A stretch of DNA of 64,000 bases, from NCBI RefSeq assembly GCF_001676385.1, contig NZ_LYVJ01000003.1, positions 62,001 through 126,000 on the forward strand, written 5' to 3'. The notes beneath the pieces are model-generated. The model was not told where the DNA came from, made no database searches, and saw only the letters and a list, made by a program, of their open reading frames with translations. Origin of the DNA: Stenotrophomonas maltophilia (GTDB lineage: Bacteria > Pseudomonadota > Gammaproteobacteria > Xanthomonadales > Xanthomonadaceae). Shown here one piece after another: positions 1 through 64,000 of the stretch. Position numbers and translations under genes: made by a program. Every line of letters starts with the position of its first letter. The first letter of the stretch is position 1.

Positions 1-304
1 CCTGGAAGAAGTCCACGTCGGTCAGCACCGACAGGCAGCTGGCCCCCCCGAATTCATAACTGACGGCGATGTCGGCCGGGCGGAAGTCCGGGCGGATCAC
101 GCCCTTGGACGGGCTGGCCTTCTTCACCTCGGCAATGACCGCCGGGTCCCCGTTGGCCACTGCCGCCTGCAACGCGCGCACGAAGCCACGCACCGGCGGG
201 GCGCTGGCCACGGCGGCCTGCAGCTCTGCGAGCGGGCGCTGGGCGCGACGCTGGGCCACTTCTTCGGCCTTCCGGGCCAGGATCGTCTGCAGGATGTCGC
301 TCAT
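1..304 (-). CDS. trpC: Indole-3-glycerol phosphate synthase, N-terminal part (runs off window)
   Basis: TrpC closes the indole ring in tryptophan synthesis, converting carboxyphenylaminodeoxyribulose phosphate to indole-3-glycerol phosphate in the cytoplasm. About 101 codons are visible from ATG at 304 ([16 protein letters not shown]). They include the family signatures [14 protein letters not shown], whose first Lys is part of the active site, and [19 protein letters not shown]. The remaining two thirds of the gene lie beyond base 1. It is the last visible gene of the minus-strand trp series, 75 nt after trpD. The reading frame passes through a seven-base G run encoding Gly-Gly-Ala without interruption. 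Confidence 0.93.
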
Positions 305-379
305 CGTCTTCGGTTCGGTGCGGGGGGCGGTGAGGACGGCCATTATCGGCCATCGACGGGGTCAGGCTGAACGGCGCGC

Positions 380-1411
380 TCAGGCAACCAGCACGCGGGT
401 GGCTTCAACATACTGCTGCAGGCGCTGGCGGGCGCTGCCACTGGCGATGGCGGCACGGGCGCGGGCCAGGCCATCGCCGATGTCGCTGGCCACGCCGGCC
501 ACGTACAGGGCGGCGCCGGCATTCAACGCGACGATATCCAGCGCCGGGCCAGGCTCGCTGTCCAGTACCGCGCGCAGCATCGCGATGGACTGCTCCGGGC
601 CGTCCACGCGCAGGTTGCGGCTGGCCGACATGGCGATGCCGAAGTCTTCCGGATGGATCTCGTACTCGCGCACCCTGCCATCGCGCAGTTCGCCCACCAG
701 GGTGCCAGCGCCCAGCGAGATCTCGTCCATGTTGTCGCGGCCCCAGACCACCATGGCACGTTCGGTGCCCAGCTCGCGCAGCACGCGCGCCTGGATGCCC
801 ACCAGGTCGGGATGGAAGACGCCCATCAGCACCGACGGTGCGCTGGCCGGGTTGGTCAGCGGGCCGAGGATGTTGAAGATGGTGCGCACGCCCATCTCGC
901 GCCGCACCGGTGCGACGACCTTCATCGATGGGTGATGGATCGGCGCGAACATGAAGCCGATACCGGTCCGTTCGATGGCCTGCGCTACCTGCTCCGGCTG
1001 CAGCTCGATCACCGCGCCCAGCGCTTCCAGTGCATCGGCGCTGCCCGACTTCGACGACACGCTGCGATTGCCATGCTTGGCCACGCGCGCGCCTGCGGCG
1101 GCGGCCACGAACATCGCGCAGGTGGAGATATTGAACGTGTGCGAACCATCACCACCGGTGCCGACGATATCGACCAGGTTCGTGGTGTCGGCCACCGGCA
1201 CTGGCCGGGCGAATTCACGCATCACGGTGGCCGCCGCGGCGATCTCGTCCACGGTCTCCTTCTTCACGCGCAGGCCGGTGAGGATGGCCGCAGTCATCAT
1301 CGGCGAGACATCGCCGCGCATGATCTGCCGCATCAGGTCGACCATTTCGTCGAAGAAGATCTCGCGGTGCTCGATGGTGCGATGCAAGGCTTCCTGGGGG
1401 GAGAAGCTCAT
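380..1411 (-). CDS. trpD: Anthranilate phosphoribosyltransferase
   Basis: TrpD transfers phosphoribosyl from PRPP to anthranilate, the second committed step of tryptophan synthesis. The 343-residue length is normal for the family. An all-alpha N-terminal domain is followed by the anthranilate/PRPP-binding glycine loop [17 protein letters not shown] (near residue 82) and [21 protein letters not shown]. Further on are the conserved [29 protein letters not shown] segment and the DEIS motif. It starts 16 nt after the trpG stop, so the two genes are probably co-transcribed. TrpG is not fused to TrpD here, unlike in E. coli. Confidence 0.97.
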
Positions 1412-1427
1412 GGGAATGCTCCTTGGA

Positions 1428-2015
1428 TCAGGCTGCGGGGCGCTGCAGGAAATTGCGCAGCAGGGCGTGCCCGTGTTCGGTGAGGATGGATTCGGGATGG
1501 AACTGCACGCCTTCCACCGGGAACCGGCGGTGGCGCAGGCCCATGATCTCTTCGATCGAACCGTCGTCGTTCTCGGTCCAGGCGGTCACTTCCAGGCAGT
1601 CCGGCAGGCTGCTCTTGTCCACCACCAGCGAGTGGTAGCGCGTGGCCTGGTAGCGGTCGGGCAGGCCGGCGAACACGCCCTTGCCTTCATGGCGGATCGG
1701 CGACGTCTTGCCATGCATGATGTTGCCGGCGCGGATGACCGTGCCGCCGTAGACCTGGCCGATGCTCTGGTGGCCCAGGCACACGCCGAGGATCGGCGTG
1801 GTCGGGCCCAGGCGCTCGATCAGCGCCAGCGACACGCCCGCTTCGTTGGGCGTGCACGGGCCAGGCGAGATGACAATGCGTTCAGGCTTCTGCGCAGCGA
1901 TCTCGTCCACGCTCATCGCGTCGTTGCGCACCACCTTCACCTCGGCGCCCAGCGTCTGCAGGTACTGCACGAGGTTGTAGGTGAAGCTGTCGTAGTTGTC
2001 GATCATCCACAACAT
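1428..2015 (-). CDS. trpG: Anthranilate synthase component II (glutamine amidotransferase)
   Basis: TrpG hydrolyses glutamine and passes ammonia to TrpE for anthranilate formation. The 195 residues form one class-I glutamine amidotransferase domain. It shows [19 protein letters not shown] at the N-terminus, the oxyanion and nucleophile regions [12 protein letters not shown] and [16 protein letters not shown] (catalytic Cys in GVCLGHQ), and a C-terminal [17 protein letters not shown] carrying the catalytic His and Glu. It begins 2 nt after the SIMPL gene stop, which implies translational coupling to that gene. PabA-like use in folate synthesis cannot be excluded from sequence, but the trp neighbours favour trpG. 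Confidence 0.96.
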
Positions 2016-2017
2016 GG

Positions 2018-2797
2018 TCAGGTTCCGTCGCTTATCAGGAAAATGGCGTACACGTTTTCGGTGTAGGTGATGGGGGCGGCTTCGATGGATTCGCCTGCCA
2101 GCCGCGAACCCGTGCCATCGAGCGTGGCAGGCGCCTGCGGAGCAGGGGGACTGGGCGGTACGACCTCATCGTCGCCGCCGGGCCATCGCCCGGCCTGCAC
2201 CCCATAGGCGAAGCTCGGTGCCACATCGGAAATGCTGTAAAGGCCGGTGATCCGCGTGCCATAGGCCTTGGCCAGGCCCTGCGCGGACTGGCGGGTCTGG
2301 GCCGCCGCCTCGCCCTTGAGCTCGCGGCGCAGCGCCACTTCGCCCGAGTAGGCCGGGGCCAGGCTGTTGACCTGCACGTTCTCGTTGGCCTTCAGTGCAC
2401 CCAGCAGGTCCTGCATGGCCTTTGCGCTGGCGAAGCTGGCGCGCAGCTGGCGCGATACACGGGTACCAACGAAGACCTGCCGGTTCTGCTCATAGCGCGT
2501 CGCCGGGCCGATCCGCAGGTTGTCCGCGCGCACGCTACCGTCGACCGCTTTGTGCTGCTTGAACAGCGCCAGCACGCGGGCGACGTTGTCCTGTACGCGG
2601 CGGCGCGCGGCGTCGGCATCCATGTCGGTCTCTTCGATGTTCAACTGCAGGCCGAACCGATCGGGCATCACCGTGCGGGTGCCCTGCCCCTTCACCAGCA
2701 GGTGCGGCTGCGAGGGGAGGGTGTTGGCCTGCGCCCACGCGGACGGGGCCATCGTGGCCAGCAGCGACGACCACAGCAATGCGCTCAGCAGCTTCAT
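2018..2797 (-). CDS. SIMPL-domain (DUF541) periplasmic protein
   Basis: The product is a 259-residue exported protein of the SIMPL/DUF541 family, whose members are oligomeric periplasmic or outer-membrane proteins of mostly unknown role (E. coli YggE is implicated in oxidative stress tolerance). The ATG at 2797 is chosen because it follows an AAGGAG ribosome-binding site and opens a signal peptide ([22 protein letters not shown]). The mature part starts with the typical [23 protein letters not shown] strand and has [16 protein letters not shown]. The gene lies between trpE and trpG in the same orientation and nearly abuts trpG, although no enzymatic link to tryptophan synthesis is known. Confidence 0.88.
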
Positions 2798-2864
2798 GCG
2801 GTACTCCTTGTCTTGGATGGGAACAGCGGAAGGTGCCGCGGCGCGGGCCACGGCACGGGAAACT

Positions 2865-4340
2865 TCACAGGCCCTTGGCGGCCTGGGCAACGGCGCGGAA
2901 CAGCGCGCGGCCCTTGTTCATCGTCTCGTCCCATTCCTTGCCCGGGTCCGAGTCGTAGACGATGCCGGCGCCGGCCTGCACGTACAGGCGGCCATCCTTG
3001 ATCACCGCGGTGCGGATCGCGATCGCGGTATCGGCATCGCCGTGCCAGCCGATGTAGCCGATGCTGCCGGCGTAGACGTTGCGCTTGATCGGTTCCAGTT
3101 CGCGGATCACTTCCAGCGCGCGGATCTTCGGTGCGCCACTGACGGTGCCGGCCGGGAAGGTCGCACGCAGCACGTCGGCATAGCTGAGTCCCGGCTGCAG
3201 CTGCCCGGTCACTTCGCTGACGATGTGCATCACGTGGCTGTAGCGTTCGATCACGAACTGCTCGCCCACTTCCACGGTGCCGGCCCTGGACACGCGGCCG
3301 GCGTCGTTGCGGCCGAGGTCGATCAGCATCAGGTGCTCGGCGCGTTCCTTCGGATCAGCCAGCAGTTCGGCTTCCAGCGCCAGGTCCTGCTCGACGGTGG
3401 CGCCGCGGGGGCGGGTACCAGCGATCGGTCGCACAGTGACTTCACCGTCCTGAAGGCGCACGAGGATTTCCGGCGAGGAACCGACCACCTGCAGGTCGCC
3501 GACATCCAGGAAGTACATGTACGGCGATGGATTCAGTGCACGCAGCGCGCGGTATACGTCCACCGGGCGCGCCTTGAACGGCACGCTCAGGCGCTGGCTG
3601 AGCACCACCTGGAAAATGTCACCGGCGCGGATGTATTCCTTGCTGCGCTGGACCGCATCGACGAAGCCTTCGCGGGTGAAACCGGAAACGAAATCGGATT
3701 CGTCCAGTACGTCGCTGTTGAGTGGCGCGGGATAGCCGGCACCGGGCGCGCGCAGCTTGGCGGTCAGTGCATCCAGGCGCGCCTGCGCCTGTTCGAAAGC
3801 GCCCCCGGTACGCGGGTCGGCGTGCACGATCAGGTACAGGCGGCCCTTGAGGTTGTCGAATACCGCCAGCTCATCGGAGTGCAGCAGCAGGATGTCCGGC
3901 GTGCCCAGCTCATCGCGGCCGGCCGGCGGCGCCAGGCGCGGTTCGATGTAACCGATGCACTCGAAACCGAACCAGCCGACCAGGCCACCGGTGAAGCCGG
4001 GCAGGCCGTCCAGCTTGGGCACCGAGTGGGCGCTGCGCAGCGCCTCGACTTCGGCGAACGGGTCGGCCACCTCGCGGGTTTCCACCACCTGGCCGTCTTC
4101 GCGCACGGTCAGCGTGTGGCCGTGGAAGGCGTACACGCGGCGCGCCGGCAGGCCGATGATCGAGTAGCGACCAAAGCGCTCGCCGCCTTCGACGGATTCA
4201 AACAGGTAGGTGTTGGGGCCGTCGGCGAGCTTCAGATAGACCGAGAGCGGCGTGTCCAGGTCGGACAGCACTTCACGGACGACGGGAATATGGGTGTGGC
4301 CTTCAGCGGCCTGCTGCTGAAACTGGGCGTGCGAGTTCAA
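2865..4340 (-). CDS. trpE: Anthranilate synthase component I
   Basis: TrpE converts chorismate plus ammonia to anthranilate, the feedback-controlled entry to tryptophan synthesis. The N-terminal domain holds the tryptophan-sensing LLES-like segment (TYLFESVEGGERFGRYSIIG). The chorismate-binding domain shows RAGDIFQVVLSQR, PSPYMYFLD, GSSPEILVR, RPIAGTRPRG, LIDLGRNDAGRV, FPAGTVSGAPKIRA and AGAGIVYDSDP. A TTG start at 4340 is preferred because GGAAGG lies 8-9 nt upstream, giving 491 residues; an in-frame start at 4388 would add 16 residues. It is the first gene of the local trp series, about 67 nt before the SIMPL gene. Confidence 0.96.
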   Translation of the reverse strand: MNSHAQFQQQAAEGHTHIPVVREVLSDLDTPLSVYLKLADGPNTYLFESVEGGERFGRYSIIGLPARRVYAFHGHTLTVREDGQVVETREVADPFAEVEALRSAHSVPKLDGLPGFTGGLVGWFGFECIGYIEPRLAPPAGRDELGTPDILLLHSDELAVFDNLKGRLYLIVHADPRTGGAFEQAQARLDALTAKLRAPGAGYPAPLNSDVLDESDFVSGFTREGFVDAVQRSKEYIRAGDIFQVVLSQRLSVPFKARPVDVYRALRALNPSPYMYFLDVGDLQVVGSSPEILVRLQDGEVTVRPIAGTRPRGATVEQDLALEAELLADPKERAEHLMLIDLGRNDAGRVSRAGTVEVGEQFVIERYSHVMHIVSEVTGQLQPGLSYADVLRATFPAGTVSGAPKIRALEVIRELEPIKRNVYAGSIGYIGWHGDADTAIAIRTAVIKDGRLYVQAGAGIVYDSDPGKEWDETMNKGRALFRAVAQAAKGL

Positions 4341-4548
4341 GACGACTTTCCTTCCGGGACACAGCGTGATGGGGGCGGACGACGGCAACGGGCCACCATC
4401 GCCACCAACGGCGTGCGGAAGAAAGGGTATGCGGGGTCGTCAGGCTGGACACCCCTTGACTGTATCGCAGCTGAGGCGGGAGGGGAACCCTGGAAAACTG
4501 AACCACGGCACGGCCGGGGCCAGCCACGGGAACCGACGACGCGGACCG

Positions 4549-4636
4549 GTAGAGTCGACTGTTAGTCGACTTGCGCGCGTAGCGCGGGGTTTTACGCCGT
4601 CGGAACGAAAAGCAGTCGACTAACAGTCGACTCTAC
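4549..4636. repeat. Inverted pair of GTAG-headed REP elements (GTCGACTGTTAGTCGAC stem)
   Basis: Two GTAG-headed palindromic units face each other: GTAGAGTCGACTGTTAGTCG begins at 4549 and its inverse ends at 4636 in CTAC. The layout matches SMAG/REP dimers of S. maltophilia. It lies between the 5' end of trpE and the 3' end of the lipid kinase gene. The GTAG of the inner unit supplies the TAG stop codon of that gene (4633-4635). Confidence 0.9.
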
Positions 4637-5571
4637 CTCCCCTTCCCAGCCAGCAACGGGCAGCCAGCCGGAAGATGCATCCGTACCCTGCCCGGCACGC
4701 ATTCGATGCGGAAGCGGCGCGCCTGCACCGGCTCGCCATCCAGGTTGAGGATCAACGGATGCTCCGATTCGATCTGCAGCCACGGCAGTCGCGCGCGCGT
4801 GGCCAGCTGCTCCAGGGCGGCCTGGGTACCGGCCTTCAGCATCTGGCCGAGGGTCGCAGTGACTTCCCCCTCCAGCTCGGGAAGCACGGTCACGTCCAGC
4901 CGCCCATCATCGATCAGCGCCTGCGGGCACAACTGCTGGCCACCGCCGGCTTGGCGGCCGTTTCCGACACCCAGCGCAATGAAGCCGCCTTCCCATGTGA
5001 AATCCGGACCGGACAGCCGCGCGGTGATCGCTTCAATGCGACCAAGCTTGGCGATACCGGTGATTACGTAGGCCAGCCCGCCCAGCATCTTCTTCAAGCC
5101 GGCATCGGTCTCCACCGTCACCTGCGTACCGAAGCCACCGCTGGCCAGATTGGCGCACCACCACGGCGTGCCATCGGCGTCCACGCGCAGCAGATCGATG
5201 GCGCGCGGCGGCGCCTGCCCGATCAGTGCGAAGGCCTCCTTCGGTTCGGCCGGGATGCCGGCCGAGGTGGCAAAGTCGTTGGCCGTGCCCAAGGGGACCA
5301 GCGCCAGCGACGGCAGCGCCTCTGCCGGTTCCTCGCGGTGGGCCAGTGTTTCAGCCACCGCGCTGAGCGTGCCGTCGCCGCCCGCCGCGACAATCACGTC
5401 CACGCCATGATCGATCGCCTCGGCCACGTAGCGTTCGGCGTCGCCGTCTTCCCAGGTCACCCGCACGTCCAGCTGCATGCCCTGCCCGCGCCAGTGGCCG
5501 ACAGCGTCGCGCAGTTCATCGTTGCCAGCGGATTTGCCGTTGAGGATCAGGCGCCAGCGCGGTGCGGTCAT
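4633..5571 (-). CDS. yegS: YegS-like lipid kinase (diacylglycerol kinase catalytic family)
   Basis: The 312-residue product belongs to the DAGK_cat family of lipid kinases (YegS phosphorylates phosphatidylglycerol in vitro) and probably acts at the inner membrane face. Visible are the N-terminal [17 protein letters not shown] segment, the nucleotide-binding [18 protein letters not shown] (GGDGT signature, near residue 65) and [19 protein letters not shown]-terminal beta domain includes [22 protein letters not shown] and [11 protein letters not shown]. The start at 5571 ([13 protein letters not shown]) is preferred over 5610 by homology. Its TAG stop overlaps the GTAG head of a REP element. 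Confidence 0.9.
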
Positions 5572-5721
5572 GGGCGGCTTCCGATGGGAGGCCCAACAGG
5601 CTAGCAACACACCGTTCGCCCATGGTGAATGTCACATGCCTGTCATTCAGACCCGTGAGAATGGGAGTCCATAGCAGGGACGACGGATGGAGGCAGGATC
5701 AGCCTCCCACGCATGCAGCGA

Positions 5722-5753
5722 AGCCACGCCCGTGATGGGCGTGGCTTTTTTTT
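5722..5753 (+). terminator. Strong Rho-independent terminator with no upstream plus-strand gene
   Basis: A 10-bp GC-rich stem (5722-5731 pairing with 5737-5746) with a short GTGAT loop is followed by eight T residues on the plus strand. No plus-strand coding region precedes it: genes on both sides are on the minus strand. It therefore probably ends a small RNA made from the 5572-5720 interval. No promoter is clear enough to call. Confidence 0.7.
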
Positions 5754-5761
5754 GCCCGGCC

Positions 5762-5786
5762 GTAGATCCACGCCGTGCGTGGATGC
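5762..5786 (+). repeat. Single GTAG-headed REP element (ATCCACGC stem)
   Basis: GTAGATCCACGCCGTGCGTG begins at 5762 and forms a hairpin of the GTAG-headed family with an ATCCACGC stem. It sits directly after the T-tract of the terminator and just beyond the 3' end of the GNAT gene. Confidence 0.65.
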
Positions 5787-5794
5787 ACGTCATC

Positions 5795-6286
5795 TCACCC
5801 GTTGGCGAAATCGTGCAGCGCCTGGCCCTGCAGCCGGTACACCGTCCACTCGTCCTGCGGCTTCGCACCGGCAGCGGTGTAGAACTCGATGGCCGGTGTA
5901 TTCCAGTCCAGCACCGACCACTCGAAGCGGCCGCAGCCTTCGGCCACGGCCTGCCGGGCGATGTATTTCAGCAACGCCTTGCCGGCCCCCATGCCGCGCC
6001 TTTCCTGGCTGACATACAGGTCTTCCAGGTAGATGCCCTTGCGGCCCAGCCAGGTCGAGTAGTTGTAGAAATACACGGCGTAACCGATGGCCTCGCCACC
6101 GGCTTCGCAGATCAGTGCACGTGCAGTGGCATCGGGCCCGAACAGGCTTTCGGCGATGCCGATCTCGTCGGTCTGCACCGAATGCTCGGCCTTCTCGTAG
6201 ACGGCCAGCTCGCGGATGAAATGCAGGATCAGGCCTGCATCGTCCACGGTGGCCGGGCGGATGTTCAACACGGCCATCGTACTCAT
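5795..6286 (-). CDS. GNAT-family N-acetyltransferase (SSAT/thialysine acetyltransferase-like)
   Basis: The 163-residue protein is a single GNAT domain. The motif-A acetyl-CoA loop is present in LEDLYVSQERRGMGAGKALLKYIARQA (near residues 85-112), with the RxxGxG/A pattern RRGMGAG. The NFYxxxGA-like tail appears as AIEFYTAAGAKPQDEW. Features such as RELAVYEKAEH, YFYNYSTWLGRKGIYLEDL and FEWSVLDWNTPAIEFY are those of the spermidine/spermine and thialysine acetyltransferase subfamily, so a polyamine-like or lysine-analogue amine is a plausible acceptor (inference). It starts 3 nt after the rpe stop and is probably co-transcribed with rpe. Confidence 0.85.
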   Translation of the reverse strand: MSTMAVLNIRPATVDDAGLILHFIRELAVYEKAEHSVQTDEIGIAESLFGPDATARALICEAGGEAIGYAVYFYNYSTWLGRKGIYLEDLYVSQERRGMGAGKALLKYIARQAVAEGCGRFEWSVLDWNTPAIEFYTAAGAKPQDEWTVYRLQGQALHDFANG

Positions 6287-6289
6287 GGC

Positions 6290-6967
6290 TCAGCCTCGTG
6301 CCGCAGCGACGTTCGCGCGCATCTGCGCGATCACGTCCTGGTAGCGGGTCGTGGCATTGAAGATGGCCGAGCCGGCCACGAAGGTATCGGCGCCGGCGGC
6401 CGCGATTTCGCCGATGTTGTCGGCCTTCACGCCGCCGTCGATCTCCAGGCGGATGTCCTTGCCGCTGGCGTCGATCATCTTGCGCACCACCTTCAGCTTG
6501 TCCAGCGCCGAGGGGATGAAGGCCTGGCCGCCGAAGCCCGGGTTGACCGACATCAGCAGCACCAGGTCCAGGTCATCCAGCACCCAGTCGAGGATGTCCA
6601 CCGGCGTGGCCGGATTGAGCACGATGCCCGGCTTGCAGCCCAGCGAGCGGATCAGCTGGATGGTGCGGTGCACGTGGCGGCTCGCTTCCGGGTGGAAGCT
6701 GATGTAGGTGGCACCGGCCTCGGCGAAGTCCGGAATGATGCGGTCCACCGGCTCGACCATCAGGTGCACGTCGATCGGCGCGGTCACGCCGTGCTTGCGC
6801 AGGGCCTGGCAGACCATCGGGCCGATGGTCAGGTTCGGCACGTAGTGGTTGTCCATCACGTCGAAATGGACCCAGTCGGCGCCGGCGGCGAGGACGTTGT
6901 CGACTTCCTCGCCGAGGCGGGCGAAGTTGGCGGACAGGATGGAAGGGGCGATGAGGCAGTGGGACAT
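6290..6967 (-). CDS. rpe: Ribulose-phosphate 3-epimerase
   Basis: Rpe interconverts ribulose 5-phosphate and xylulose 5-phosphate in the pentose phosphate pathway. The 225-residue TIM barrel starts at 6967 ([21 protein letters not shown]), matching the usual family N-terminus; upstream in-frame codons are not part of the family. Signature segments are [17 protein letters not shown] (metal-binding His and Asp), [17 protein letters not shown] and LEIDGGV. The gene lies between the J-domain gene and the GNAT gene on the same strand. Confidence 0.97.
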
Positions 6968-6998
6968 GGCCGGGCCTTGCAACGAGGGGAAAGGGGGG

Positions 6999-7328
6999 TC
7001 AGCGCTTGCGCAGGGTCTTGATGCGGTCGTAGGCGGCATTGATCCGCCGCGACTTCTGCTCGGCCTGCTGCTGCAGCTCGGGGGCGGCGCCGCCAAGCCG
7101 GTCGGGGTGGTACTGGGAGATCAGCCTGCGGTAGGCGCGCTCGATTTCCGCATCGGTAGCCTCGGAGGTCAGCCCCAGCTCCCGGTACGGATTCTCCTTG
7201 TTCAGGCGGAACCAGTCCGCGTCGAAGGCATGGCCGAGCAGCAGGCCGACCACCGCGCCGAACAGCGGATTGGGCCGGAACAGCAGGGCGCCGGCGATGA
7301 ATCCGAGCAGTTTTCCGTACCAGCGCAT
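6999..7328 (-). CDS. Small membrane-anchored J-domain protein (DjlA-like, no TerB domain)
   Basis: The 109-residue protein has a short hydrophobic N-terminus ([17 protein letters not shown] followed by [15 protein letters not shown]) and a C-terminal J domain with the diagnostic HPD tripeptide in [12 protein letters not shown] domains stimulate DnaK ATPase, so it probably recruits DnaK to the inner membrane. The layout recalls DjlA, but the central TerB-like region of DjlA is absent. The ATG at 7328 has GGAG five bases upstream, whereas the ATG at 7364 has no ribosome-binding site. It lies 31 nt upstream of rpe. Confidence 0.85.
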
Positions 7329-7472
7329 GGCGCTCCGGGGTCGGCGGACGAAATGGATGCTCATTTTACGTCACAGCCGGCCCGGACCGCTTTACACTAG
7401 GCCGCCCGCTGACCAGTTGCGGGCCCGCCGGGTCCCCTGGGCAGCCGTCTCGACGAAGCCCCAGGAGTGCCC

Positions 7473-8399
7473 GTGCCAACCACGCTGTTGCAATCCGATC
7501 TCCCCGGCCTGCCCTTGCGCCACCGCGGCAAGGTGCGTGATGTGTTCGATATCCCGCGCGAGCGGCTGCCGGCCGGAACCCCTCCGGGCGAGTACCTGCT
7601 GATGGTCGCCACCGACCGCCTGTCGGCGTTCGACGTGGTCCTGCCCGATCCGATCCCCGGCAAGGGCGAGATGCTCTGCCAGGTCTCCAACTTCTGGTTC
7701 GCCAAGACCGCGCACCTGATGCCCAACCACCTGACCGGCATCGACGTGGCCAGCGTACTGCCCGAAGGCGTGGACTCGGCCCTGTACGCCAGGCGCGCGG
7801 TGGTCACCCGCAAGCTGAAGCCGGTGCCGGTGGAGGCGATCGCCCGCGGCTACCTGATCGGCAGCGGCTGGAAGGACTACCAGCGCACCGGCAAGGTCAG
7901 CGGCATCGACCTGCCCGATGGCCTGCGCCAGGCCGAGCAGCTGCCCGAGCCGATCTTCACCCCCTCGACCAAGGCCGCCGTCGGCGATCACGACGAGAAC
8001 ATCGACTTCGACGCGATGGTGAAGCAGGTCGGTGCCGAACTGGCCGAGCGCGTGCGTGACGCCACCCTGCGCATCTACAAGTTTGCCGCCGATTACGCCC
8101 GCGAACGCGGCATCATCCTGGCCGATACCAAGTTCGAGTTTGGAACCGACGCCGATGGCCGCCTGTACATCATGGACGAGATGCTGACGCCCGACTCCTC
8201 GCGCTACTGGCCGGCCGACGAATACGAAGTGGGCACCAGCCCGCCGAGCTACGACAAGCAGTTCGTGCGCGATTACCTGGAAACGCTGGACTGGGGCAAG
8301 ACCGCTCCGGGCCCGAACATTCCGGCAGACATCATCGAGCGCACCCGCGCCAAGTACGCCGAGGCGCTGCAGCGCCTGGCGGGGATCAGCGTCGACTGA
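7473..8399 (+). CDS. purC: Phosphoribosylaminoimidazole-succinocarboxamide synthase
   Basis: PurC joins aspartate to CAIR in de novo purine synthesis. The 308-residue product is the longer SAICAR synthetase form. It shows [54 protein letters not shown], the FTPSTKA loop, [10 protein letters not shown] and [22 protein letters not shown] at 7473 is preferred since AGGAG precedes it by five bases; the GTG at 7467 overlaps that site. The gene is divergent from the J-domain gene and followed by a GC-rich hairpin (8406-8434). Confidence 0.96.
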
Positions 8400-8405
8400 T
8401 GTGCC

Positions 8406-8434
8406 CGCGCCCCGGCCGGAAAGGCCGGGGCGCG
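8406..8434 (+). terminator. GC-rich hairpin after purC
   Basis: A perfect 12-bp stem (8406-8417 with 8423-8434) around a GGAAA loop lies 7 nt after the purC stop. No T-tract follows, only GTTCGG, so it may stabilise the 3' end rather than terminate efficiently. Confidence 0.5.
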
Positions 8435-8438
8435 TTCG

Positions 8439-8512
8439 GTAGTGCCGGCCGCTGGCCGGCAACCTCGCGAACTCGGCTATGCTCTGGATGGCCGGCCAGC
8501 GGCCGGCACTAC
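8439..8512. repeat. Inverted pair of GTAG-headed REP elements (GCCGGCCGCTGGCCGGC stem)
   Basis: GTAGTGCCGGCCGCTGGCCG begins at 8439 and its inverse ends in CACTAC at 8512, with about 30 nt between the units. The pair separates purC from the downstream Mpo1-like gene. Confidence 0.88.
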
Positions 8513-8536
8513 CGTTGTCCGAGGAAGCGACGCAGC

Positions 8537-9022
8537 ATGCAGACCACCACCCAGCTTGCGCGGCCGATCGACCGCTATTTCGCCAGCTACTCCGACGACC
8601 ACCGCAATGCCATCAACCAGCGCATCCACGTGGTGGCGGTGCCGGCGATCCTGTGGTCGGTGGTGGCCCTGCTGTGGTGCATTCCACCGCTGATCACCTG
8701 GTTCCAGTACGGCATCTGGTCGGCATTGGCGATGTTCAGTGCCTGGTGCTTCTACAACAAGCTGTCGCGCCCGCTCGGCATCGGCATGCTCATCCAGTTC
8801 TTCGTGTTCGGCTGCCTGTGCCGCCTGCTGGAGGCCGAGATCGGCCTGCACGCCCTGCGCTGGCTGGCAGCGGGGGTGTTCGTGGTCGCCTGGATCGCGC
8901 AGTTCATCGGCCACAAGTTCGAGGGCCGAAAGCCCAGCTTCCTGACCGACCTGACCTACCTGCTGATCGGCCCGGCCTGGGTGATGGCCAAGCTCTACCG
9001 CCAGCTCGATTGGCGCTACTGA
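8537..9022 (+). CDS. Mpo1-like (DUF962) integral membrane protein
   Basis: The 161-residue membrane protein belongs to the DUF962/Mpo1 family; yeast Mpo1 is an iron-dependent dioxygenase that shortens 2-hydroxy fatty acids. Family features are the N-terminal RYFASYSDDHRNAINQRIHVVAVPAILWS with conserved His residues and the later IAQFIGHKFEGRKPS carrying HKxEGRxP. Four hydrophobic stretches are visible. The start at 8537 has GAGGAAG upstream; the longer in-frame extension is repeat sequence. The bacterial substrate is unknown. Confidence 0.85.
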   Translation: MQTTTQLARPIDRYFASYSDDHRNAINQRIHVVAVPAILWSVVALLWCIPPLITWFQYGIWSALAMFSAWCFYNKLSRPLGIGMLIQFFVFGCLCRLLEAEIGLHALRWLAAGVFVVAWIAQFIGHKFEGRKPSFLTDLTYLLIGPAWVMAKLYRQLDWRY

Positions 9023-9354
9023 CCTGCCCTCGGCCGCCGCCGGCGGTCATTTCCTGAACGAGCGAATTCCGTCACCCACAGTCCACGACGGCCCTGCCAG
9101 CCTGCGCCGGTGATTCACTCCCCCGCGCCAAGCGACTGGCGACAGTCCCTGTGCGACAGGGCCTCCGGTCTGCCTTCGCGGGTTCAGAGCGGTCGCGGCG
9201 CCAGGCCAGATTGCCGCCGCGGACAGGGGTGCCGCAACGCAGAAAAAATGAATCAGTAGACGTTACCTGCAGTTGATCGCTGTTCGATGGGTTTCGGCGA
9301 CATTTGGCCGCCTGTTATCCTCCCTGACCTGCTCGTGAATCATGGATTCCCTGC
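9023..9354 (+). other. 332-nt gap upstream of the Mrp antiporter operon
   Basis: No coding region is apparent. A hairpin follows the DUF962 stop (GGCCGCCGCCGGCGG) and another (CCCTGTGCGACAGGG) lies near 9151. A possible extended -10 (TGTTATCCT, 9313-9321) sits 34 nt upstream of the first antiporter gene but has no convincing -35. The region could hold a leader RNA, but it matches no riboswitch class that can be recognised by eye. Confidence 0.4.
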
Positions 9355-12183
9355 GTGCTCCCCAGCCTGCCCCTGCTGCTGGCCCTGCCGTTCCTGATGG
9401 CAGCGGCCGTTGCGGCCTTCCCCCGTAGCTCGCGCTCGACGGCTGCCTGGCTGGCGGCGCTGGCGCCGTTGGGCGGGTTGGCTTGCCTCGGCTGGCTGAC
9501 CCCGGCGGTGCTCGAGGGCCAGGTGGTGCGCACGCTGGTGCCGTGGCTGCCGCAGATCGGCCTGGACTTCGCTCTGCGCCTGGACGGGCTGGCCTGGATG
9601 TTCGCCGGGCTGGTGCTGGGCATCGGCGCGCTGGTGGTGCTGTATGCGCGCTACTACCTGAGCCAGCAGGACAACGCGCACCGCTTCTACTGCTACCTGC
9701 TGCTGTTCATGGGCGCCATGCTCGGCATGGTGTTGTCGGGCAACCTGCTGTTGCTGATGATCTTCTGGGAAATGACCAGCATCAGCTCCTTCCTGCTGAT
9801 CGGCTTCTGGTCGCATCGCCAGGATGCCCGCGAGGGCGCACGCATGGCGCTGGTGATCACCGGCGGCGGCGGCCTGGCCCTGCTCGGTGGCGTGCTGCTG
9901 ATCGGCCGCATCGTCGGAAGTTTCGACCTGGACGTGGTGCTGGCTGCCGGCGCGCAGATCCGCGCCAGCGCCCTGTACCCGTACGCGCTGTTGCTGGTGC
10001 TGGCCGGCATCTTCACCAAGAGCGCGCAGTTCCCGTTCCACTTCTGGCTGCCGCACGCGATGGCGGCACCGACACCGGTCTCGGCCTACCTGCATTCGGC
10101 CACCATGGTGAAGGCCGGCGTGTTCCTGCTGGCGCGCCTGCATCCGGCGCTGGCCGGCAGCGACCTGTTCTTCTACACAGTCAGCGGCATCGGCGCGCTG
10201 ACCCTGCTGATCGGTGCCTGGAATGCGATCTTCCAGCACGACCTGAAAGGCCTGCTGGCGTACTCGACGATCTCGCATCTGGGCCTGATCACGCTGCTGT
10301 TCGGCCTGTCCACGCCGATGGCGGTGGTGGCCGGCGTGTTCCACATCCTCAACCACGCCACCTTCAAGGCCTCGCTGTTCATGGCCGCCGGCATCATCGA
10401 CCACGAGACCGGCACCCGTGACATGCGCAGGCTGGGCGGCCTGAGAAAGCTGATGCCGTTCACCAGCGCTCTGGCGATCATCGCCTCGCTGGCGATGGCC
10501 GGCATTCCGCTGCTCAACGGCTTCCTGTCCAAGGAAATGCTGTTCGCTGAAGCGATCACGGCCGGGGGCCCGGGAATCATGCGCACGGCGGTGTCGATTG
10601 CTGCGCTGCTGGCTGGCGTATTCGGCGTGGCGTACAGCCTGCGCTTCGTCCACGACACCTTCTTCGGCCCTGGCCCGCAAGGCCTGGATCGCGTACCGCA
10701 CGAGCCGCCGCGCTGGATGAAGGTGCCGGTGGAACTGCTGGTGGTGATCTGCGTGGCGGTGGGCGTGGCGCCGGCACTGACGGTGGCACCGGTGCTGCAT
10801 GCTGCCGCCGCCTCGATCCTCGGCACGGCCATGCCCGAATACAGCCTGGCCGTATGGCACGGCTTCAACCTGCCGCTGGCGATGAGCGCGGCTGGCGTGG
10901 TCGGCGGCGTGGCCCTGTACCTCGGCCTGCGCAAGCTGATCAACCTGCACGCCGTGACCAATGTCAGCACCGGCCGCAACGTGTTCCACGCGCAGCTGGA
11001 TGCGGTGTCCGCGCTGGCGATGCGCCTGACCAACGGCATCGCCAACGGCAGCCTGCAGCGCATGCTGCTGGGCCTGGTGCTGGTGGCGATCGTGGTCGCC
11101 GCCGCGCCGTTCGTGGCCAATCCGGCGTCGCCGAACTGGACGAAACCACAGCCGATTCCGTTGCTGGGCTGGGCGCTGTGGCTGGTGATGATGGCCTGTG
11201 CGGTGGCTACCCTGCGCATCTACAAGCAGCGGTTGCTGGCGGTGCTGCTGGTCGGCGGGGTCGGCCTGATGGTAGCGCTGACCTTCGTGTTCCTGTCCGC
11301 GCCCGACCTGGCCCTGACCCAGCTGCTGGTGGAAATGGTGACTCTGGTGCTGATGCTGCTGGGCATGAACTACCTGCCCGCCCAGTCCGGGCCGGAGCGG
11401 CCGCGCTGGCGCAAGCGACGCGATGCGGTGGTTGCGATCATCGCCGGTGCCGGCCTCGGTGCATTGGCCTACACCGCGATGACCCTGCCGCCGAATACCA
11501 TGGCGGGCGAACTGCTGGGCCGCGCGTTGCCCGAGGCGTACGGCCAGAACGTGGTCAATGTGATCCTGGTCGACTTCCGCGGCTTCGATACCTTCGGCGA
11601 GATCACCGTGTTCGGCATCGCCGCGCTGGTGGTGCACGCCCTGCTGCGGCGCACGCGGATGGCCCCGGAACAGATCATGCCGGGGCCGCCAATCAAGCTG
11701 CCGGTACCGGCCGACCTGGCGCAGATCATGTTCCCGCTGACCCTTACTGTGTCGATCTTCCTGTTCCTGCGCGGTCACAATGCGCCCGGCGGCGGCTTCA
11801 TCGCCGGCCTGGTGCTGGCTGTACCACTGCTGATCCAGTACGTGATCCAGGGCACTGCCTCGGTCGAATCGCGCTTCGGCTTCGACTACATCCGCTGCAT
11901 CGGCATGGGCCTGCTCATCGCACTGCTCAGCGGCAGCGCCTCGATGCTGTTCGGCGTGCCGTTCCTGACCAGCGGCCACCTCGACCTGCACCTGCCGCTG
12001 ATCGGCGACGTGCCGCTGGCCAGCGCGATCGGCTTTGACATCGGCGTGTACCTGGTGGTGTTCGGCGGCGCCATGCTGATGCTGTCGATGATGGGCACGG
12101 TGAAGCCATCGCGCACCCGCACCGCCCGCAAGGGAGAGATCGACCTGCAACGCCGTTCGGCACGCACCGGGGAGATGCACTGA
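9355..12183 (+). CDS. mrpA: Mrp-type monovalent cation/H+ antiporter subunit A (fused A/B type)
   Basis: This is the large subunit of a multi-subunit monovalent cation/proton antiporter (Mrp/Mnh/Pha) in the inner membrane. The 942 residues contain the proton-conducting NuoL-like domain, with FWEMTSISSFLLIGFW, KSAQFPFHFWLPHAMAAPTPVSAYLHSATMVKAG and AYSTISHLGLI. The C-terminal half carries the DUF4040 segment (FVFLSAPDLALTQLLVEMVTLVLMLLGMNYLP) and an MnhB-like domain (GGGFIAGLVLAVPLLIQY), so the B function is fused, as in PhaAB. A GTG start at 9355 is used; GGATT precedes it by six bases. The stop overlaps the next start (TGATG). Confidence 0.95.
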   Translation: MLPSLPLLLALPFLMAAAVAAFPRSSRSTAAWLAALAPLGGLACLGWLTPAVLEGQVVRTLVPWLPQIGLDFALRLDGLAWMFAGLVLGIGALVVLYARYYLSQQDNAHRFYCYLLLFMGAMLGMVLSGNLLLLMIFWEMTSISSFLLIGFWSHRQDAREGARMALVITGGGGLALLGGVLLIGRIVGSFDLDVVLAAGAQIRASALYPYALLLVLAGIFTKSAQFPFHFWLPHAMAAPTPVSAYLHSATMVKAGVFLLARLHPALAGSDLFFYTVSGIGALTLLIGAWNAIFQHDLKGLLAYSTISHLGLITLLFGLSTPMAVVAGVFHILNHATFKASLFMAAGIIDHETGTRDMRRLGGLRKLMPFTSALAIIASLAMAGIPLLNGFLSKEMLFAEAITAGGPGIMRTAVSIAALLAGVFGVAYSLRFVHDTFFGPGPQGLDRVPHEPPRWMKVPVELLVVICVAVGVAPALTVAPVLHAAAASILGTAMPEYSLAVWHGFNLPLAMSAAGVVGGVALYLGLRKLINLHAVTNVSTGRNVFHAQLDAVSALAMRLTNGIANGSLQRMLLGLVLVAIVVAAAPFVANPASPNWTKPQPIPLLGWALWLVMMACAVATLRIYKQRLLAVLLVGGVGLMVALTFVFLSAPDLALTQLLVEMVTLVLMLLGMNYLPAQSGPERPRWRKRRDAVVAIIAGAGLGALAYTAMTLPPNTMAGELLGRALPEAYGQNVVNVILVDFRGFDTFGEITVFGIAALVVHALLRRTRMAPEQIMPGPPIKLPVPADLAQIMFPLTLTVSIFLFLRGHNAPGGGFIAGLVLAVPLLIQYVIQGTASVESRFGFDYIRCIGMGLLIALLSGSASMLFGVPFLTSGHLDLHLPLIGDVPLASAIGFDIGVYLVVFGGAMLMLSMMGTVKPSRTRTARKGEIDLQRRSARTGEMH

Positions 12184-12575
12184 TGGAACTGGCCCTGGCC
12201 ACCGCGATCGGCGTGCTGACCGCCATCGGCATCTACCTGCTGCTGCGCGCGCGCAGCTTCGATGTGATCCTTGGCATGACCTTCCTGTCCTATGCCACCA
12301 ACCTGTTGATCTTCGCCGGCGGCCGGGTGGTGCTGGGCAAGGCGCCGGTGCTGCAGGAAGGCGTGGACAGCCACCTTGGCAACTACACCGACCCGCTGCC
12401 GCAGGCGCTGGTGCTGACCGCAATCGTGATCGCCTTCGCGATGACTGCGGTCAGCATCGTGCTGGCCATGCGCAGCCGCAGCGACAACCACAGCGACCAC
12501 GTGGACGCCCACGAGCCGGACGACGACCTGCAGGATGAGAGCGTGCCGCCGCGCCAGGGCGGGGACCGCGCATGA
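12183..12575 (+). CDS. mrpC: Mrp-type antiporter subunit C
   Basis: The 130-residue protein is a NuoK-like subunit with three transmembrane helices. Conserved features are LLRARSFDVILGMTFLSYATNLLIFAGGR in helix 2 and DPLPQALVLTAIVIAFAMTAVSIVLAM, the latter carrying the subunit C signature PLPQALVLTAIVI. Its start overlaps the subunit A stop and its stop overlaps the subunit D start (ATGA), indicating tight translational coupling. Confidence 0.95.
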   Translation: MELALATAIGVLTAIGIYLLLRARSFDVILGMTFLSYATNLLIFAGGRVVLGKAPVLQEGVDSHLGNYTDPLPQALVLTAIVIAFAMTAVSIVLAMRSRSDNHSDHVDAHEPDDDLQDESVPPRQGGDRA

Positions 12576-14107
12576 ATCATCTGGTGATCCTGCCGATCCT
12601 GATTCCACTGGTCGGCGCCGCACTGTCGCTGTTCGTCGAGCATCGCCGCTATGGCCCCAGGGTGCAGCGCGCGGTGGCCTGGACCTCGCTGTCGGCGCTG
12701 GCGCTGGCGGTGGGACTGTTGTTCGCCTCCACCGCCGGTGGCGACATCAACGTCTACCTGCTCGGCGACTGGCCGTCGCGGCTGGGCATCGCGCTGGTGG
12801 CCGACCGGCTGTCGGCGTGGATGCTCTTGACCACCCTGCTGCTGGCCATTCCCTGCCTGATGCATGCGTGCTCGGGCTGGGACCGCCGCGCACCACACTT
12901 CCATGCGCTGTTCCAGTTCCAGCTGGTGGGCCTCAATGGTGCATTCCTGACCGGCGACATCTTCAACCTGTTCGTGTTCTTCGAGGTGATGCTGATCGCC
13001 TCCTACGGCCTGCTGCTCAGTGGCGGCCGCAGCCTGCGCATGCGCATCGGCCTGCACTACGTGGTGTTCAACGTCACCGCCTCGACCCTGTTCCTGATCG
13101 CACTGGGCCTGCTGTATGCCTCGCTGGGCTCGCTGAACATGGCCGAGCTGTCGCAGCGCATCGCCGACGTGCCACCGGCGCAGCTGGCCCTGGTGAAGGC
13201 GACGATGGGCCTGTTGCTGCTGGTGTTCTGCGCCAAGGCCGCACTGATGCCGCTGTACCTGTGGCTGCCGGAAGCCTACTCACGCGCACCGGCGGCGGTG
13301 GCCGCGCTGTTCGCGATCATGACCAAGGTCGGCCTGTACTCGGTGCTGCGCATCCAGATGCTGTGGTTCGGCGACGACGCCGGTGCGATGGCTGGCTATG
13401 GCCGCGACTGGCTGCTGTGGGCCGGCGTGGCGACGCTGGTGCTCGGTGGCCTCGGCGCGCTGGCCGCGACCCGCCTGCGCGTGCTGATCTCGTACCTGGT
13501 GATCGTCTCCGCGGCCACGCTGTTCATCGCCTTCTCGGTGGGCACGCCGCAGGTGCTGTCGGCCGGCCTGTACTACCTGCCGCACAGCAGCTTCGTTGCT
13601 GCCGCGCTGTTCCTCATCGCCGACCTGGTCCGCCGCCGCCGTGGCGGCGCCAGCGACCGCAAGGAAGTGGTCGCACCGATGCCGGGCAGGCAAACGCCGG
13701 CGGTGCTGTTCCTGGTCGGCGCGGTGTCGGTGGCCGGCCTGCCGCCGCTGTCCGGTTTCCTGGCCAAGGCCGCCCTGCTGGCCGGCATGCCGGCGCAGTA
13801 CACCGGCCCGGTATGGACCGCAGTGCTGGCCAGCAGCCTGTTGGTGATCATGGGCCTGACCCGCGGTGGCATCCGCCTGTTCTGGCGCGTGCCGCCAGTT
13901 GATCCGGATGCACCGAAGCCGCGCAAGGCTCGCCTGCGCCGGGTCGAGCTGTATGCGGCCTGCCTCCTGCTCGCCTATGGCATCGGCATGACCCTGGCCG
14001 CGGCACCGCTGATGCGCTACACCGACGCCACCGCCGCACAGCTGCTGCATCCCAGCGAATACGTGCAGCAGCTGCGCGCGACCACGCCGGAGATCCGCCA
14101 GCCATGA
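12572..14107 (+). CDS. mrpD: Mrp-type antiporter subunit D
   Basis: This 511-residue paralogue of subunit A and NuoM/N is a second proton-conducting subunit with about 14 membrane helices. Signatures include FNLFVFFEVMLIASYGLLL, the lysine-containing helix LVKATMGLLLLVFCAKAALMPLYLWLPEAYSRAP and ISYLVIVSAATLFIAFS. It begins inside the mrpC stop (ATGA) and overlaps mrpE in the same manner. Confidence 0.95.
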   Translation: MNHLVILPILIPLVGAALSLFVEHRRYGPRVQRAVAWTSLSALALAVGLLFASTAGGDINVYLLGDWPSRLGIALVADRLSAWMLLTTLLLAIPCLMHACSGWDRRAPHFHALFQFQLVGLNGAFLTGDIFNLFVFFEVMLIASYGLLLSGGRSLRMRIGLHYVVFNVTASTLFLIALGLLYASLGSLNMAELSQRIADVPPAQLALVKATMGLLLLVFCAKAALMPLYLWLPEAYSRAPAAVAALFAIMTKVGLYSVLRIQMLWFGDDAGAMAGYGRDWLLWAGVATLVLGGLGALAATRLRVLISYLVIVSAATLFIAFSVGTPQVLSAGLYYLPHSSFVAAALFLIADLVRRRRGGASDRKEVVAPMPGRQTPAVLFLVGAVSVAGLPPLSGFLAKAALLAGMPAQYTGPVWTAVLASSLLVIMGLTRGGIRLFWRVPPVDPDAPKPRKARLRRVELYAACLLLAYGIGMTLAAAPLMRYTDATAAQLLHPSEYVQQLRATTPEIRQP

Positions 14108-14610
14108 CCGCCCAGCATTCCCTGTTCCGTCGCCTCATTCCCTCGCCCGCGCTCAGCATCATGGTGGTGGCGTTCTGGCTGCTGATGTCCGACAGCTTCA
14201 CCCTCGGCCAGTTCGTGCTGGGTCTGGCGCTGGGCGTGGTGGTGCCGCTGTTTGCCGCGCGCCTGGACCGCGAGTTCGCCCGCATCGGCACGCTGCGTCC
14301 GCTGCCCAGGCTGGTGTGCGTGACCCTGTGGGACATCCTGATGTCCAACATCCGCGTCGCCCTGCAGGTGCTGGGCCCGGAGAAGAACATCCACCCGGGC
14401 TTCATCTGGTTGCCGCTGGACATTGCCAACATCCACGGCATCGCCGCGCTGACCAGCATGATCACGCTGACGCCGGGCACGGTCTCGGCCGCGCTCAGCG
14501 ACGACCGCAGATACCTGCTGGTGCATGTGCTCCACCTGGAAGATCCGCAGGACCTGATCGATACGATCAAGCGACGTTACGAAGCCCCGTTGATGGAGAT
14601 CTTCCCATGA
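14104..14610 (+). CDS. mrpE: Mrp-type antiporter subunit E
   Basis: The 168-residue MnhE-family subunit has hydrophobic N-terminal helices (LSIMVVAFWLLMSDSFTLGQFVLGLALGVVVPLF) and the characteristic C-terminal soluble half, with IHGIAALTSMITLTPGTVSAAL and LLVHVLHLEDPQDLIDTIKRRYE. It overlaps subunits D and F by ATGA. In characterised Mrp systems E is needed for full antiport and assembly. Confidence 0.95.
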   Translation: MTAQHSLFRRLIPSPALSIMVVAFWLLMSDSFTLGQFVLGLALGVVVPLFAARLDREFARIGTLRPLPRLVCVTLWDILMSNIRVALQVLGPEKNIHPGFIWLPLDIANIHGIAALTSMITLTPGTVSAALSDDRRYLLVHVLHLEDPQDLIDTIKRRYEAPLMEIFP

Positions 14611-14891
14611 CTGGATTCCAGATCATCCAGACCACGCTGGTGGTGTGCATGCACGTGGTCGGCCTGGCCATGCTGCTGGCCACCTGGCGCCTGCTGCGCG
14701 GCCCGACCGTGCCCGACCGCATCCTTGCCCTGGATACCCTGTCGGTGACCGCGATCGCCGAGCTGATGCTGTTCGGCATGTACCTCAACTCCGCGATCTA
14801 CTTCGAGGCCGCACTGGTCATCGCCATGCTCGGTTTCGGCAGCACCGTGGTGCTGAGCAAGTTCGTGCTGCGCCGGGATATCGTCGAATGA
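14607..14891 (+). CDS. mrpF: Mrp-type antiporter subunit F
   Basis: This 94-residue subunit has three membrane helices and the MnhF signature LLRGPTVPDRILALDTLSVTAIAELMLFGMYLNSAIYFEAALVIAMLGFGSTV. The start at 14607 is set by the ATGA overlap with the mrpE stop; the larger open frame beginning at 14316 is antecedent sequence inside mrpE. It overlaps mrpG by four bases. Confidence 0.95.
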   Translation: MTGFQIIQTTLVVCMHVVGLAMLLATWRLLRGPTVPDRILALDTLSVTAIAELMLFGMYLNSAIYFEAALVIAMLGFGSTVVLSKFVLRRDIVE

Positions 14892-15277
14892 TCACCGCGA
14901 TCCAGATCGGCCTGTCGATCCTGCTGCTGTTCGGATCCTTCTTCATCCTGGTCGGTGCACTGGGCCTGGTGAAGCTGTCCACGTTCTTCAAGCGCCTGCA
15001 TGCACCAACCAAGGCCAGCACCCTGGGCGTGGGCTGCGTGCTGGTGTGCTCGGTGTGCTACCACATCTTCCTCGGCCAGGACCCGCAGCCGCGCGAGCTG
15101 CTGATCACCGTATTCCTGTTCATTACCGCGCCGATCAGCGCACACATGATGGCCAAGGCCGCGCTGTCACTGCTGATGGAAACCCGCCCCAGCCTGCCTG
15201 GAAACGAACGCGCTGCCGAAGAACAGCTGCCGCCGCCGGAACCGGTGCGGGAGGAAGAGCCCGCGCAGAATCGGTAA
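14888..15277 (+). CDS. mrpG: Mrp-type antiporter subunit G
   Basis: The 129-residue MnhG/PhaG subunit shows three helices and the family motif GALGLVKLSTFFKRLHAPTKASTLGVGCVL. A hydrophilic Pro/Glu-rich tail (about residues 100-129, ending EEEPAQNR) is longer than needed for the core fold. It is the last gene of the antiporter operon; a REP cluster follows within about 10 nt. Confidence 0.95.
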   Translation: MITAIQIGLSILLLFGSFFILVGALGLVKLSTFFKRLHAPTKASTLGVGCVLVCSVCYHIFLGQDPQPRELLITVFLFITAPISAHMMAKAALSLLMETRPSLPGNERAAEEQLPPPEPVREEEPAQNR

Positions 15278-15287
15278 CCCTGTGCCG

Positions 15288-15407
15288 GTGGGTGCCGACC
15301 GTGGGTCGACACGGCATGGGTGATCCACGCGTGGCGTGGATCTGCGGTAGAGCCAGGCCCGCGCTCGCCGTGGCACGAACAGCCGCCGAGCATGGGCTCG
15401 GCTCTAC
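15288..15407. repeat. Cluster of REP-like palindromes after the antiporter operon
   Basis: Four elements are packed here: GTGCCGACCGTGGGTCGACAC (from about 15292), a GATCCACGC hairpin (15322-15342), a GTAGAGCCAG head at 15347 and an inverted GTAGAGCCGAGCCCATGCTC unit ending at 15407. The terminal CTAC provides the TAG stop (15404-15406) of the convergent cation antiporter gene. Confidence 0.82.
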
Positions 15408-16369
15408 AGGATCGGTGCGCCGACCAGCAGCAGCTCCAGCACGAACCAGCCGCCGAACGCGACCAGCAGGATCACGCCTTCGCCCCGGCTGATCCTGAGA
15501 TCGCCACGCAGCATCGGATACAGCACCAGCGCGAATGCCAGCAACGCGGGCAGCTCCAGGCGCACGAACGAGGCCGGCAACGCCAGCGGCTGCAGCAGCG
15601 CCATTGCGCCGACCACCAGCAGCAGGTTGACCACGCTGGAACCCAGCACGTGGCCAAGCACCATGTCGCCATGACCGCGACGCGCGGCCGCGATGGCGGC
15701 AGCGACCTCCGGCAGCGCGGTGCCGACTGCCACCGGCAGCAGGCCAACCAGCAACGGCGTCCAGCCCAGCGCGGTACCGAAGTCCGCTGCGGCATCGACC
15801 ACCAGGCGCGCGCCCCAGTACAGGGCCAGCGCGGCGATCAGCACCCGCAGTATGTTCAGCGGCAGGCTGGTGCGGCTCAGTGCGGACTCGGCAATGGTGG
15901 CCTGCACCTCGGCGGCCTCGCCGCGGCCACGGCGCAGAAGCACCACCTGTACGATGATGAAGCCGGCCAGCAGCACGCCGCCCTCCCAGCGCACGAGACG
16001 GCCATCGAGGCCGAACAGGATCAGCAGCACACCGGCCGCCAGCAATGACCACCACAGCGCCGCCTGCAGGCGCGCGCGCAGCAGCAGTGGCGCAGCGATC
16101 GCCGCCACGGCCAGGGTCAGGCCCAGGTTGACCACACTGCTGCCCACGGCATTGCCCAGGGCCAGCTCAGGTTGGCCGACTGCCAACGCACGCGCGTTGA
16201 CTGCCAGTTCCGGCAGCGAGGTGGCCATTCCGAGCAGCAGCAGCCCGGCGGTGAACGGGCGGGCCCCGAACCGCTGGGCGAGGCCGGACACGGCCTTGAC
16301 GATGGAGTCCCCGCCCAGTGCCAGCAGCAGCAGGCCGAGCAGGAACCAGGCGATGGCAATGGCGATCAT
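15404..16369 (-). CDS. Calcium/sodium antiporter (CaCA family, YrbG-like)
   Basis: The 321-residue membrane protein has about ten helices and the two inverted alpha repeats of the K+-independent Na+/Ca2+ exchanger family. Repeat 1 holds GMATSLPELAVNARAL and GNAVGSSVVNLGLTL; repeat 2 holds [39 protein letters not shown]. The paired Glu residues in SLPE and ALPE are those that bind Ca2+ in this family. It is convergent with mrpG, and its stop codon lies in a REP head. It is not part of the Mrp operon. Confidence 0.92.
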   Translation of the reverse strand: MIAIAIAWFLLGLLLLALGGDSIVKAVSGLAQRFGARPFTAGLLLLGMATSLPELAVNARALAVGQPELALGNAVGSSVVNLGLTLAVAAIAAPLLLRARLQAALWWSLLAAGVLLILFGLDGRLVRWEGGVLLAGFIIVQVVLLRRGRGEAAEVQATIAESALSRTSLPLNILRVLIAALALYWGARLVVDAAADFGTALGWTPLLVGLLPVAVGTALPEVAAAIAAARRGHGDMVLGHVLGSSVVNLLLVVGAMALLQPLALPASFVRLELPALLAFALVLYPMLRGDLRISRGEGVILLVAFGGWFVLELLLVGAPIL

Positions 16370-16447
16370 CGAGCACTCCCCAGCGGTCGTGGGCGATTCT
16401 ACCCGGGTCCCGCGCGCAAGGCGGGGCCCTGGGTCAAGGATCAGGGA

Positions 16448-17104
16448 TCAACCGCAGCCCTCCGCGTAGTCGACCTGGGGAGTATGGCCGACGCGCCATG
16501 CAGCGACCCGGCCGTCCGCCCCGAGCGCGAAGTCGAGTACCGCGCCGCCTTCCCGCGCCGGCCTCACGCGCAGGTGCTGGGCCTTTTCGTCGTACTTGTC
16601 CGGACCGACGTCGGCGCGCTCGGGATACAGCACCTGCAATTCCCCCAGGGTCATGCCGACCCTGCCGCCGCCCGGCGCGGTGATGGCGGCGCTGCGCACG
16701 TCGTAGCGCACCAGCTTGCGGCCTTCGATCATCAGGTAGGGATCCTGGGCATCCTGCGGCCGCAGGAAATAGCAGCCATCATTGCTGTCATCGGTGGGCA
16801 GCGGCTTGCCGCTGGCGTCGGTGCCGAGCCCCAGCAGCGGCGTGCCGAAGCCGCTGCGTACCGCGGCAATGCCGGCGCCCAGCTGCGCGCCGGCGAAGCC
16901 GTCCAGGCGCGCGGGGCTGTCACTGCGGGGATCATTGGCAGGGCGGGCCGCCAGATCGGGGTCGGTGGAGCGTGCCGGCCCGGTCGCCGAGGCCGTTTCC
17001 GCCGCGGTATCGCTGCCGCTGCCGGCCGCGCCTCGTTTGTCATCGCCGCCACTGCAGGCGGCAAGGGACAGCAGCAACAGGCCAGCAATCGGGAGGTGCT
17101 TCAT
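16448..17104 (-). CDS. Putative lipoprotein of unknown function
   Basis: The 218-residue product starts at 17104 with a lipoprotein signal (MKHLPIAGLLLLSLAACSGG; lipobox LAAC). A low-complexity linker rich in Ala, Ser and Thr (residues 20-60) is followed by a compact domain with GFGTPLLGL, SNDGCYFLRPQDAQDPYLMIEGRKLVRYDV and RVGMTLGELQVLYPERADVGPDKYDE. No known domain is recognised with certainty. It faces away from the plus-strand gene at 17230 and is probably anchored in a periplasm-facing membrane leaflet. Confidence 0.75.
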   Translation of the reverse strand: MKHLPIAGLLLLSLAACSGGDDKRGAAGSGSDTAAETASATGPARSTDPDLAARPANDPRSDSPARLDGFAGAQLGAGIAAVRSGFGTPLLGLGTDASGKPLPTDDSNDGCYFLRPQDAQDPYLMIEGRKLVRYDVRSAAITAPGGGRVGMTLGELQVLYPERADVGPDKYDEKAQHLRVRPAREGGAVLDFALGADGRVAAWRVGHTPQVDYAEGCG

Positions 17105-17229
17105 CGGTGCGGTTCCGTGGCTTGAGGATGGCTGGACGCTAGCGCAGCGCGCGTGCAGGCGCTGCATTGTCATCGCCGTTTCATCGCCTTCGTTCAGGCT
17201 CGGCATGCACCGACCTGGCTGCCGCTTCC

Positions 17230-17718
17230 ATGCAACCGCGCAAGACCGATCTCGCCCGAACCGCGCTTCAGGCCCATCATGCGCCACTGGACATGCGCCA
17301 GCGCCGGCTGCTGATCCTGTGTGACGGCCAGCGCACCGTTGCCGACCTGGTCGATCTGCTCGGCCAGGAGGCGCCGGCGATGGTCATCCAGTTGGTACGG
17401 GCGGGCTACCTGAGCACGGGGACACCAGCGCCTGGCCCCGCATCTCCCCCGGCCGCACCGATCGGGCGCCGCCGCTCCCTGGTGGCCGCGCGCGTCTACA
17501 TGCTGGGCATCCTGGAAATGCAGCGCCACCCCCAGGCCGCCATGTTGTTCCGCGACCTGCAGCAGGCACGCGCGGAATGCGAAGTGCTGCAGCGTCTGCA
17601 GTCGGCGATGCGCTCGCTGCCCGCGCTGGCCTCGGAAGGCTACTGCCAGCGCGTGCGGCAACGCCTGCTGGAGGCCCTGCCGCTGGAGCATTGCCCAGCG
17701 TTCACTGAAGCCGCCTGA
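17230..17718 (+). CDS. Hypothetical protein, winged-helix-like N-terminal half
   Basis: The 162-residue protein is not recognised. The N-terminal half (LDMRQRRLLILCDGQRTVADLVDLLG...VIQLVRAGYL) resembles a short winged-helix fold. A Pro/Ala linker leads to a helical C-terminal half (ARVYMLGILEMQRHPQAAMLF...ARAECEVLQRLQSAMRSLPALAS). The ATG at 17230 is chosen because the upstream extension is unlike protein sequence; no good ribosome-binding site is present at either. It is convergent with hmgA across a 26-bp-arm palindrome. Confidence 0.6.
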   Translation: MQPRKTDLARTALQAHHAPLDMRQRRLLILCDGQRTVADLVDLLGQEAPAMVIQLVRAGYLSTGTPAPGPASPPAAPIGRRRSLVAARVYMLGILEMQRHPQAAMLFRDLQQARAECEVLQRLQSAMRSLPALASEGYCQRVRQRLLEALPLEHCPAFTEAA

Positions 17719-17732
17719 ACGAAAAGGGGACG

Positions 17733-17808
17733 AAAAGGGGACGGAGGGGATTAAGTCGTTTCAAGCAAACCTGCGTTGATTGCGACTTAATCCCCTCCGT
17801 CCCCTTTT
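17733..17808. repeat. Palindrome with perfect 26-bp arms (GGGGACGGAGGGGATTAAG family)
   Basis: Arms at 17733-17758 and 17783-17808 are exact reverse complements around a 24-nt loop and end in A4/T4 tracts on both strands, so the element can act as a bidirectional terminator between the convergent genes. A second copy of the same core lies at 20957-21034. Confidence 0.9.
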
Positions 17809-17813
17809 CCGGG

Positions 17814-19112
17814 TCAGCGGAAGTTGTTGCGCAGGCCGTTCCAGCACTGCTGGTAGTCGCCCTGGCGGTGGCTGGCGGCCAGCGCCTGCGCGGTCGGACG
17901 GATCACCGCACGGGTTTCGAACATGAAGGCCATCGTATCCGCGATCACGTCCGGCCTGGACAGATCGGCATGGGAGGCCTTGTCGAAGGTCGGCGCGTCC
18001 GGACCATGCCCGCTCATGCAGTTGTGCAGCGATGCGCCACCCGGCACGAAGCCTTCGGCCTTGGCATCGTAGGCGCCATGCACCAGGCCCATGAACTCGC
18101 TGGCGATGTTGCGATGGAACCACGGCGGGCGGAACGTGTTCTGCGCCACCAGCCAGCGCGGCGGGAAGATCGCGAAGTCCATGTTGCTGGTCCCCGGCGT
18201 GTCGCTGGGCGAATGCAGCACCAGGAAGATCGACGGATCGGGATGGTCGTAGCTGATCGAACCGAGGGTGTTGAAGCGACGCAGGTCATAGCGGTATGGC
18301 GCATAGTTGCCGTGCCAGGCCACCACGTCCAGCGGCGAATGGTCGATCGGCGCCCGCCACAGGCGGCCTTCGAACTTGGCGATCAGCTCGAAATCGCCAT
18401 CGACGTCCTCGAATGCCGCATGCGGCGTCTCGAAGTCGCGCGGATTGGCCAGGCCGTTCGAGCCGATCGGGCCGAGGTCGGGCAGCTTCAGCAGCGCACC
18501 GTAGTTTTCGCAGAGGTAACCGCGGCTCGGGCCATCGGGCAGTTCGACGCGGAACCGCACGCCGCGCGGAATCACCGCGATCTGCTGCGGCTCGATCTCG
18601 ATCACGCCCAGCTCGGTCAGCAGGCGCAGCGCGCCCAGCTGCGGCACGATCAGCATCTCGCCATCGGCGTTGTAGAAGTAGCGGCCGACCATGTCGCGGT
18701 TGGCGGCATACAGATGGATGCCGACGCCGGCATGCGCGTCGGGTGATCCATTGCCGCCCATCGTGTACAGGCCCTCGACGAAGTCGGTCGGCAACTCCGG
18801 CAGTGGCAGCGGGCTCCAGCGCAGCTGGTTCGGCGAGGCCGGCTGCGCGCCGAAATCGCACTGCAGCTGCGACTGCGCGAACGGGGTGAACTCGCCATGG
18901 GTCACCGCCGGACGGATCCGGTACAGCCAGCTGCGGCGATTGCTGCCGCGCGGCGCGGTGAAGGCGGTACCGGTCAACTGTTCGGCGTACAGGCCGTGGG
19001 CCACCTTCTGCGGTGAGTTCTGCCCGACCGGCAGCGCGCCGGCGACGGCCTCGCTGGCGAACTCGTTGCCGAAGCCGGACTGGTAGCCACGGGCGGTGAT
19101 GGCGGGGGACAT
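17814..19112 (-). CDS. hmgA: Homogentisate 1,2-dioxygenase
   Basis: HmgA opens the aromatic ring of homogentisate to maleylacetoacetate in tyrosine and phenylalanine degradation. The 432-residue length is standard. Visible signatures are [105 protein letters not shown] and [17 protein letters not shown]; the His/Glu iron ligands lie in the last two. The start at 19112 has AGGAG upstream. It lies about 100 nt downstream of hppD in the same direction. Confidence 0.97.
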
Positions 19113-19215
19113 GGGGGCTCCTGAAAAACGGCAAGACCGGAACGGAAAGCAGCCGAGCATGGCTCGGCTCTACAGGCAAGCAGGCGCCGGGCGTGACCCG
19201 GCGCTGCCCAGGACC

Positions 19216-20328
19216 TTACAGCACGCCGCGGCGGATCTGGTCGCGCTCGATGCTTTCGAACAACGCGGTGAAATTGCCTTCGCCGAAGCCTTCGTTGCCC
19301 TTGCGCTGGATGATCTCGAAGAAAATCGGACCGATGCAGTTCTGGGTGAAGATCTGCAGCAGCTTGCGCTGATGGGTTTCCGGATCGGCGTCGATCAGGA
19401 TCTTGTTCTTCGCCAGGCGCGCCACGTCCTCGCCGTGGTTCGGCACGCGCTGGTCGATCACCTCGAAGTAGGTGTCCGGCGTGTCGAGGAAGTCCACGCC
19501 CTGCGCGCGCATCGCTTCGACGGTCTCGTAGATGTTCTCGGTGAAGCAGGCGATGTGCTGGATGCCCTCACCCTTGTACGCGTCCAGGTACTCGTTGATC
19601 TGGCTCTTCGGGTCGGACGATTCGTTCAGCGGGATGCGCACGATGCCATCCGGTGCGGTCATCGCCTTGGACACCAGGCCGGTCTTCAGGCCCTTGATGT
19701 CGAAGTAGCGGATCTCGCGGAAGTTGAACAGGCGCTCGTAGTAATCCGACCACTGCTGCATGTTGCCGAAGTACAGGTTGTGGGTCAGGTGGTCGATGAA
19801 GGTCAGGCCGAAGCCCACCGGATGCGGGTCGGCACCGGCAATCGGTTCGTAGTCGCCGTCGTAGATGCTGCCGGCCGCGCCGTAGCGATCGACCAGGTAC
19901 AGCATGCAGTCGCCGATGCCCTTGATCACCGGCGCGCCGACCGCCTTGCTGTCCGGCTTGAAGGCGATGGCTTCGGCGCCGTTGCCCAGCGCCGCCTGGT
20001 AGACCTCCTGGCCGGGCTTCCTGAAGCGGATGGCGAAACCGCAGGCGCACGGACCGTGCTTCTCGGCGAAGTCGGCGGCGAACGAATCGGGGTCTTCATT
20101 GACCAGGAAGTTGACGTCGCCCTGGCGATAGACGGTAATCGGACGCTGCTTGTGCCTGAGCACCGCGCTGAAACCCATCTTCCTGAAGTACGCGTGCAGC
20201 TCCTGGCCACGGCCGGCCGGGGCGGCGAACTCGACGAACTCGAAGCCGTCGATGCCCATCGGGTTCTCGAAGGTGGTGACCTGCATGCCGGGATTGGGAT
20301 GCGAGGCGGTCGGGACTGCGGTATTCAT
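19216..20328 (-). CDS. hppD: 4-hydroxyphenylpyruvate dioxygenase
   Basis: HPPD converts 4-hydroxyphenylpyruvate to homogentisate, feeding HmgA. The 370-residue protein has the two-VOC-domain architecture. It shows NPMGIDGFEFVEFAAP, GDVNFLVNE, HGPCACGFAIR, FGLTFIDHLTHNL (iron-ligand His), GEGIQHIACFTENIYETVEAM (second His) and the C-terminal NCIGPIFFEIIQRKGNEGFGEGNFTALFESIERDQ containing the ligand Glu. The start at 20328 has GGAG in GGAGCC six bases upstream; upstream in-frame sequence is antisense to the MarR gene. It is divergent from that regulator. Confidence 0.97.
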   Translation of the reverse strand: MNTAVPTASHPNPGMQVTTFENPMGIDGFEFVEFAAPAGRGQELHAYFRKMGFSAVLRHKQRPITVYRQGDVNFLVNEDPDSFAADFAEKHGPCACGFAIRFRKPGQEVYQAALGNGAEAIAFKPDSKAVGAPVIKGIGDCMLYLVDRYGAAGSIYDGDYEPIAGADPHPVGFGLTFIDHLTHNLYFGNMQQWSDYYERLFNFREIRYFDIKGLKTGLVSKAMTAPDGIVRIPLNESSDPKSQINEYLDAYKGEGIQHIACFTENIYETVEAMRAQGVDFLDTPDTYFEVIDQRVPNHGEDVARLAKNKILIDADPETHQRKLLQIFTQNCIGPIFFEIIQRKGNEGFGEGNFTALFESIERDQIRRGVL

Positions 20329-20421
20329 GGCGTGGCTCCGAATCGGTACCGCATCGGTACAAACCAGGTGCGGGCAGGTAAGGACCCGGCGAGAATGCAG
20401 GGTCTGGACCCAACACTTATA

Positions 20422-20435
20422 GTTACACTTGAAAC
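20422..20435. promoter_or_regulatory. Candidate MarR operator in the hppD/regulator intergenic region
   Basis: GTTACACTTGAAAC is an imperfect palindrome (GTTnCAnnTGnAAC, 10 of 14 positions symmetric), the size and form bound by MarR dimers. It lies 22 nt upstream of the regulator start and 93 nt upstream of hppD, so it could control both promoters. This is inferred from position and symmetry only. Confidence 0.45.
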
Positions 20436-20457
20436 CACCAGCAAGGTGCACCGCAAC

Positions 20458-20952
20458 ATGAGCCCCGCCGATCCCGCTTCGACCCGCCTGCGTGCCTCGC
20501 ACGTCCTGCTCGACCTGGAACAGTTCCTGCCGTACCGGCTGAGCGTGCTGTCCAACCGGGTGAGCGGCAACATCGCCAAGCTCTACGGTGATCGTTACGG
20601 CCTGGCAATTCCCGAGTGGCGGGTGATCACCATCCTGGCGCTGTACCCGGGTTCTTCGGCCAGCGAGGTCTCCGACCGCACGGCGATGGACAAGGTGGCA
20701 GTCAGCCGCGCCGTGGCCCGCCTGCTGGAGCGGGGTTTCATCAAGCGCGAGACCCACGGTGACGACCGCCGCCGCTCGGTGCTGGCACTCTCGGCCGCCG
20801 GCTTCGAGGTCTACGAGACCATCGCGCCGATGGTGATCGAGATCACCCGCAAGCTGATGTCGGTGCTGAGCGAGGAGGAGGAGCAGCTGCTGGAGAAGCT
20901 GATCCTGCGCCTGGCCGGCGAAGGCCTGGAGCGGATGGGCGAAGGGGTCTGA
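20458..20952 (+). CDS. MarR-family transcriptional regulator
   Basis: The 164-residue winged-helix protein has LPYRLSVLSNRVSGNIAKLYGDRYGLAIPEWRVITILALYPGSSASEVSDRTAMDKVAVSRAVARLLERGFIKRETHGDDRRRSVLALSAAG, a full MarR DNA-binding region with the DxRRxxLxLT-like wing (DDRRRSVLALS). It is divergent from hppD and separated from it by a candidate operator. In several proteobacteria related MarR proteins control homogentisate-pathway genes, so the same role is inferred. It is convergent with the membrane-protein gene across a palindrome. Confidence 0.92.
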   Translation: MSPADPASTRLRASHVLLDLEQFLPYRLSVLSNRVSGNIAKLYGDRYGLAIPEWRVITILALYPGSSASEVSDRTAMDKVAVSRAVARLLERGFIKRETHGDDRRRSVLALSAAGFEVYETIAPMVIEITRKLMSVLSEEEEQLLEKLILRLAGEGLERMGEGV

Positions 20953-20956
20953 CAAG

Positions 20957-21034
20957 AAAAAGGGGACGGAGGGGATTAAGCCGTAATCAGCACTCATGTG
21001 CTTGATGCGACTTAATCCCCTCCGTCCCCTTTTT
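20957..21034. repeat. Second copy of the GGGGACGGAGGGGATTAAG palindrome (24-bp arms)
   Basis: Arms at 20957-20980 and 21011-21034 are exact reverse complements flanking a 30-nt loop, bounded by A5/T5 tracts. It shares its arm core with 17733-17808, and here too lies between convergent stop codons. Confidence 0.9.
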
Positions 21035-22171
21035 TCAGCTCAGATGCTTGCGCCGCGCGTGGATCCACGGCACCGCCAGCGCGGCGATGGCGCCCCCGGC
21101 GAAGCCGAGCGAGGCAGCGACCGTGGCCGCTTCCACGGCCCCCGGCAGCGCCAGCGCCGCGGCCACCAGCAGCAGCGACGGCAGGCCGACGAAGGTGCCG
21201 AGGAAGAAGTGCCAGCGTGGCGACCAGGTATTGAGCTGCAGCAGGCTCACCGGCTGCCAGGCTTCAGACGCAGCGTCCTCGGCGATCTTCGCCACCGCCT
21301 TGGCCAGGTCCACTTCCGGCAGCGCGCGGCCCAGGCGTGCGGCGGAGAGCAGTTCGGCCACGGCCTCCACCGCTGGAAAGCTGGCCGGCCACGCCACCGG
21401 TGCCGGCACGCCGTAGGCGGTCAGCACCGGCACGCTCAGCCACGGCGCCACCAGCGGGCGCATGCGGCGGCGGCCATGCACGCACCAGATCTGCGGCTGG
21501 CCGTGCGCAGTGACGCTGTACAGCGCCAGTTCGTTGGCCGGTGGATAGCCCAGCATGGTCACCCGCGCCGCCAGGCTGTCCTGTCCCATCGCGCGCAGGA
21601 AGCCGGGGCGGCTGCGCCCCTCCTGCATCCACGCCAGGCCCAGCGCGCCCACCAGGTACGCCTCGGCAGCATCCTTGCTGCCAGCCGTGGCGCGCTCGTC
21701 ACTGGCCAGGTACCAGGCCAGCGATTTCGGCTCGGCGACATCGTCCAGGCCCCAGCGGCTGTCGTCTCCCAGCACGTGGCGCACCGGCAGCCGCGCCGGG
21801 GCAGTCTCGCCACGTTCGCCTGTCTGCAGGAACGGCAGCACGCCCTGGATGAAGGTGGACAGTTCGATCGCGCGCACGCCATGGCCCTGCCACTCGGGCG
21901 GCAGCAGCCCCGCCAGCTGGCCCTCGGCGGCCAATCCATCGAGCCGCGACTTCTGCTCGACCAGCTTCTGCACGGCCCCCTTCAGCATCACGTTGTCGGG
22001 CAACGCGATCTGCGGCAGGCGGTGGCGCGGCGGTGCCAGCTCAACGGTGGCCTCGCCGGTACCGGCATCGTCCAGCAGGGCCTCCGGCGGCGGCAGGGTC
22101 ACGCCCTCGCCTGCCCCGCCCCCGGCCAGGTCGCTGGCGGGTTCAGGTCGTTCGGCGTGGTCGCTGTGCAT
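21035..22171 (-). CDS. Hypothetical protein with C-terminal membrane hairpin
   Basis: This 378-residue protein has no recognised family. A Pro/Glu-rich N-terminus is followed by a mainly soluble region (about residues 60-300) and two adjacent C-terminal hydrophobic segments (FFLGTFVGLPSLLLVAAALALPG and VAASLGFAGGAIAALAVPW). The ATG at 22171 has GGAA six bases upstream. An in-frame extension to 22423 would encode tandem GADRWPPTPV units that come from the REP array and is rejected. Function unknown. Confidence 0.7.
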   Translation of the reverse strand: MHSDHAERPEPASDLAGGGAGEGVTLPPPEALLDDAGTGEATVELAPPRHRLPQIALPDNVMLKGAVQKLVEQKSRLDGLAAEGQLAGLLPPEWQGHGVRAIELSTFIQGVLPFLQTGERGETAPARLPVRHVLGDDSRWGLDDVAEPKSLAWYLASDERATAGSKDAAEAYLVGALGLAWMQEGRSRPGFLRAMGQDSLAARVTMLGYPPANELALYSVTAHGQPQIWCVHGRRRMRPLVAPWLSVPVLTAYGVPAPVAWPASFPAVEAVAELLSAARLGRALPEVDLAKAVAKIAEDAASEAWQPVSLLQLNTWSPRWHFFLGTFVGLPSLLLVAAALALPGAVEAATVAASLGFAGGAIAALAVPWIHARRKHLS

Positions 22172-22281
22172 GGGCGTTCCGGTAGGTTGCATCGACGGGG
22201 TGTCGACTGAGGTCCTTGCCGGTAACGGCGTACATGCAGTGAAGTTGAGACGCCGATTCGAAGAGTGTGACGGCGCGCGCA

Positions 22282-22431
22282 GTAGATTCGCGCGGGCGTG
22301 GATGCACTTCTGTGCCGACCAACGGTCGGCACCCACCGGGGTTGGCGGCCAACGGTCGGCACCCACCGGGGTTGGCGGCCAGCGGTCGGCACCCTCCAGA
22401 GCATGCCGGCCAGCGGCCGGCACTCCCCTAC
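22282..22431. repeat. Tandem REP array with a 30-bp period
   Basis: A GTAG head at 22282 (ATTCGCG...) is followed by GTGCCGACC/GGTCGGCAC palindromes. The unit CCAACGGTCGGCACCCACCG repeats with a 30-bp period at 22319 and 22349 and, with changes, at 22379. The array ends in an inverted GCCGGCCGCTGGCCGGC element whose CTAC (22428-22431) contains the stop codon of the thioredoxin-like gene. Confidence 0.85.
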
Positions 22432-23033
22432 TCCGGTTTGTCCGGTGCCCATTGCTTGAGGAAGGCGCTCACCCGTGCCGGCTGGAAGGCTTCGCCCTTG
22501 CGCAGTTCGCCGGTCGCCTGCGACACCAGCAGGCTGCCATCGGCGTCGAGCACCAGAAGACGCGGGTAATCGCGCTCCATCACCGGGAACTGTGCAAGGA
22601 AGGCGGTGTTGGGTTGCTCATCGCTGGCGTTGACCTTCATCCACACGTAGTGGGCATCGCGGAAGCGGCGCAGGTCGCCGTTGCCTTCCACGGTTTCGTC
22701 CAGCGCCCTGCAGCGATCGCAGGCCGCGTTGCCGACCTCGAGCAGGATGCGCTTCTTGCCCCGCTGGGCTTCCACCTTGGCAGTGGCCAGGTCATCGGCC
22801 GGGTTGCGGGCCGGGTCGAACTGCGCGCCGAGCCCGGCGATGGCGGCGATGTCGGCCGCCACCGGGGTGTTGCCCGAGGCCACCGGTTCGCTGGGATCAG
22901 CGACCGGTGGCTCGGTGGGCCGGGTATCCAGGGGCTGCGTGGGCTCGGCGGTGTCAGCCGGTGGCGGTTGGGAACAGGCACCGATCAGCGCCGCACAGAC
23001 CACCACCACTGCACCACCGAGCTTGCTACGCAT
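22428..23033 (-). CDS. Thioredoxin-fold lipoprotein
   Basis: The 201-residue exported lipoprotein (signal MRSKLGGAVVVVCAALIGAC, lipobox LIGAC) has a Pro/Thr-rich linker and then a thioredoxin-like domain. Its active-site region reads RILLEVGNAACDRCRALDETV, with CDRC in place of CxxC of classical thioredoxins, followed by VWMKVNAS and YPRLLVLDADGSLLVSQATGEL. This resembles the thioredoxin_7/DUF255-like periplasmic redox proteins. A role in periplasmic thiol chemistry is inferred. The TAG stop lies in the GTAG of a REP element. Confidence 0.82.
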   Translation of the reverse strand: MRSKLGGAVVVVCAALIGACSQPPPADTAEPTQPLDTRPTEPPVADPSEPVASGNTPVAADIAAIAGLGAQFDPARNPADDLATAKVEAQRGKKRILLEVGNAACDRCRALDETVEGNGDLRRFRDAHYVWMKVNASDEQPNTAFLAQFPVMERDYPRLLVLDADGSLLVSQATGELRKGEAFQPARVSAFLKQWAPDKPE

Positions 23034-23052
23034 GCCTTCTACCCTCTCATCA

Positions 23053-24552
<1,500 letters not shown>

Positions 24553-24733
24553 GCGGATTTCCTGGTTCGGTGGATGACGAAGCACATCCAATGTGCAGTG
24601 AAGCAACGCGCGAGGATCACCGACTTGTGGCGTTCACGTCAAATACACGCCGTTTGAGGCAGGTGCCGGCCTGCTCGCTGAACTTGCATCTGAAACGATC
24701 CAGCCCGCGGCCGGGAATGAAGCTGAATGGGGG

Positions 24734-25609
24734 TCAATCCCGCGCGGCCGGGGGTGCGGCCTGCAGGCTGGTGCGTACCTGGAACAGCTCGGGGAAGAAG
24801 GTCAGCTCCAACGCCTGGCGCAGGAAGCCGACGCCGGACGAGCCGCCGGTACCGCGCTTGAACCCGATCACCCGCATCACCGTGCGCATGTGCCGGAAGC
24901 GCCACAGCTGGAAGGCGGTCTCGAGATCGACCAGGTCCTCGCACAGCGCGTACTCCCGCCAGTAACGGTCGGTGTCCTGGTAGATGCGTTCGAAGACCGG
25001 CTGCAGTGCGTCGTCCGCCACATGCGGCTGGGTCCAGTCATGGGCCTCGTAGACCGCCGGGACGGCATGGCCGAAACGGGCCAGGTACTTCAGGAACTCC
25101 TCGTACAGGCTCGGCGCCTCCAGCACGGTGCGCAGCTGCGCCTGCCCGGCCGGGTCGTGCTCGAACACCTGCAGCATCTGCGCGTTCTTGTTGCCCAGCA
25201 GGAACTCGATGTAGCGGTACTGCAGCGACTGGAAGCCCGAGGAAGGGCCGAGCACGTCGCGGAAGCCCATGTACTCGGACGGGGTGAGCGTTTCCAGCAC
25301 CGACCACTGCTCGGTCAGCTGGCGCAGCACCTGCTTGCTGCGCGCCAGCACCTTGCGGCACTGCCACACTTCATCGCGCTGCAGGAAGCCGATCGCGGCA
25401 CGCAGTTCGTGGCCGAGCAGCTTCAGCCACAGCTCCGAGGTCTGGTGCTGGATGATGAAAAGCATCTCGTCGTGGTGCGGCGGGTTGGACAGCGGCTGCT
25501 GCGCGCTGAGCAGCTGGTCCAGCCGCAGGTAGCCACCGTAGGTCAGCCGGCCCTGCAGGTCGGTGTGGATGCCGGCTTCGAGATCGCGTTGGTTGTTGTC
25601 GACGGACAT
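24734..25609 (-). CDS. kynA: Tryptophan 2,3-dioxygenase
   Basis: KynA opens the indole ring of tryptophan to N-formylkynurenine using haem. The 291-residue protein starts at 25609 ([20 protein letters not shown]). It shows [19 protein letters not shown], the substrate-binding [25 protein letters not shown] (haem-ligand-bearing region), [35 protein letters not shown] and [32 protein letters not shown]. It is divergent from the E1alpha gene. Downstream kynurenine genes are not in the window. Confidence 0.96.
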
Positions 25610-25770
25610 GGAGTGGACCGGAACAGGGGCGGCAAGGGTAACGCGTTGCCGCCGCGCTGGCAGCCGTCCGGGGACGATACCCGGGTGTGCGGCCGGGCCG
25701 TGGAGCATCGGCCGATTCCCGGCCTGCGCGTGGAACCCTCCGGGGCGTTGTACTGGCGGTCAGCCAGAGG

Positions 25771-25805
25771 CGTATTCTGATGCTTTGCAGCAACGACTGA
25801 ATACG
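25771..25805. promoter_or_regulatory. Inverted repeat CGTATTC-N21-GAATACG between kynA and the E1alpha gene
   Basis: Perfect 7-bp half-sites at 25771-25777 and 25799-25805 are centred 28 bp apart in the 338-bp divergent intergenic region. They may be operator half-sites for either gene or a stem in an untranslated leader. No matching regulator is identified. Confidence 0.3.
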
Positions 25806-25947
25806 TTGTTGTTATTGGCCCCCCACCCGCCGGCAGGGGTAAAAAGGGGAATCGGCGTGTTGCGGCGCAGGAAGGCTATTCCGTACGCGTTCCTTAACAT
25901 GGCGATTCATATCATTTGTAACTTCTCTGTCGAAGGTGCAGTACGCA

Positions 25948-27030
25948 ATGACGGTTGCCGCCGAATTCAAGATCGAATACCTGCAGTACCTGGACGCGGA
26001 CGGCAAGCTCGTCCGCGATGACCTGCCCGCCTCGCTGCGCGATCCCAAGGTCCTGGTACCGCTGTTCAAGCAGATGCTGTACGTACGCACGTTCGACAGC
26101 AAATCCATCGCGCTGCAGCGCACCGGCAAGCTCGGCACCTATGCCGCCTGCCTGGGCCACGAGGCTGCGCACGTGGGCATCGGCGCGGCAATGCGCGAGG
26201 GTGACGTGTTCGCTCCGAGCTACCGCGAATACGGCGCCATGTTCATGCGCGGGGTGCGCCCGTACGATGTGCTGATGTACTGGGGCGGCGACGAGCGCGG
26301 CAACGACTTCACCGGCAACGCGGTGAAGGACTTCCCGTTCTGCGTGCCGATCTCCACCCAGTGCCTGCATGCGGCCGGCGCTGCTCTGAAGTTCAAGCTC
26401 AACAACGAACAGCAGATCGCGGTGGCGGTGTGCGGCGATGGCGGCAGCTCCAAGACCGACTTCTACGCCGCCCTCAATTCCGCCGGTGCCTACAAGCTCC
26501 CGCTGATCCTGTGCATCGTCAACAACGGCTGGGCCATCTCGGTGCCGCGCTCGGCGCAGACCGGTGCTGAAACCCTGGCCCAGAAGGGCCTGGCCGGGGG
26601 CCTGCATTGCCTGCAGGTGGACGGCAACGACCTGATCGCGGTGCTGGCCGCGATGGAACAGGCCCGCGAACGCGGCCTGGCCGGCGAAGGCGGCACCGTG
26701 CTGGAACTGATGACCTATCGCCTGTCCGACCACACCACCGCCGACGACGCGCGCCGCTACCGCGACGACGCCGAGGTGAAGGACGCCTGGACCCGTGAGC
26801 CGATGCTGCGCCTGCGCAAGTACCTCACCGCCCAGGGCGTGTGGAGCGAAGAAGAAGAAAAGGCCTGGGTGGAGCAGTGCGCCGCCAGGGTCGACGAGGA
26901 AGTGAACCAGTACCTCAACACCCCGGTGCAGCCGGTCGAGGCGATGTTCGACTACCTGTATGCCGATCCGCCGCCGGATCTGCTGGCCCAGCGCGCGGCT
27001 GCCATTGCCCTGGAGCAGCGCCATGGATGA
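25948..27030 (+). CDS. 2-oxoacid dehydrogenase E1 component, alpha subunit
   Basis: This is the alpha subunit of a heterodimeric thiamine-diphosphate E1 (branched-chain 2-oxoacid or pyruvate dehydrogenase type), which decarboxylates the 2-oxoacid. The TPP motif reads AVCGDGGSSKTDFYAALNSAGAYKLPLILCIVNNGWAISVPRS (GDG near residue 170, closing NN near 196). Other landmarks are RTGKLGTYAACLGHEAAHVG, PSYREYGAMFMRGV and the loop YRLSDHTTADDARRYRDD. The ATG at 25948 follows GAAGG by 11 bases; a GTG at 25936 is possible. The BCKDH-like ADP loop and lack of aceE features favour branched-chain substrates, without proof. Confidence 0.9.
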   Translation: MTVAAEFKIEYLQYLDADGKLVRDDLPASLRDPKVLVPLFKQMLYVRTFDSKSIALQRTGKLGTYAACLGHEAAHVGIGAAMREGDVFAPSYREYGAMFMRGVRPYDVLMYWGGDERGNDFTGNAVKDFPFCVPISTQCLHAAGAALKFKLNNEQQIAVAVCGDGGSSKTDFYAALNSAGAYKLPLILCIVNNGWAISVPRSAQTGAETLAQKGLAGGLHCLQVDGNDLIAVLAAMEQARERGLAGEGGTVLELMTYRLSDHTTADDARRYRDDAEVKDAWTREPMLRLRKYLTAQGVWSEEEEKAWVEQCAARVDEEVNQYLNTPVQPVEAMFDYLYADPPPDLLAQRAAAIALEQRHG

Positions 27031-28090
27031 CATCAAGACGGGCGCTTCCGCTTCCCAGGCCAATGCCGCCGACAGTGCTGCTGTCGCCGGTGGAGACATC
27101 GCAATGACCGCTACCCCCATCACCCTGATCGAAGCCATCACCCAGGCGCTGGCCTGGGAGCTGGAACACGACCCGTCGGTGCTGGTGCTGGGCGAGGACG
27201 TGGGCGTCAACGGCGGCGTGTTCCGCGCCACCGCCGGCCTGCAGCAGCGCTTCGGTTCGCAGCGCATCCTCGACACCCCGCTGGATGAAACCACCATCGC
27301 CGGCCTCACCGTCGGCCTGGCCGCGCAGGGCATGAAGCCGGTGGCCGAAGCCCAGTTCGACGGCTTCGTCTACCCGATGGTCGACCACATCATCTGCCAC
27401 GCCGCGCGCCTGCGTACCCGTACCCGTGGCCGCATGCACTGCCCGATGGTGCTGCGCGTGCCGTGGGGCGGTGGCATCCGCGCGCCGGAGCACCACAGCG
27501 AAGCCAACGAATCGATCTTCACCAACGTGCCGGGGCTGCGCGTGGTGCTGCCGTCCAGCCCGCAGCGTGCCTACGGCCTGCTGCTGGCCGCCATGCGCGA
27601 TCCCGATCCGGTGATCTACATGGAGCCCAAGCGCATCTACCGCCAGTACAAGGAAGTGGTCGTCAACGATGGCGAGGCACTGCCGCTGGACGTGTGCTTC
27701 GTGCTGCGCGACGGCACCGACGTGACCCTGGTGGCCTGGGGTGCGCAGGTGAAGGAAGCGCTGGAAGCGGCCGACAAGCTGGCCGGCGAAGGCATCAGTG
27801 CCGAGGTCATCGACGTCGCCACGTTGCGTCCGCTGGACTTTGCCACCATCGCCGAGTCGGTGTCCAAGACCGGCCGCTGCGTGATCGTGCAGGAGGCCCC
27901 GAAGACCGCGGGCTTCGGCGCCGAGATCGCCGCGCGCCTGGCCGAGGAGTCGATGTACGACCTGCTGGCCCCGGTCGAGCGCGTGACCGGCTACGACACC
28001 CACATTCCGCTGTTCCGCCTGGAGATGAAGTACCTGCCGAGCGTTGAGCGGATCGTGACCGCGGCCAAGCGCGCGGTGGCGGCGGGCTGA
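27023..28090 (+). CDS. 2-oxoacid dehydrogenase E1 component, beta subunit
   Basis: This beta subunit completes the E1 active site. Signatures are TLIEAITQALAWELEHDPSVLVLGEDVG, LDETTIAGLTVGLAAQGMKPVAEAQFDGFVYPMVDHIICHAAR, MVLRVPWGGGIRAPEHHSEANESIFTNVPGLRVVLPSSPQ and DPVIYMEPKRIYR. The start at 27023 overlaps the E1alpha stop (GGAG upstream) and gives 355 residues. An ATG at 27104 with GGTGGAG upstream would give 328 residues, closer to the family norm, so the first 27 residues are uncertain. The stop is followed one base later by the SH3-protein start. Confidence 0.91.
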   Translation: MDDIKTGASASQANAADSAAVAGGDIAMTATPITLIEAITQALAWELEHDPSVLVLGEDVGVNGGVFRATAGLQQRFGSQRILDTPLDETTIAGLTVGLAAQGMKPVAEAQFDGFVYPMVDHIICHAARLRTRTRGRMHCPMVLRVPWGGGIRAPEHHSEANESIFTNVPGLRVVLPSSPQRAYGLLLAAMRDPDPVIYMEPKRIYRQYKEVVVNDGEALPLDVCFVLRDGTDVTLVAWGAQVKEALEAADKLAGEGISAEVIDVATLRPLDFATIAESVSKTGRCVIVQEAPKTAGFGAEIAARLAEESMYDLLAPVERVTGYDTHIPLFRLEMKYLPSVERIVTAAKRAVAAG

Positions 28091-28091
28091 C

Positions 28092-28445
28092 ATGCGGGCC
28101 CGCCTGCTGGCGGCTTACCGCAGCCAATATCCCAACCCGCTCCGGTTCCGTGCCGGCCAGATCGTCGAAGTCGGTGTACGTGACGAGGAATGGCCGGCCT
28201 TTGCCTGGGTACGCACCAACGATGGCCGCGCTGGATGGGCGCCCATCGCCTGGCTGCAGCTGCTGGACGAGGGTCGCGCCGAAGCGCTGCGCGACTACGA
28301 CGCCCGCGAGCTGGATGTGGAAAGCGGTGAGATGGTGAAGCTGCATCACGAACACGGCGGATGGTGGTGGTCCGAGCGCGCCAATGGCGCGACGGGTTGG
28401 CTGCCGGCCCGCGAACTGGAACTGCTGGAAGAGAACTGCAAATGA
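28092..28445 (+). CDS. Small double SH3-like protein between E1 and E2 genes
   Basis: The 117-residue acidic protein consists of two SH3-like barrels: residues 1-58 (MRARLLAAYRSQYPNPLRFRAGQIVEVGVRDEEWPAFAWVRTNDGRAGWAPIAWLQ) and 62-113 (RAEALRDYDARELDVESGEMVKLHHEHGGWWWSERANGATGWLPARELELL). Both carry the ALYDY-like, WWxxR and GWxPxxxL features of SH3 folds. It begins 1 nt after the E1beta stop and overlaps the E2 start (ATGA), so it is coupled to the complex. It may scaffold or regulate E1/E2 assembly; that role is inference. Confidence 0.82.
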   Translation: MRARLLAAYRSQYPNPLRFRAGQIVEVGVRDEEWPAFAWVRTNDGRAGWAPIAWLQLLDEGRAEALRDYDARELDVESGEMVKLHHEHGGWWWSERANGATGWLPARELELLEENCK

Positions 28446-29818
28446 GCCAGACCAAGAACTTCAACCTGCCCGACCTGGGCGAAGGCCTGCCGGACGCGAC
28501 CATCGTGGAGTGGTTCGTCAAGGAAGGCGATGTGATCAAGCTGGACGAGCCGCTGGTCTCGATGGAAACCGCCAAGGCCGTGGTGGAAGTGCCCTCGCCG
28601 GTGTCCGGCAAGGTACTGAAGCTGTCCGGCGCGGCCGGTGACATCATCGCGACCGGCTCGGTGCTGGCCAGCTTCGAGATCGACCCGAGCCTGCCGCAGC
28701 GCGCCGATGGCCAGGACACCGGCCACGGCCATGGCCACGCCCCGGCACCGCCCGCAGCGGCACCGACCCCGCCCCCGCTGCCGAGTCCGGCAGCGGCCGC
28801 CGCCGAAGATGCCAAGGCCGAGCGCGATGACGCCGGTACCGTGGTCGGCGCGATGCAGAGCTCCAATGCCGTGCACACCGAACAGGCCCTGGCCGTCGGT
28901 GGCGTCAAGGCCGTGCCGGCCGTGCGTGCGATGGCGCGCAAGCTGGGCGTGGACCTGAGCCGCGTGTGTGCCACCGGCAGCGACGGCGCGGTGACCATGG
29001 CCGACGTCAAGCAGGCCGCCGCCGCCGGCACCGCCAAGCTTGGCGCCACTCCGGCGCCGGTTGCAGCCGCCGCGTATGCCGCGCCGGTGCAGGTGCCTGC
29101 CCCGGCGCAGAGCGAAACCCGCACCCCGCTGTCCGCCGCCGGCAAGCCGATGCGTACCCAGCCGCCGGGCGTGGTTGCCAAGGGCCAGCCGGAGCCGCTG
29201 AAGGGCGTACGCCGCAACATGGCGCGGGTGATGGCCGACGCACACAGCAAGGTCGTGCCGACCACGCTGAACGACGACGCCGACATCCACGCCTGGCTGC
29301 CGGGCAACGACGTCACCGCCCGCCTGGTGCGTGCCATCGTGGTTGCCGCGCAGAAGGTGCCGGCGATGAACGCCTGGTTCGATGGCGAAGCGCTGACCCG
29401 CACCCTGCACGCGCAAGTCGACATCGGCATCGCCGTGGACACCGACGACGGCCTGTTCGTGCCGGCGTTGCGCAATGCCGACATGCTGGATGCACGTGGC
29501 ATCCGCGAAGGCGTCAACCGCCTGCGCGAGCAGGTGGAATCGCGTTCGATCGCCGCCTCGGAACTGAGTGGCTACACCATCTCGCTGTCCAACTTCGGCA
29601 TGTTCGCCGGCCGCTACGCGACCCCGGTCGTGGTGCCGCCGTGCGTTGCCATCGTCGGTGCCGGCCGTGCCCGCCACCAGATGACCCCGGTGATGGGCGG
29701 CGTGGAAGCGCACAAGGTGATCCCGCTGTCGGTCACCTTCGACCACCGCGCAGCCACCGGCGGTGAAGCCGCCCGCTTCCTGCGCGCGCTGATGGATGAT
29801 CTGGCGCTGGCGAACTGA
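28442..29818 (+). CDS. Dihydrolipoamide acyltransferase (E2) of the 2-oxoacid dehydrogenase complex
   Basis: E2 transfers the acyl group from lipoyl to CoA. The 458 residues hold one lipoyl domain (residues 1-80, lipoylation site SMETAKAVVEVPSPVSG), a long Ala/Pro/His linker, a peripheral-subunit-binding domain (VKAVPAVRAMARKLGVDLSRVCATGSDGAVTMADV) and a catalytic domain. The usual HxxxDG active site reads FDHRAATGGEAARF: the His is kept, but the Asp position is Thr. Its start overlaps the SH3 gene stop. E3 is not encoded nearby. A strong terminator follows. Confidence 0.92.
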   Translation: MSQTKNFNLPDLGEGLPDATIVEWFVKEGDVIKLDEPLVSMETAKAVVEVPSPVSGKVLKLSGAAGDIIATGSVLASFEIDPSLPQRADGQDTGHGHGHAPAPPAAAPTPPPLPSPAAAAAEDAKAERDDAGTVVGAMQSSNAVHTEQALAVGGVKAVPAVRAMARKLGVDLSRVCATGSDGAVTMADVKQAAAAGTAKLGATPAPVAAAAYAAPVQVPAPAQSETRTPLSAAGKPMRTQPPGVVAKGQPEPLKGVRRNMARVMADAHSKVVPTTLNDDADIHAWLPGNDVTARLVRAIVVAAQKVPAMNAWFDGEALTRTLHAQVDIGIAVDTDDGLFVPALRNADMLDARGIREGVNRLREQVESRSIAASELSGYTISLSNFGMFAGRYATPVVVPPCVAIVGAGRARHQMTPVMGGVEAHKVIPLSVTFDHRAATGGEAARFLRALMDDLALAN

Positions 29819-29842
29819 TCCACCGCCCAGGCCGGTAAATGC

Positions 29843-29876
29843 AAAAGGCTGCGATCCTCCGGGATCGCAGCCTTTT
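29843..29876 (+). terminator. Rho-independent terminator after the E2 gene
   Basis: A 15-bp stem (AAAAGGCTGCGATCC with its complement) around a short loop is followed by TTTTC; the A4/T4 ends make it active in either direction. It lies 25 nt after the E2 stop and precedes the convergent membrane-protein gene. Confidence 0.85.
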
Positions 29877-29895
29877 CTTCATCCGCGTGCCGGCT

Positions 29896-30453
29896 TCAGT
29901 GGCGCGCCTTGGCACGCCGGTAGGGCTTGTCGCCGCCACCGCGTGGGGTGCCGGCTTCAGGGTTGATGCACACGCGGCCATCGCAGATCGCCGCATCCGA
30001 AGCGTAGTACGCCTGCAGCACCGGCAACGCATCGTCGTAGCGCTGCAGCGCTTCCTTGCTGCTTGCCAATTCGCCGCGGTAATAGCCCAGCACCGCCCAG
30101 CCGACGATCAGCACCAGCACCAGCAGGCCACCGGCGGCGATGCTCCACATCCACAGCGTGGCGCCGGTACGCCGCAGGACCGTGGCAGCGGCGGCAAGAT
30201 CGCGCCCGTACTGTGCGGTAACGGGTGCCACGGCGTCCTTCGCATCCGATGCGATGCGTGCACTGGCACCGCCCACGATGGCTTGAACCTTGCGGTTGAG
30301 TGCCTCCATGTCCGCCTGCAGCGATTGCACGCACTGGTCAAAGGTTGCCTGCATGCGCGTCTCGCGCTGCTCGAACCTGGACAGCATGGCGGCCTGCAGC
30401 CGCAGAGAGTTCTGAAGCGCCGCCAGCACGGCGGCGGGGTCCTGTTCGCCCAC
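29896..30453 (-). CDS. Single-pass membrane protein in the T4SS-effector cassette
   Basis: The 185-residue protein is unrecognised. A coiled-coil-like N-terminus (residues 1-90, Gln/Ala/Arg-rich, EQRETRMQATFDQCVQSLQADMEALNRKVQ) precedes one transmembrane helix (LWMWSIAAGGLLVLVLIVGWAVLGYY, near 100-125) and a short tail with two Cys (ICDGRVCINPEAG). It uses a GTG start with GGAG upstream and begins 27 nt after the putative effector stop. A partner role in the cassette, as a second immunity or adaptor protein, is guessed from position. Confidence 0.65.
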   Translation of the reverse strand: MGEQDPAAVLAALQNSLRLQAAMLSRFEQRETRMQATFDQCVQSLQADMEALNRKVQAIVGGASARIASDAKDAVAPVTAQYGRDLAAAATVLRRTGATLWMWSIAAGGLLVLVLIVGWAVLGYYRGELASSKEALQRYDDALPVLQAYYASDAAICDGRVCINPEAGTPRGGGDKPYRRAKARH

Positions 30454-30479
30454 CCTGTCCGCTCCCCCCGGTGCGCCGT

Positions 30480-31523
30480 TCAGGCGTCCATGCTGCGTGC
30501 GTGCGGCTGATGGCGCTGTGCGGCGTCCGCGTTCTGGGCCTGCACCTGCACCTGCTCCTGGGCCGCCTGGCCCTGCTGCGCCAATGCGGCCACTTCCGGC
30601 GACTGTGCGATGTTCGCGGTGGCACGATTGAAGGCGGCATCGTCGCCGGCATACAAGGCACTGGCCATGCGGTCCAGTTCCGCATCCCCGGTGGAGAAGC
30701 CAGCATTGCCGCCCTGCCGTGGTGCCGCGCCGTCATTGGCGCTGATGCGCAACGGGCCCGAACCGGAATGCGACTTCGCGTCCGGGTCCAGCGGCACCGT
30801 CTTCTCGCCATCGCGCGGCGGCTGGATCCTGCGGTCGTCGCCGTCGTACCACTGCTTGCCATCGAACCAGTAGCCGCTGCGGTGCGAGCCAAGGCCGACA
30901 TCCTGGTGCAGGTTCTCGCCGAAGTCCGGCGCGTCCACGGTCTTGCCGTCCTTGTCCTTGGGCAGCGATGGCGTGATGTCGGCCGCCTTCATCAACGTGC
31001 TGGTGACGCCGTTGCTGTTGTTGTAGAGCGGCGAATACTCCATCTGTGCATCGTTGATCTGCTGCCCGGCCGCCTTGGCCGCAGCGAGCTTCTTTTCCAG
31101 TTCCTGGTCGCTGCCCTGCCAGACCACCTGGCGTTCGTGGGTCTCGCCGGGGAGCGGCCAGTCGGGCGAGCGCTGCTCGCCCACCATCACCTTGCCCTCG
31201 GCATTGCGCTGCAGTGCCGGATCATCCAGCCGCGCCTGGTCCAGCGGCACCCGGGCATGGCTGCCATCGGCCTGGCGCCGGCTGACGAACTGCTGCGGCG
31301 GTTCATACGGCGCTGCATCCACCTGGATATGGCCGTAGTTGTCCGAGCCCAACAGGGTACTGCCGGCCAGGTTGGACAGCGCATTGCCTTCAGGCTGCGT
31401 ATCGGGGCCGCCGCGAACCACCTGCTGGCTGCCATCGGAATGTTCGAACAGCAGGTAGGTATGCCGCCGCCCGGCCGCAACCGGGCTGGCCCCTACGATG
31501 ATCTTCGCGTTGCCATCCGGCAT
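30480..31523 (-). CDS. Candidate T4SS-type toxic effector (X-Tfe-like)
   Basis: The 347-residue protein has an N-terminal toxin-like domain (HTYLLFEHSDGSQQVVRGGP, DNYGHIQVDAAPYEPP) with MEYSPLYNNSNGVTSTLMKAADI near residue 165, a pattern seen in C-terminal domains of secreted toxins with papain- or NlpC-like fold. The C-terminus ends in a helical, Gln/Ala-rich tail (AALAQQGQAAQEQVQVQAQNADAAQRHQ), reminiscent of the XVIPCD secretion signal of Xanthomonadaceae T4SS effectors. It lies 3 nt after a putative lipoprotein gene, the usual immunity position. Effector status is inferred from layout and tail; the catalytic residues were not assigned. Confidence 0.6.
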   Translation of the reverse strand: MPDGNAKIIVGASPVAAGRRHTYLLFEHSDGSQQVVRGGPDTQPEGNALSNLAGSTLLGSDNYGHIQVDAAPYEPPQQFVSRRQADGSHARVPLDQARLDDPALQRNAEGKVMVGEQRSPDWPLPGETHERQVVWQGSDQELEKKLAAAKAAGQQINDAQMEYSPLYNNSNGVTSTLMKAADITPSLPKDKDGKTVDAPDFGENLHQDVGLGSHRSGYWFDGKQWYDGDDRRIQPPRDGEKTVPLDPDAKSHSGSGPLRISANDGAAPRQGGNAGFSTGDAELDRMASALYAGDDAAFNRATANIAQSPEVAALAQQGQAAQEQVQVQAQNADAAQRHQPHARSMDA

Positions 31524-31526
31524 GGC

Positions 31527-32003
31527 TCAATCTCCCAGATGGGCGGGCGTACGGGACACATCGAGGTGCTGCACGCGCACGCCGTCTTCCGATTCCAGCG
31601 TCACGATCCAGTGCACCGGCGTGGGCGGCGCGGTAACCCGCTGGTCTGCCGGCGGTGGCGGTGGCGTCTGCAGGCTGCAGTAGAAAGCGGCCTTGATGGT
31701 GGGCGCCTGCGGCTGCGACGGCTGGCAGTCAAAGCCTTTCGCACGCAGGTGCTGCACCGCCTCGGCCAGTACGCTGCCGGGGCCTGCCCACTGGACGAGC
31801 TGGGCCTTGCCCGCAGCCGTGGACTGCTGTTCGTGGAAACGGGACGCTTGCTGTCCGGTGTCATTCATGGCGGAACATCCTGTCGCAGATGTCAGAAGGA
31901 ACAGGGAAACCAGAAGCGGGGCGACGGCGGACCGTGCCGCCCCGGGGACACGTATCCTGCCTCTGCCCCGGGCGCGCCCGGGACGGGGAAAGGTGGTAGC
32001 CAC
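31527..32003 (-). CDS. Putative lipoprotein, possible immunity partner of the effector
   Basis: The gene is read to encode a lipoprotein with hydrophobic SAVAPLLVSLFLLTSATGC and a periplasmic domain (GKAQLVQWAGPGSVLAEAVQHLRAKGFDCQP, AFYCSLQTPPPPP, VHWIVTLESEDGVRVQHLDVS). Immunity proteins of T4SS toxins are often lipoproteins encoded directly upstream of the toxin, as here. The start is uncertain: GTG at 32003 includes the signal sequence, while ATG at 31868 with AGGA upstream would exclude it. A Pro-rich run lies near the middle. Confidence 0.6.
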   Translation of the reverse strand: MATTFPRPGRARGRGRIRVPGAARSAVAPLLVSLFLLTSATGCSAMNDTGQQASRFHEQQSTAAGKAQLVQWAGPGSVLAEAVQHLRAKGFDCQPSQPQAPTIKAAFYCSLQTPPPPPADQRVTAPPTPVHWIVTLESEDGVRVQHLDVSRTPAHLGD

Positions 32004-32149
32004 GCTGGAGTTGCCCCGCTGCAGTGTCGACGGGCAGAAGCTAGCATGGAACCCTCGGCGGAAACCGCAGAAAAATCCTAGAAACCTGTAGGAAAATCCC
32101 TCAACGTGACGTACGTACAGAAACCGGGTGCGGTTCCCTACCCTTCTGC

Positions 32150-32536
32150 TCAGTCGCGCGCCACCAAGCCTTCTGCACGGCTGTAGACGCGCAGGCGGTG
32201 GCCATCGGGATCGACACCGACGAAGGTATGACCGAATTCCAGCATCACCGGCGGCTGCAGGATCTGCACGCCGAGCGTACGCCACGCCTCGTGCATCTGC
32301 TGCACGGCGTCGGGGCTGGCGACCACCATCGCCAGTTCGGCCGCACCGGCCTGTGCGGACACCGGCGGCTGCACGTCATCGCGCTGCCACAGGCCGAGTG
32401 CGGCGCCATCGCCGAGCAGGAACAGGGCGAACCCGGGCGACTGCTCAATCGGTGGCGCGCCGAGAATGCCACTGTAGAAGGCGGCGCTGGCGGCGACGTC
32501 ATTCACGTACTGCAGCAGGGTACTGGGCTTGAACAT
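32150..32536 (-). CDS. VOC-family (glyoxalase/bleomycin-resistance-like) protein
   Basis: The 128-residue protein is one VOC domain (MFKPSTLLQYVNDVAASAAFYSGILG..., FALFLLGDGAALGLWQRDD, MLEFGHTFVGVDPDGHRLRVYS). The metal-ligand pattern is only partly visible, so the substrate is unknown. It lies downstream of a WYL-domain regulator on the same strand, a common pairing in proteobacteria, so regulation by that protein is likely. A REP pair separates them. Confidence 0.85.
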   Translation of the reverse strand: MFKPSTLLQYVNDVAASAAFYSGILGAPPIEQSPGFALFLLGDGAALGLWQRDDVQPPVSAQAGAAELAMVVASPDAVQQMHEAWRTLGVQILQPPVMLEFGHTFVGVDPDGHRLRVYSRAEGLVARD

Positions 32537-32596
32537 GGGGAAGCTCCGTTGTTGGGAGCCTCCATGGTGCTGCGGCCCTGCTGACAGATTCTGTCA

Positions 32597-32685
32597 GTAG
32601 AGTCGACTGTTAGTCGACTGCTCTCTTCCTTCAACCTGCCTAAACCCCGCGCTGCGCGCGATAGTCGACTAACAGTCGACTCTAC
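32597..32685. repeat. Inverted pair of GTAG-headed REP elements (GTCGACTGTTAGTCGAC stem)
   Basis: GTAGAGTCGACTGTTAGTCG begins at 32597 and its inverse ends in CTAC at 32685. The stem matches the pair at 4549-4636. It lies between the VOC and WYL genes. Confidence 0.9.
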
Positions 32686-32709
32686 CCCCGCTCCTGGCTG
32701 TTGCTGTGG

Positions 32710-33417
32710 TTATGAGCGATCCAGCCAGTCCGGCGCGATGCCCTGTGCCTTCTGCCAGCGCCGTAGCAGGGTGGCGCGCGGTACTCGATAATGCTCTTCC
32801 AGCACGCGCACCTGGCGGATACGGTCCAACCGGAAATGGCGGAAGTCCCCACGGCTCTCGCACCACGCTGCGAGCATCGGCACTTCGTCGAAGTAGCCCA
32901 GCGCGAACGGCCAGACGATGCGCTCGCTGCGCTGGCCGTGCGCATCCTCGTAGCCGAACTGCAGGCGTTGCTGCGAACCGACCGCCTCACGCACGGCCTG
33001 CAGGCGCGCGGACGGTACCTTGATGCCCGGGCGTGAGGGACCCACACGCAGGCCGCTGTCACGCAGCGCTTCGCGGCGCGCCGCAGGCAACACATGCGCG
33101 ATGCGCGCCAAGGCATCACGGGCAGCCCCGGCCAGCGCCGGCTCGGTGCGCGCCGCGACCCAGCGCAGGCCCAGCACCAGTGCATCGATCTCGGCCGGTG
33201 GCAGGGTCATCGGTGGCAGGGTATCGCTCGGCGCCAGCTGGTAGCCGACGCCGGCCTCGCCACGCAGGTCGGCACCCTGCTCGCGCAACGTTTCGATGTC
33301 GCGGTACAGCGTACGCAGGCTGATCCCCAGCGCATCGGCCAGCACCTGCCCGGCCACCGGTCGTCGATGGCGGCGCAGCAGCTGCAGCAGCTGGGTCAGG
33401 CGCAGTGCACGCGACAT
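32710..33417 (-). CDS. YafY/WYL-domain transcriptional regulator
   Basis: The 235-residue regulator has an N-terminal HTH (LTQLLQLLRRHRRPVAGQVLADALGISLRTLYRDIETLREQGADLRGEAGVGYQL) and a C-terminal WYL-type domain (LQFGYEDAHGQRSERIVWPFALGYFDEVPMLAAWCESRGDFRHFRLDRIRQVRVLEE). Here the canonical WYL triplet is altered and only the surrounding fold is kept. It overlaps the stop of the NAD(P)-binding gene (TGATG), so the two are probably one transcript. It probably senses a small ligand or nucleic acid and controls the VOC gene. Confidence 0.87.
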   Translation of the reverse strand: MSRALRLTQLLQLLRRHRRPVAGQVLADALGISLRTLYRDIETLREQGADLRGEAGVGYQLAPSDTLPPMTLPPAEIDALVLGLRWVAARTEPALAGAARDALARIAHVLPAARREALRDSGLRVGPSRPGIKVPSARLQAVREAVGSQQRLQFGYEDAHGQRSERIVWPFALGYFDEVPMLAAWCESRGDFRHFRLDRIRQVRVLEEHYRVPRATLLRRWQKAQGIAPDWLDRS

Positions 33418-34052
33418 CAGCCGACCAGTGCGCTCGATGCCACCACATGCTCGCCCGGCTGTGGGGCCAGCGCAGCCTCGACCAGCGCCTTGGCGATTTC
33501 ACCGGCCGGATTGATCCGCCATGCCCGCGGAAGTACCGGCCCCAGCGCCCCGAGTACCGTCAACGCGAAACGCTCGCCGCGGCGCACCTCGTTGCGCTCG
33601 CCCCCGATCAGCCCTGGGCGGACCAGGGTCAACGAGGCGAAGCCCAACGCGCGCAGGTCACGCTCCAGCTCGCCCTTCACCCGGCTGTAGAAGACCGGCG
33701 ACTGCGGATTGGCGCCGGCGGCGGAATTCAGCACATAGGCCCGTGCGCCTTGCGCCTGCGCCAGCCGGGCGAACGCCAACGGGTAGTCATGGTCGATTCG
33801 GTGGAAGGCCGCACGGCTGCCCGCCTGGGCAAGGGTGCTGCCGAGCGCGCAGATGACCGCATCCACGCGCGCCCACCCGGGCGAGGCGGGCAGCGCGTCG
33901 AACGCCAGCACCGGATTCTCCAGCTTGCCGAGGGTCAACGCCAGGGGGCGACGAGTAGGCGCCACCACGGCGCTGCAGCGCGGGTCGTCCAGCAACCTGG
34001 GCAGGGCCAGTCCACCGACCAGTCCGGTGGCTCCAAGCAACATCACGCGCAT
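33417..34052 (-). CDS. NAD(P)-binding protein (atypical SDR, NmrA/HIM1-like)
   Basis: The 211-residue Rossmann protein starts MRVMLLGATGLVGGLALPRLL, a GATGxxG dinucleotide-binding loop. Downstream are VDAVICALGST, HDYPLAFARLAQAQGARAYVLNSAAGANPQSPVFYSRVKGELERDLRALGFASLTLVRPGLIGG, a YxxxK-like SRVKGE segment with Tyr-Ser, and a C-terminal AINPAGEIAKALVEAAL. This is the HTATIP2/oxidoreductase-like atypical SDR group. The ATG at 34052 has GGAGG upstream. It is translationally linked to the WYL regulator. Confidence 0.87.
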   Translation of the reverse strand: MRVMLLGATGLVGGLALPRLLDDPRCSAVVAPTRRPLALTLGKLENPVLAFDALPASPGWARVDAVICALGSTLAQAGSRAAFHRIDHDYPLAFARLAQAQGARAYVLNSAAGANPQSPVFYSRVKGELERDLRALGFASLTLVRPGLIGGERNEVRRGERFALTVLGALGPVLPRAWRINPAGEIAKALVEAALAPQPGEHVVASSALVG

Positions 34053-34156
34053 CCCCACCTCCACTGCGGCATCCTGTCGCCATCGTAGCCGTTCAAGCCG
34101 TCGGTGGCCGCGCCGATATGCTGGAACCAACCCCTGCCAGCCCCAGGATCTGCTTC

Positions 34157-35695
34157 ATGACGGACCAGCCCGAACACCGCCCCGCATCCGGCACGGCCCT
34201 CGGGCCGCCGGCACGCGTGCGCGCGGTGGCCGGCGATGGGCAGGGTAACCGCGTGGTGCTGCAGGGCGGCGGTAGCGCGGCCCTGCAGCAGTTGTTCACG
34301 GGGGCCGACGCGCCGGAGCCACTGCTGGCAGCGTTTGCCAATGGCATGGCCACCCTGCCCGGAGAACTGGGCGACATGGGTGACCGCCTGCAATCGGCGC
34401 AGGCCAGCGCCGATTGGCCCCGTTACGGCCGTGCGATGCGGCAGCTGATCGACAAGTACATCCGTACCATCGAGCAGCATTCGCCGGATGGGCAACCGGA
34501 GAGCCTGCGCCTGTCCGAGCAGCTGCGGCTGCTGCTGGGCGGCGCAGTGGTGGCGCTGCTGCAGCACGACCCGGACCTGCGCGAACAGGCACAGGCGCTG
34601 GCCCTGCGCCTGCGCCAGTGGCAGCCGGGCACCGCGCTTGAGCCGATCGAACAGGGCGTGCGCGAGCTCGGCCATCAGGTCGGCGTGCGTGCCGAGAGCT
34701 GGCAGGAGCAGCAGGCCCTGCTGCTGGAACTGTTCGCACTGTTGCTGGAGAACGTCAGCGAGTTGCTGGATGACCGCAGCTGGCTGCAGGGCCAGATCGC
34801 AGCGGTGCGCCAGTTGCTGGACCGGCCATTGGCAGCCGAGGCGGTGGAGCGTACCCGCGCCGAACTGCGCGAGGTGATCTACAGGCAGGGCCTGCTTCGC
34901 CAGGGCATCGACGATTCGAAGGCAGCGATGCGCGGGCTGATGGGGGAGTTCATCGACCGCATGGACGGCATGGCCGCCAGCACCGGCGAGTACCACGACC
35001 GGATCAGCAGCTACGCATTGCAGTTGCGCGAAGCGCGCAGCATCGCCGATCTCAACCAACTGCTGCAGGAAGTGATGCGCGACACTGGCAAGGTGCAGCA
35101 GCAGGCCGCACAGGCCCGCGACCATCTGGCCAGTGCGCGGCAGGAAGTGGAGCGCGCAGAGCAGCGCATTGCCGAGCTGGAGCAGGAACTGCGCGCCGCC
35201 GGTCACCTGGCCCGCATCGATCCACTGACCCAGGCGCTGAACCGCCGCGGCCTGGACGAACTGCTGCAGCGCGAGCTGGCCCGTGCCGCACGCAACAACT
35301 CACCGCTGGGCGTGGCGGTGATCGACCTGGACGATTTCCACCAGACCAACGACACCCATGGCCATGCAGGCGGCGATGCAGTACTGCAGCACCTGGTGGC
35401 CGCGTGCAAGCTGCTGCTGCGCGCCACCGACGGTATCGCGCGGCTGGGCGGTGACGAGTTCGTGCTGGTACTGCCGGACACCCCGGGCGCCGACAGCATG
35501 GCCACAGTGCAGCGCCTGCAGCGATCACTGGCGCATCGCGTACTGACCGTGCAGGACCGGCGCATCCCGGTGCATTTCAGCGCCGGCCTGGCGCAGTGGC
35601 AGCCCGGCGATGACGCCGAGGCCCTGCTGCGGCGCGCGGATGAGGCGCTGTATGCAGCCAAGCGGCAGGGCAAGAACCGCGTGCAGGCAGGGTGA
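34157..35695 (+). CDS. GGDEF-domain diguanylate cyclase with uncharacterised helical N-terminus
   Basis: The 512-residue protein ends in a GGDEF domain (ARIDPLTQALNRRGLDELLQREL; VIDLDDFHQTNDTHGHAGGDAVLQHL; RLGGDEFVLVLPD), with all catalytic motif residues intact, so it probably makes cyclic di-GMP. Residues 1-340 form a long helical, Gln- and Leu-rich region without transmembrane segments, ending in a coiled coil (VQQQAAQARDHLASARQEVERAEQRIAELEQEL). No RxxD inhibitory site is obvious. The ATG at 34157 has AGGA nine bases upstream. A REP pair follows. Confidence 0.92.
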   Translation: MTDQPEHRPASGTALGPPARVRAVAGDGQGNRVVLQGGGSAALQQLFTGADAPEPLLAAFANGMATLPGELGDMGDRLQSAQASADWPRYGRAMRQLIDKYIRTIEQHSPDGQPESLRLSEQLRLLLGGAVVALLQHDPDLREQAQALALRLRQWQPGTALEPIEQGVRELGHQVGVRAESWQEQQALLLELFALLLENVSELLDDRSWLQGQIAAVRQLLDRPLAAEAVERTRAELREVIYRQGLLRQGIDDSKAAMRGLMGEFIDRMDGMAASTGEYHDRISSYALQLREARSIADLNQLLQEVMRDTGKVQQQAAQARDHLASARQEVERAEQRIAELEQELRAAGHLARIDPLTQALNRRGLDELLQRELARAARNNSPLGVAVIDLDDFHQTNDTHGHAGGDAVLQHLVAACKLLLRATDGIARLGGDEFVLVLPDTPGADSMATVQRLQRSLAHRVLTVQDRRIPVHFSAGLAQWQPGDDAEALLRRADEALYAAKRQGKNRVQAG

Positions 35696-35715
35696 GGAAC
35701 CAGCGTGCAGACGCT

Positions 35716-35787
35716 GTAGCGCCCGAGCCCATGCTCGGGCGGCGGCGCGCAGCGCCGTAGAGCAGCCGAGCGTGGGCTCGGCTCTAC
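35716..35787. repeat. Inverted REP pair (GTAGCGCCCGAGC and GTAGAGCCGAGCC)
   Basis: A GTAG at 35716 heads a CCCGAGCCCATGCTCGGG hairpin; the opposite unit GTAGAGCCGAGCC ends at 35787. The two stems differ slightly, so it is a mixed pair between the diguanylate cyclase gene and the DUF808 gene. Confidence 0.85.
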
Positions 35788-35790
35788 AAA

Positions 35791-36717
35791 TCATTTCCCG
35801 CGCAGCTTCTGGAAACCGGTCACCGCTGCCAACACGATGGCACCCGCGATGATCCCGACCACCAGGTTGCCCACCGCATTGACCAGCCAACCCCACTGCC
35901 CTTCACCGCCCAGCGCCTGCACCGCGTGGTGCAGCGCCGGCACGTTGTGGACCAGGATGCCTCCACCGACCAGGAACATGGCGATGGTGCCCGCCACCGA
36001 CAGGAACTTCATCAACCAGGGCGCAGAAGCAACCAGCCCGCGACCCAGCACCGCCAGGGCGCCCCCCTTGCGCGACAGGTACAGGCCGACGTCGTCGAGC
36101 TTGACGATACCCCCCACCAGTCCGTAGACGAACACGGTCATCGCCAGCGCGACCACGCTCAGGGTCAGGATCTGGTTGGTGAAGGCTGCGGTCGCGACCA
36201 CCCCCAGGGTCAGCACGATGATCTCGGCCGAAAGGATGAAGTCGGTACGGATGGCGCCCTTCACCTTGTCCTTCTCCCACGCCACCATGTCCACCTGCGC
36301 ATCGGCCAATGCCCTGCGGCGCTCGGCCTGATGCTGCGCATCCTCATCCGAAGAATGCAGGAAGCGGTGCGCCAGCTTCTCCACGCCCTCGAAGCACAGG
36401 TAGGCACCACCGATCATCATCAACGGAACGATCAGCGGCACGTTCCAGCCGCGGCTGTGCAGCCAAGCCTCCAGCGCGCTGATCGCCAGCGCCGCCGGCA
36501 CCAGGATCACCTTGTTGACCAGCGATCCCTTGGCCACCGCCCACACCACCGGCAGCTCACGGTTGGCATTGACCCCGGTCACCTGCTGCGCGTTCAGTGC
36601 CAGATCGTCCCCCAGCACGCCCGCGGTCTTCTTCGCCGCGACCTTGGTCAGCACCGAAACGTCGTCAAGGAGCGAAGCAATATCGTCGAGCAGGGCAAAC
36701 AGGCTGGCACCGGCCAT
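35791..36717 (-). CDS. DUF808-family (YedI-like) integral membrane protein
   Basis: The 308-residue membrane protein opens with the family hallmark [43 protein letters not shown]. Several hydrophobic helices follow, with [40 protein letters not shown] and a variable VEKLAH segment. DUF808 proteins are conserved inner-membrane proteins of unknown function; YedI is the E. coli member. The length is typical. The gene is divergent from the ABC1 kinase gene. Confidence 0.9.
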
Positions 36718-36889
36718 GGGGCGTCCAAAGATGAATAAGGGAATGGACCGATTCTGACCGATCGGGCGTGGACTGCGGAAGACATCGGATTCACCGCGCG
36801 CCTACCCTGCTCCGGCCAGACTGGGGCAACCATCCCGATCCACCGTGCAGGGCCCGGTGCTGCAGGATGCCGCCTGCAAGGAGCGTCGC

Positions 36890-38581
36890 TTGAGCAATTC
36901 GCCCACCGCCACTGGCAATCCTCCGCTGGTCAAAGGCATGAACCGGCGCAGCCAGATCCTGCGCCTTCTGATGCGCTACCGCCATTCCGGCGTGTTCTCC
37001 GGAATGAACCTGGATGCCGCCGCCGGCCAGGTTGAAACACCGCCCGACGGCAATCCGGAGCAGTTTGTCAGCGACCTGGAGGCGCTGGGGCCCACGTTCG
37101 TCAAGCTGGGCCAGATGCTGTCCACGCGCCCGGACATGGTGCCGGTGGAGTTCGCCACCGCACTGGAGCGCATGCAGGAGCAGGTCGCGCCACTTCCGGT
37201 CGAGCGCATCCACGCCATCGTCGAACAGGAGCTGGGCGCAGGGGTAAACAAGCTGTTCGCTGCGTTCGATCCCGAACCACTGGGGTGTGCATCGATCGCG
37301 CAGGTGCATCGCGCGGTGCTGCATGATGGCCGGGAAGTCGCGGTGAAAGTACAGAAGCCCGAGGTGGCCGCCCAGTTGCGCTCGGACCTGGAGGTGCTGC
37401 GCAGTTTCGCGCTGGCGGCCGACCACCTGACCCAGGTGGGCCGCCGGGTGCGCCTGCGAGACTGGCTCAACGAGTTCGCCAAGACCCTGATGCAGGAGCT
37501 GGACTACCACGCCGAAGCCGAGAACCTGGCCCGCTTTGGTCGTCATCTCAGGCCGTTCCGCCGCTTGTGGGTACCGCAGCCGATCTGGGATTACAGCAGC
37601 CAGCGCGTGCTGACCATGGAGCTGGCGACCGGCGTCCGCGTGGATGCGATCTCCGGTGTACGCCGTACCGAGCAGGACATGGAGCCGTTGGCCGCGGCGT
37701 TGATCCGTGGCTACCTGGACCAGATCTTCGTGCATGGCGAGATCCATGCCGATCCCCACCCGGGCAACCTGCGGGTAATGCCCGATGGCCGCTTGGCGAT
37801 CTTCGACCTGGGCATGGTCGCGCACATGCCGCCGCGCCTGCGCGAGCGCCTGCTGAAGATCCTGTTCGCCGCCGTCGATGGCCGAGGCGAGGAAGTGGCC
37901 GACGACCTGATCAGCATCAGCACGCGGCTGGAGGCCTTCGATGAAGAGCGCTACCTGCGCGAGACCGGCCAGCTGATCGCGCGCTACGCCGTCGGTGGCA
38001 GCTTCTCCGAAGGCCGCGTAGTGCTGGACATGGTTCGCACCGCCACCGCCTGTGGCCTGCGCACGCCGCCGGAGCTGAGCCTGGTGGGCAAGGCCCTGCT
38101 CAACCTGGAGACCGTATGCCGGCTGCTGGCACCGGAGCTGGATACGCGGCGCATCGTCGAGCGCCAGCTGCAGCACGTGATGCGCGCGCGGCTGAAGAAG
38201 TCGCTGTCGGCGGCCAACATCGCCAGCGAGGCGATGGAACTGCAGCAGCTGCTGCGCGATGGGCCGCGCAAGCTCTCGGACATCATGGCGCTGCTGGCCG
38301 AAAACCGCCTGCAGATGAAGGTGACCGGGCTGGAAGAGTCGCGGTTGATGGAGAACCTGCAGAAAATCGCCAACCGGGTGGCGGCCGGCATCATCAGCGC
38401 GGCGCTGATCATGGCGTCCTCGCTGATGATGAAGCTCGAGACGGGCTGGCATGTATTCGGCTATCCGGCCATTGCCCTGCTGCTGATGCTGATCGGCGTG
38501 GTGCTGGGCCTCGGGATCGTCATCAGTGCGCTGCTCTTTGATCGGCGCGCGCGCGCGCGCGAGGAGCGCGGGCATCGTTAG
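36890..38581 (+). CDS. ABC1/AarF/UbiB-family atypical kinase
   Basis: The 563-residue protein belongs to the UbiB/ABC1 family implicated in ubiquinone synthesis or lipid handling. It shows the KxGQ-type motif LGPTFVKLGQMLSTRPDMVP, the Ala-rich nucleotide loop PLGCASIAQVHRAVLHDG, the lysine EVAVKVQKP, QELDYHAEAENLARF, and the HGEIHADPHPGNLRVMPDGRLAIFDLGMVAHM catalytic segment (DPHPGN, DxG). Two C-terminal transmembrane helices anchor it. A TTG start at 36890 is preferred because AAGGAG lies upstream; a GTG at 36845 has none. Whether it is the UbiB orthologue cannot be settled here. Confidence 0.9.
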   Translation: MSNSPTATGNPPLVKGMNRRSQILRLLMRYRHSGVFSGMNLDAAAGQVETPPDGNPEQFVSDLEALGPTFVKLGQMLSTRPDMVPVEFATALERMQEQVAPLPVERIHAIVEQELGAGVNKLFAAFDPEPLGCASIAQVHRAVLHDGREVAVKVQKPEVAAQLRSDLEVLRSFALAADHLTQVGRRVRLRDWLNEFAKTLMQELDYHAEAENLARFGRHLRPFRRLWVPQPIWDYSSQRVLTMELATGVRVDAISGVRRTEQDMEPLAAALIRGYLDQIFVHGEIHADPHPGNLRVMPDGRLAIFDLGMVAHMPPRLRERLLKILFAAVDGRGEEVADDLISISTRLEAFDEERYLRETGQLIARYAVGGSFSEGRVVLDMVRTATACGLRTPPELSLVGKALLNLETVCRLLAPELDTRRIVERQLQHVMRARLKKSLSAANIASEAMELQQLLRDGPRKLSDIMALLAENRLQMKVTGLEESRLMENLQKIANRVAAGIISAALIMASSLMMKLETGWHVFGYPAIALLLMLIGVVLGLGIVISALLFDRRARAREERGHR

Positions 38582-38815
38582 CGCGAAAATTCCGTATTCA
38601 CGTGGTTTTTAATGCAATCCAACGATGCATTTCACGCCCGTTTTACCTCTTGATGGCGATGTCGCGCGCGACATTCCAACAAACATTTCAGTCAGGTTCG
38701 TGCATGCACTATCGGGTCATCGGCCTGTCATGTGGATGTGCTTGCGGCAGCGCCGGTCGGATGGACACGCGTCGGTACGACGTCCATCAACATCCCGTCG
38801 CTGCCGAAACTGCCT
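38582..38815 (+). other. 234-nt gap upstream of the opgB-like gene
   Basis: No coding sequence is supported. A perfect 16-bp palindrome, ATGTCGCGCGCGACAT, lies at 38659-38674. The stretch is more AT-rich just after the kinase gene, so a promoter may be present, but no clear -35/-10 pair is seen. Confidence 0.4.
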
Positions 38816-40921
38816 ATGCTCTGGATACTGCTGTTGTCGTTGCTGCTGCTGTCCTGGTTGTTCCTCGCCTCCGGCAAGTGGGTGTGGTGGAAAGCCGCTT
38901 CATTCTCGCTGCTGCTGCTCACGCTCAGCGCGTGGTGGCTGATCGACAAGCTTTCCGGTGACGGTCTGAACGCCGCCACCCTGTACCACCTGGGTGCCGA
39001 CATGGAAGGTGCCGGCATCGCCGACTTCAAGGGCTATATCGCCGGCTTCATCGTACTGGCGCTGGTCTCGCTGCTGCCGCTGTTTGCCACGCGGGTGAAG
39101 CGCTGGCGCCGGCCCGGCCATGGAGGTGCCTGGTTCGCCGGCTTCGCGGCGGTGTGGGTGGCCACGATCGTGATCAGCCCGCTGGCCCGCGATGGACAGC
39201 GCCTGTACCAACAACTGCGCCCGGTCGACTTCGCCCGCATCGCACCGGAGTACCAGGTACCGACGCGGCCGCTGCAACGCCCGCGCAACGTGGTCTGGAT
39301 CTACGGCGAAAGCCTGGAGCGGACGTATCTGGACGAGAACGTATTTCCGGGCCTGATGCCGAACATCAACCGCCTGGCGACACGGGCACTGGATGTGCGC
39401 GGCCTGGCTTCGGCCGAAGGCAGCGGCTGGACCATCGCCGGCCTGGTGTCGTCGATGTGCGGCGTGCCGCTGACCACCTCGCAGGGTGACGAGAACAGCA
39501 TGGACCGGATGGGCAGCTTCCTGCCCAAGGCCGTCTGCCTGGGTGACTACCTGAAGCAGCAGGGCTATACCAACCACTACCTGGGCGGTGCCAGCGGCCG
39601 TTTCGCCGGCAAGGGCCAGTTCCTGGCCAGCCACGGCTTCGACGAGGTGCACGACCTGGATTGGTTCAAGCAGCAGAAGAAGATCGGCCGCATGCACTAC
39701 TCGCCGTGGGGCGTGCACGATGACGTGCTGCTGGATGCCGCCTACCAGCGCTTCGAACAACTCTCGCGCGCCGGTTCACCGTTCATGCTGACCACGCTGA
39801 CCATGGATACCCACCACCCGGCAGGCCACCTGCCGGTAGCCTGCAAGGGCCAGCGGTACCAGAGCCGGTACGGCAACATCAGCATGCTCGACGCGCTCAA
39901 GTGCAGCGACCGCCTGATCTCGCAGCTGGTGCAGCGCATCCAGGCCAGCCCGTACGGCAAGGACACGCTGATCGTGATCGCCTCGGACCATCTGGCGATG
40001 CCCAACGACCTGACCCACATCCTGGCCCGGCAGAAGCGCGAGAACCTGCTGCTGTTCCTCGGCGATGGCATTGCGCCGCGCCAGCTCACGGTCGACGCCG
40101 GCACTACGCTGGATTCCGGCGCGACCCTGCTCAGCCTGCTCGATCCGGATCTGAAGACGATGGGCTTTGGCCGTTCGCTGATCGATGCGCAGCGCGCGCC
40201 CAGCGCCAGCGTCGCGGCCCAGCGCGAGGGTGGCCGCGACTACCCGCAGTACCTCGCCTTCGCCCGTTCGCTATGGCTGGGCGAACCCACCCGTGAGCTG
40301 AAGATCGATGCCGACGACCAGGTGGTGGTCGGCCTGCAGCACGTGCAGCCGCCGGTGCTGCTGGAGTACGACAAGGACTGGAGCCTGAAGTCGGTGTACC
40401 TGGAAAACACCTCGCGCCAGTTCGATGACGCCGATCCGGACAACACGCTGGCCTATGTTGATCGCTGCACCGCATTCGAGGATGGCTCGGCCGACGGTGA
40501 CTGGTGCGCCCTGCTCGTCAACCGTGACAACGGAATCAAGCTGTACCGTGACAACGACCTGCGCGGCGGCATCGCCGTGGATGCCCCGCTGGATGCGTTC
40601 CAGGGCCCGCGCCCGAGCGTTCGCCAGGCGCACATGATCACCCAGAAGGGACGCCGTACCCGCGCCGGCCAGTACATGCTGCAGCTGGTGGCGAGCACGC
40701 GCCCCGATCGCGGCTTCTGGATCGAAGCGGTGTCCTCGCAGCGCAAAGTCGTCCTGGCGCAGCAGTGGGTGCAGCCCGATGCCGACGGCAGGATCAATGT
40801 GTCCTTCGGGTTGGACCACGAAGTGGATGACCTGGAGATCCGCGCGTGGTTGAACCATGCCGAGAAGCTGGCCGTGGATACCTTCGCGCTGGTGCCCTCG
40901 CGCAGCCGGCCGCGAGGATAG
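38816..40921 (+). CDS. opgB: Phosphoglycerol transferase, OpgB/MdoB-like
   Basis: OpgB transfers phosphoglycerol from phosphatidylglycerol to osmoregulated periplasmic glucans. The 701-residue protein has N-terminal membrane helices (MLWILLLSLLLLSWLFLASGKWVWW...; LVSLLPLFA; WVATIVISP) and a periplasmic alkaline-phosphatase-superfamily domain. That domain shows VVWIYGESLERTYLDENVFPGLMPNINRLA (catalytic Ser/Thr region), GSGWTIAGLVSSMCGVPL, DTHHPAGHL and DTLIVIASDHLAM. The ATG at 38816 aligns with the family N-terminus (GDGLNAATLYHLG as in GDGIN...LY). A further C-terminal region (about 480-701) is typical of the long family members. Convergent with mscS. Confidence 0.88.
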   Translation: MLWILLLSLLLLSWLFLASGKWVWWKAASFSLLLLTLSAWWLIDKLSGDGLNAATLYHLGADMEGAGIADFKGYIAGFIVLALVSLLPLFATRVKRWRRPGHGGAWFAGFAAVWVATIVISPLARDGQRLYQQLRPVDFARIAPEYQVPTRPLQRPRNVVWIYGESLERTYLDENVFPGLMPNINRLATRALDVRGLASAEGSGWTIAGLVSSMCGVPLTTSQGDENSMDRMGSFLPKAVCLGDYLKQQGYTNHYLGGASGRFAGKGQFLASHGFDEVHDLDWFKQQKKIGRMHYSPWGVHDDVLLDAAYQRFEQLSRAGSPFMLTTLTMDTHHPAGHLPVACKGQRYQSRYGNISMLDALKCSDRLISQLVQRIQASPYGKDTLIVIASDHLAMPNDLTHILARQKRENLLLFLGDGIAPRQLTVDAGTTLDSGATLLSLLDPDLKTMGFGRSLIDAQRAPSASVAAQREGGRDYPQYLAFARSLWLGEPTRELKIDADDQVVVGLQHVQPPVLLEYDKDWSLKSVYLENTSRQFDDADPDNTLAYVDRCTAFEDGSADGDWCALLVNRDNGIKLYRDNDLRGGIAVDAPLDAFQGPRPSVRQAHMITQKGRRTRAGQYMLQLVASTRPDRGFWIEAVSSQRKVVLAQQWVQPDADGRINVSFGLDHEVDDLEIRAWLNHAEKLAVDTFALVPSRSRPRG

Positions 40922-40995
40922 GGGTTCTTTGCAGGGCTGCGCCCTGCACCCGCGGAGCAACAGCCAGAGCAACAGCGTGCAATCCGTGGTTTGGC

Positions 40996-41091
40996 GGGGC
41001 GGTGTCGGAGTGCGGGGACGCCGCAAGTACGTCCCTGTAGGCTTGGCAGCCGCATCCATGCGGCTGACACCCCGCACTCCGACGCCGCCCC
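40996..41091. repeat. Nested palindrome 1 (22-bp arms)
   Basis: Outer arms at 40996-41017 and 41070-41091 are complementary at 21 of 22 positions. The enclosed segment has an inner hairpin, AGCCGCATCCATGCGGCT (41048-41065). The GCCGCATCCATGC core recurs, with changes, in the palindrome at 41249-41420, which suggests one repeat family. Confidence 0.8.
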
Positions 41092-41118
41092 ACCTCTGAC
41101 AGATTTCTGCGGCTGTCG

Positions 41119-41142
41119 GTAGGTGTCGACCTTGGTCGACAC
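41119..41142 (+). repeat. Single GTAG-headed REP element (GTCGACCTTGGTCGAC stem)
   Basis: GTAGGTGTCGACCTTGGTCG begins at 41119 and closes with ACAC; the stem resembles the GTGCCGACC family of REP elements found at 15.3 and 22.3 kb. Confidence 0.75.
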
Positions 41143-41169
41143 AATCTGTCAGATATCGAAAATCAAGAT

Positions 41170-41210
41170 GGGGTCAGATCCGTTTTCCTCCGGAAAACGG
41201 ATCTGACCCC
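41170..41210. repeat. Palindrome with perfect 19-bp arms (GGGGTCAGATCC family)
   Basis: Arms GGGGTCAGATCCGTTTTCC (41170-41188) and its exact complement (41192-41210) enclose only a 3-nt loop, so the duplex could extrude a long hairpin. Such GGGGTCAGA palindromes are frequent between Stenotrophomonas genes. Confidence 0.85.
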
Positions 41211-41248
41211 AAGAGCATTTCCGACAGATCGCGGGAAACTGTCGAAGG

Positions 41249-41420
41249 CGGGGTGGGTCCGGTCGCGGGAGTGTCCGCGGCATGGATGCCGCGGCCAAGC
41301 CCCCATGGGTGAGGGCGCTTTGCTTGCGAAGCACTGCTTCGCAAGCGCCCGAACGCACAGCCGCCAGCGGCTGGGCCGGCCTGGGGGTTTACGGCGTCTC
41401 CCGCAACCGGACCCAACCCG
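41249..41420. repeat. Nested palindrome 2 (23-bp arms, 172 bp long)
   Basis: Outer arms at 41249-41271 and 41398-41420 match at 21 of 23 positions. Inside are CCGCGGCATGGATGCCGCGG (41275-41294) and a GCTTGCGAAGCACTGCTTCG hairpin beginning near 41323. The order of inner hairpins differs from palindrome 1, which has only the CATCCATG-type core. Confidence 0.8.
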
Positions 41421-41508
41421 CCATCCCGCAGGAAATCAGCTGTTGCTGTTGCTGTTGCCGTTGCTCCGGCTCGTAGCGGGTGCAGGGCGCAGACCTGCAA
41501 AACAACCC

Positions 41509-43929
41509 TTACTCCTGCGGGTCGCGGGTGATGTGGATGTCGGTCGGGGTCGACAGCGGAATGCTCCGCTCGGCCAGGATCTGCAGCAGGCTGAAGTACA
41601 GGTCGCTGCGGGTGGCGTAGACCTGCCGCGGGCTGGCCACGTAAGCGAAGCTGTTGATGGTGATCTGGCCACCGGCAATGCTGTCGATGTAGACCGTCGG
41701 CGCCGGCTGCTTCAGCACGTTGGCATGCGCGGTGTACGCATCCAGCAACGCCTGGCGCAGGCCACCCACATCGGTGCTGGGCGGTACCGCGAACTGGATC
41801 TGGATGCGCCCCTGGTTGTTGCCCATCGTCATGTTGCGCACGGTCTTGGTGACCAGCTCGGAATTGGGCACGATCAATGTCGACTTGTCGCCCACCTGGA
41901 TCTCGGTGGAGCGCAGACTGATGCGGCGGATGTCGCCTTCCTGGTCGCCCAGTTTCACCCAGTCACCGATCTTCACCGGCCGCTCGGCCAGCAGGATCAG
42001 GCCTGAGACGAAATTCTGGGTGATCACCTGCAGGCCGAAACCGATGCCGACCGACAGCGCGCTGACCAGCAATGCCAGCTTGCTCAGCTGCAGGCCCATC
42101 GCCGACAGCGCCCAGATCACCGCGATGATGATGCCGACGTAGCGGGCAACCGTGCTGACCGAATTGCGTGCGCCCAGGTCCAGCTCGGTCTTGGGCAGGT
42201 AGGTGTCGGTCAGCCAGCGCTGCACCAGCTGGGTCACACCCAGCCCGGCCAGCAGCACCAGCACGGCGAGCGCGATGCGCACCGGTTGCAGCGTCGTTCC
42301 GCCGATGGGAATGCCGCTGCTGAACAGCGAAGAGAAGCGCTCCACTACCGCACCGATGTTGCCGAAGGGCGCCACCAGCGCCAGCAGTGCAAGCAGCACG
42401 ACAGCCGTGCGCAGCGCCGCCGACAGCAGCACGCCCGCCTGCTCCAACCGCGACACGCTCAGGCCGGTGCTGAGCAGGATGGTCTGGCCCACCTTGCTGT
42501 CGGCATTGAGCGCCCACGTGCTCAGGTCATCGACGAACTTGAACAGCAGCGTCGCCGCCAGTACTACGATGCTGCCGCCGATCAACTGCTGGTTCACGAA
42601 CTTGGCGAGGTTGAGGTAGCCCAGCAACGTAGCAGCGATGGCCGCCACCACAGCGACGTTGCCCGCCACGCGAGCCAATACCAGCCAGCTGCTGCGGCGA
42701 ACCGGCGTGGCCGCGCCCACGCCATCGGCCTGCGCCTCCAGCTTGGCCTCGGCTTCGGCGGTCTGCCGCCGATGCAGGCGCGCCAGGGTCACCAGCATGG
42801 CCATGATCAGGCCGAGATAGGTCAGGGCAATCAGGCCATCCAGCGCCACCGTGGTTACATCACTGGTGCGCGTGGCCTGGTCGAGAGCCACCAGCACCGT
42901 ACTCAACCAGGCCAGCGCTGCAGCGCCCCAGGCGTACTTGCGCAGCTTCAGCGCGGCGGTGTCATCCAGGTTCAGCAAGCGCCACGAGGGCCGATGCGGC
43001 ACCAGCATGCAGGCACTGAGCGCCGCGATGAATGCCGCGCGGAACGTAGCCGTCTCCAGCCCATCGGCCACCACCTGCAGGCGCGGTGCGATCGCATCGA
43101 TGGCATCCAGCGCCGCCATCAGCACCACCACGGCATAGCCGGGCAGCAGCGTGCCGACCAGCAGCAGCCACATGGCCAGGCCGGAGCGGCGCAGGCGGCC
43201 GTCAGGCGCCCGATCCGAAGCCGCAAAGCGCCGCCCCAGCGCGCGCAGCCACAGCCGCAGCGGGAACATCATCACCAGCGCGGCCACCAGCCCCAGCAGC
43301 GGGGTGCCCCAGCCGTGGGTGCGGATGCCGGCGACCAGCGCATCGCGTCCCTGCCCGGCCAACGGCGCAACGCGCGCGATATCGATCGGCAGGCGCTCGG
43401 CCACCTTGCTCCACAACGCGGGCGACAGCGGCGAGGCAACCTTCTGGCCCAGTTCTTCGGTACGTTGCGCAGTGCGCTGCTGCTCGATATCGGTGGCCAG
43501 CTGCTGCGCGCGCACGGCGCTGGCCTTGGCCTGCGCCACCGATGCGGCCACGCCGTCGCGCTGCTTGGTGATGGTGCGCCGTTGCGCCGCTAGTTCGGGT
43601 GGCTCGGTCGTGCCTTGCGCAGGCGTGCCCAACTGCGCCAGCTGCTCGTTGAGGCGATCCAGCTGTGGCTGCAGTGCCTTTTCCAGCGCCTCGGCATCAC
43701 GCCGCGCCTGCGAGGCATTCTCGGACAGCATCGCCAGCGTCTCGATGGCTTCCGCGTCGCCACGCTTGCGGTCGACATCCTTCAGCCGCGAATCGATGTC
43801 CGCCAGCTGCTGCTTCGGCGTGGGGTCCTCCTCCTGCGCCAGCACCGGCACGGACAGCAGGAAGGCGGTGCACAGCAATACGGCCCACCAGGGCCCCCGT
43901 GCACGGATCGATCGCAGGAAGGAAGACAC
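41509..43929 (-). CDS. Large MscS-type mechanosensitive channel with DUF3772 domain
   Basis: The 806-residue protein has a signal peptide (MSSFLRSIRARGPWWAVLLCTAFLLSVPVLA), a periplasmic coiled region (residues 35-150, with ADIDSRLKDVDRKRGDAEAIETLAMLSENASQARRD), a DUF3772-like segment, about ten membrane helices and a C-terminal MscS core. The core shows SALSVGIGFGLQVITQNFVSGLILLAERPVKIGDWVKLGDQEGDIRRISLRSTEIQVGDKSTLIVPNSELV. It probably opens on membrane tension to release osmolytes. The GTG at 43929 opens a normal signal peptide; the in-frame GTG at 43983 lacks a ribosome-binding site. Confidence 0.88.
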   Translation of the reverse strand: MSSFLRSIRARGPWWAVLLCTAFLLSVPVLAQEEDPTPKQQLADIDSRLKDVDRKRGDAEAIETLAMLSENASQARRDAEALEKALQPQLDRLNEQLAQLGTPAQGTTEPPELAAQRRTITKQRDGVAASVAQAKASAVRAQQLATDIEQQRTAQRTEELGQKVASPLSPALWSKVAERLPIDIARVAPLAGQGRDALVAGIRTHGWGTPLLGLVAALVMMFPLRLWLRALGRRFAASDRAPDGRLRRSGLAMWLLLVGTLLPGYAVVVLMAALDAIDAIAPRLQVVADGLETATFRAAFIAALSACMLVPHRPSWRLLNLDDTAALKLRKYAWGAAALAWLSTVLVALDQATRTSDVTTVALDGLIALTYLGLIMAMLVTLARLHRRQTAEAEAKLEAQADGVGAATPVRRSSWLVLARVAGNVAVVAAIAATLLGYLNLAKFVNQQLIGGSIVVLAATLLFKFVDDLSTWALNADSKVGQTILLSTGLSVSRLEQAGVLLSAALRTAVVLLALLALVAPFGNIGAVVERFSSLFSSGIPIGGTTLQPVRIALAVLVLLAGLGVTQLVQRWLTDTYLPKTELDLGARNSVSTVARYVGIIIAVIWALSAMGLQLSKLALLVSALSVGIGFGLQVITQNFVSGLILLAERPVKIGDWVKLGDQEGDIRRISLRSTEIQVGDKSTLIVPNSELVTKTVRNMTMGNNQGRIQIQFAVPPSTDVGGLRQALLDAYTAHANVLKQPAPTVYIDSIAGGQITINSFAYVASPRQVYATRSDLYFSLLQILAERSIPLSTPTDIHITRDPQE

Positions 43930-44025
43930 GCCAGACACACCGTTTCGCGCGGACCACCGCGCCTGCGCGCGACTATACGGCACAGGCGGTCAAGGGCGGA
44001 TGGGCGGCCCCGTCAGCGCCGAGCA

Positions 44026-44274
44026 TCAATACTTCAGGCGCAGCTCTTCCACCGTCGGCTGCAGCAGCGCGTACCAGTCCTGGAACTCTTCCTCGGTGAT
44101 TTCATCCGGCGCATACACCGCCACCGGGTGCCAGTCGTGGTCAGTCGGCAGCGGCTGGCGCGGGCCGGCACGCAGGCTGTAGCTCACGCCCTCGTAGTCG
44201 ACCAGGTCATCGACCTGCGGCCACTGTTCACGCGCGAACGTGGATTCACTCTTCAACAGGATCACCTGGTACAT
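44026..44274 (-). CDS. Small hypothetical protein
   Basis: The 82-residue acidic protein (MYQVILLKSESTFAREQWPQVDDLVDYEGVSYSL...; DEITEEEFQDWYALLQPTVEELRLKY) is unrecognised. The ATG at 44274 has GGTGGAGAGG upstream, a strong ribosome-binding site, which supports it as a real gene. It lies 96 nt upstream of the channel gene start, same strand. Confidence 0.75.
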   Translation of the reverse strand: MYQVILLKSESTFAREQWPQVDDLVDYEGVSYSLRAGPRQPLPTDHDWHPVAVYAPDEITEEEFQDWYALLQPTVEELRLKY

Positions 44275-44456
44275 CGGCCTCTCCACCTCGGTCGGAACGG
44301 GAAAAATGCGGCGCTGGCGGCAGGATACCGCCACGTTGGCGTCAACGCCCCCGTGCCGGAGCGACAGAACGTTCTGGACACGGCCGTCGCCCCGGCTTCA
44401 CCCGCCCATGGCGAGCCCATCGGCATCGTGGAGGCCCACCCCTGCCACCACTGCCG

Positions 44457-44951
44457 ATGACCGAGCACCCGCCGCTGAAGACCGTCGCCGACCTCAAGCT
44501 ACCCCGTTACCTGGGCACCTGGTACGAGATCGCCCGCCTGCCGATGCGCCACGAGCCGGAAGGCTGCACCGATGTATCGGCGCACTACACCCTGCTCGAC
44601 AACGGCAACGTCGGCGTCACCAACCGCTGCCGCATGGACGGCGAGATCGAAGAGGCCGCCGGCGAGGCCTGCGCCGTCGACAACGACAGCGCGCGCCTGG
44701 AGGTCAGCTTCCTGCCCAAGGGCCTGCGCTGGTTGCCGTTTGCCAAGGGCGACTACTGGGTGATCCAGATCGCCCCGGACTACAGCGTCTCCCTGGTCGG
44801 CAGCCCGGACCGCAGGTACCTGTGGCTGCTGGCACGCGAACCGCACATGGAGGCAACGGTGCAGGACCATTACCTGGCGGTCGCCCGCCTGCAGGGCTTC
44901 GATCTGTCCGGGCTGATCCAGACCCCGCATACCGGCAAGCGCACCGCCTGA
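44457..44951 (+). CDS. Lipocalin (Blc-like), no signal peptide
   Basis: The 164-residue protein is a bacterial lipocalin. It has the N-terminal GTWYEIARLP motif (residues 20-29), FPKGLRWLPFAKGDYWVIQIAPDYSVSLVGSPDRRYLWLLAREP and HYLAVARLQGFDLSGLIQTPH. The E. coli homologue Blc is an outer-membrane lipoprotein with a lipobox; here no signal peptide or lipobox precedes LKTVADLKLPRYLG, so it is probably cytoplasmic. It is followed 12 nt later by the FAD oxidoreductase gene, which suggests an operon. Confidence 0.9.
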   Translation: MTEHPPLKTVADLKLPRYLGTWYEIARLPMRHEPEGCTDVSAHYTLLDNGNVGVTNRCRMDGEIEEAAGEACAVDNDSARLEVSFLPKGLRWLPFAKGDYWVIQIAPDYSVSLVGSPDRRYLWLLAREPHMEATVQDHYLAVARLQGFDLSGLIQTPHTGKRTA

Positions 44952-44963
44952 CCGCACCCGCGC

Positions 44964-46175
44964 ATGGACCTGAAGAGCGGCTACCCCTGGTGGGCGATAC
45001 GCAATGGCCTGATCCAGGCGTTTCCGCCGCTGGAACAGGATCTGCGCTGCGAGGTGCTGGTGGTCGGTGGCGGCATCACCGGTGCGCTGATTGCCGACGA
45101 GCTGTCCCACCATGGCCACGACGTGGCGCTGATCGAGCAGCGCGACATCGGCTGGGGCAGCACGGCCGCGAGCACCGCGCTGCTGCAGTACGAGATCGAC
45201 ACCCACCTGCTGGAACTGGCCCAGCGCCATGGCAAGGATGCTGCCGCCCTGGCGTACCGTGCCTGTGCCGATGCGATCCCGGCACTGGCTGAAGTCGCGC
45301 GTGGGCTGAAGGAGGTGGATTTCCGGCAGATGGACAGCCTGTACCTGGCGAGCCGGCGGCGCGACGTGCCGCGCCTGATGGCCGAAGGCGCTGCGCGCCG
45401 TGACATTGGACTGGATGCCCGCTGGCTGGGCCGCGAAGCGCTGCGCGAACGCTTCGGCGTGGATGCCGGTGGCGCCCTGCTGACCCGGCAGGCGGCGCGG
45501 GTCGATCCCTACGGCCTCACCTACGGCCTGCTCAGGCGGGTACGGCGCCGCGGCGGACAGGTGCATGACCGCACGGTGCTGCATACGCTCAAACCCAGCG
45601 CACGGAGCGTGACGGCGGTGACCGGGGCCGGTGCCTCGATACGCGCCCGCCACGTCGTACTGGCGATGGGCTACGCCAACCAGCGCTGGCTCGAGCAGCG
45701 TGTCGCGCGCAACCGCAGCAGCTATGCGTTCATCACCGATCCCCTGGATGCGCTCGTGCTGGGCCGGCTGCAGCGCACCATGGTGTGGGAAAGCGCCCGC
45801 CCCTACCTGTACCTGCGCGCCACGGGCGACCGCCGCCTGCTGGTGGGTGGCCTGGACGATGCCATCGACATCCCGGCGCGCCGAGACCGGCGCGTGCACG
45901 GCAAGGCGGACAGGCTGATGGAACAGCTGCTGCACTGGTTCCCGCAGCTGGATCCGGTGCCGGCGTTCTCGTGGGCCGGCACGTTCGCCGAGACCGCAGA
46001 CGGCCTGCCGTTCTTTGGTGCGCACGGGCAATGGGGTCGGCGGGTGCACTTCGCCATGGCCTATGGCGGCAACGGCATCACTTACTCGATGATTGGCGCG
46101 CAGTTGCTGCGGGCCCGGATCGAGCGGCGGAAGCATGCGCTGGACGGGCTGTTCGGATTCGGGCGGTTGCCGTAG
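44964..46175 (+). CDS. FAD-dependent oxidoreductase (DAO/glycine-oxidase-like)
   Basis: The 403-residue protein has the dinucleotide-binding loop CEVLVVGGGITGALIADELSHHGHDVALIEQRDIGWGSTAASTALLQYEIDT (GxGxxG, with the conserved Glu at the second beta strand) and the C-terminal GLPFFGAHGQWGRRVHFAMAYGGNGITYSMIGAQLL FAD-binding segment. It is the DadA/ThiO-type amine-oxidase superfamily; the amine substrate is not clear. It follows a lipocalin gene, so the lipocalin may bind a hydrophobic substrate or product (inference). The stop is TAG in GTAGCGCCCG, perhaps a degenerate REP head. Confidence 0.88.
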   Translation: MDLKSGYPWWAIRNGLIQAFPPLEQDLRCEVLVVGGGITGALIADELSHHGHDVALIEQRDIGWGSTAASTALLQYEIDTHLLELAQRHGKDAAALAYRACADAIPALAEVARGLKEVDFRQMDSLYLASRRRDVPRLMAEGAARRDIGLDARWLGREALRERFGVDAGGALLTRQAARVDPYGLTYGLLRRVRRRGGQVHDRTVLHTLKPSARSVTAVTGAGASIRARHVVLAMGYANQRWLEQRVARNRSSYAFITDPLDALVLGRLQRTMVWESARPYLYLRATGDRRLLVGGLDDAIDIPARRDRRVHGKADRLMEQLLHWFPQLDPVPAFSWAGTFAETADGLPFFGAHGQWGRRVHFAMAYGGNGITYSMIGAQLLRARIERRKHALDGLFGFGRLP

Positions 46176-46187
46176 CGCCCGCCTCTT

Positions 46188-46247
46188 GTAGAGTCGAGCC
46201 CTGCTCGACTGCTTTTGCCGGATGCAGTCGAGCATGGCTCGACTCTA
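46188..46247. repeat. Inverted pair of GTAG-headed REP elements (TCGAGCCCTGCTCGA stem)
   Basis: GTAGAGTCGAGCCCTGCTCG begins at 46188 and its inverse ends at 46247, with a short TTTTGCC spacer. It follows the FAD oxidoreductase gene. Confidence 0.88.
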
Positions 46248-46340
46248 CGGGGCGCCGACAGGCATCATTCAAGCAACCCCTGCTAGCGTCGGCCTGTACC
46301 GCCGCGTGTTGCGTGGCCACCTGCCTGCTGGAGCGCCGTG

Positions 46341-46823
46341 ATGATCCGCCCCCTGACCCTGCTGCTGTGCCTGGCCCTGCCGGGAACCGTGCTGGCCCAG
46401 TCCGCCGCGGGTGCCACCGCACCGCAGGCGACCGGCCTGGACCTGACGCTGCCGCAGGCGCCGATGCGCTACCTCAACGACCCGGCCCTGCAGCAGGACC
46501 CTCCCGGCACCTATTACGGTGACAAGAGCGGCCCGCGCGTGCACGACGACGCCAGGATTGCCGACGTGACCGATGACAAGGTCAAGGTGTCAGGCAGCTT
46601 CACCACCGGCATCGGCTACTCGAAGAACGGTGGCAACAGCCATTACAACGCGGCCACGTTGAACCTGAGCAAGAACTACACCACCGATGAGGGCAAGACC
46701 CACGGGGTCAACGTCAACATCCATGTGAGCGAAGGCAAGGGCCCGGGCTTCTTCGGCCCGTACGGCGGCTATTACGGCCGCGGCCCGGGCTATTGGGACT
46801 ACCCGCCGCCGTACGGCTGGTAA
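46341..46823 (+). CDS. Secreted hypothetical protein with Gly/Tyr-rich tail
   Basis: The 160-residue protein has a cleavable signal (MIRPLTLLLCLALPGTVLAQ). The mature region holds KVKVSGSFTTGIGYSKNGGNSHYNAATLNLSKNYTTDEGKTHGVNVNIHVSEGKG, a repeating Ser/Thr/Asn-rich beta pattern, and ends in a short Gly/Tyr/Pro-rich tail (GPYGGYYGRGPGYWDYPPPYGW). No family is recognised. ATG 46341 has GGAG seven bases upstream. It may be periplasmic or surface-exposed. A REP pair follows the stop by about 9 nt. Confidence 0.7.
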   Translation: MIRPLTLLLCLALPGTVLAQSAAGATAPQATGLDLTLPQAPMRYLNDPALQQDPPGTYYGDKSGPRVHDDARIADVTDDKVKVSGSFTTGIGYSKNGGNSHYNAATLNLSKNYTTDEGKTHGVNVNIHVSEGKGPGFFGPYGGYYGRGPGYWDYPPPYGW

Positions 46824-46832
46824 GCCAGCCCT

Positions 46833-46894
46833 GTAGAGCCGAGCCCATGCTCGGCTACGGTTGGCCGCAAAGCCGAGCATGGGCTCGGCTCTAC
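46833..46894. repeat. Inverted pair of GTAG-headed REP elements (CCGAGCCCATGCTCGG stem)
   Basis: GTAGAGCCGAGCCCATGCTC begins at 46833 and its inverse ends at 46894, joined by TACGGTTGGCCGCAAAG. It lies between the secreted protein gene and a convergent PepSY gene. Confidence 0.9.
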
Positions 46895-46905
46895 AGAGGC
46901 CAACG

Positions 46906-47340
46906 TCAATCCAGCCAGCCCTCGCGCTCGCTGTGCAGGATGCGGCCGTCATAACCGCTCAGGCGCACCTCCACCTTCTGGTTGCGTGCATTGCGGGCTT
47001 CCAGCGACCACGTCGCGCCGTCACGTTCCAGCGAATGGATCTCACGCAGGCCATGGGCCTGCGCCCGTGCAAGCACCTGCTCGGCGGCCAGCAGCGCGCG
47101 GCCGCTGTGCTCATCGAAGATCTCGCCGGTCTTCGGATCCACGTAGACCTCGCTGAAGCGGCCATCGGCGCGGCTCACGTCGGCCTCCCACAGGCCGTCA
47201 TCGCGTTCGATCTCGTGGATCTGGGTGTAACCGGCCTTGCGCAGGGTCTGTTCGACCTGGGCCATGCCCAGCGGTGCCGCCTGTACCGCCGGCGCGATGG
47301 CCAGCAGGGCGACAGTGGCGAGGATGAGCGACTTCAACAT
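46906..47340 (-). CDS. PepSY-domain periplasmic protein (two repeats)
   Basis: The 144-residue protein has a signal peptide (MLKSLILATVALLAIAPAVQA) and two PepSY-like units: AQVEQTLRKAGYTQIHEIERDDGLWEADVSRADGRFSEVYVDPKTGEIF and the second with HGLREIHSLERDGATWSLEARNARNQKVEVRLSGYDGRIL. PepSY modules are thought to inhibit peptidases or bind in the periplasm. It is divergent from the PepSY-phoPQ genes and shares their putative PhoP sites, so it may be a regulon member. Confidence 0.87.
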   Translation of the reverse strand: MLKSLILATVALLAIAPAVQAAPLGMAQVEQTLRKAGYTQIHEIERDDGLWEADVSRADGRFSEVYVDPKTGEIFDEHSGRALLAAEQVLARAQAHGLREIHSLERDGATWSLEARNARNQKVEVRLSGYDGRILHSEREGWLD

Positions 47341-47401
47341 GGGGGTTCTCCTGATCGTGTTCGTGGCCGGACCATCCCGGCAACGCCACGATGCACCCCG
47401 T

Positions 47402-47442
47402 GGTTAACAACGCCTTAGCCGGCACTGTTAGCCGGCTGTTAG
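47402..47442 (+). promoter_or_regulatory. Candidate PhoP-box-type direct repeats
   Basis: TGTTAG at 47426-47431 and again at 47437-47442 are separated by five bases (CCGGC), the 6-5-6 layout of the enterobacterial PhoP box (TGTTTA-N5-TGTTTA). A weaker pair, GGTTAA (47402) and CCTTAG (47413), also has an 11-bp spacing. The stronger pair lies 51 nt upstream of the first gene of the phoPQ operon. Autoregulation is inferred; no footprint is known. Confidence 0.45.
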
Positions 47443-47493
47443 TCACCGCCGGCACACTCACGCCTGTTCCCACCGTCCTCCCTGCGCCCCCGC

Positions 47494-47784
47494 ATGCTCT
47501 CCACCCTGCCCCTGCTGCTGGCCCTGGCCAACGCCCCGATCGCCGCCGCGCCCGTACAGGACCCGGCGCAGCAGGTCGCGCGCCGCGCCGTGCAGCAGGG
47601 CCGCTACGTGCCATTGGAAAGCGTGGTGCGCGATGCACTCAAGCGCTACCCGGGCCAGCTGCTGGAAGTGGAGCTGGACGACGGCGTCTACGAAGTGGAG
47701 ATCCTGCGCGGCGACGGCGTGGTGGTGGAGCTGGACTATGATGCGCGCAGCGGAAAGCTGCTGAAGACGGAGCTCGACGACTGA
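47494..47784 (+). CDS. Small PepSY-domain periplasmic protein in front of phoPQ
   Basis: The 96-residue protein begins with a signal peptide (MLSTLPLLLALANAPIAAA) and a single PepSY-type unit (YVPLESVVRDALKRYPGQLLEVELDDGVYEVEILRGDGVVVELDYDARSGKLLKTELDD). The ATG at 47494 has weak upstream purines. Its TGA overlaps the PhoP-like ATG (TGATG), so the three genes form one operon. It may sense or modulate envelope signals for the kinase; that is inference. Confidence 0.85.
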   Translation: MLSTLPLLLALANAPIAAAPVQDPAQQVARRAVQQGRYVPLESVVRDALKRYPGQLLEVELDDGVYEVEILRGDGVVVELDYDARSGKLLKTELDD

Positions 47785-48443
47785 TGCGCATCCTGTTGGC
47801 CGAAGACGATGCCGCACTGGCGCAGCGCCTGGTGCCCCTGCTGGAACAGGCCGGCTATGTGGTGGAGTTGGTTGCCGATGGTCGCCAGGCCGAGGAGATC
47901 GGCCAGATCGAAGACCTGCAGGCGGCCATCGTCGACCTGGGCCTGCCCGGGCTGGACGGACTGAGCGTGATCGAGCGCTGGCGCGGCAATGGCCGCAGCT
48001 TTCCGGTGCTGGTGCTGACCGCACGCGGGCGCTGGCACGACAAGCTGGCCGGCTTCGACGCCGGGGCCGACGATTACCTCACCAAGCCGTTCCAGGCCGA
48101 CGAACTGGTGCTGCGCCTGCGCGCCCTGATCCGCCGCAGCCATGGCCACGCCAGCCCGCGCCTGCACTGCGGTCCGCTGCAACTGGACGTCAACGCAGCC
48201 CGTTTCGAGCTGGATGGGCAACCGCTGTCGCTCAGTCCGCAGGAGTTCCGCCTGCTCAGCTACTTCATCCACCACAGCGGGCAGGTGATCGGCCGAGACC
48301 GGCTGGGTGAACAGGTATTCGACGGTGGCCATGACCCGGACTCCAACGCACTGGACGTGTTGCTGGGCCGGGTGCGCCGCAAGCTCGGCATCGAGCTGAT
48401 CCAGACCGTGCGCGGCCAGGGCTGGCGGTTGGCCGCGCCATGA
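47784..48443 (+). CDS. phoP: PhoP-like response regulator (OmpR family)
   Basis: The 219-residue protein has a receiver domain with the acidic pocket (LAEDDAALAQRL) and the phosphorylated Asp in AAIVDLGLPGLDGLSVIERWR, plus VLVLTARGRWHDKLAGFDAGADDYLTKPF (conserved Thr and Lys). An OmpR-type winged helix follows (LSPQEFRLLSYFIHHSGQVIGRDRLGEQVF...LDVLLGRVRRKLGIELIQTVRGQGWRL). Residue similarity to E. coli PhoP is strong around IVDLGLPxxDGLSxIxRWR. It lies between the PepSY gene and the kinase gene. Confidence 0.93.
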   Translation: MRILLAEDDAALAQRLVPLLEQAGYVVELVADGRQAEEIGQIEDLQAAIVDLGLPGLDGLSVIERWRGNGRSFPVLVLTARGRWHDKLAGFDAGADDYLTKPFQADELVLRLRALIRRSHGHASPRLHCGPLQLDVNAARFELDGQPLSLSPQEFRLLSYFIHHSGQVIGRDRLGEQVFDGGHDPDSNALDVLLGRVRRKLGIELIQTVRGQGWRLAAP

Positions 48444-49765
48444 AGTGGCAACCCTCACTGCGGCGGCGCCTGCTGCTGGCCGGTGGCGTCGGCCTGCTGC
48501 TGGTCTCGCTGCTGGCCAGTGCCCTGCTCGGCGAGCTGTTCAAGCGCAGCGCGCGTGACCGCCTCGACCACGAACTGCAGCAGGACATGCTGACCCTGGT
48601 CGCGCAGATGGAAATGGGCACCGACGGCCAGCTGCTGCTGCGCCAGGAACCGAACGACGCCCGCTTCCAGCGCGTGTTCTCCGGCGCCTATTGGCAGATC
48701 GCCGCTGCCGATGGCCGCGTGCTGCTGCAGTCGCGCTCGCTGTGGGATGAAACCCTGCCAGTCACCGGTGCCGCGCCGGCCACGCGCAACCTGGCCGGGC
48801 CGCTGCAGCAATCCCTCCGCGCGCGCGTGCAGCAGGTGCGCCTGCCACGCGCCAGTGAGCCGTTCGTGGCCGTGGTTGCCACCGACCGCAGCGCGCTGGA
48901 TGCGGATGTTGCCGCGTTCCGCAAGCGCACCGCCATCGCCCTGGGTGTACTGGTCGCGGCGTGGCTGGCGGTGCTGGCCAGCCAGGTGCAGTTCGGACTG
49001 CGCCCGCTGCATCGCCTGGGTGCGCAGCTGGAACGAGTGCGGCGTGGCGACGCGCAGCGCATCCAGACGCAGGAACTGGGCGCGGAAGTCGCGCCGCTGG
49101 GTGAAGAACTCAACGCGCTGCTGGACCACCAGCAGCGCATGGTCGCGCGGGCGCGCACCAGCGCGCAGGATCTGGCCCATGCGCTCAAGACCCCATTGAG
49201 CGTGCTGTCCACCGAGGTCGACGGCGACGGCGTGGACTGGAGGTCCACCGTGCGCGAGCAGAGCGCACGCATGCAGGCCAGCGTCGATCGCTACCTGGCC
49301 GCAGGGCTGGCCGCCGACCATCGCCAGCGCACCCACGTCGCGGTGGTCGCGCAGGCAATGTGCCGGTTGATGGCACGCGTGCATGGCGAACGTGGCATCA
49401 CGTTCACGGCGGCGAACATTGATCCTGCGCTGCAGTTCGCCGGTGCCCGTGCGGACCTGGAGGAGATGCTGGGCAACCTGCTGGACAACGCCGGGCGCTG
49501 GGCCCGGCAGCAGGTCACGGTCGAAGCAGGCATCAGCGACGGCCGGCTGCGCATCGAGGTTCGCGACGACGGACCCGGGCTGGCTGCAGACGCCCTGGAA
49601 CGGGTCACCCAGCGCGGTGTGCGACTGGATGAGCGCGAGGGCAGCAGTGGACTGGGGCTGGCGATCGTGGGCGATATCGCCGCCAGTTATGGCGGGCGCG
49701 TGGCGCTGGAGAATGCGCAGCCGGGCCTGCGCGCGACGGTGTGGTTGCCCACCGCGTCGCGGTAG
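48440..49765 (+). CDS. phoQ: PhoQ-like sensor histidine kinase
   Basis: The 441-residue kinase has an N-terminal membrane helix (LLLAGGVGLLLVSLLASALLG), a periplasmic sensor region (about 35-160), a second helix near 170-190 (TAIALGVLVAAWLAVLASQVQFGL) and a HAMP-like linker. The H-box reads DLAHALKTPLSVLSTEV, as in PhoQ rather than the classical HExxxP. The ATPase part shows EMLGNLLDNAGRWA, RDDGPGL and SGLGLAIVGDIAASYGG. It overlaps phoP by four bases. Its stop, TAG, is the TAG of a REP element. Confidence 0.92.
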   Translation: MKWQPSLRRRLLLAGGVGLLLVSLLASALLGELFKRSARDRLDHELQQDMLTLVAQMEMGTDGQLLLRQEPNDARFQRVFSGAYWQIAAADGRVLLQSRSLWDETLPVTGAAPATRNLAGPLQQSLRARVQQVRLPRASEPFVAVVATDRSALDADVAAFRKRTAIALGVLVAAWLAVLASQVQFGLRPLHRLGAQLERVRRGDAQRIQTQELGAEVAPLGEELNALLDHQQRMVARARTSAQDLAHALKTPLSVLSTEVDGDGVDWRSTVREQSARMQASVDRYLAAGLAADHRQRTHVAVVAQAMCRLMARVHGERGITFTAANIDPALQFAGARADLEEMLGNLLDNAGRWARQQVTVEAGISDGRLRIEVRDDGPGLAADALERVTQRGVRLDEREGSSGLGLAIVGDIAASYGGRVALENAQPGLRATVWLPTASR

Positions 49766-49823
49766 AGCCGAGCCCATGCTCGGCTAGGGTTGGCCGCAAA
49801 GCCGAGCGTGGGCTCGGCTCTGC
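49762..49823. repeat. Inverted pair of REP elements (CCGAGCCCATGCTCGG stem)
   Basis: GTAGAGCCGAGCCCATGCTC begins at 49762 inside the kinase stop codon. The inverse unit ends in GGCTCGGCTCTGC near 49823; its tail differs from the CTAC consensus, so the element has decayed at that end. Confidence 0.85.
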
Positions 49824-49890
49824 AACAGGTGCCCGAGCAACGGAGGCTCCCGCAGAACCGGGCCCGCGCTCAGCTCGGTCCGCCACCCGA

Positions 49891-50211
49891 TCAGCGGTGG
49901 TGCATCCACCAGCAATCAATCGCGTCCAGCACGATGTGGATGATCAGCCCGATGCCCACCAGCCGCGTTTTCTTCGGCACGCACAGACCTGCATACACCG
50001 CAATCGCCGGTGCAGTGTGCAACGGATGGAAACCGATGCTGCAGCGGTTCGGTGCGTAGATCGGATCGGCCAGCAGATGATCCAGGTCGATGATCCAGCC
50101 CAGCAGCATCAGCAGCCAGGCCGAGGCGAAGCGCTTGCGCCAGAACAGCCATGCCAGCAGGGCTGGCACGGCGGCATGCAGGAACAGGTGGAAGATCGCG
50201 CGCGCGCTCAT
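49891..50211 (-). CDS. Small DUF6122-like membrane protein
   Basis: The 106-residue protein (MSARAIFHLFLHAAVPALLAWLFWRKRFASAWLLMLLGWIIDLDHLLADPIYAPNRCSIGFHPLHTAPAIAVYAGL) has several hydrophobic segments and His/Asp-rich loops (DLDHLLADPIY, HPLHT, HIVLDAIDCWWMHH), typical of the DUF6122 family of membrane proteins with a possible metal site. The ATG at 50211 is preferred over a TTG at 50217. It lies downstream of speA on the same strand. Confidence 0.8.
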   Translation of the reverse strand: MSARAIFHLFLHAAVPALLAWLFWRKRFASAWLLMLLGWIIDLDHLLADPIYAPNRCSIGFHPLHTAPAIAVYAGLCVPKKTRLVGIGLIIHIVLDAIDCWWMHHR

Positions 50212-50248
50212 TGGCAACGGTAGCGCCGGGCAGGCCCGGCGCCGCCGG

Positions 50249-52138
50249 TCAGGCCAGCGGTTCGTCGGACAGGTAGGTGTAACCGGTCAGGCCGGCTTCC
50301 AGCGCGTCCGACAGTTCCTGCGCGCGTTCCGGCGGCAGCTGCGCCGCGGCCACGCGCTGCGCATAGGTGGCACGCAGTTCGTCCAGGCGATAGCCCACGT
50401 AATCCAGCATCACGTCGGTGGTGTCGCCGCGGCGCTGCTGGGTGATGGCATAGCCATCGGCGTCGGCCAGCACTTCAACCGCGTCGGTATCGCCGAACAG
50501 GTTGTGGATGTCGCCCAGGATTTCCTGGTAGGCACCGACCATGAAGAAGCCGATGCGGTAACTCTCGCCCGGATTCATCCTGTGCAGCGGCAGCGAACTG
50601 TCCAGGCTCTCGTTCTCGACATAGGTCTCCACCATGCCGTCGGAGTCGCAGGTCATGTCGGCGATGATGCCGCGGCGGTCGGGAACCTCGTCCAGGCGCT
50701 CGATCGGCACGATCGGGAACACCTGGTCGATCGCCCACACGTCCGGGATCGATTCGAACACGCTGAAGTTGACGAAGTACTTGTCGACCAGGCGCTCGTT
50801 CAGTTCGTCCAGCACCGGGCGGTGGCTCTTCTCGTCGTAGCTCAGGCGCGCACGCACGCCGTGGGCGATGGCGTAGAACAGGTCGTCGATGCGCGCACGC
50901 TGCGGCAGGTCGATCTGGCCCAGCGCGTAGCTGGCCAGGCCTTCGGCATGGAAATGCTGCGCCTCCTGGAACAGTTCCACCGCCGGGCGCACGTCCAGCT
51001 CGTCGTGGATCTCGCGCAGGTGGCGGATCGCTGCCGGCTCGTCGTCGTGCTGGTCCGGCACGCGGCCTTCCTGCGCTTCTTCCACTTCCGACACATTGGC
51101 GATCAGCACCGCGTGGTGCGCGGTCATTGCGCGGCCGCACTCGGTCACGATGCGCGGCGGGGTCAGGCCGAACTCTTCGCAGGCATTGGCCAGCGGCTGC
51201 ACGATGTTGCTGGCGTAGGAATGCAGGCCGTAGTTGATCGAGCAGAAGCTGCGCGAACGGGTGCCTTCATAGTCCACGCCCAGGCCACCGCCCACGTCGA
51301 CGTGGGTGATCTTCGCGCCCAGGCGCGACAGCTCCACGAAGTAGCGGGTGGCTTCGCGCATGCCGTTGGCGATGTCGCGCACGTTGGAGATCTGCGAGCC
51401 CATGTGGAAGTGCAGCAGGTTCAGGCAGTCGGCGTACTCGGTGTCACGCAGCGACTTCCACAGGTCCAGCAGCTGGCGCGGCGACAGGCCGAACTTGGCC
51501 TTGTCGCCACCGCTGTTCTGCCACTTGCCGGCACCCAGTGAGGCCAAGCGCATGCGCACGCCCAGGCCCGGCTTCACGTCCAGCGCCCTGGACTCTTCCA
51601 GCACCAGCTTCAGCTCGGACGGCTTCTCGATGACGATGAAGGTCTGCAGGCCCAGCTTGCGGCCGATCAGGGCCAAGCGGATGTACTCGCGGTCCTTGTA
51701 ACCGTTGCAGACGATCAGGCCGCCCGGGCGCGACAGCGCCAGCACGGCCATCAGCTCGGGCTTGCTGCCCGCTTCCAGGCCGAAGCCCTCGCCGTGGTGG
51801 CTGGCCAGGGTGCCGGCCACGCCGCGGGTCTGGTTGACCTTGATCGGGTACACCGCGGTATAGCCACCGCTGTACTCCCAGTCCTGCTGGGCCTGGGCGA
51901 AGGCCGCCTGCAGCTTGCCCAGGCGCTGGCCGAGGATGTCCGGGAAGCGCACCAGCAGCGGCAGCTTGGCCCCGGCCGCGCGCGCCGCGTCCACCACCTT
52001 GGGCAGCGATACCACCGGGCCGTCCGCCCCGGTCGGTCTCACCACCATGTGCCCGGCCTGATCCACGTCGAAGTAACCGTCCGCCCAATGCGGGATCGAG
52101 TAGGTCTTGCGGGCTTGGTCGAGGGACCAATCGGTCAT
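50249..52138 (-). CDS. speA: Biosynthetic arginine decarboxylase
   Basis: SpeA converts arginine to agmatine using pyridoxal phosphate, the first step toward putrescine in this route. The 629-residue length is normal. The PLP-binding lysine lies in GGYTAVYPIKVNQTRGV (YPIKVNQ, near residue 95). Other signatures are FGLEAGSKPELMAVLAL, FHMGSQISNVRDIANGM, DVGGGLGVDYEGTRS, CGRAMTAHHAVL and the C-terminal CDSDGMVETYVENES with FFMVGAYQEILGDIHNLFGDTDAV. It is divergent from speE; the start at 52138 is used because the upstream extension lies in the shared promoter region. Confidence 0.96.
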   Translation of the reverse strand: MTDWSLDQARKTYSIPHWADGYFDVDQAGHMVVRPTGADGPVVSLPKVVDAARAAGAKLPLLVRFPDILGQRLGKLQAAFAQAQQDWEYSGGYTAVYPIKVNQTRGVAGTLASHHGEGFGLEAGSKPELMAVLALSRPGGLIVCNGYKDREYIRLALIGRKLGLQTFIVIEKPSELKLVLEESRALDVKPGLGVRMRLASLGAGKWQNSGGDKAKFGLSPRQLLDLWKSLRDTEYADCLNLLHFHMGSQISNVRDIANGMREATRYFVELSRLGAKITHVDVGGGLGVDYEGTRSRSFCSINYGLHSYASNIVQPLANACEEFGLTPPRIVTECGRAMTAHHAVLIANVSEVEEAQEGRVPDQHDDEPAAIRHLREIHDELDVRPAVELFQEAQHFHAEGLASYALGQIDLPQRARIDDLFYAIAHGVRARLSYDEKSHRPVLDELNERLVDKYFVNFSVFESIPDVWAIDQVFPIVPIERLDEVPDRRGIIADMTCDSDGMVETYVENESLDSSLPLHRMNPGESYRIGFFMVGAYQEILGDIHNLFGDTDAVEVLADADGYAITQQRRGDTTDVMLDYVGYRLDELRATYAQRVAAAQLPPERAQELSDALEAGLTGYTYLSDEPLA

Positions 52139-52170
52139 TTCAGTCGGCCTTGTTGGCAATAAAAGGGGGG

Positions 52171-52210
52171 GCATGATAACGCCTATATGCCCACAGGTTC
52201 GTTATCATGC
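52171..52210. promoter_or_regulatory. Perfect 11-bp inverted repeat between speA and speE
   Basis: GCATGATAACG (52171-52181) and CGTTATCATGC (52200-52210) are exact reverse complements with an 18-bp spacer; half-site centres are 29 bp apart. Each half contains TATCAT on the strand reading away from the other, so it may provide symmetrical -10 elements for both genes, or be a shared operator. It lies 33 nt from speA and 120 nt from speE. Confidence 0.55.
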
Positions 52211-52329
52211 GCGCCCGCGCCCGTGACAGGTTCCAACCTGAACGGGCCGATCCGTCCGGATGTGGCATCTGTGCCACGCGGCCCCGCCCGCCAGCCCGGC
52301 TCCACCCCTCCGAACAGGACTGTTTTCCC

Positions 52330-53184
52330 ATGACTGACAGCAACAACTGGTACATCGAGCATTTCGAGCGCACCGGCTCGGCCATTGGCTACCGCATCAC
52401 CGGCAAGCTGGACGAGGTGCAGTCGCCGTTCCAGAAGATCGAGATCTTCCAGACCACCGACTGGGGCAACCTGATGACCATCGACGGGGCCATCATGCTG
52501 ACCAGCAAGGACAACTTCTTCTACCACGAGATGATCAGCCACCCGGTGCTGTTCACCCACGCCGCGCCCAAGCGCGTGGTGATCATCGGTGGCGGCGACT
52601 GCGGCACCCTGCGCGAAGTGCTCAAGCACACCGGCGTGGAGAGCGTGACCCAGTGCGATATCGACGAGCAGGTCACGGTGATGGCGCGCAAGCACTTCCC
52701 GGAACTGTGCGATTCCAACGACGACCCGCGCGCCGAGCTGCTGTTCGACGACGGCGTGGCCTACATGGCCAACTGCCCGGCCGGCAGCGTGGACGTGGTG
52801 ATCGTCGATTCGACCGACCCGGTCGGCCCGGGTGAAGGCCTGTTCAACAAGGCCTTCTACGAAAGCTGCTTCAAGGCCTTGAAGGACGACGGCATCCTGG
52901 TGCAGCAGTCCGAGTCGCCGCTGATGCAGCTGGAACTGATCAACGAAATGCGCGCCGAGATGGGCAAGGCCGGCTTCGGTTCGTTCAAGACCCTGCCGTT
53001 CCCGCAGCCGTGCTACCCCACCGGCTGGTGGAGCGTGACCCTGGCGCGCAAGGGCGACAGCAGCTTCGATTTCCGCCAGGCCGACTCGGCCGCCAAGACC
53101 TTCAACACCCTGTACTACACCGCCGCGCTGCACACCGGCGTGCTGGTGACCCCGCCGTTCGTACAGGCGGCATTGAAGGGTTGA
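52330..53184 (+). CDS. speE: Spermidine synthase (polyamine aminopropyltransferase)
   Basis: SpeE transfers an aminopropyl group from decarboxylated S-adenosylmethionine to putrescine. The 284-residue protein shows QKIEIFQTTDWGNLMTIDGAIMLTSKDNFFYHEMISHPVLFTH, the dcAdoMet-binding VVIIGGGDCGTLREVLKHTGVESVTQCDIDEQVTVMARKHFPE, and the catalytic VIVDSTDPVGPGEGLFNKAFYESCFKALKDDGILVQQSESP (first Asp and DPVGP loop). Adjacent divergent speA supplies upstream intermediates, although speB/speC and speD are not in the window. A terminator follows. Confidence 0.96.
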   Translation: MTDSNNWYIEHFERTGSAIGYRITGKLDEVQSPFQKIEIFQTTDWGNLMTIDGAIMLTSKDNFFYHEMISHPVLFTHAAPKRVVIIGGGDCGTLREVLKHTGVESVTQCDIDEQVTVMARKHFPELCDSNDDPRAELLFDDGVAYMANCPAGSVDVVIVDSTDPVGPGEGLFNKAFYESCFKALKDDGILVQQSESPLMQLELINEMRAEMGKAGFGSFKTLPFPQPCYPTGWWSVTLARKGDSSFDFRQADSAAKTFNTLYYTAALHTGVLVTPPFVQAALKG

Positions 53185-53192
53185 TCCAAACA

Positions 53193-53222
53193 AAAACCCG
53201 CGCTGGCGACAGCGCGGGTTTT
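53193..53222 (+). terminator. Rho-independent terminator after speE
   Basis: A 12-bp stem (AAAACCCGCGCT and its complement) with a GGCGAC loop ends in TTTT. It lies 9 nt after the speE stop. Confidence 0.85.
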
Positions 53223-53231
53223 CTGCTTTCT

Positions 53232-53306
53232 GTAGAGCCGAGCCCACGCTCGGCTGCTCTTCGGACAGGTTGCGGTAAACCCAGCCGAGCATGGGCTCGG
53301 CTCTAC
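53232..53306. repeat. Inverted pair of REP elements (CCGAGCCCACGCTCGG/CATGCTCGG stems)
   Basis: GTAGAGCCGAGCCCACGCTC begins at 53232 and the inverse ends at 53306. The stems are the same family as at 46833 but differ at one base, which suggests independent copies. It lies between speE and the convergent lpxO-like gene. Confidence 0.9.
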
Positions 53307-53308
53307 AG

Positions 53309-54217
53309 TCAAAGCGCCCAGATGCCCGCAATCACCGCCACCACCAGGCCCCACTTGATCAGCTGGTAGGCCACCACGCTGCGCTCGCGCAGCGCCTTGG
53401 CCTTCAGGCGCACCTTGTACAGGCCGCCGAACGCCTTGTTGACGCCACCGGTCGGGTCTCCCGGCAGGTTCGGCGAAGCACCACCGGCCAGCAGCGTGGC
53501 GGCCACCGCGCGGTTGAACAGCCCCGGCAGCCCGAAGCGCAGCGGGCGGGCGATATCGCAGAAGAGGATGACGCGGTCCTGCTGCGTCTCGTTGTGCGCA
53601 TGGTGGATGTAGGTCTCGTCGAACATCATCCACTCGCCGTCACGCCAGCTCTTCTTGATGCCGTCCACTTCGATGTAGCAGGCATCGTCGTTGGGCGTGG
53701 CCAGGCCCAGGTGCAGGCGCAGCGAACCGGCGAACGGATCACGGTGCGGGCGCAGCTCGCTGCCCGGCGGCAGCTGCGCGAACATCGCCGCACGCACATC
53801 GGGGATCGACTCGATCAGCGCCGTGGTCTTCGGGCACAGCGTCTTCGCCGACGGGTGCGACGGGCCGTACCACTTCAGGTAGAAGCGCTTCCAGCCACGG
53901 CGGAAGAACGAATTGAAGCCGGCGTCGTTGAACGTGCTGGAGGCAGCGATCTTCTGTGCGTCGCGCAGCGCCAGCGCCTCGTCGCGGATCATCTGCCAGT
54001 TCTGGCGCAGCGGCTCCAGCTGCGGGAATTCCTTGCCCGGGTCCAGGAACGGCGTGGTCGGCACCTTGGAGAACAGGTACATGACCACGTTGATCGGGGC
54101 CATGAAACTGGAATGGTCCAGCAGCTGGCGCGACCAGCGCGCGCGGACCTTGCCACGGAAGTGGATGTACAGCACGCAGGCCACGAACAGGGCTGCCAGG
54201 ACAATCTTGATGATCAA
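53309..54217 (-). CDS. lpxO: LpxO-like lipid A hydroxylase (aspartyl/asparaginyl beta-hydroxylase family)
   Basis: LpxO adds a 2-hydroxyl group to a lipid A acyl chain, using Fe(II) and 2-oxoglutarate. The 302-residue protein has an N-terminal membrane helix (MIIKIVLAALFVACVLYIHFRG), a catalytic region with ELRPHRDPFAGSLRLHLGLATPNDDACYIEVDGI (HRD, iron-ligand His and Asp region) and DETYIHHAHNETQQDRVILFCDIARPL (second His and Arg), and a C-terminal membrane segment (YQLIKWGLVVAVIAGIWAL). It is opposite an LPS-kinase-like gene; both suggest envelope modification. LpxO identity is inferred from layout and length. Confidence 0.87.
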   Translation of the reverse strand: MIIKIVLAALFVACVLYIHFRGKVRARWSRQLLDHSSFMAPINVVMYLFSKVPTTPFLDPGKEFPQLEPLRQNWQMIRDEALALRDAQKIAASSTFNDAGFNSFFRRGWKRFYLKWYGPSHPSAKTLCPKTTALIESIPDVRAAMFAQLPPGSELRPHRDPFAGSLRLHLGLATPNDDACYIEVDGIKKSWRDGEWMMFDETYIHHAHNETQQDRVILFCDIARPLRFGLPGLFNRAVAATLLAGGASPNLPGDPTGGVNKAFGGLYKVRLKAKALRERSVVAYQLIKWGLVVAVIAGIWAL

Positions 54218-54645
54218 AACAGTTTCCTCCAGCCGTGGCCGGAACGGGAATGGGGGCGGAGCAGGGCCATGCGGCCAGCACCGGTGGGCACGCGGCAGGA
54301 CGGGGACGTGCCGATGGGTGCGGCCGCCGATGACGCGGTTGACAGCTTATGGTCGGCAGGGCGTGCACCCGGGTCAAGCCGGGCGTGCGCGATGTTCAGC
54401 GCTCCGCATATGAACGCGCGGTGGTGTCCGCCAAGTCTTTGATTTTCAACTCACAGCGGCGGAAGTGAGACATTATTGTCCGATCTCGCGCGACGAACTG
54501 TTCCAGCGACGACCCTGACATTTCTCCGACAAATCGTGGAATAGCGAACCGGCGAGTACTAAAATTAACGAAAGTTTCATTACCCCCTGCAACACCGGTT
54601 CGCTTGACGCCCAGCGCCGCCCACCGGGTCGTCCGAGGCCCCTCC
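54218..54645. other. 428-nt divergent intergenic region of lpxO and the kinase-like gene
   Basis: Base composition turns AT-rich between about 54420 and 54600, unlike its neighbours, so regulatory sequence is likely. A 17-bp palindrome is described separately. A small open frame on the minus strand (54396-54710) shows no protein-like features. No other clear signal was seen. Confidence 0.5.
54566..54582. promoter_or_regulatory. 17-bp palindrome upstream of the kinase-like gene
   Basis: TAACGAAAGTTTCATTA is symmetrical at all but one pair around a central base (GAAA-G-TTTC core). It lies 64 nt upstream of the kinase-like start in an AT-rich tract, a good place for a repressor or activator dimer. 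The protein that binds it is unknown. Confidence 0.4.
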
Positions 54646-55305
54646 ATGAATACTTCCGCATCCCCCACCCCGTCCTGCGTCGATGATGCTGTGACGCCGC
54701 TGCTGCTCAAGCGCGGCGAACGTTTCCTGGCCCCCGATGTCTACCGCACCTGCCTGGACGGGCGCCCGGCGGTGGTGAAGGACTACTCCCGCTACCGCGG
54801 CACCCCGGTTTCCCTGATCGCCCGGCTGATGGTCCGCCGCGAAGCCCGCATGCTGCAGCGGCTGGGCGGATGGAAGCACGCCCCCGCGCTGCTCGGCACC
54901 CTGGGCGGACTGGCACTGGGCATGGAGTTCATTCCCGGCCAGACCCTGAGCACCGCGCAGGCCGTGGGCAATGAAGTGTTCGAGCAGCTGCAGCACGCAC
55001 TTACCCGCCTGCACGCCGCCGGCATCACCCACAACGACCTGCATGGGACCAACGTGGTGGTCAGCGGTGGCGTGCCAGTACTGCTGGACTTCACCTCGGC
55101 CTGGCGCGCCCCGCGCTGGCTGCGCCGCAATCCGCTGAGCCGGCAGATGCGCCGCAGCGACATGAAGAACCTGCTGAAGATCCGCCAGCGCGTGACCGGC
55201 CAAGCCCCAAGCGCTGCACAGGCCGCCCTGGTGGCGGACCCGGGCTGGGTCGCGGCTGTGCGGCAGGGCTGGAAGCGGTTCTACACGTGGGCCAAGCGCC
55301 GGTAA
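54646..55305 (+). CDS. LPS-kinase-like (InaA/WaaP/RIO-type) protein
   Basis: The 219-residue protein has a kinase-like fold: PAVVKDYSRYRGTPVSLIARLMVRREARMLQRLGG with the ATP-lysine, then THNDLHGTNVVVSGGVPVLLDFTSAWR (HxDLHxxN catalytic loop and DFT metal site). These are the Kdo/heptose kinase and InaA-type hallmarks. The target is probably a lipopolysaccharide or related sugar lipid, consistent with lpxO opposite. The start at 54646 has GAGG eight bases upstream. A REP pair follows. Confidence 0.85.
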   Translation: MNTSASPTPSCVDDAVTPLLLKRGERFLAPDVYRTCLDGRPAVVKDYSRYRGTPVSLIARLMVRREARMLQRLGGWKHAPALLGTLGGLALGMEFIPGQTLSTAQAVGNEVFEQLQHALTRLHAAGITHNDLHGTNVVVSGGVPVLLDFTSAWRAPRWLRRNPLSRQMRRSDMKNLLKIRQRVTGQAPSAAQAALVADPGWVAAVRQGWKRFYTWAKRR

Positions 55306-55322
55306 GCGCCGCTCCGCTTCCT

Positions 55323-55397
55323 GTAGAGCCGAGCCCACGCTCGGCTGCTCTTCCTGGATGTCGCGCGAAATGCAGCCGAGCACGGGCTCGGCTCTAC
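55323..55397. repeat. Inverted pair of REP elements (CCGAGCCCACGCTCGG stem)
   Basis: GTAGAGCCGAGCCCACGCTC begins at 55323, its inverse ends at 55397. The spacer includes CTTCCTGGATGTCGC. It lies between convergent kinase-like and PII genes. Confidence 0.88.
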
Positions 55398-55407
55398 ACA
55401 AACCGGG

Positions 55408-55749
<342 letters not shown>

Positions 55750-55902
55750 CTATCTCCAGTCTTCCGGCGTGGAGGATAGCGCCTGAACGCGGCCCGTGCG
55801 AAGCCGCTGCCGCCTGTCCGGGCAGTGGGTGCCAGCAGTATCCTTGTGCCCGATCGGCCTGCCCGCGCCGGATGCACGGGCCCCCCCCCCACGGAGCACC
55901 CC

Positions 55903-56154
55903 ATGATCGACCTGAACCAAATCGATGACCTCGCCCGTCGCCTCAGCGACCTGGTGCCGCCGGGCCTGCGCGAATCGCGCGAGGAACTGCAGGCCACCTT
56001 CAAGAGCGCGCTGCAGGCCGGCCTGGCCAAGCTCGACCTGGTCACCCGCGAGGAGTTCGAAGTGCAGCGCGCGGTGCTGCTGAAGACCCGCGAAAAGCTG
56101 GATGCGCTGGAAACCGCCGTGCGCGAGCTGGAAGGGCGCGGCACCGCAGAATGA
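55903..56154 (+). CDS. ubiK: Ubiquinone biosynthesis accessory factor UbiK (BMFP family)
   Basis: The 83-residue helical protein (MIDLNQIDDLARRLSDLVPPGLRESREELQATFKSALQAGLAKLDLVTREEFEVQRAVLLKTREKLDALETAVRELE) matches the UbiK/YqiC family, which supports ubiquinone synthesis. A 10-base C run (55881-55890) lies immediately upstream of its ACGGAGCA ribosome-binding site. A hairpin follows the stop. Confidence 0.9.
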   Translation: MIDLNQIDDLARRLSDLVPPGLRESREELQATFKSALQAGLAKLDLVTREEFEVQRAVLLKTREKLDALETAVRELEGRGTAE

Positions 56155-56159
56155 AAAAA

Positions 56160-56184
56160 GGAGGCGCACCGCGCCTCCCGTTTA
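56160..56184 (+). terminator. Hairpin terminator after ubiK
   Basis: GGAGGCGC pairs with GCGCCTCC around an ACC loop, preceded by AAAAAA and followed by CGTTTA. The short T-run makes it moderate on the plus strand; the A-run would serve minus-strand transcripts. Confidence 0.6.
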
Positions 56185-56280
56185 CAGATTATTTCCCGGA
56201 TGGGGCCTTGCAGCAAGGCCCACCGGGCGCCCTAGACTCGCCGGCCTGTCGATCCGGCAGCATAGAGAGGGGCAGCAGCG

Positions 56281-56715
56281 ATGGCGCAGGACACCGAATG
56301 GACACCCGTTTCGCATGACACCTGCGACCAGGTCGCCGGGCCGTTCTATCACGGCACCCGCGCTGACCTGGCGGTGGGCGAGTTGCTGAGTGCAGGCTTC
56401 CGCTCCAACTATCGCGACAGTGTGGTGATGAACCACATCTACTTCACCACGATTGCCAAGGGCGCCGGGCTGGCTGCGGAGATGGCCCGGGGAGAAGGGC
56501 GACCGCGCGTGTATGTGGTGGAGCCGACCGGGCCGTTTGAAGACGATCCGAACGTGACCAACAAGAAGTTTCCCGGGAACCCGACGCGGTCGTATCGGAG
56601 TGCGGAGCCGTTGCGGGTGGTTGGGGAGATTGTGGAGTGGGAGCTCTACGACGCGGAGTTCGTTCGGCAGTTGAAGGCGTTTGTCGCTTCGGGAAGTGGG
56701 GAGATCATCAACTGA
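56281..56715 (+). CDS. arr: NAD+-rifampin ADP-ribosyltransferase
   Basis: Arr inactivates rifamycins by ADP-ribosylation at C23 using NAD+. The 144-residue length is typical. The signatures are GPFYHGTRADLAVGELLSAGFRSNY, NHIYFTTIAKGAGLAAEMARGEGRPRVYVVEPTGPFEDDPNVTNKKFPGNPTRSYRSAEPLRVVGEIVEWELYD, which match characterised Arr proteins closely. It lies at the left edge of an accessory stretch and is convergent with a broken DUF4279 gene. Resistance is predicted, not shown. Confidence 0.93.
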   Translation: MAQDTEWTPVSHDTCDQVAGPFYHGTRADLAVGELLSAGFRSNYRDSVVMNHIYFTTIAKGAGLAAEMARGEGRPRVYVVEPTGPFEDDPNVTNKKFPGNPTRSYRSAEPLRVVGEIVEWELYDAEFVRQLKAFVASGSGEIIN

Positions 56716-57010
56716 TGACCTGCTGGCGTTGGGCGTTGCCCACTTCTTCATCGGCTTCATAGATATCCAGCCCGAGCTCGATGCCGCGCTCTCCCAGGGC
56801 GAGCAGGACGCGAGGCGAAAGCGAGACACCATCATTGCGGCTGCCCATGAAAAGACCGCAGAACAGGTCAGGTCGGAAGCGTGCCAGAGCCTGCCATACG
56901 GCGAGATCGCCGGTGAGCTGATCGAGGATCTCGAAGATCTGCGCTTCCAGATCTTCAGGCTCACGCCGAGCCGCACTGAGTCGCCAGCTTCCGGTCCTGG
57001 CAATGCGCAC
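56708..57010 (-). pseudogene. DUF4279-family gene, 5'-truncated
   Basis: The 100 codons on the minus strand contain the DUF4279 C-terminal signature LTGDLAVWQALARFRPDLFCGLFMGSRNDGVSLSPRVLLALGERGIELGLDIYEA. Upstream in-frame codons extend the match by about ten residues (QQLTGIQPD, near 57040) but then lose it, and an in-frame stop occurs at about 57107. The usual N-terminal half of the domain is missing and the only start is a GTG without a ribosome-binding site. It is therefore read as a remnant; it overlaps the arr 3' end by eight bases. DUF4279 is often in immunity or polymorphic-toxin loci. Confidence 0.6.
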
Positions 57011-57461
57011 AGCGTCGGGTTGGATGCCTGTAAGCTGCTGGCCTTGTGATGCCCGGCAGTTGGCCTCGCGCCAAGCAAGGCAGTGATCTCGGCTGGAATG
57101 GGGTCATCCCCGAAGAACCGGAGGGTTACCAGGGAGTGATCGAATACGGTTATTGGATTTCAGTTGCGTGCGTTCTGTTGATGTTGGCTCTCGGCCATGA
57201 GCGGACTATTCCGTCTGAAGCGCTGACGCTATTTATGCGCCTTCATGTCCGACCTTAAGGTGACTGCGACATTCTCGAGACCTGCCGTTCCTTAAGCAAC
57301 TGCCATATCCGTGAAGGGTTGTGGAGCTGAAGGCCTCCCATTCGGGCGAACCACGGGGACAGATACGCAGCACCTTGCGGTCAAAGGCGTGGGATGCAAC
57401 AGTATCGGCACGCACGGTCGGATTATTCCGTCTAACAATCATGTTTCTAGAGGAGGTTCTG
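57011..57461. other. 451-nt region between the DUF4279 remnant and the OLD-family gene
   Basis: A plus-strand frame of 70 codons (57046-57258) shows no conserved features and is not called. The stretch has a GCTCTCGGCCATGAGCGGAC repeat at 57187 and a CACGGGGACAGATACG fragment near 57353 that resembles widespread intergenic repeat ends. CGGAYTATTCCGTCT occurs twice (57203 and 57418). No certain promoter was identified. Confidence 0.5.
57187..57207 (+). repeat. Left copy of a 21-bp repeat flanking the OLD-family gene
   Basis: This sequence begins GCTCTCGGCCATGAGCGGAC and matches the copy at 59427-59447 at 18 of 21 positions. The two copies lie in direct orientation about 2.2 kb apart, around the nuclease gene. 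They may be common intergenic debris rather than element ends. Confidence 0.5.
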
Positions 57462-59111
57462 GTGCTCATTGAGGAAGCAAGGTTTCGCTTTGGCGCTGCC
57501 CAAGGGTCGGACCCACTGGTGTTGGACGAGCCTGCCGTTACCATCTTCGTCGGACCAAACAACTCGGGGAAGAGTATGGTTCTGCGCGAAATTGCCGAGT
57601 TATGCAGCAATGGAAATACACATCGTGCAATTCTTGATGGAATCAAGTTTCGCAAACACAGCACCGAAGAGATCGACGCGCTCCTTCAAGCCTGGACGGA
57701 TCACAGGCGCAGCCCGGGAGAAGTGGATCACATTGATCACGTGTACCTAAAGTTTGGAGCTTGGCGGATGCAAGTCCACGCTCCAACTTTCCGCAACATT
57801 TTGCTCAATCCCGACGAGAACATAAATGAATTTGCTCGGAAGTATGCGGCCCGACATATGCTCATTCTCGATGGAGCAAACAGGATTGGTCTGATCGCAG
57901 AAAGGAGCAGAGGCGACCTGAAGGACCCGCAAAACACATTTGCCAGGATTCTAACGAACGACACCCGCCGACAGTTGCTACGAGACGTACTTTTCGATGC
58001 GTTCGGCCTTTATCTGGGCATGGACATTTCCGAGGGCGCATCAATCCAGTTACGATACGGGAGTACGCCACCACCCAATGAGCGCAGCGTAGAGGACGCC
58101 ACGCTGGAATGGATGAGGAATGCTCGCCCCACTGATCAGTGGAGCGATGGAATGAAGGCCTTTACGGGCATGCTGCTGGAACTGCGCGCCGGCGACCCGA
58201 AAATCATGATCATCGACGAGCCCGAAGCCTTTCTGCACCCCACGCTGGCCTACAAACTTGGCCGCGAGATCGCCCACACTGCGAGCCAAGGCGACAAGCA
58301 GATTTTTGTATCAACCCATAGCAGCCAGTTCCTGATGGGCGCGATCCAGTCGGGAGTAAAGATCAATGTCGTCCGCCTGACTTATCAGCAAGGCAGTGCT
58401 ACTGCTCGAATGCTATCGAATGACTACATCCGCGTCATGATGCAGGAGCCACTTTTGCGTTCTGCGAATGCTCTGTCGGGAGTATTCTACGAAGGCGTCG
58501 TGGTTACCGAAGCGGATGCGGACCGAGCCTTCTACCAAGAGATCAACGAGCGGCTTCTTGCAGAGGAGTCTGGACGAGGTGCGCCGAACACCCTCTTCCT
58601 CAATGCTAACGGAAAGGATTCAGTGAACAAGATAGTTGGACCGCTTAGGGTACTTGGGATACCCGTTGCGGTCATTCTTGACATCGACGCACTCAACACC
58701 GAGACCAACTTTCCAGTCCTCTTGGAAGCCACAAATTACCCGAAGCCTCACGAATCTATAAAAATAGAACGCGCAGGCGTCTGGTCAGATCTTATCTCAG
58801 ACAACAAGAATCCCAAGTCAGCTGGTGGAATTTCCCTACTCAGTGGCACTGCGAAAGAAAAGGCCGAGAATCTTTTTGACCGCCTTGATCAGTATGGCCT
58901 GTTCGTTCTGAGGCATGGCGAAGTCGAGCATTGGCTGCCGGGATTGGCTGTTCCCAGAAGCAAAAGGTGGCTGCGCAACATCTTCGAGTCGCTGGGCAGC
59001 GACCCAAAAGCTCCCAACTATGTTCATCCCGATGACGACGATGTCTGGGCATATGTCGACAAGGTTGCCGCCTGGATCAAGGACAAGGCACGACGCGGCA
59101 TTCCTCTTTGA
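57462..59111 (+). CDS. OLD-family ATP-dependent nuclease (ATPase plus TOPRIM)
   Basis: The 549-residue product has an SMC/ABC-type ATPase with TIFVGPNNSGKSMVLREIAEL (Walker A, residues 31-38), DGMKAFTGMLLELRAGDPKIMIIDEPEAFLHP (signature-like region and Walker B, near 246-256) and VSTHSSQFLMGA (switch His near 284). A TOPRIM-like part follows (GVVVTEADADRAFYQEINERL, near 346; VAVILDIDAL). OLD proteins are nucleases and often phage-defence factors. A GTG at 57462 has AGGAGG five bases upstream and is preferred over ATG 57441. No GajB or other partner is adjacent. Codon use is more AT-rich than in the neighbouring core genes. Confidence 0.87.
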   Translation: MLIEEARFRFGAAQGSDPLVLDEPAVTIFVGPNNSGKSMVLREIAELCSNGNTHRAILDGIKFRKHSTEEIDALLQAWTDHRRSPGEVDHIDHVYLKFGAWRMQVHAPTFRNILLNPDENINEFARKYAARHMLILDGANRIGLIAERSRGDLKDPQNTFARILTNDTRRQLLRDVLFDAFGLYLGMDISEGASIQLRYGSTPPPNERSVEDATLEWMRNARPTDQWSDGMKAFTGMLLELRAGDPKIMIIDEPEAFLHPTLAYKLGREIAHTASQGDKQIFVSTHSSQFLMGAIQSGVKINVVRLTYQQGSATARMLSNDYIRVMMQEPLLRSANALSGVFYEGVVVTEADADRAFYQEINERLLAEESGRGAPNTLFLNANGKDSVNKIVGPLRVLGIPVAVILDIDALNTETNFPVLLEATNYPKPHESIKIERAGVWSDLISDNKNPKSAGGISLLSGTAKEKAENLFDRLDQYGLFVLRHGEVEHWLPGLAVPRSKRWLRNIFESLGSDPKAPNYVHPDDDDVWAYVDKVAAWIKDKARRGIPL

Positions 59112-59514
59112 TGCCCAGTGCACGGAGGTGGACCACACGTTCCTTTGGTGGAAGTCACTCCTGAGCGGCTCCCATGCCGTTACCAACCGGTGACTGCGGG
59201 GTGGTCGATCCCCTGCTGATCTAGGGACTGATGGCGGGTCGTGATATTTTCTGAGGGCTCGTCAGGCGAACGAAAAAGTGGCGCCCCCCCCCCCGACGTC
59301 GCCTGAAATCGCAGAATGGCAGGTTTTCGGCTTTACCTCATAAGAATGTGACGAGATGAATGGATGTCGAAGGTCGAGAGCGGACCCTAGCATTTTCTTG
59401 CCGCGTTCTCTGGCCCCGCCGCGTCTGCTTTCGGCCAAAAGCGGACTCTCGCAGTGCCTCGAACAGGCCCAACCACGAATTTGCTTGGCCTAGAACGAAG
59501 TATCGGGCCGAACC
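59112..59514. other. 403-nt gap after the OLD-family gene
   Basis: No gene is supported. A run of 11 C residues lies at about 59284-59294, an unusual homopolymer, and a second copy of the GCTTTCGGCCAAAAGCGGAC repeat lies at 59427. The sequence is otherwise irregular and looks like decayed intergenic DNA. Confidence 0.5.
59427..59447 (+). repeat. Right copy of the 21-bp repeat flanking the OLD-family gene
   Basis: This sequence begins GCTTTCGGCCAAAAGCGGAC and matches the left copy at 18 of 21 positions in direct orientation. A third, partial AGCGGACCCTAGC occurs about 60 nt upstream, which argues that the motif may be a dispersed repeat and not an insertion footprint. Confidence 0.5.
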
Positions 59515-59880
59515 CTACTTGAACATCTCCAACAGATCCCTGTCTTCGTGCCGCTGCTCCCACGTGGAGAGAAAACAGAAGCTCACACCACTTCGCATGG
59601 CAGCCTTCTGAAACCCTGCCAGTTCTTCCTTCGTGACCGGATACTCAACCGGATCAAAGTGCAGAATCCCCCACGGCTTGGCGAGAGAGAACCCAGGCAG
59701 GAGTTCCGAGAAGATCGCCTTGAGCTGGGGCTGGAGGGTAGAAAAGTCCTTGATAGGGCCCGCGCGATTGCCAAGGGCATGACACTGGCGACGGATGGTC
59801 CTGTCTCCACCGACCAAGCGCGCAATAAAGTGGTCCTGGTGCACTTGGACGTAGATCAGCTGGCGGCGAAAGATTCTCAT
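59515..59880 (-). CDS. Small hypothetical protein
   Basis: The 121-residue protein (MRIFRRQLIYVQVHQDHFIARLVGGDRTIRRQCHALGN...; LKAIFSELLPGFSLAKPWGILHFDPVEYPVTKEELAGFQKAAMRSGVSFCFLSTWEQRHEDRDLLEMFK) is not identified. The alternating beta-like N-terminus (IYVQVHQDHFIARLVGG) and later WGILHF...ELAGFQKAAMRSGVSFCFL suggest an actin/ATPase-type domain as in short MreB-like proteins, but that is a weak impression. It is a separate minus-strand gene near the OLD-family gene. Confidence 0.6.
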   Translation of the reverse strand: MRIFRRQLIYVQVHQDHFIARLVGGDRTIRRQCHALGNRAGPIKDFSTLQPQLKAIFSELLPGFSLAKPWGILHFDPVEYPVTKEELAGFQKAAMRSGVSFCFLSTWEQRHEDRDLLEMFK

Positions 59881-59934
59881 CTTGCTCTCAACTCCGCACG
59901 CTCAATCATCGTCCAAGTGCAGCATACCCTTCCA

Positions 59935-60537
59935 TCAATGCGCAGGCTGCGCCTTCAGCGCGCTTGAACCCCTTCGCGGCAGATACAACGCAACCAGGAA
60001 CGGCCACAGCGAGTTGATCGATGAGAACACGCGCTGGGTCAACCCCCTGAACCCCTCCGGGTCCGCTCCCACCACGTTCAACCAGAGATAGACGATCCCC
60101 GCGACGCTCGCCGCAGCAGTCACGGCGTACGCCCTTCGGTTGGCAGACCACGCGCTCAATTCGATGTGCGACATCGCCGGTGCAATGATGTTTGCGATGC
60201 CAATGGTGTAGAAGCCGTGCATCGGATGGCCCATGGGCCAAAGCCCGTTGGTCAGCATGGAGATGCCAAAGATCATCCAGCAGATCGCGCCTAGGGCAAT
60301 CCGGCGGCCGGACTCCCGCCATACCCCGATGGAAAACGCCATGAAGCCCACGCCGGAGCCGATGAGGGCGATCCTGGCGCAGATGCTTGCAAGCGTTGGC
60401 GCCTGCAGCAGCTCGCTGGCGTGCTGTGCAAGCGGGTTGTAGCCCGGCGCGAACACGGCGGCAACGCTGGTCCAGAACAGAAACCACGGAAGCGGGACCA
60501 GACCCGTAGACAGAAGAAGTCGATTGCGGCGTAGCAC
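59935..60537 (-). CDS. DUF998-family membrane protein
   Basis: The 200-residue protein has six hydrophobic helices (LVPLPWFLFWTSVAAVFAPGYNPLAQHASELLQAPTLASICARIALIGSGVGFMAFSIGVW...). The DUF998 pattern NPLAQHASELL and GPMGHPMHGFYTI-like segment (WPMGHPMHGFYTIGIAN) are present. The function is unknown; some DUF998 proteins sit in lipid or two-component loci. A polar leader in front of the next plus-strand gene separates them. Confidence 0.85.
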   Translation of the reverse strand: MLRRNRLLLSTGLVPLPWFLFWTSVAAVFAPGYNPLAQHASELLQAPTLASICARIALIGSGVGFMAFSIGVWRESGRRIALGAICWMIFGISMLTNGLWPMGHPMHGFYTIGIANIIAPAMSHIELSAWSANRRAYAVTAAASVAGIVYLWLNVVGADPEGFRGLTQRVFSSINSLWPFLVALYLPRRGSSALKAQPAH

Positions 60538-60778
60538 GTACAGTGATCCTTGTTTGGGCCTGCGCCAGTGGGTGGAATCGGTTCAAACGCCGCAGAACCT
60601 TCCTGCTCCGGGCAGGACAGCTCCGGATGACTACAGCGGTAGTCAGATTCTGCGCGACGCCCTAAGGGGTCAATAGGCGGAAAGTCACTCATGCCCCGCA
60701 AGCGATGCAGACAACATTCTCACCATTCTGGTCCCGCCTGAACTTCCACCATCTTTAGCTGTAAAGTCGACGTGTCCC

Positions 60779-61654
60779 ATGCTCAGGTTTTCCATGCCCG
60801 CCGTCGACCAGAATCACATTGTCGGTGCACAGCACGAAGTGCAACGGCTTCTGGGCCATTGCATTCTGCGACTTCAGCAGTGCGAGCAGCTGATGAAGTC
60901 CATGCTCGCCTTTCAGAAGTTGTTCGGTACGCCGGAAACACTCCCAATGGCCTTGAACAAGCGCAAAGCAGAGGTCAGCGGCAAGACAATGGGGGGGCTG
61001 GTAGCTCAACTAACTGCCGAATGCGTGGTGAAAGAGGGCGGCGAAGCCCCTGGCGCCCCATCGGGTTACGACAGCGATTCAAGCTTCATCGCTCTGCACA
61101 TGGGGCTAAATTTGCCAGAGCAATCCCACGCAACGCTGCAAGCCGACCTGCGCGAACTGGTGAACCTCAGGAACATGCTCGTTCACCACTTCATTCAGCA
61201 GCACGATATCCAGACTGTCGAGGGATGCCTAAAGGCACAGGCTGCACTCAGTCATTCCTACGCTCAGATCGAGCACCAGTTTCAACGGCTGCGTGCACTT
61301 GCGGCAGATGTTGCGCGGGGAGCGCAAGCCTTTGCGGATCTGGTTCAGTCACCCCAGTTCCATGATCTTCTGGTCAACGGCATCGCGCCTGATGGGCAGA
61401 TCCATTGGCCGCTCACAGGCATTGTCAGCGCGCTGAGACAGGCCTTCCGGGAACGGGCGATCGACGGCTGGGTGAACCTGGACACAGCCGTTCGCTGGGT
61501 AGCAGAGCACCAACCGGAACAAACCCCCAAGAAGTATGGCTGTGCCCGATGGCGGCACGTCATTCATGAATCTCGTCAATTCGAACTGCGCCACTTCGCA
61601 CACAACGGCCAGCTCGGGGCATGGTTCCGCGAGCGGCCAGATTCAACTGGCTAA
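60779..61654 (+). CDS. HEPN-like plus OST-HTH/LOTUS domain protein
   Basis: The 291-residue protein has an all-helical N-terminal half, with LQADLRELVNLRNMLVHHFIQQHD (near 130-145), containing RNMLVH, an R-x4-H motif of HEPN ribonucleases, and HCILRLQQCEQLMKSML near the start. The C-terminal part (about 217-275: LRQAFRERAIDGWVNLDTAVRWVAEHQPEQTPKKYGCARWRHVIHESRQFELR) resembles an OST-HTH/LOTUS RNA-binding domain. Taken together, an RNA-targeting or regulatory protein is inferred; ribonuclease activity is unproven. ATG 60779 is used; 60794 is an alternative. Confidence 0.75.
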   Translation: MLRFSMPAVDQNHIVGAQHEVQRLLGHCILRLQQCEQLMKSMLAFQKLFGTPETLPMALNKRKAEVSGKTMGGLVAQLTAECVVKEGGEAPGAPSGYDSDSSFIALHMGLNLPEQSHATLQADLRELVNLRNMLVHHFIQQHDIQTVEGCLKAQAALSHSYAQIEHQFQRLRALAADVARGAQAFADLVQSPQFHDLLVNGIAPDGQIHWPLTGIVSALRQAFRERAIDGWVNLDTAVRWVAEHQPEQTPKKYGCARWRHVIHESRQFELRHFAHNGQLGAWFRERPDSTG

Positions 61655-61894
61655 CGCCGCTGTTGTTAGTTGCAGAGATACGCTTTCTCCTACCAAGTGC
61701 TGTCGCATTTGCCGCTCCCTGCATCTCTGGCGGAAGGTTCTGACGACTCCGTTCCAGAAGTGCCGTTCCACCTAGCACGCCAAGGCTCTCGCCGTATCCG
61801 GGGCTATGCGACAATGCGAAAAGCGTCTCGGGTTTTGGCGGCATTGACCCCAACCCGTTGGCATTCCGAACAACAGCAGGTAATCGTTACTGCG
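61655..61894 (+). other. 240-nt stretch between the HEPN-LOTUS gene and the structured leader
   Basis: No gene or clear repeat was seen. Small minus-strand open frames here contain no conserved segments. The stretch could hold the promoter of the structured leader that begins at about 61895. Confidence 0.4.
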
Positions 61895-62094
61895 CCACCG
61901 TGCATCGGTGGTCGGGACTCGAAAGCCCGTTTTGTTGGGAAGTAGTTTGCGCTTGCCAGCCGGCACCACCGCGCGTGGTGCCGGCTGGCAATCCGTCTGC
62001 CGGCTATGGCGGGCGGGGCGTGGGGGTCTTGTACCCGCCGGTTCCCAACATCCGGTTTTCGAGCCACGCTCTGCCCGCCACCTTTATCGGTGGC
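61895..62094 (+). ncRNA. Large structured leader or element upstream of a small gene
   Basis: This 200-nt segment is ordered as hairpin (CCACCG...CGGTGG, 61895-61911), a left arm (CTCGAAAGCCCG...TGTTGGGAA, to 61940), a perfect 17-bp hairpin with CGCGC loop (61953-61991), a GC-rich hairpin region (62010-62040), a right arm complementary to the left (GTTCCCAACATCCGGTTTTCGAG, 62041-62063) and a GCCACC...GGTGGC hairpin (62077-62094). The nested symmetry shows an ordered structure, and the gene at 62124 begins 30 nt later. It may be a cis-acting RNA or a DNA element; which is unknown. Confidence 0.6.
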
Positions 62095-62123
62095 GGCTTC
62101 TGCCTGCATGCACGGAGCCCGCC

Positions 62124-62480
62124 ATGACCACACCACACTCCCCGCCCCCGCGCCCGATCCAGGGAGCGCCCTCGGCCGCACCAGCCCTGGATCCCAACAG
62201 CCTCATCGCCATCCCGCACGCCATCGGCGCGGGTGCTGCCGCCGACGGACAGCCCTGGCCCGAGCGGCATCACCTGCGCAGCCGGCAGATGGCGTTGTCC
62301 GACGCCGACTGCGCGCTCACCGGCCAACGCATCGTGCAGGAGATCCTGCTGGCGGCCGAGCGCACGCGCCAGAACGGCGCGCCGGAGCAGTACGTGGGCG
62401 ACCGGGTGATGGAGGGGCTGGTGATGGCCGATCTGGCGCTGACCGCCTTCATCCACGAGCGGATGCGACCCAAGGACTGA
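62124..62480 (+). CDS. Small hypothetical protein downstream of the structured leader
   Basis: The 118-residue protein (MTTPHSPPPRPIQGAPSAAPALDPNSLIAIPHAIGAGAAADGQPW; then a helical RSRQMALSDADCALTGQRIVQEILLAAERTRQNGAPEQYVGDRVMEGLVMADLALTAFIHERMRPKD) has a disordered Pro/Ala N-terminus and a helical C-terminus. It resembles short XAC0095-like or DUF6124-like proteins of this group, although this was not confirmed. The ATG at 62124 has CGGAG six to nine bases upstream; in-frame sequence before it belongs to the leader. Confidence 0.75.
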   Translation: MTTPHSPPPRPIQGAPSAAPALDPNSLIAIPHAIGAGAAADGQPWPERHHLRSRQMALSDADCALTGQRIVQEILLAAERTRQNGAPEQYVGDRVMEGLVMADLALTAFIHERMRPKD

Positions 62481-62525
62481 GCGCGTTCATGGCGCGGAGC
62501 TTTCTGCCGGTGTGCGGGGTGACGA

Positions 62526-63014
62526 ATGAAGATGGACGGCCTTGCCGCTGCGGTGATGTGCATCGCGGTGATCGGCGCGATGTGGGTGGAGTGGCCCGAG
62601 CCCGTGGGCGACCAGGTGTGGGCTTACCAGAAGCTGCAGCCGGCCGATTACCGCCTGCTGCACAGTGATGCGCGCGGCTTTGTGACCGCGAAGGCCCACG
62701 AAGGCTTTGAACTGCACGCGCGCCATGCCAGCGCAACGTCCTTTGAGGTCCGATGCAAGGGCGTTGTGGTGATGGACGTGGAGAACGCGCCCTCGCGTGT
62801 ACTGATCCGCATGCCTGCCGATGCACGATGGCGGGCGCCGGCTATCGAGCGTCTGCGCATCAGCTTCGAGCGGTGGCTGGATCTGCACCAGAGCCAGGGG
62901 CGATTGCTGGTGGAAAGTGCGGGGCCTTCGTGGGTTGAGGCGCGGTTTGGGCGCTTCAATGGGGCGATGCCTGATGAGCAGCGGTGTCTATCTGGGGCGC
63001 CGCACCGCGATTGA
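62526..63014 (+). CDS. Hypothetical protein with N-terminal membrane helix
   Basis: The 162-residue protein starts MKMDGLAAAVMCIAVIGAMWVEW, one probable membrane helix, followed by a soluble domain (YQKLQPADYRLLHSDARGFVTAKAHEGFELHARHASATSFEVRCKGVVVMDVENAPSRVLIRMPADARWRAPAIERLRISFERWLDLHQSQGRLLV). No family is recognised. It lies 45 nt downstream of the previous gene on the same strand. GGTG precedes the ATG. Confidence 0.65.
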   Translation: MKMDGLAAAVMCIAVIGAMWVEWPEPVGDQVWAYQKLQPADYRLLHSDARGFVTAKAHEGFELHARHASATSFEVRCKGVVVMDVENAPSRVLIRMPADARWRAPAIERLRISFERWLDLHQSQGRLLVESAGPSWVEARFGRFNGAMPDEQRCLSGAPHRD

Positions 63015-63227
63015 CGAGAATCCCCCTGACCGGCCGTCCATAACACGACGCCACCCGACGTCCCCCCGTCCTGAGTTGCCCCGTACTGATCGATGAAGCG
63101 CTGATCTTATCGGTGGTTCGGAACTCCGAAGCGACGTCAGGGTCGGAGGCGATCAGCACCTCCAACCGGCAGTGGGATCCAGGCAACTACGCCGTACCAG
63201 TCTTGGGACATTCACGGCCGCCTCAAC
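63015..63227. other. 213-nt gap, no feature identified
   Basis: Short open frames on both strands lack protein-like features or ribosome-binding sites. There is no strong palindrome or promoter. Confidence 0.4.
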
Positions 63228-63764
63228 TTAGTCCGGCTTGCGCTCTTCACTTGAGAAAACGCCATTGCCTCGCTCGAGCAAGAACACCGACTCCGGAATA
63301 GCGCTATTGCCGATGTTCCTGACTCTAACGCCGATCACTCCCCTTTTTCTATCGAAGTAGAAGGAGTTGGCGTGGACGCCATCCCTTTCCACATCCACCT
63401 TCAGAACTTCGCGATCATCGGCCAGCATGGGAATGGAGAGGATCTCTACCACGGCGAAGGTAAACTGACCCTCCTTGTACCTGTCACCAACCTTCCCTCC
63501 ATCAGGCACCTTGTAGAGCGCCATGAAGTCAACCTTAAGGCAGTCCGAGGAACCGCCAGTTTGACAAGGCTCAAGATTGCCGAACTCGTTGCCGTACCCA
63601 AAAAGACCTTTCTCACGAAGTATGGTCAACCTGGAATCGACCCCATTTGCTGAGTACCGCATATCTGGCGCGTAGTTTATGTATAGGACATCATCCGCCC
63701 TGGAAGGGATACTTACCACCATGGTGGCCAACGCAACTGCTGTGGCCAGTAGTCTCAGCTTCAT
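63228..63764 (-). CDS. Secreted hypothetical protein
   Basis: The 178-residue protein has a signal peptide (MKLRLLATAVALATMVVSIPSRAD). The mature part (DVLYINYAPDMRYSANGVDSRLTILREKGLFGYGNEFGNLEPCQTGGSSDCLKVDFMALYKVPDGGKVGDRYKEGQFTFAVVEILSIPMLADDREVLKVDVERDGVHANSFYFDRKRGVIGV) is mainly beta-like, with two Cys that might pair. It is not recognised. The second of two adjacent ATGs (63764) has AAGGGG at a better distance than the first (63767). GC content is lower than average. Confidence 0.65.
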   Translation of the reverse strand: MKLRLLATAVALATMVVSIPSRADDVLYINYAPDMRYSANGVDSRLTILREKGLFGYGNEFGNLEPCQTGGSSDCLKVDFMALYKVPDGGKVGDRYKEGQFTFAVVEILSIPMLADDREVLKVDVERDGVHANSFYFDRKRGVIGVRVRNIGNSAIPESVFLLERGNGVFSSEERKPD

Positions 63765-63767
63765 CAT

Positions 63768-64000
63768 CGCCCCTTCGGTCCTATCCTTACGTTCCGCGAC
63801 GCGTACTCCATGATCAGGTTGAAGTATTCGCTCGCGTTTCACGGAAATCCCCCTCATCCAAGGCTCGGTCTTGCCAGACGGTTTCATACCCTCCGGCAGC
63901 TGGCTCTCAGCGCCCACAATCTGACCCGATAGATCGCCTCTCCGGATTCATTGCTCACACCCACGCGCAGACCGGACGACGAAGGGCAACCAATGAAAGA
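63768..64000 (-). other. 233-nt right edge, possible 3' end of a minus-strand gene
   Basis: One minus-strand frame reads ASEYFNLIMEYASRNVRIGPKGR before a TGA that overlaps the next start; other frames read SFIGCPSSSGLRVGVSNESGEAIYR and VGAESQLPEGMKPSGKTEPW. The segments look coding but no single frame spans the region, so either a partial gene with frameshifts or chance open sequence lies here. It is too short to decide. Confidence 0.35.

Follow-up and report, generated by a model that had tools for sequence, protein, structure and literature searches.

The forward-strand element at about 61894-62094 of the window (the whole 64,000-nucleotide stretch of Stenotrophomonas maltophilia DNA analysed here) is a C4 antisense RNA joined to its own target: the C4 RNA makes up its 3' half and the C4 target a1/b1 its 5' arm, and the pairing between the arms is that of the C4 loops a' and b' with this target. 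This C4-family RNA and the target in its own leader may well form a self-limiting switch on the small gene that follows, a proposal to which we give about an even chance of being right. The layout (a hairpin, an arm, a 17-bp hairpin, another hairpin, the complementary arm, and a last hairpin) is as a sequence-only reading of this stretch had described it, and the small gene does start at 62124, 30 nt past the end of the last hairpin. The features, with the basis for each, are as follows:

61858-61886, plus strand: putative promoter-like site, TTGGCA - 17 nt - TAATCG, directly before the element (sequence)
61894-61912, plus strand: 5' hairpin, GCCACC..GGTGGT (sequence, folding; conserved in alignments A3 and A6)
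61913-61929, plus strand: a1 target hairpin, CGGG(ACTCGAAAG)CCCG (weak c4-a1b1 match)
61933-61941, plus strand: b1 target, private code TGTTGGGAA (complementary to b' of the same copy)
61953-61991, plus strand: 17-bp GC-rich hairpin without a U-tract (arms 100% complementary)
61993-62001, plus strand: decoy strand CCGTCTGCC (helix 6 of the nested consensus, pairing with the 5' strand of C4 stem P1)
62002-62085, plus strand: C4 antisense RNA (Rfam RF01695)
62008-62023, plus strand: C4 stem P1, 5' strand (pairs with 62064-62079 in the C4 fold)
62042-62050, plus strand: b' loop, antisense to b1 (complementarity)
62054-62063, plus strand: a' loop, antisense to a1 (complementarity, double changes)
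62064-62079, plus strand: C4 stem P1, 3' strand (pairs with 62008-62023)
62077-62094, plus strand: short hairpin after C4, GCCACC-TTTATC-GGTGGC (sequence, alignment)
62114-62117, plus strand: Shine-Dalgarno (SD) sequence GGAG, without a b2 target (sequence)
62124-62480, plus strand: small gene of 118 aa with the motif ADGQPWPE (ORF, family comparison)

The segment 62002-62085 scores 67 bits against the Rfam C4 model (cut-off 45, E 1.3e-12), and the c4-a1b1 model gives a weak match at 61881-61933 (24.1 bits, below its cut-off of 46.7); from these two matches it follows that, in the nested fold, a C4 RNA is trapped in pairing with its own target. The earlier statement that the element matches no known leader is thus wrong, as the 3' half is RF01695 and the 5' half weakly c4-a1b1, while the idea of an undescribed cis-regulatory RNA survives in one respect (a regulatory leader is copied among small genes, in 10 copies) and falls in another (the RNA family is known). 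A riboswitch or other known leader was rejected, the remaining Rfam matches lying below cut-off (c4-a1b1 24.1, ncS037 24.6, and sRNA-Xcc1 19.6 bits). The RNA belongs to the C4 family by model score (67 against 45 bits), and its a'/b' loops are complementary to a target in the same unit, which is presumably a single transcript. The P1-type second target a2/b2 over the ribosome-binding site is absent at the window element, making this a C4-family RNA by model that is incomplete as a P1-type C4 system. A phage antirepressor is likewise absent downstream, where the gene has no Pfam or PHROG match; the Rfam model does not demand one.

RNA folding of the 251 bases at 61880-62130 gives -138.4 kcal/mol, compared with -108.2 ± 4.9 kcal/mol in 200 dinucleotide shuffles (z -6.2; none of the 200 reached so low a value). 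The arms pair as a1/a', CTCGAAAG (61918-61925) with TTTTCGAG (62056-62063), and as b1/b', TGTTGGGAA (61933-61941) with TTCCCAACA (62042-62050). Alignment A6 holds 52 of the 60 elements classed below as derived (8 divergent ones were omitted), and RNAalifold applied to these 52 copies yields the nested fold. A lack of covariation had been named as the outcome that would count against the element; over the aligned copies the nested fold does covary, with 98.1% of cells paired, both-side changes at 25 of its 52 pairs, and 215 double-change cells, where shuffles give 69.2 ± 10.6 and slid controls no more than 23; the slid control is partly circular because RNAalifold derived the nested structure from the same alignment. 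We conclude that nested folding is a genuine property of the element, conserved and supported by covariation. Both sides of the a1/a' pairs are changed in up to 25 of the 52 copies, and 13 of 16 pairs of the 17-bp hairpin show both-side changes; this hairpin, which occupies the place of the intrinsic terminator in canonical C4 loci, has arms of at least 12 pairs in 136 of 140 elements. The decoy strand CCGTCTGCC, just 5' of C4, resembles the 3' strand of stem P1, and its helix 6 is paired in 99.7% of cells with zero double changes, and so speaks for conservation only.

Over the same 52 copies, the C4 fold (P1, P2, and the 17-bp hairpin) has 99.1% of cells paired, with 99.3% for the P1 stem alone and double changes at 2 of its 16 pairs. 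The nested fold and the C4 fold are mutually incompatible, and both are conserved. When the pairs are forced, with 52 of 60 elements used, the nested fold comes out lower than the C4 fold for 45 of the 52, with a mean of -6.9 kcal/mol; with the nested fold predicted to be the stabler in so many, free C4 may be rare. Accessibility of the SD sequence is nearly equal in the two states (0.15 and 0.19), and since the site is about equally hidden in both folds, energy folding predicts no sign of regulation.

The sequence of b/b' is private to each locus. In a pairing test that is independent of any alignment, self b/b' pairing amounts to -14.6 ± 3.2 kcal/mol over 112 elements, compared with -4.9 ± 2.3 kcal/mol for 562 ordered non-self paralog pairs from the same genome, of which 3 reach -12; the complementary run is shorter than 8 bases in 18 of the 112 self pairs. 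This set leaves out the G009 and G017 copies, whose genomes appear to be represented already, as well as 5 of 117 elements that could not be parsed, including the window genome's own copies C8 and C4b, where pairing was seen by eye only. An earlier element set gave a self mean of -15.8 (66 values) versus -7.3 for non-self (612 values), and 3 of 70 elements in the earlier b-only set were unparsed; a test on longer segments, blurred by GC-rich stems and with self pairing best in its row for 5 of 10 own copies, was superseded by the b-only test. Because the ten copies differ in their pairing sequences, each likely switches its own gene only.

Between orthologs (at least 80% amino acid identity, different genomes), -12 is reached in just 230 of 1180 ordered pairs, from which we conclude that the codes turn over fast. 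Strong cross-pairs make up 3 of 562 (0.5%) within genomes versus 102 of 10686 (1.0%) between genomes; cross-pairing is not clearly rarer within than between genomes, and these frequencies do not demonstrate selection for orthogonality. The window-locus group numbers 20 sequences: that of the window itself, those of 15 named loci, and four more from three other genomes. Across the group, the scaffold is near-identical and b and b' are swapped jointly, and both chromosomal flanks of the window are common to 12 of the 15 named relatives. In the 4.12 Mb of this genome, the joint target pattern CTCGAAA-N3-20-TTGGGAA is confined to the element, where it stands as the target and, in complement, within C4 (one occurrence each). 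Gaps put the b helix out of register in alignment A3, and its values must be read accordingly: 90.4% of cells paired versus 87.2% and 13 double-change cells versus 5.5, both above all 500 shuffles, along with 2 pairs with double changes (307 of 500 shuffles as high) and 7 further pair types (500 of 500 as high).

The window genome contains nine C4 copies above cut-off and one weaker copy, L009 (33.4 bits). Behind each of the ten, at a distance of 30-46 nt, is the ATG of a small gene encoding 84-136 aa, so the outcome that had been allowed for, copies that are nothing but mobile repeats remote from small genes, did not materialize; 8 of the 10 downstream genes belong to one family, carrying the motif ADGQPWPE or something near it. 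A further weak match, L021 (32.8 bits), has no such small gene behind it. Ten ORFs flanking the own copies were searched for signs of a prophage setting, and of the four with Pfam matches none is phage. At E ≤ 0.001, C4 was found in 23 of 61 genomes, made up of 22 of the 37 own-genus genomes, which range from 0 to 26 matches, and one of the other 24. The distribution of match number per own-genus genome is bimodal, with 8-26 in 18 of 37, 1-2 in 4, and none in 15. At the level of the bacterial family, 41 of 198 genomes have a C4 match, 40 of them above cut-off; the genomes listed with at least six matches are all of the same genus and make up 7 of the 9 own-genus genomes shown.

Approached from the protein side, GTDB genomes yielded 124 loci of the protein family, of which 80 were kept (76 from Stenotrophomonas and 4 from [Pseudomonas] hibiscicola), and C4 lies directly upstream in all 80. 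Among the 80 named loci, L139 and L145 have non-cognate target and C4 halves, L171 has lost the target, and the 5' part of L164 has been replaced; these may be recombinants, decaying copies, or assembly artefacts, and owing to them the cis target cannot be called universally kept. Relatives of the small gene also occur on 7 viral contigs, where a PHROG scan of 10 ORFs neighbouring the viral copies gave 2 matches, both on L222.

The form seen at the window is stripped down relative to canonical C4 loci. The window locus has no intrinsic terminator. A run of at least five T between a1b1 and C4 is present at 22 of 24 placed class-level loci (L200 and L209, the other two of the 26, were unplaceable and left out), at 0 of 80 named loci, and in 12 of 70 Xanthomonadales elements, whose split into 10 "canonical" and 60 "derived" was made partly on the T-run itself; in the 2 derived elements with a T-run, it sits in the b1 segment. 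The second target at the SD sequence is absent in the derived set, where complementarity is at chance level: the longest run between C4 loop and SD averages 6.88 self versus 6.64 non-self (60 elements), as against 9.11 and 7.12 in a canonical set of 35 elements. Canonical runs of at least 7 occur in 32 of 35 self pairs, yet also in 61% of non-self pairs, so that the contrast is modest, and a clear b2 is missing in several of the 6 G047 copies in that set. Among the class-level loci, a complementary run overlaps the SD sequence in many. On the upstream (a1/b1) side, the derived set reaches 10.62 self versus 7.75 non-self. The loop at the position of the post-C4 hairpin carries, by eye, the second target a2 at canonical loci, some of which also show isrK and c4-a1b1 matches upstream of C4; four of five downstream genes tested there match AntA, Rha (two), or Bro-N. 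A few Stenotrophomonas copies (L065, L068, L071, and L095) are still canonical; the protein encoded at L065 matches a family of phage anti-repressors.

How the leader might operate can be outlined as follows. Transcription would start just upstream of 61894. Of 140 elements, drawn from two sets that have some genomes in common, 92 have a TTGGCA box 95-200 nt upstream of C4, and in 81 of those 92 the spacing is 139-147 nt; because a strict sigma-70 scan returned no promoter at the window locus, we treat the promoter-like site there as putative. Upstream of the box, copies such as L013, L014, and L019 share by eye a GCGACAATGC..AAGCGTC-like stretch, possibly a regulator site. As long as the RNA is full-length, nested folding would keep C4 captive on its own target. 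Where that target is already bound in trans, the downstream C4 would be able to fold and be released, which would create feedback; RNase P would free it, as reported for phage P1, and the freed C4 would then act in trans on transcripts newly made from that locus. Released C4 likely pairs with the starts of transcripts from its own locus and lowers expression of the gene. To judge by phage P1 C4 and the P4 CI RNA, expression would fall through RNA decay or through early termination, which would probably depend on Rho. On these analogies we favor negative autoregulation, C4 acting on the leader it comes from; the chief alternative is a switch that works in cis only. A broader proposal, which we consider distinctly unlikely, is that the copies (up to 26 C4 matches per Stenotrophomonas genome) are a chromosomal set of mutually deaf self-recognition switches derived from a phage immunity RNA, each gene answering to its own code alone, with matched codes replaced fast by diversifying selection; if true, the set would resemble phage heteroimmunity or orthogonal RNA antitoxins.

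In a leader that is bistable purely in cis, a1/b1 would pair intramolecularly with a'/b', the balance of folds would set expression of the gene without any trans antisense, and the private codes would stem from ordinary compensatory drift. The nested fold being favored in 45 of 52 copies, the conservation of both folds, the loss of the second target used by the trans-acting C4 of phages, and the lack of additional avoidance of cross-pairing all fit such a leader. We nevertheless think it somewhat unlikely, as stem P1 has been kept in full, as in a processed C4 RNA (99.3% of cells), and drift poorly explains the joint swap of two short segments in an otherwise near-identical sequence. Activation in the manner of IsrK, whereby a short or processed a1/b1 RNA would pair in trans with the C4 of a long transcript and open the gene, appears quite improbable for the window form, which has no terminator to make the short RNA, no isrK match, and an SD sequence that is not tied up in C4 pairing; IsrK itself was shown to work in this way (PMC4825925), and isrK matches overlap a1b1 and the terminator at canonical loci, with L193 alone above cut-off.

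Spread rather than regulation could also account for a repeat or mobile cassette of leader and gene, in keeping with the many copies per genome, their patchy occurrence over species (at least 8 in 18 of 37 own-genus genomes, none in 15), and the relatives of the gene on 7 viral contigs. A cassette with no regulatory role is, in contrast, hard to square with two folds under constraint, with a code that stays complementary through turnover, and with a window locus that is syntenic in 12 of 15 named relatives, and we regard it as very improbable. A coding role for the leader is scarcely credible: a 190-aa ORF from 61908 (GTG) runs in frame with the small gene, the frame is open, and one protein entry of 190 aa (P0083) is 97% identical to the 118-aa query, but element lengths differ by non-multiples of 3, and we reject this reading because the leader frame contains stops in 9 of 15 named relatives.

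Among known systems, the C4 RNA of phages P1 and P7 (RF01695, with c4-a1b1 as RF03163) is a close counterpart, which shares with the window element the model match, the complementarity of a'/b' to upstream a1/b1, and the P1 stem; phage P1 and the window also share the order a1b1 - C4 - gene, and the c4-a1b1 match in phage P1 reaches 51 bits. Inspected by eye, phage P1 (AF234172) has a T-run hairpin between a1b1 and C4 and an a2/b2 over the ribosome-binding site, both lacking in the window form, which in turn precedes a chromosomal small gene rather than an antirepressor and comes with 10 differing codes per genome. C4 of P1/P7 is reported to undergo RNase P processing (as cited in PMC5320573), and the processed P1 RNA is described as blocking translation of its target (PMC5320573, PMC12197685). 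The c4 family has been reported from Proteobacteria and phages, and c4-a1b1 from gamma-Proteobacteria and phages (Weinberg et al. 2010, PMC2864571). The P4 CI RNA, with seqA and seqC, is similar in that, as PMC4825925 describes it, a processed antisense RNA pairs with sites in its own transcript and causes premature termination; at the window only the upstream site is present. Group 1 C4-like sRNAs of Acinetobacter baumannii likewise have many chromosomal copies, are apparently processed, and have a variable loop (PMC5320573). The description of them in that source names no target and has the a' loop vary, whereas the window form has a cognate target in each leader and varies most in b/b'.

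IsrK of Salmonella Gifsy-1 (RF01394) is similar in a different respect: its leader is described as pairing in cis downstream, in the silent structure A, or as acting in trans (PMC4825925). According to the same source, translation is turned on either by mutating the silent nested structure or by trans pairing, and IsrK is thereby an experimental precedent for a nested fold combined with trans pairing in a like layout (PMC4825925). Trans pairing activates in IsrK, whereas we propose repression at the window, and IsrK has a terminator and a short form, whereas the window has no terminator. The window copy, L014, gave no isrK match with E ≤ 0.1, and the phrase "C4 antisense" was not found in the text of PMC4825925.

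For sRNA-Xcc1 (RF02221, Xanthomonadaceae), an upstream segment complementary to the sRNA loop is seen by eye at 12 of 12 loci, and a T-run at 11 of 12; its model scores 19.6 bits at the window against a cut-off of 53 and has no match in the own-genus genomes of the sample (at least 4 included). By eye, several of the sRNA-Xcc1 loci L227-L238 have a second site over the SD sequence. Of five genes tested downstream of sRNA-Xcc1, two match SymE_toxin and two the XAC0095 family above cut-off, and this position before SymE or XAC0095-family genes in 4 of 5 cases suggests that C4-like leaders often control small proteins. It is possible that sRNA-Xcc1 is related to C4 and has its target in cis, and the comparison suggests one common architecture for phage C4, IsrK, and sRNA-Xcc1.

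C4 in Stenotrophomonas was not found in open-licence literature, and the present form of C4 was not found described in the titles and abstract starts of the papers listed from that literature; as far as searched, the RNA family is known and its stripped-down, multi-copy, private-code chromosomal form is undescribed. Since each chromosomal copy brings its target with it, the pairing code can be read for about 100 natural matched pairs, a ready test set for the evolution of antisense specificity. The element also offers a first regulatory handle on a small-protein family of an opportunistic pathogen. AlphaFold2 predicts that the 118-aa protein begins with a flexible N-terminal part and continues as a long helical hairpin (mean pLDDT 85). 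The protein has zero matches in Pfam, NCBIfam, PHROG, and PADLOC; as regards a type I toxin-antitoxin reading, it thus has no annotated relative above cut-off, and a fold search of the PDB gave a best E of 1.2, none significant; homology to XAC0095 was rejected (hhalign probability 0.3%). Among the best 120 of 626 matches in a protein search, most named entries are Stenotrophomonas; two have other labels, namely Acinetobacter bereziniae for P0095, on a contig of 511 bases, and a Pseudomonas MAG for P0053, on one of 1056 bases.

Several genes upstream of the element, all on the plus strand, are of separate interest. The gene at 57321-59111 encodes AAA ATPase and OLD-like TOPRIM domains, with Old as its best PADLOC match (2.8e-23); it looks like an OLD-family nuclease, with a possible role in defence. 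A gene with a C-terminal OST-HTH/LOTUS domain (1.7e-7) lies at 60779-61654, and as about 1 kb (between 60687 and 61696) is missing in 11 of 15 named relatives, it looks inserted. Further upstream, 56281-56715 encodes an Arr-like rifampin ADP-ribosyltransferase (Pfam Arr-ms, 2.3e-47).
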